This document shows positions 1 through 15,198 of a stretch of 15,198 bases of DNA, piece after piece. Under the pieces are notes generated by a model that ran no database searches, was not told the origin of the DNA, and saw nothing but the letters and a program-made list of their open reading frames with translations. Where the stretch lies: assembly GCA_010015675.1 (NCBI GenBank), contig ML977011.1, positions 446,158 through 461,355 on the forward strand, written 5' to 3'. Source of the stretch: Byssothecium circinans (lineage: Eukaryota > Ascomycota > Dothideomycetes > Pleosporales > Massarinaceae). A program made the translations under genes and the position numbers. The stretch's first letter is position 1. The number at the start of each line of letters is the position of its first letter.

Positions 1-324
1 AATTTTAGTGCTAATAGGTGTATTATATATATATAAACTAGCTCTAAAGTTATTATAACTTATTTAGCTAGTTTAGTAGGTATTTATACGCTATATACTA
101 AAAGTGACCTAGTATTCTCTAAACCTATATAGCTTACTAATCTATTAGAAATCCTAGAATATTTTTTCATAATCCCTTATATCTGTATTATATATATCTG
201 TATTTAAAATTTCAGCTTAATAGCTCTTATATTTAGATTGTTATTAAGATAATACAGTTTGATTTTCCTTGCTAAGCAAAAGTGGCCGTCTAGGTGGTTT
301 GGCCGTCTCGGTGGTGGAATACGT
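1..324. mobile_element. Pogo/Fot1-like element, right end only
   Basis: The segment ends in a terminal repeat (about 282-324) whose outermost bases read ACGT next to a TA at 325-326, the usual target of pogo/Fot1 elements. Read inward, the repeat begins ACGTATTCCACCACCGAGAC and holds two imperfect 17-bp units built on ACCACC(G/T)AGACGGCCA. The element at 15126 has the same ACGTA start, the CACCACCGA block and a related inner GATTTTC stretch, so the two probably belong to one subfamily. Bases 1-281 are AT-rich with no recognisable coding; they include TATATCTGTATT twice near 178-207. Whether all of 1-281 is this element's interior cannot be told, because its left end lies outside the window. 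Confidence 0.6.
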
Positions 325-1929
325 TACACCTCTTAGAGAAATTTTAAAAAAAATTCCTGCAAAAAGACAAACTATTAATAAAGCATGCACGCCTATTATA
401 GATAGCCTATTACGAAAACAACTACCTAACACACCTATCTAAGAAATAAGGAGTAAGTTAGTTTTTAATAAACTAAAGAAGTTAAAAAACTAGGATGCTA
501 CTAAGGATAAGATTACGCTAGTAAGAGCATTCTTACAACAACCCTATACAACGTACGACACCTAGACCTACTAGTTTATTAATTAAAAGTAGAGGTGCGC
601 GTACATAGATGCAGGCTTATAGTACTTGTAGATAGCAGAGCTATATAGACAATTATCTTCCTATAAGTAGTAAAAAAATATAATATACCTTATTAAAATA
701 AGGAACGTTTAATATAAGTAGTATTAGCTAACAACAGACTAATATCCTACGGCAACGGATTCTTAAGGCTAGAAACCTAAAAAGTATTATTCTACGTACT
801 TAAAATTAAAGATACGACATCTTTTAACATCATAGATTTTAGTAAAGAAGACATGTTAATTAGTTATAATTAGCTTAAAAAGCATAATCCTACTATTAAC
901 TAGTAGGAAGGAACAATGTTTAGCTAAGAACCTACACGCAAGATTGCTAGAATATGACATAGAAAATTAAGCCTAGCAATTTAAAACTTACCTAGTTAAA
1001 CTAAATGAATTAGCAAGATATTATTTTATAAGATTAAAAAAATCTATAAAAAGGACCCTTTACAAATAAAAGTTATTTAAATACGGAGAGTTGCGCTTAT
1101 AAAGGACGAACCCTAACCTATAATACTACTAGAATACGAAGAGTTTTAAGATCTATTTAAAGAATAAAACGAAACCATATTACTAGACTACTAAGAGTAA
1201 GATTACGAGATTTATCTAAAAAAAGGCGTAAAGCTGCGCCTAAGACTAATATATCCACTTACACGAGACTAGTAGAAGAAACTGCGAACGTACATTAAAA
1301 AGAATGTAAAGTAAGGATATATATAGAAGAGTATAAGCTTAATAGCTTTACTAATTCTCTTTATCCTAAAGAAGAACAAAAAGCTGCGACTTTATATAAA
1401 TTATAGATAGTTTAACTATGTTATAAGAAAAAACTAGTACTTTTTTCCTTTAATTTAGGAACTTATAGACCGCCTCTAAAAAGTTAAGTAGATTACGAAA
1501 TTTAATATGCGAGACGGATTCTATTAAATACGGATAGCTAAGGGCTACGAATAGCTAATAGCTTTTAAGACCTAGTATAGTTTGTATAAATACATAGTTA
1601 TGCCCTTTAGATTAATAAACACGCTTGCAACGTTTTAGGCGCTCGTTAATAGAGTACTTTATGAATACTTAAATGTTTTTGTAACTACGTACCTAGACGA
1701 TATACTAGTATATACCTTAAAAATGCTTAAAGATTATATTAAACATATTAAAAAAGTGCTTAAGAAGCTTAAAAAGTACTAATTACTTTTATAACCTAAA
1801 AAATGCGAATTCTACGTTACAAAGACGGACTACTTAGGATTTATTATTTTAAGAAACGGCATTGCTATAGACCCAAAGAAAGTCAAAACTATAAAAAAAT
1901 AGCTAAAACTTAAGATAGTAAAAGACGTA
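325..1929 (+). pseudogene. Ty3/gypsy copy A: protease and reverse transcriptase fragment
   Basis: Degraded gypsy polyprotein. The protease active site is at 631-639, read as D-S-R in place of D-S/T-G, followed by the family's C-terminal pattern (DMLISYN, then LKKHNPTIN, about 850-900). Reverse transcriptase runs from about 1140 to 1929 in the same frame: RDGFY near 1510, VMPF near 1600, the catalytic YLDDILVY at 1690-1713, then KKCEFYVTKTDYLGFII near 1800-1845. Many TAG/TAA codons replace expected Trp or Gln, but the protease and RT share one frame with no indel, which is how RIP decays a gene. Upstream, about 326-600, the gag tail lies in a frame offset by -1. The left side is cut by a pogo end and the right side by the element at 1930; RNase H, integrase and LTRs are not seen. 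It matches copy B at 5146-5357 and 14863-15123. Confidence 0.85.
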
Positions 1930-1988
1930 ACGTAAAGCACCACCAAACTGCCTACACCACTAAACCGCCCATGATTCCTTGGCAACAC
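1930..1988 (+). repeat. Left terminal inverted repeat of the Fot1-like element
   Basis: Starts ACGTAAAGCACCACC and ends CTTGGCAACAC. It matches the reverse complement of 3720-3778 over 59 bp, with only C/T or G/A type differences, as expected if RIP has altered the two arms separately. It contains two tandem units of about 17 bp (CACCAC, then AAAC, then CGCCCA or its mutated form), a plausible transposase-binding array. Confidence 0.9.
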
Positions 1989-1992
1989 TAAC

Positions 1993-3697
1993 TTACTTAA
2001 CTTCATCGCCATTATCGTCCGCATCACTACTTGACATGATAAACTGAGTACTAGCCTCCGACTCAGAAGAACCCTCTTCATCTGCTTGACACGTTCTCGC
2101 GTTATGCCCAGCCTTACCGCAGTTGCCGCAGTGGCGAACACCTGGTTGTCGCACTTCGCGTTCACCCTCCACCCTCGCCCTCTTACGGTTCTGAACAGTT
2201 CCTCACGGTTCAGAACCAACCTGGTCTGCTGTAGGACCATACTCCATAGTGCCGCCCTTCTAAAGATACTTGCGCTTGCGTGTTTTTTGCTTAGTTACTA
2301 CTGCAAGTTGCTGTTTAAGCTCTTCAATGCGCGCCTTCATCAGCGCGCTACTATGCAGCATCAACTCAGCGCCTTTGACGAGCTGCGAAAGCCCACCCTA
2401 AGTCGTCCGTGGTGACTAAGTAATAGAATCACGTACTAGCTTTAACTGTGAGCTAAATTCGCGTGTATTACTTAGTGTTCTTGATTGCCACGGCGTCTCT
2501 AGTAGTAGGGGTCCTAGCGGGGTGCGTATACGCACATCAAGGCGATTAAGCACCACCTGCGCGTTCAGAGGGACTAGCCTTATTGCCTCAAAGGCCTTTC
2601 AACAGTTCTGAACCGTAAATACGCTTAAAAACGCGTCTTTAAAGGCTGGTAGGAACGCTTCCTTATTAACGTAAAAGACGTGTTAGCGCGCTAAGTTCCG
2701 AATAGTCTTAGAGTACTTGCGCTTAAGCGGCGAGAATAACACCACATCAAGCGGCTGAAGGATGTGTGATGAGTGCGCAGGCATACAAAGCGTAATAATC
2801 TTGTTGTCCTTGCAATAATCCTTAAAATCCTGATTTAGGTGGCTTTCGTGGCCATCTAAAATCAGCAACCGATAGACGCTGATAGTTCTCGCCTTTGTAT
2901 GCTCGTCAAAGTGCTTCAACCACGCGAGACTAAGCTCATTAGTTGTCTATCCATTCTCTAAGACTAAGAGCTTCTAATTGCGTGGTATATCGGCTTCCTA
3001 GTACCATAAAGAGATATGGACGCGTCCTTTGTATATAATGAATAGTGGGGTGAATGTACTATTTGAACATACTCTAGATATCTATCACCCACTCCTTATC
3101 ACCTGGCTGAACCGTTGTAGGCCTTTCTCGCTTCTCTGAGCCAGTAACTACTTTCATAGAGCTAATAACACCCATCTAAAAGCCAGTCTCATCGAAGTTA
3201 TATATATCATTATCATGTACGCCGTACTTCGCTTTAGTATCCTATACAAGCTTAAACCACGCGCTAACTACCTTAGGATCTTCCTGCAGTGCCCTCTAAC
3301 GGTCCTTTAAATGGTTCTAAACCATTCATAACTGTTCTAAACGGTTCACGAACCATTCTACCTAGTTAATGCCTACTTTCTTACCACCCCACTCGCGCAG
3401 TAGTTTATTCGCCATATCCAACACTTCGTCCAACGTAGGCGCGAATCCTCGCGAATCAAGGTCAAGGATATATAGGATAAGTGTTTCCTGCTCAGTCAAG
3501 GACAGTTTTGAACAGTTCGGTACCGTTTCTGGTCGAAACGGTATTCCTTTGGCGCGTTCGGTAAGGACGCGAGGCTTGACGTTAAAGGCCTCAGCAGCGC
3601 TTCGATAGCTTTGGAATTGGCCTCTATTGTATGCGCTAAGGGCAAGCTGTAGTCTGCCTTCGTGTTGGAGTCGTTCAGACCTTTGTTATTGAGGCAT
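1993..3697 (-). pseudogene. Fot1/pogo-family DDE transposase, frameshifted
   Basis: Cut-and-paste transposase. The ATG at 3697 opens a frame with a Psq/CENP-B type helix-turn-helix (GRLQLALSAYNRG, then SAAEAFNVK), then LTEQETLILYILDLDSRGF, the linker that precedes the DDE domain in this family. Catalytic aspartates lie in NFDETG (codon 3191-3193), LILDGHESH (2854-2856) and LQPLDVV (2746-2748), so the DDD triad survives. The C-terminus has a CCHC zinc knuckle, CGNCGKAGHNARTC (about 2090-2135), and an acidic Ser/Glu/Asp tail ending in TAA at 1993-1995. The frame changes between GDKEWV (about 3090) and LFIIYKGR (about 3045), so a 1-nt indel lies there; several TAG codons and a TGA also interrupt it. 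The family's usual length is about 540-570 residues, which fits. Confidence 0.88.
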
Positions 3698-3719
3698 TTT
3701 CGTGTTGAAGATGGAGTTG

Positions 3720-3778
3720 GTGTTGCCAAGGAATCATGGGCGGTTCAGTGGTGTGGGCGGTTTAGTAGTACTTTACGT
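3720..3778 (-). repeat. Right terminal inverted repeat of the Fot1-like element
   Basis: Partner of 1930-1988. Read from the outer end it begins ACGTAAAGTACTACT, where the left arm has ACGTAAAGCACCACC; all differences are transitions. It is followed directly by the TA at 3779-3780. Confidence 0.9.
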
Positions 3779-3780
3779 TA

Positions 3781-5357
3781 ACTAAAATAGCAATATAGTA
3801 ATAATAGACAAAGTCTAATAAAAAAAGCAGTTTAATAAAGGTAAAGAAAGATAGCTAGATAGCTTAACCTACGAACAATACTAAGAATGCTTTAAGAAGA
3901 AGGCCTATCTTTAATATAGTAAAGTAGGACACTTCCGTAGAAACTACCTAAAGAACTAAGGCTAGGCTAGCAAGCTTAAAATAGTTAAAATTAGGATAAT
4001 TAAGTTTAAAGTAATAAGACTTAAAGAGGAAGAACTAGAAGTACTACGTTAGTAGCTTACTCTTTACCTACCTTTAGAACTAGGTTAAGTAGAACCCTTT
4101 AATAATAACGTTAGTAATAAGGATCCTACTTTATCCCCTAAGAAGCTCTAAGAGTTAGAGATGTTATGCTTAAGCTAAAGTCTAGCTAAAAATAAGGTAC
4201 TAAACTAAGTAGTTTAACTATAGCTAGATACTAAAGTATACTAGAGATACGCTAGCACTATATACGAAGGACTAGCTTGCGTTATACCTGTACTAGTGTA
4301 CGGTAAGAAAGCTAGTAAAATAATAGTAGAAGCTATACAACTTTAAGGCCTATATATTATAAGGGAATATATTAGAGTAGAGGTACTTAAGAAAGATTTT
4401 TACTAAAAGGTTAATTAGTATTACTGCTAAGTAGACTAGTGCCTTTACTATAAACATAAATAAAATAAAGTAAAATAATAGCCTAGGCGGATATTATATA
4501 TTATAATTTTAGATAAAGACTATCTAGTAGCGGCCTACTATACTTATTACTTTAGCAATTAGCAATAGCAACACAAACGCGTTAGATAGCATAAATGCTA
4601 CGATAAGCATTGCTAAACATATTAGCTAAGTAAGCATGTTATAAAATATTAGCTAGTAGGATTAATAGATAGTAATATACTAAATTATAAAATTAAGGAC
4701 TATTAATATTAATACCCTTTAAGACACCCTATAGACTAAAAGCATAAAGAAGTAAACTAAGAATAATATAAAATAATCCTTAATTATATATACTACATGC
4801 TCTGCCAGGAAGAAGCTATGTAAGATAAAAAAAGTTAAAATTATAAGCTACTTATTTTAAAGGAATGCTTAAATAAGGACTGTAAACACTATGCACTCCT
4901 TACCCTTCCTCGCAAATCTAAAAAAAATGCTTGCTAGAGGAAATATAGCAATTCTTTTAAACATTAGCAAATAATGCTAGATAAATAATATTAGGAATAA
5001 GTAGCCTATAGTAATAAACTAGTAACTATAACCTAAGCTTCTATAAGGCTAGAAACCCTACTACTTAATAATATTTTATAAACTATTAAAGTAGAAAGCT
5101 ATAATAGTTTACATTATAAATAGTGCTTTAATAACATATATCTAGTATACCTCTTAAAGAAACTTTAAAAAAAATTCTTGCAAAGGAACGAGCTAGCAAT
5201 AAAGCATGTACGTATGTTATAGACAGCCTGCTATAAAAATAGCTACTTAACGCACCTATCTAAAAAATAGGGAGTAAAAAAGTTTTTAATAAAACTAAAA
5301 AAGTTAAAAAACTAAAATGCTACTAAAGATAAAGTTACGCTAGTAAAAGTATTTTTA
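3781..5357 (+). pseudogene. Ty3/gypsy copy B: gag region with zinc knuckle
   Basis: RIP-degraded gag. At 3906-3947 a CCHC knuckle is recognisable in the pattern Y-L-stop-Y-S-K-V-G-H-F-R-R-N-Y: all three cysteines now read Tyr (TGY to TAY), only the His is left, and the stop sits where Gln is usual. The frame stays free of detectable indels from there to 5357, interrupted only by RIP-type stops. Between the knuckle and the homologue of copy A's 325-535 (here 5146-5357) lie about 1.2 kb coding for an unrecognised segment with Cys/His-containing patches, including HKCYDKHC near 4590 and KECLNKDCKHYA near 4860. The left edge abuts the Fot1-like element at a TA; the right edge is the Helitron insertion point. 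The sequence is more AT-rich than copy A. Confidence 0.75.
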
Positions 5358-5363
5358 AGATCC

Positions 5364-5391
5364 TTCTAATTTTCGTAAACGGGAATTAGAA
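5364..5391 (-). other. Helitron 3'-terminal hairpin
   Basis: TTCTAATT (5364-5371) pairs with AATTAGAA (5384-5391). On the plus strand the stem extends through T-G, T-G, C-G and G-C to a TAAA loop, giving 12 pairs; on the element's own strand the two T-G pairs are C-A mismatches. Restoring two G-to-A changes would give a perfect stem. A hairpin a few bases from the 3' end is a standard Helitron termination signal. Confidence 0.7.
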
Positions 5392-5584
5392 TTTGCGGAG
5401 CGATTTATCACTTGGGGTAGAGAAGAAGAGTAGTTACGCAATAAAGCTTTTTTATTCAGATAGTTAAGCTACCTATCCTAGCTAGTATGCTAGAAACCTT
5501 CCGTGTTCCAGTCCATTATAACTCCTTAAATTGAGTAGTATAGAAAGCTATACTTTGCAGATAATATCCATTTAACGCTAGTAG

Positions 5585-6401
5585 TCATGCCTCATACCGC
5601 CTAATACCCTTGAGCTTGACATGTAGGAGATAGGTAGCATAGTAAGATACAGTATTAGGCGGGCAAGTCCTGCAGAATCTTGCTGTATAGAGCAAGAATC
5701 TTGCCAACATAGATAACATGCTTAACGTCCTTGGCTTGAATAGTGACGCGCTTCCCATGGATAGCACTAAGGTTTGTAGCTAGGCACTATTGTTAGTAGA
5801 GGCTAATACTATACGAATTAGACTAATACCTTGCAAGATGTCTACTAGGAAGGCCTTAGCAGCAGCCTATAAGGCGTCTAAAGCCCTAGACTGGAAACGG
5901 GACACAGGGTCACCATTTCTCTCTTAATTATTCTGCAGCACCTCGCGAACTAATCTCCTAAATGGCGCTACTAGAATCAAGTCACCTAGAGTCTTCTAGT
6001 AGAAACAGATCTCTGCTAGAGCAAAGGCTAATACTAGTATTAGTCTAGCTGTAGTAATATAGGTCAAAAACTTACTATTAGGCTTGCGACGCCTAATGCG
6101 AGGGCCTCCCTTGCTAGGGCCTTTATAGATAGGAGCACGCTCCTTCTGCATGGCGTAGCTTATTAGCTTCCGTGTTAGCGGCGGCGACCCTCCCTTCTTC
6201 TTGCGACCCTCATATGGGTTCGTGCCAGTATTAGTAGGAAGCTTCTTCTAGCCTTTCTTACGAGGACCCAAAGCTAGACACAGTTAACATGTGGCTAATA
6301 CTAAGACTAATACCTAGCCTACCTTAGGCGCTATTACCCTTGCCAGCTCTGCCACGAGGAGCCTTTGCAGGCAGCTTGCCTTGATTCTTCTTAGCGGCCA
6401 T
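5585..6401 (-). pseudogene. Histone H3-like (CenH3-like) gene carried by the Helitron
   Basis: Four exons splice in frame: 6401-6323, 6273-6076, 6015-5830 and from 5779. Introns are 6274-6322, 6016-6075 (donor GTAAGT) and 5780-5829 (branch CTAAC). After an unusually long, Lys/Arg/Pro-rich tail of about 92 residues comes a full histone fold: KPNTEICFYQKT (alpha-N), LILVAPFRRLVREVLQ (alpha-1), RFQSRALDAL-Q-AAAKAFLVDI (alpha-2), then ATNLSAIHGKRVTIQAKD (loop 2 and start of alpha-3). Canonical H3 reads YQKST, PFQRLVREIAQ, RFQSSA and DTNLCAIHAKRVTIMPKD. Loop 1 is five residues longer than in H3, as tends to occur in centromeric H3 variants. Five in-frame TAG/TAA codons interrupt it, two of them exactly at Gln residues conserved in H3 (YQK and the ALQ of alpha-2). 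The C-terminus is uncertain: either read-through past 5726, or a fourth intron joining KD to LKGIRRYEA and TGA at 5585-5587. The role in the element is unknown. Confidence 0.85.
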
Positions 6402-6505
6402 GATGGTATGTTATAAGATATATGAAAGAAAATAAGGTAGACGTAAACTAACTACTTTTTAATTAGAAAACAGACGGAAAACCAATAACATTGACAGTGA
6501 AAGTG

Positions 6506-6548
6506 AAAGTAAGAAATAAGAATAGTAAAAGTAAGAAATAGGAATAGT
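6506..6548 (+). repeat. Two-copy 22-bp tandem repeat
   Basis: AAAGTAAGAAATAAGAATAG at 6506 recurs at 6528 with one A/G difference. It lies in the divergent intergenic region, about 105 bp upstream of the H3-like start codon. Confidence 0.8.
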
Positions 6549-6657
6549 GACAGTACGTAAGGAAGTCAAAATTAGTAGGTAATAGAAGGGGAAATTATAG
6601 GGGAGTATACACATAGAAAGGCTAATACTAAGCCTAATACTTTAGTTATAGCTATAC

Positions 6658-6703
6658 TGCAGCTGCAAAGCTTTGCGACTATAAAGACAGCAAAATCGCA
6701 AAG
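6658..6703. promoter_or_regulatory. Cluster of overlapping palindromes
   Basis: TGCAGCTGCA (6658-6667) overlaps GCAAAGCTTTGC (6665-6676); CTTTGCGA (6671-6678) then pairs with TCGCAAAG (6696-6703). All are exact. Dyads of this kind between divergent promoters suit a dimeric transcription factor; the factor is not identifiable from sequence. Confidence 0.5.
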
Positions 6704-7217
6704 ATTGAGAGTTGTTAAAGTGCGGGGTAGTAGGTAAGCGCGAGAAGTAAGAAGGTAACGTGAAGGTGGCTAGTAAGGGTGAGCGGTAAAGGTAAGTAGT
6801 AAAGGTGAGGGCGCAAAGAGAAGTGAAATAAGAGAGAAAACATTACGTCAGCGAGAAAACCACGTATAAAGATGGGAAATGGCTTCTAAAGAGAGACTAA
6901 TACCTAACCTAATACTATAATTCTAGTATGTACTTATGCAGCTAACTAAGCTGCACACGCTCATGCCAGAATCATGTCATAAAGTGTTGGGCGCATTCAA
7001 CGCACACGATAGGCTGGTGATAATTTCCCGTGATTGCTACCTAGCCCTACTTTTAATTTCGTGTAACTATAAACAAACTTATTGCTGAAAATTTGCCACT
7101 TAATACTACTTCCTATATACTTCTTATACAACGTCTACGCACTACACGCAACTTTGCCCTACTACTAAATAACGCCTAATACCTACCTAATACATCCTGC
7201 TAAGCCCTCTCGCTGCA

Positions 7218-8889
7218 ATGGCAGACCGGAAGAAGGTGAAGGCTGCTGATGCATACTTATCAAATGCAAGCACCATCAAAAATAACAAACTTCGCGCAAG
7301 CAAGCAGGGCGAAGACTTCATGATTCAAAAGGGAAAAAACGCTGATAATAAGGTATAACAACCCCCCTATACCTGAATAATTATATACTAACTTAGTAAA
7401 GGCGTGCTCTACTTTCTAGACAAAGAAGTTCTTGCCACGTATTCAGCACCTGCTTGATAGCGCTACAGATGAAAATGAGCGTAAGCAACTTAAGGACATG
7501 CTTCAAATTTAGAGTCGTAATGCAGCGCTCAAGGCCAGGTATAAGAAGAGTATTAGTCTAGTATTAGGTATAACTAATAATATATAGGGAGAGTTAGAAT
7601 CTGCTCTGGATATAGCTAGCTATGGCACGCACTAGAAAGCTAGAATCTGACTACAAAACTGTGAGATCAGTCTTCAAGCCTCAAGAAAAGGTCTGGGCAC
7701 TAGAAGATGAGTTCATGCCACCTTAGTATATTATTAACGCTGCCTCGTCTACTATTAATGAGAGTGTAGAGAGCAGCAAGTCAAGCAAAAGGGGCAAATC
7801 TAACGCAGGCAAAGCGGATAAAAAGACGACGGATATCAAGGAGAAAAAAGAAAAATTTGATATAACAGTGCCTAACCTAAGCAATAAAGAGAGGGAAGAA
7901 TAGATAGAGCTTAGCTACTAGCTACAGGTGAAGAGATACTAGAATAGAGAGCTTAACATTATAGTAGAAAAGTTAAGGATTCTCTATTATTAAGGGCTAA
8001 AGGGATTTATTCTACGCATGCCGCAAGGCATGTTTATTATAAGTGTAACGCAACTAACCTAATACCATAGCTAATACTAAGCAGCGCTATATCTAGTGGC
8101 TTAACCTAACACTCAATGACTAAGTCACTCTTCTAGTGGCTGGAAAGAAGCTAGTACGTTTAGGATAGGTAAGTGGGGTATTAGACCTAGTATTAGTCTA
8201 GAACTAACCATTGATAGGCTAGTGCTACTTAAAAGGTGTTCAAGAAGACTAAATTAAAGCTACCTATGCGATAGGGTTAAGTAAGTATAGCATTAGTTAG
8301 GGTATTAGGCATAAGCTAACTATAACAGATCATCACTGCAAGGTCAGCACTATAGAAGTTAGAAGTGCCTTATAGATACCTGATTGGCGTTGACACTAAG
8401 TCAAAGATGCCTGTTCCGCTATTCCCTATGCTATTCCCCTAATAACAACGCGTGCTACTCTCTCTAATCTACTAAGCACAGCGTGATGGGGATTATGCAG
8501 ACTCTACTATCTAACTCTTTCGCGATGGTAAAGCATGCAAGCTTCCTAGTGCGTATAATCTACGCACTATTAAAGACTATAGCGCACATTTCCCTAAGGT
8601 ATAGGGCGAGAATGTAGGATATGCTGTAGATCTACTTAACCATATCATTATAGAACTTCCTATAGAGAATACTTCCCAAGGCGAACCAATGGAAGGTGTG
8701 CAAATGGAAGAAGATGCAATAGAAGGTATAGAGCTAGAGGTTCCCTATCAAGGCTACAATAATAGTGTAAAGATGCCTAACATTACGAAATTCATAGAGC
8801 TTAAGAGGCTAGGTGATGAGGGTGACGTTAATCCAAGTCTGTATTTAGTAGATAGTATAGACATAGAGACTATATGCTCTAGGGATTAG
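7218..8889 (+). pseudogene. Unknown basic protein gene in the Helitron, six exons
   Basis: No family was recognised. The ATG at 7218 starts an exon (to 7352) that joins 7420-7538, 7588 to about 8031, about 8097-8168, 8223-8280 and 8329-8889 in one frame of about 463 codons. Introns show GTATAA, GTAAGT and GTAAGT donors and CTAAC or CTAAT branch points; the one near 8032-8096 is least certain. The protein begins MADRKKVKAADAYLS, is rich in Lys and Glu in its first half (KSSKRGKSNAGKADKK near 7775-7825, likely nuclear; a coiled coil is possible), and has a more ordered second half (VPYRYLIGVDTK, VLLSLIYQAQRDGDYAD, FPKVWGENVGYAVDLL), ending acidic. About a dozen RIP-type stops interrupt it. Reading past TAG 8887-8889 reaches TAA TAA TAG at 9004-9012, an alternative end. 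It diverges from the H3-like gene, so the two may work together; that is inference. Confidence 0.6.
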
Positions 8890-9050
8890 GATATGGTTAC
8901 AGAGTATTAGGCTATAGTATTAGGCGCTCTATCCATCTAGATAGATTAGGGAAACTTTCATAGGAATGCTTATATTATAGGAAACCACCCTTACAAAACC
9001 TCTTAATAATAGTGGTATTGGTCTAGGTATTAGACCTAGAAAATAGTCTG
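8890..9050. other. Short gap between convergent genes
   Basis: Lies between the likely end of the unknown plus-strand gene and the end of RepHel on the minus strand. It contains paired GTATTAG motifs at 8904-8923 and 9014-9039. No terminator or polyadenylation signal stands out. Confidence 0.4.
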
Positions 9051-12000
9051 CTACACTATAACGTGATGATGCGCCCTACGCCTTATATCCCGCTCTTACA
9101 TCTCTGATACCTTGCTTCTCTTTTGCTTCAACTACTAATAGGAAAACACATCCTTAAACATTAAACCATCAACAGTCTTAACCCTTGAAAGCGCAACGTA
9201 TATTAAGCTAGGGCAGTAATCTCGCTCCCTACTAACCGTGATCACAGCCTTATCCACACTTAAACCCTAGGATTTATGAACTGTAATAGCCCAGGCAAGT
9301 GTAATAGGGAATTGAATACGCACATGCATACTCTAATTAACAGTAAATTCCTAAATAAGAGGAAACACTAGAATAACCTTTGTACCATCTGGAAGGCTGT
9401 AAAGACATAGCCTATCATACTTATCTATAGCAACTAATACCGCCTTTAGTGTAGCCTTGCGACAATCCTAGGTATTAGGCTGCTAAAGGATATTATTGAT
9501 AACCCCTATAGCCTTATTAACTAAACTACGCTCTGTCTAGATATTGTTAAGTAGCATAACCTAGGCACCAATAAATACAGGGAGCTGGTTATGGAGATTC
9601 CCCGCATCCTTAGTAGACACCTTCTCTTAATCTTAACTATCATGTGTGGCCTATAAAATAAGGATAGGCTGGCTAGAGTCCTAGAGGTAGTTATGATTAA
9701 TAGTAGCTACCTCTATCCTCTTTGCGTATATACGTAAGGTAGAATTAAAGGAGTTCCGTTCTACCTCGCTAAGCTCAACGCTGCAGCGTTTCATAAGGAG
9801 AAGCTAGTCATGGACATTAGGCTTCTCCTCACGGATACGTGTAAGAGCATCACGGAAGGAAGCCTATTTAGAACCCTGCTAGCGCATAACTACATCTAGA
9901 ATAATAGTTCTAGTAAATAGTTTATATAGCGCCGCACCAGCTATATCTGAAGAGCTGTAGCTCTTTGTAGTATCAAACATAGGCCTTCTCATAATAGGGG
10001 GTAACTAGTAAAAATCACTAGCTAGGATAATATTTAAACCACTAAAAGGATAGCTGGCCTATGCTAGAAAGATCTTACGGCACCTCATATCTAACCACGC
10101 TAGTGTTGTTAGCCCTACCATAGACTTCTCATCTATAATAAGGTAATAAACATTAGTAAATAGCGCTTAGGTCTAAGCTAACGCTGCTAGAGCAAGAGGT
10201 GGAAGCACACCACCAGGAGGTTGAATTAGTATGCGGAAGGTAGAGTGGATAGTCTTTCCTAAAATAAGAAAAGTGGCTACTCTAGTTAGTGCGTACCATA
10301 TAATAGGTGATTTCTTCCTTAAAGCCCTCGCAATACTATCCATAGTAGAGGTTATAACCTTAATAGCGTACGTCTTTCCAGTACCACCCTGGCCGTCAAG
10401 GTTAAGAAGAAGCTACTCTGGCCTATTCCTATCTAGGTAGGCTTGATAATGATTAATGATGAGATTAAACAGTAGCCACTATTTAGACTAAAGGGTATTA
10501 GGTGAGGTATTAGGTCTAGTAGCGTAATTGACTAGATGAGCTGTCTTCATCTCCTTCTAATATTAACGTGCATTAAGGCCGTAACTATCCTTATGCTCAG
10601 GTACGTTCTAATCCTTCTCTAGATCAACTAGCTAACTGCCTAGGTTATCCTTATTAATGATAACACCATCAGCACTAGGGAGACGACTAGTAAGCTTATT
10701 CTATGATGACTTATCTACTAAATCCACGTCTTCCTAATCTAGATCTTCTTCCTTATTTTTAGGTAACACCTCTCCAAAGCTATCAGGTAAAGGGTGATTG
10801 CATACCAACAGGCAGTTCCGATAGGCTTGCAAGAATAACTAGTACTCCTGGCCGGCAAAGGTCCTTACATCTAATACCTGTCGAAATGGATGATGTAGCA
10901 TAAGCTTGACGTGAGAGAAGTCTTCCCTATCTAACTCAGGAGAGTATAGAGGGTAAAACTTTAAAATCCTAGGCCTAGCCTAGGGCCTAACTCAATTCTT
11001 TGCATGGTCATAATAAAGAAGGTAGTCTAAATAGGATACGGCTTTAAGTAACGGAGGCCTCTCCTTGTATTTTACTAGTACAGAACGGCCCTTAGTAAAC
11101 TAAGGTGTATCTTTCTTAAATACTTTATCATCAACTTAATAATTAGCTTGAAAGACGTACGTCTTAGGCTGATCCTCCTTATAATAAAGGTTAACGTTAA
11201 GAATAGTATGACTACAATCCGTAAGGGGTAGATTAAAGAGGATGTGGCAAACTTCCTAAGCGCTATAGTCCCTCTAGCCCACTAATTTATTCATTAACTT
11301 TGCTATAAACTTGAACATAGCATTCTCAGACTAGATATAAGGTAGTATCTTAGTAGCCATATCCTTAAACAACGTCGTCTGCTGCTCTACCTTACTAACA
11401 TATAGACTAACATATTAAACAACACCTGTAGTACTAGTGCAAGGCTATATATTAGTATTAGCCCGCCAGCCTAATACTAGAGTTCGACAGTACGCGTTTA
11501 GAAGTGGATGATTCCGTTGAGCGTAGAGACGGTAAAAAGACTTCCTAGCTAATTTAGTGAAGTAGGGATTAGCTGTACGTGGCTAGGGAGCCTTAAAGCG
11601 ATAGACTACCTCACCCATCTTCTTGTTTTTCCTTTGGTAGTAACTAAGATGACATACATGTATGTAGCACTTAGTCAAGATAGTAGCAAGTTCATGAAAG
11701 TTAAAAACTATCTGATCAAATGTAAGAGATAAGGGGGAGCCATATGAATGCTCTAGAGTAGCCTTGTATGGGTTAGGATGAATAGCGCTAATGTAATAGC
11801 CCCAATACTTTGCTAATCATCACTTCTTAAGCTTAGTAGCATTCTAAGCTAAATACTAATTAGGATGAGGTGCATCCCTATAGTAGTATAGGCCATAGTT
11901 ATGAGTACTACTATGGCCTTGCCACTCGTAATAATGCTAGAAGTTAATAAGGTTAAACTTAGGCGTCATAACATGCTTCTTAAATAGTTTAAATCGACGG

Positions 12001-12188
12001 TAGAACTAGTAAGCAATAATGTGTAGGTTATCGCGTATGAAATCCTGTACTAGCCTTACTTGACGTGCATTAGTTGTAGTCTACTACTTAGTAAAGGCCT
12101 CCTCTCCCATAAATCTCATGAGATCAGCCTAATGGTAATCCGCAGCAGAGTATATAACAAATAGATGAGGACATCGCAGCTGACGAAC

Positions 12189-12253
12189 CTATTAATAAAA
12201 GTTAGATGTTAATAATAAGGGTATTAGCTAGGTATTAGGTAGACTACACGTAC
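12189..12253 (-). other. Intron of RepHel
   Basis: 65 bp, donor GTACGT, CTAAC branch point 12 bases from the acceptor AATAG. Removing it joins the two RepHel frames exactly at a codon boundary, which is strong support. It contains CTAATACCTAGCTAATAC (12221-12239 on the minus strand), the pair seen in introns of the other two Helitron genes. Confidence 0.8.
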
Positions 12254-13708
12254 TATAGCCTTCAGGTTTATACCCTCTACTTTCTAATACGCATAAGAAC
12301 CTTAAATAGAGGCAGAGAACTATACTACAGCGTTAATCAAACTCTGCCCACCATTAGCGCTGTTAAACTGAGCTTGAATATCCTCAGCTATCATAGAAGC
12401 GCCGTCTAGTGTCTTCCTTATAAAGAAACCCACCTTTGTAGTAGTTTGCCTGCGGAGAAGTGTATTAAAGGTAGTAAAATGGAAACGTAAGTAATAAGCA
12501 AAACGTCCATCCTTATAGCTTATCATATGCTGAACATAGTCCGCATATGCAACCTCTCGCATCCTTAGTTGCATATAGTCACTAATTCCATTTAGATACA
12601 AGGTAGGAAATGCAAGACTAAGGATCTTTTCCTAATTGCTATATTCAGAAATAGGTGTCCTTCGCACTGAGCCCATAGTAAGGTAGGAAGGTCTTGATTA
12701 GATTTAACAACGCAAAGTCTTAAATTCACTAACATTAGGAACAATATTAGGAACCATGGTCGTGTTAGCTCTATTATCGTTATTATCGTCCTTATCAAAA
12801 ATCAAGCTACTATCATAGTAGGAATCCGCGCTAGTATTAGGCCTAGTATTAGGTGGTGACCCATCTAGTGTATAGGTAGTCGCAGCAGGTATAGATGGTA
12901 GGGGTGAATAGTCTAGCGTATAGGATGGCGACACTAGCTCTTACGTATTAGGATAATCCCCTAGCCTAATATCTATATCCCTATGCTAAAGCACAGTAAA
13001 TTAATCATCTACATACCTATCAATAGGGAGTTCTTGAATAGCCTTATCATTAATAACAATATCACTATATCTAGAGTGATGTGCCTTTAACTATTACAGC
13101 CAACGCAACACTATAGTGCACCTTACTTTCCAACTCTTCTTGAATTGACGTTCAACTAAAGCGTGGTCGTCCTCATCTAAATATGGTAGTTTAAGGATAA
13201 TAATATCAAGCTTAGATAGAAGGACAGGAAGCCTTGAAAATACCCTAGCTACATTGACGGCGAAATGATATATATGCCCTCTGTACTTATACTACTGCCC
13301 ATGATGCTAACATATCTGCATAAAACAGTGAACCTAGGCAATAAGCATCTCCTTAACATTAGTAAGAGAAGGGAGGTTAGGCATTACACCTAGATCCATA
13401 TTATTTGCAGTACTAAATATAGGCACCTAATCCTCTTCAGCACTATGTTTAACGCGATTAGTTAAACAGGCAGTATATTCCCCATGGCAAACGTTTAGGC
13501 GAAACCAATGACAGTTGTAAATTATACACGTCTCTATCTCTTCTTTCTTAAGTGCGTTGTAAAACGTAGAGATATACGTTTTATCTTGATCAGATAATGT
13601 AGGATTAGAAAGATAGGAACTGTCGTCCTGAATTCGTAATAGGGGCTCTTCTAGAGGGAAGTCATATATATTCTCTTCTACCTCTATAAGCATCTCTCTA
13701 TCTACACT

Positions 13709-13810
13709 ATTATTAAACTCATTAACCACATGTTCTTAAGACTTAGCTACTGCTATACCATTATCTAACTCATCAACTACATGTTCTTTAGACTTAGCTA
13801 CTGTGTAGGT
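13709..13810 (-). repeat. In-frame 51-bp tandem repeat inside RepHel
   Basis: Two units of 51 bp (17 codons) encode VAKSKEHVVDELDN and VAKS-stop-EHVVNEFNN on the minus strand, with mostly transition differences. It lies in the variable N-terminal third of RepHel. Confidence 0.75.
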
Positions 13811-14416
13811 TGTACGACTAATACCAGGACTAATACTAGAGCAAGTATCGCGTGATTGCACTAAAGATGGAGGGGTATTCTATAAAACACCCTCCCCTTG
13901 CTATTATGAATACCACGGCTGTGATATAGAATGTATTACGGCCATCCATGGTAATAGTTGACTAGAAAGCGTTTATAACAATGATAGGGGTTCAATGGGA
14001 GTCATGGCGCTTAGCAGTGCTAATAGGGGAAGTTAGGATAAGTAAGGTAATAGTAACGTATTTAAAGACTAAGACGGTGGCCTAATACTAAGACTAATAC
14101 CAGCCGCACGAAGAAGCTGCTGCTTAAGTGGAGTCCCTAGTACGGTTAGCGCATACAGCGTAGACATTAGTATAGATTAAGGTTAGACTAGCGTTAGAGT
14201 ACGGAGAATACTAGATAAAGGACTAGAGTCTGACGTTAGCGTTGCGTGATACTTCGTAGGGGGTGCAGCTTTATGCTCTAACGTATTTGCTCGCCATTTA
14301 TAACTCTAAGTAACTGTAAGGCAAGCCTGACAGTTCTTCTTCTATTTATTATTGCGAAATTAATCAACGCCAGGCGTAAGAGGTGCGTTGCAGTAATTGC
14401 AGTGTAGAACATCCAT

Positions 14417-14862
14417 AATAACGTGTAAGGGTACGTGGATGGAGGGAAGTAGTATTAGGTAGTATTATAAGGTATTAGGCCTATAGTGTAGCGAATTTTT
14501 TCTTTATAACATAGGGTTTAGTCATGTTGCCGCATGCAGTGGCTAGTAGACAAAGTAGCGTAAGCAGCTTTTAGACCCTAAGCCCCTGTTTTACTGCCTA
14601 ATACAGGACACGCGACACGCGTATTAGTCGTGATTCTAAAGAACATCATTCAAAAAACACTGTTTTATCCACGCATACCTATTACAATGAATTAAATATA
14701 GGCTGCTATTAGTAGAACTATCAAGGGTACAGTTTTTAGCATATATAGAAAAATCAGCAATGAAATTCAATAGGTAGAAGTACGTCAAAATGCGATTTTT
14801 TAGAAGCCCTTAGGCGCGATTTAGATTGTAGATTTGCTACGCTCGTTCCTTACTCCACAAAA
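14417..14862 (-). promoter_or_regulatory. Helitron 5' end and RepHel leader
   Basis: 446 bp upstream of the RepHel start codon to the inferred 5' tip. No coding is seen. It holds a triple GTATTAG cluster (14452-14482, the middle unit decayed), two single motifs (about 14597 and 14621) and ACACGCG twice in tandem (14608-14621). The RepHel promoter is presumably here. Confidence 0.45.
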
Positions 14863-15125
14863 TAATAACTTTATATAACGTATAATACTTAGATCTATTA
14901 GTTTATTAACTAAAAGTAAAAGTACACGTATATAGATATAAGCTTATAATACTTATAGATAGTAAAACTGCATAGACAATTATCTCCTTATAAGTAGCTA
15001 AAAAATATAATATACTTTATTAAAATAAGGAATATTTAATATAAGTAATATTAGCTAATAATAGACTAATATCTTATAGTAGTAGCTTCTTAAAGTTAGA
15101 AACTTAAGAAGTATTATTCTACATA
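14863..15125 (+). pseudogene. Ty3/gypsy copy B continued: gag end and protease
   Basis: Resumes copy B after the Helitron. Bases 14863-15123 align with copy A 536-796 with almost only transitions, copy B being the more AT-rich. The protease active site is at 14958-14966, read D-S-K. It is interrupted at 15124-15125 (TA) by the next pogo-like element. Confidence 0.85.
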
Positions 15126-15198
15126 ACGTAAAGCACCACCGAACCGCCCACACCACCGAACCGCTCAAAAGCTTGGCATTAGAAAATCAAAACAGGAT
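15126..15198. mobile_element. Pogo/Fot1-like element, left end only
   Basis: Begins ACGTAAAGCACCACCGAACC directly after a TA (15124-15125). The first 40 bp match the terminal repeat of the central Fot1-like element, with the 17-bp unit CACCACCGAACCGCCCA twice in tandem, the second ending CGCTCA. Beyond that it diverges and resembles the end at 282-324. It shows essentially no RIP decay, unlike the other ends. The element continues past the window. Confidence 0.8.

Follow-up and report, generated by a model that had tools for sequence, protein, structure and literature searches.

Introduction

Helitrons capture genes (PMC4289320, PMC4067079), and the precedents in print that lie nearest to the locus described here are histone fragments in a Culex Helentron and a SET gene in a proto-Helentron (PMC4067079). 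In Culex quinquefasciatus, Helentron-Cq-32A is present in 8 copies and contains fragments of H4 and H15 that are 83–84% like the host genes and are broken by a stop, a frameshift and indels (Thomas et al. 2014, PMC4067079). Proto-Helentron-Pi of Phytophthora infestans carries a gene with a SET domain, of the histone-modifying enzyme type (PMC4067079). In fungi, the FoHeli/Helitron2 elements of Fusarium oxysporum and Chaetomium globosum have asymmetric inverted repeats, a hairpin and a RepHel gene, and FoHeli1/2 and the Chaetomium Helitrons obey the same insertion rule, between TNAT and A (PMC5148889). The word "histone" does not occur in the main text of the FoHeli paper (PMC5148889) or in that of the Pleurotus paper. 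A plant system offers a different parallel: Arabidopsis VANC21 binds dense YAGTATTAY motifs in its own element, VANDAL21, and lifts silencing (PMC5735166).

Here we describe a Helitron of the ascomycete Byssothecium circinans located in a stretch of 15,198 nucleotides (contig ML977011.1, positions 446,158 to 461,355), hereafter the window. Like Helentron-Cq-32A, it is an amplified Helitron-class element with histone sequence; unlike that element as described, it carries an H3 variant that is open in one copy, is far diverged from the host genes and occurs in two element lineages (PMC4067079). It resembles proto-Helentron-Pi as a rolling-circle element with a chromatin-related gene, but the Byssothecium element carries a histone itself and not an enzyme that modifies histones (PMC4067079). 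With FoHeli/Helitron2 it has the inverted repeats, insertion at TNAT/A and RepHel in common, and a 3' hairpin is predicted in it too; its terminal sequences differ from those given for F. oxysporum and C. globosum (PMC5148889). The original prediction knew of no Helitron cargo of this kind. In the open PMC literature searched, no report of an intact H3 gene as a component of a Helitron was found; histone sequence as such has its precedent in the H4 and H15 fragments of Culex (PMC4067079).

The element and its ends

The following features of the element were located in the window:

5357..14861, minus strand: the complete Helitron (9,505 bp), sitting in a repeat at TNAT^A; 3' end common to 16 copies
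14850..14861, minus strand: 5' terminus with one arm of the asymmetric inverted repeat; most copies read TTTGCGGAGCGA, the window copy an altered form
5392..5403, minus strand: 3' subterminal arm of the asymmetric inverted repeat, TCGCTCCGCAAA
5364..5391, minus strand: predicted 3' hairpin, at the same place in 16 copies
9040..14030, minus strand: span of the RIP-damaged RepHel gene (DUF6570, Helitron_like_N, PIF1), with approximate limits carried over from C62
7218..8889, plus strand: ORF2, opposite-strand gene of the element; limits approximate

The window copy was 89.7 to 95.1% identical to 15 other copies over the main aligned stretches, and all 16 have the same 3' end. The termini read TTTGCGGAGCGAGG... 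at the 5' end and ...TCGCTCCGCAAATT-hairpin-GGATCTT at the 3' end, with the 5' arm found again, inverted, close to the 3' end; the predicted hairpin is weak by energy alone (z -1.46). Ten of these 16 copies had a recognisable 5' end, identical in all ten; in the remaining six the 5' part was outside the sequence compared, missing or off pattern. TNAT preceded 10/10 recognised 5' ends, and A followed 17/17 matches to the 3'-end pattern. When the flanks of the window insertion were joined, they aligned without duplication with another, uninterrupted copy of the repeat that the window also contains (one empty-site alignment). The defined Helitron ends of the original prediction are thus borne out by the ends shared among copies, the TNAT/A pattern and the empty-site alignment.

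Three characters of Helitron2 (FoHeli type) were found in the element: an asymmetric terminal inverted repeat (TTTGCGGAGCGA at the 5' end, TCGCTCCGCAAA subterminal at the 3' end), insertion between TNAT and A without target duplication, and Rep (HUH) together with a PIF1-type helicase, recognised by domain profiles (PF14214, PF05970 and DUF6570 above cut-off in open segments of C62). The 5' TC and 3' CTRR ends of canonical Helitron1 were absent, the ends here being TTTG...ATCTT, and the AP endonuclease that is fused to RepHel in Helentrons had no match in the six RepHel segments of C62 given to Pfam. Judged by its sequence, the element is of the Helitron2/FoHeli type.

RepHel matches in the window copy lie at 11889-12191 and 9852-10406, on the same strand as the H3 gene, as had been predicted. 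Three of the six C62 segments scored above cut-off, for DUF6570, Helitron_like_N and PIF1, the others being below cut-off or without a match. RepHel holds stops even in C62, so that no copy is shown to be intact throughout or autonomous today. For ORF2, two segments were compared with Pfam and neither scored above cut-off. At C17:346171-360351 lies a RepHel relative of greater divergence (49-55% identity in matched segments), broken by insertions and traced to a point short of its 3' end. The repeat flanking the Helitron also holds an insertion of its own, the remains of a DDE_1 transposase (window 1930-3770, E 1.1e-19), and a terminal sequence like that of these remains recurs near 15125-15198.

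Structure of the H3 gene and its open copy

Near the 3' end of the Helitron lies a gene for an H3-type histone with the following parts:

5655..6401, minus strand: H3-variant gene, RIP-inactivated in the window copy; three introns fit
6401-6323, minus strand: exon 1 (long start) of the 195-codon model
6076..6273, minus strand: exon 2, basic N-terminal tail
5830..6027, minus strand: exon 3, coding for the H3-fold elements alpha-N, alpha 1, loop 1 (long) and alpha 2
5655..5779, minus strand: exon 4, ATNL..IHGKRVTI and the element-specific C-tail

Spliced with three introns of 66, 48 and 50 bases, the C62 copy gives exactly P0001, a protein of 171 amino acids deposited as a histone-fold-containing protein of Byssothecium circinans. 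In this model the first exon is shorter and exon 2 begins at an acceptor further on (window position 6256). The best end for intron 2 is GTATTAG, the one used in P0001, and it yields PGTFALAEIRFYQKT in C62. The earlier ATG (window 6401) was present in 15/15 readable copies, the 16th, C69a, being masked there. In C62, codon 4 after this ATG is a stop, so this copy is open only from the later start, the one used in P0001. From there it is open over 171 codons, as the sole open copy among the 16 aligned.

A Pfam histone search of the 48.4-Mb genome returned 23 matches, 16 of which were copies of this gene; 15 of these (window included) had internal stops and one, C62, had none. The profile search proposed in the original prediction did find a histone: the spliced C62 copy matched Pfam Histone with E 3.2e-21 and the window copy itself matched PF00125 with E 3.3e-6. 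A PDB sequence search had histone H3 as its top matches (E 9e-18), and no NCBIfam family scored above cut-off. Among proteins, a first search gave four from 341 candidates, with a single close one, P0001; a second gave 640 from 685 candidates, 120 of the 640 being among the matches listed. Viral contigs scanned with P0001 gave four pattern matches, none of them a relative. P0127 was considered as a second living gene and rejected, as we take it for a gene model over the RIP-damaged copy C26 (95% alike over the last 43 residues).

Damage by RIP

The original prediction had read the window copy as spliced in frame throughout, which did not hold. Its H3 gene has five premature in-frame stops, at codons 26, 35, 98, 122 and 141 of the 195-codon model, and the claimed FYQKT reads FY-TAG-KT. 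For each of the five stops, one or more of the 16 aligned copies have CAG or CAA instead; read against these copies, the stops are C-to-T changes typical of RIP. In the longer model C62 has one internal stop and the other 15 copies have 5 to 11. Across the 16-copy alignment 222 of 230 polymorphic columns were C/T or A/G; A was the next base in 70 of 112 C/T columns and T the previous base in 61 of 110 A/G columns. The TpA/ApT ratio was 1.53 for the window element and 1.16 for the C62 element, compared to 0.64 to 0.74 in three host loci. As its codons read, the window copy is dead and cannot make H3 protein.

Damage of this extent, with at least five stops in 15/16 aligned copies, would suit a Helitron that took up a host H3 or CenH3 by read-through replication and has merely multiplied it since. 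Helitrons are known gene capturers (PMC4289320, PMC4067079), and the gene adjoins the 3' end, where read-through capture would place one. The comparison of copies and lineages, given next, speaks against such an origin.

The gene across copies and in a second lineage

When the final 245 bases of the element were searched for in the genome, 26 matches were full-length, and a match to P0001 lay just upstream in 26/26, the window included; both counts are lower bounds (at least 26), and the pairing was judged by place. Chance placement of the H3 gene is ruled out by these 26 full 3'-end matches. A 27th copy, C59, halts at a contig end. Strong 5'-end matches numbered 25 in the genome, and those without a 3' end on file were counted neither for nor against the pairing. 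All genome searches cover one eukaryote genome, that of B. circinans.

Four short 3'-end matches were found besides, in C107, C7, C33 and C17 (644 kb). In C107 and C7 the position of the gene is taken by a ruined relative of the H3, while no H3 match was found in C33 (C33:228556-229566) or in C17 at about 643.6-644.2 kb. The short relative in C33 keeps both Helitron ends, and the shorter C17 fragment keeps the 3' end together with an internal piece of the 5' part.

C107 and C7 are 92% alike and belong to a lineage that is far diverged from the main family: at the DNA level only the last 64 of the 655 bases searched match. Their read-through product can be aligned with P0001 both in the fold and in the C-tail, a stretch that is specific to the element and absent from host H3 and CenH3. 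Compared with P0001, the C107 read-through scored 128, where 2000 shuffles averaged 23 and reached at most 39, and its C-tail score of 49 was equalled in 0/5000 shuffles. C107 scored 133 with the Helitron H3 core, 71 with host H3 and 64 with host CenH3.

RIP makes transitions only, and we therefore counted transversions as a measure of selection. In a protein-guided alignment of the ruined sequences, with one junction codon left out, 97 codons were compared, and transversions at their first, second and third positions numbered 21/13/36 for C107 and 21/13/38 for C7. The excess at third positions over equal thirds was significant for both (p 0.0013 and 0.0005, respectively), the two results not being independent since C107 and C7 are 92% alike. 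We take this crowding between the lineages as a RIP-independent sign of past selection at the protein level. In the reading that we favour, the H3 gene has been resident near the 3' end since before the split of the main family from the C7/C107 lineage.

Outside the Helitrons, the closest relatives that the genome search turned up were host H3 (45/78 residues identical) and host CenH3, P0005 (50/87), and it turned up no others. A distant host donor could have been missed as well, because the same search missed C7 and C107. The frames of host H3 and CenH3 also break at other points, as judged by reading. With the same gene and C-tail in a second diverged lineage and the transversion excess at third positions, a passively multiplied host gene appears unlikely. 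The gene is not the single captured copy that the original prediction had named as grounds for giving up its claim, and 26/26 full 3'-end matches, the second lineage and the lack of a close host donor among the relatives found bear out a mobile element with its own H3 variant.

Which kind of H3

By profile and by sequence the protein has an H3-type fold. The fold comparison is weaker: an AlphaFold model showed histone helices with a mean pLDDT of 65 and a pTM of 0.37 (pLDDT about 78-83 for residues 111-170, lower before). The entries behind the 12 best Foldseek matches contain nucleosomes, the UAF complex or Cse4-H4, and two of these 12 chains, 6gej_A and 4kud_A, are named Histone H3 in the PDB sequence search; only three matches reached E 0.001, and TM by query length was at most 0.38. 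The canonical H3 tail motifs MARTKQ, ARKS and GGVKKPHR were absent, by reading, from P0001 and from the longer first exon.

A centromeric origin was considered, in which the gene derives from a Pleosporales CenH3 and its product either acts as a competitor at centromeres or gives rise to centromere-like chromatin on the element itself. Loop 1 is five residues longer than in host H3 and two longer than in host CenH3, and APF and EAFLV are present as in host CenH3. Loop 1 has RFQ, however, instead of the RWQ of the CenH3 rows. The H3 tree proposed in the original prediction gave a divided answer. Trees were built with 26, 25 and 32 rows chosen from 227 proteins; the C107 row, which grouped with the C62 row (99/95), was dropped after the 26-row tree for its extreme branch (10). 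In the best 25-row tree the Helitron H3 stood among Pleosporales CenH3 (97/94), and grouping it with H3 was not rejected (p 0.42). With orphan H3 variants added (32 rows) it fell outside the CenH3 group, weakly beside P0129 (70/93); grouping with CenH3 was not rejected (p 0.25) and grouping with H3 was marginally rejected (p 0.047). It sits on a long branch in these trees. As the 25-row and 32-row trees disagree, we call the protein an H3 variant and assign it to neither H3 nor CenH3. CenH3 ancestry is possible from these sequences, but a mobile centromeric histone with the activities named above is very improbable.

Three similar orphan H3 variants were found, compared by protein alone. P0141 (Venustampulla echinocandica) has PIYK before the fold, RF and IHGKRVTI, and is identical at 57/111 residues; P0210 (Tricladium varicosporioides) has LLPVAPF and IHGKRVTI in common with the Helitron H3; and P0128 has QATNLGAIHGKRVTI and 56/100 identical residues. 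A search of the host genome with P0141 returned known loci only. In the 32-row tree, constraining the Helitron H3 to the two Leotiomycetes variants (P0141 and P0210) had p 0.375, and constraining it to these and P0128 had p 0.557, where the constrained tree slightly outscored the unconstrained one; a common group is neither demonstrated nor rejected by these tests.

A motif dispersed through the element

One further feature is spread over the element:

5601..14478, both strands: 19 copies of the octamer GGTATTAG; all 19 in the window fall inside the element

Only 1.2 copies were expected in the window, and 0/200 shuffles reached 19. For the 7-mer GTATTAG, the window element had 46 occurrences, where shuffles averaged 4.1 and reached at most 9, and the C62 element had 41 (mean 1.8, maximum 6; 100 shuffles each). 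In the second lineage it was found 17 times in C107:1-2654 and 0 times in the following 2,346 bases, while C7:1-6851 had only 8 (shuffle maximum 7). All three H3 introns contain the octamer. The motif is often paired at 12 bp, with 276 pairs in the genome compared to 1 for the reversed control; of 100 pairs among the matches listed, 91 lay, by reading, in Helitron copies or fragments and nine in two tandem arrays. These 12-bp arrays, with the unit GTATTAGAACTA, are located outside Helitrons at C3:590273-590351 and C7:131977-132019. In C62 (spans approximate) the motif per kb was 6.0 in the first 830 bases, 2.6 in the RepHel span, 5.5 in ORF2, 7.3 between ORF2 and H3, 8.1 in the H3 gene and 3.5 in the last 287 bases.

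A dense, element-specific motif, as in VANC-type systems, is thus present. As in VANDAL21 it is short, runs throughout the element and is denser outside coding parts (PMC5735166), and the core of YAGTATTAY resembles GGTATTAG, the likeness being one of layout and core letters (PMC5735166). VANDAL21, by contrast, is a plant VANDAL element; exact YAGTATTAY occurs 0 times in C62, and the motif here is known from sequence alone. The GTATTAG/GGTATTAG sites are possibly a binding site of an element protein, with ORF2, RepHel or H3 as candidates.

Proposed role of the Helitron H3

Taken as a whole, mechanism included, we consider it probable that this Helitron2-type family of Byssothecium holds a strongly diverged H3 as a resident gene near its 3' end. 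We are highly confident of its position, copy number and gene structure, the H3-type fold by sequence, the shared C-tail, the sign of past selection and the ruin by RIP. What the protein would do is a tentative matter. An intact copy would make the H3-variant protein, which may pair with host H4 and be deposited on element DNA, either on chromosomal copies or on the double-stranded circle. Because the tail lacks MARTKQ, ARKS and GGVKKPHR, nucleosomes built with the variant would be unable to bear the usual K4, K9, K27 or K36 marks. Filamentous ascomycetes silence repeats via H3K9 methylation, and variant nucleosomes might favour expression or replication of the element under such silencing. 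From the missing tail motifs and this mode of silencing we infer deposition and blunted silencing; that the protein is made, pairs with H4, is placed on element DNA and favours the element is possible, though doubtful.

The histone fold could instead serve transposition, packing or guarding the circle or single strand of the element like the RPA-like proteins of some others. A resident gene beside RepHel and the basic tail would fit such an accessory, as would the RPA domain being unmatched in the eight segments given to Pfam, which cover part of RepHel. The conserved IHGKRVTI and D148 of P0001 suggest an H3-type use, and we regard a packing role as quite unlikely.

A bolder extension of the resident, chromatin-forming H3 would join histone and motif. 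The variant, unable to take silencing marks, and the approximately 40 dispersed GGTATTAG sites, often paired at 12 bp, might together form a self-marking chromatin kit in which ORF2 or RepHel guides the histone to element copies, as a fungal, histone-based counterpart of VANC anti-silencing. This extension is a long shot.

Transposons contend with host chromatin silencing, and a transposon lineage with an H3 variant of its own would make self-packaging of chromatin by a mobile element directly testable. The Helitron H3 could also show the origin of orphan H3 variants in fungal genomes, and it offers a histone that is naturally without the standard tail motifs.
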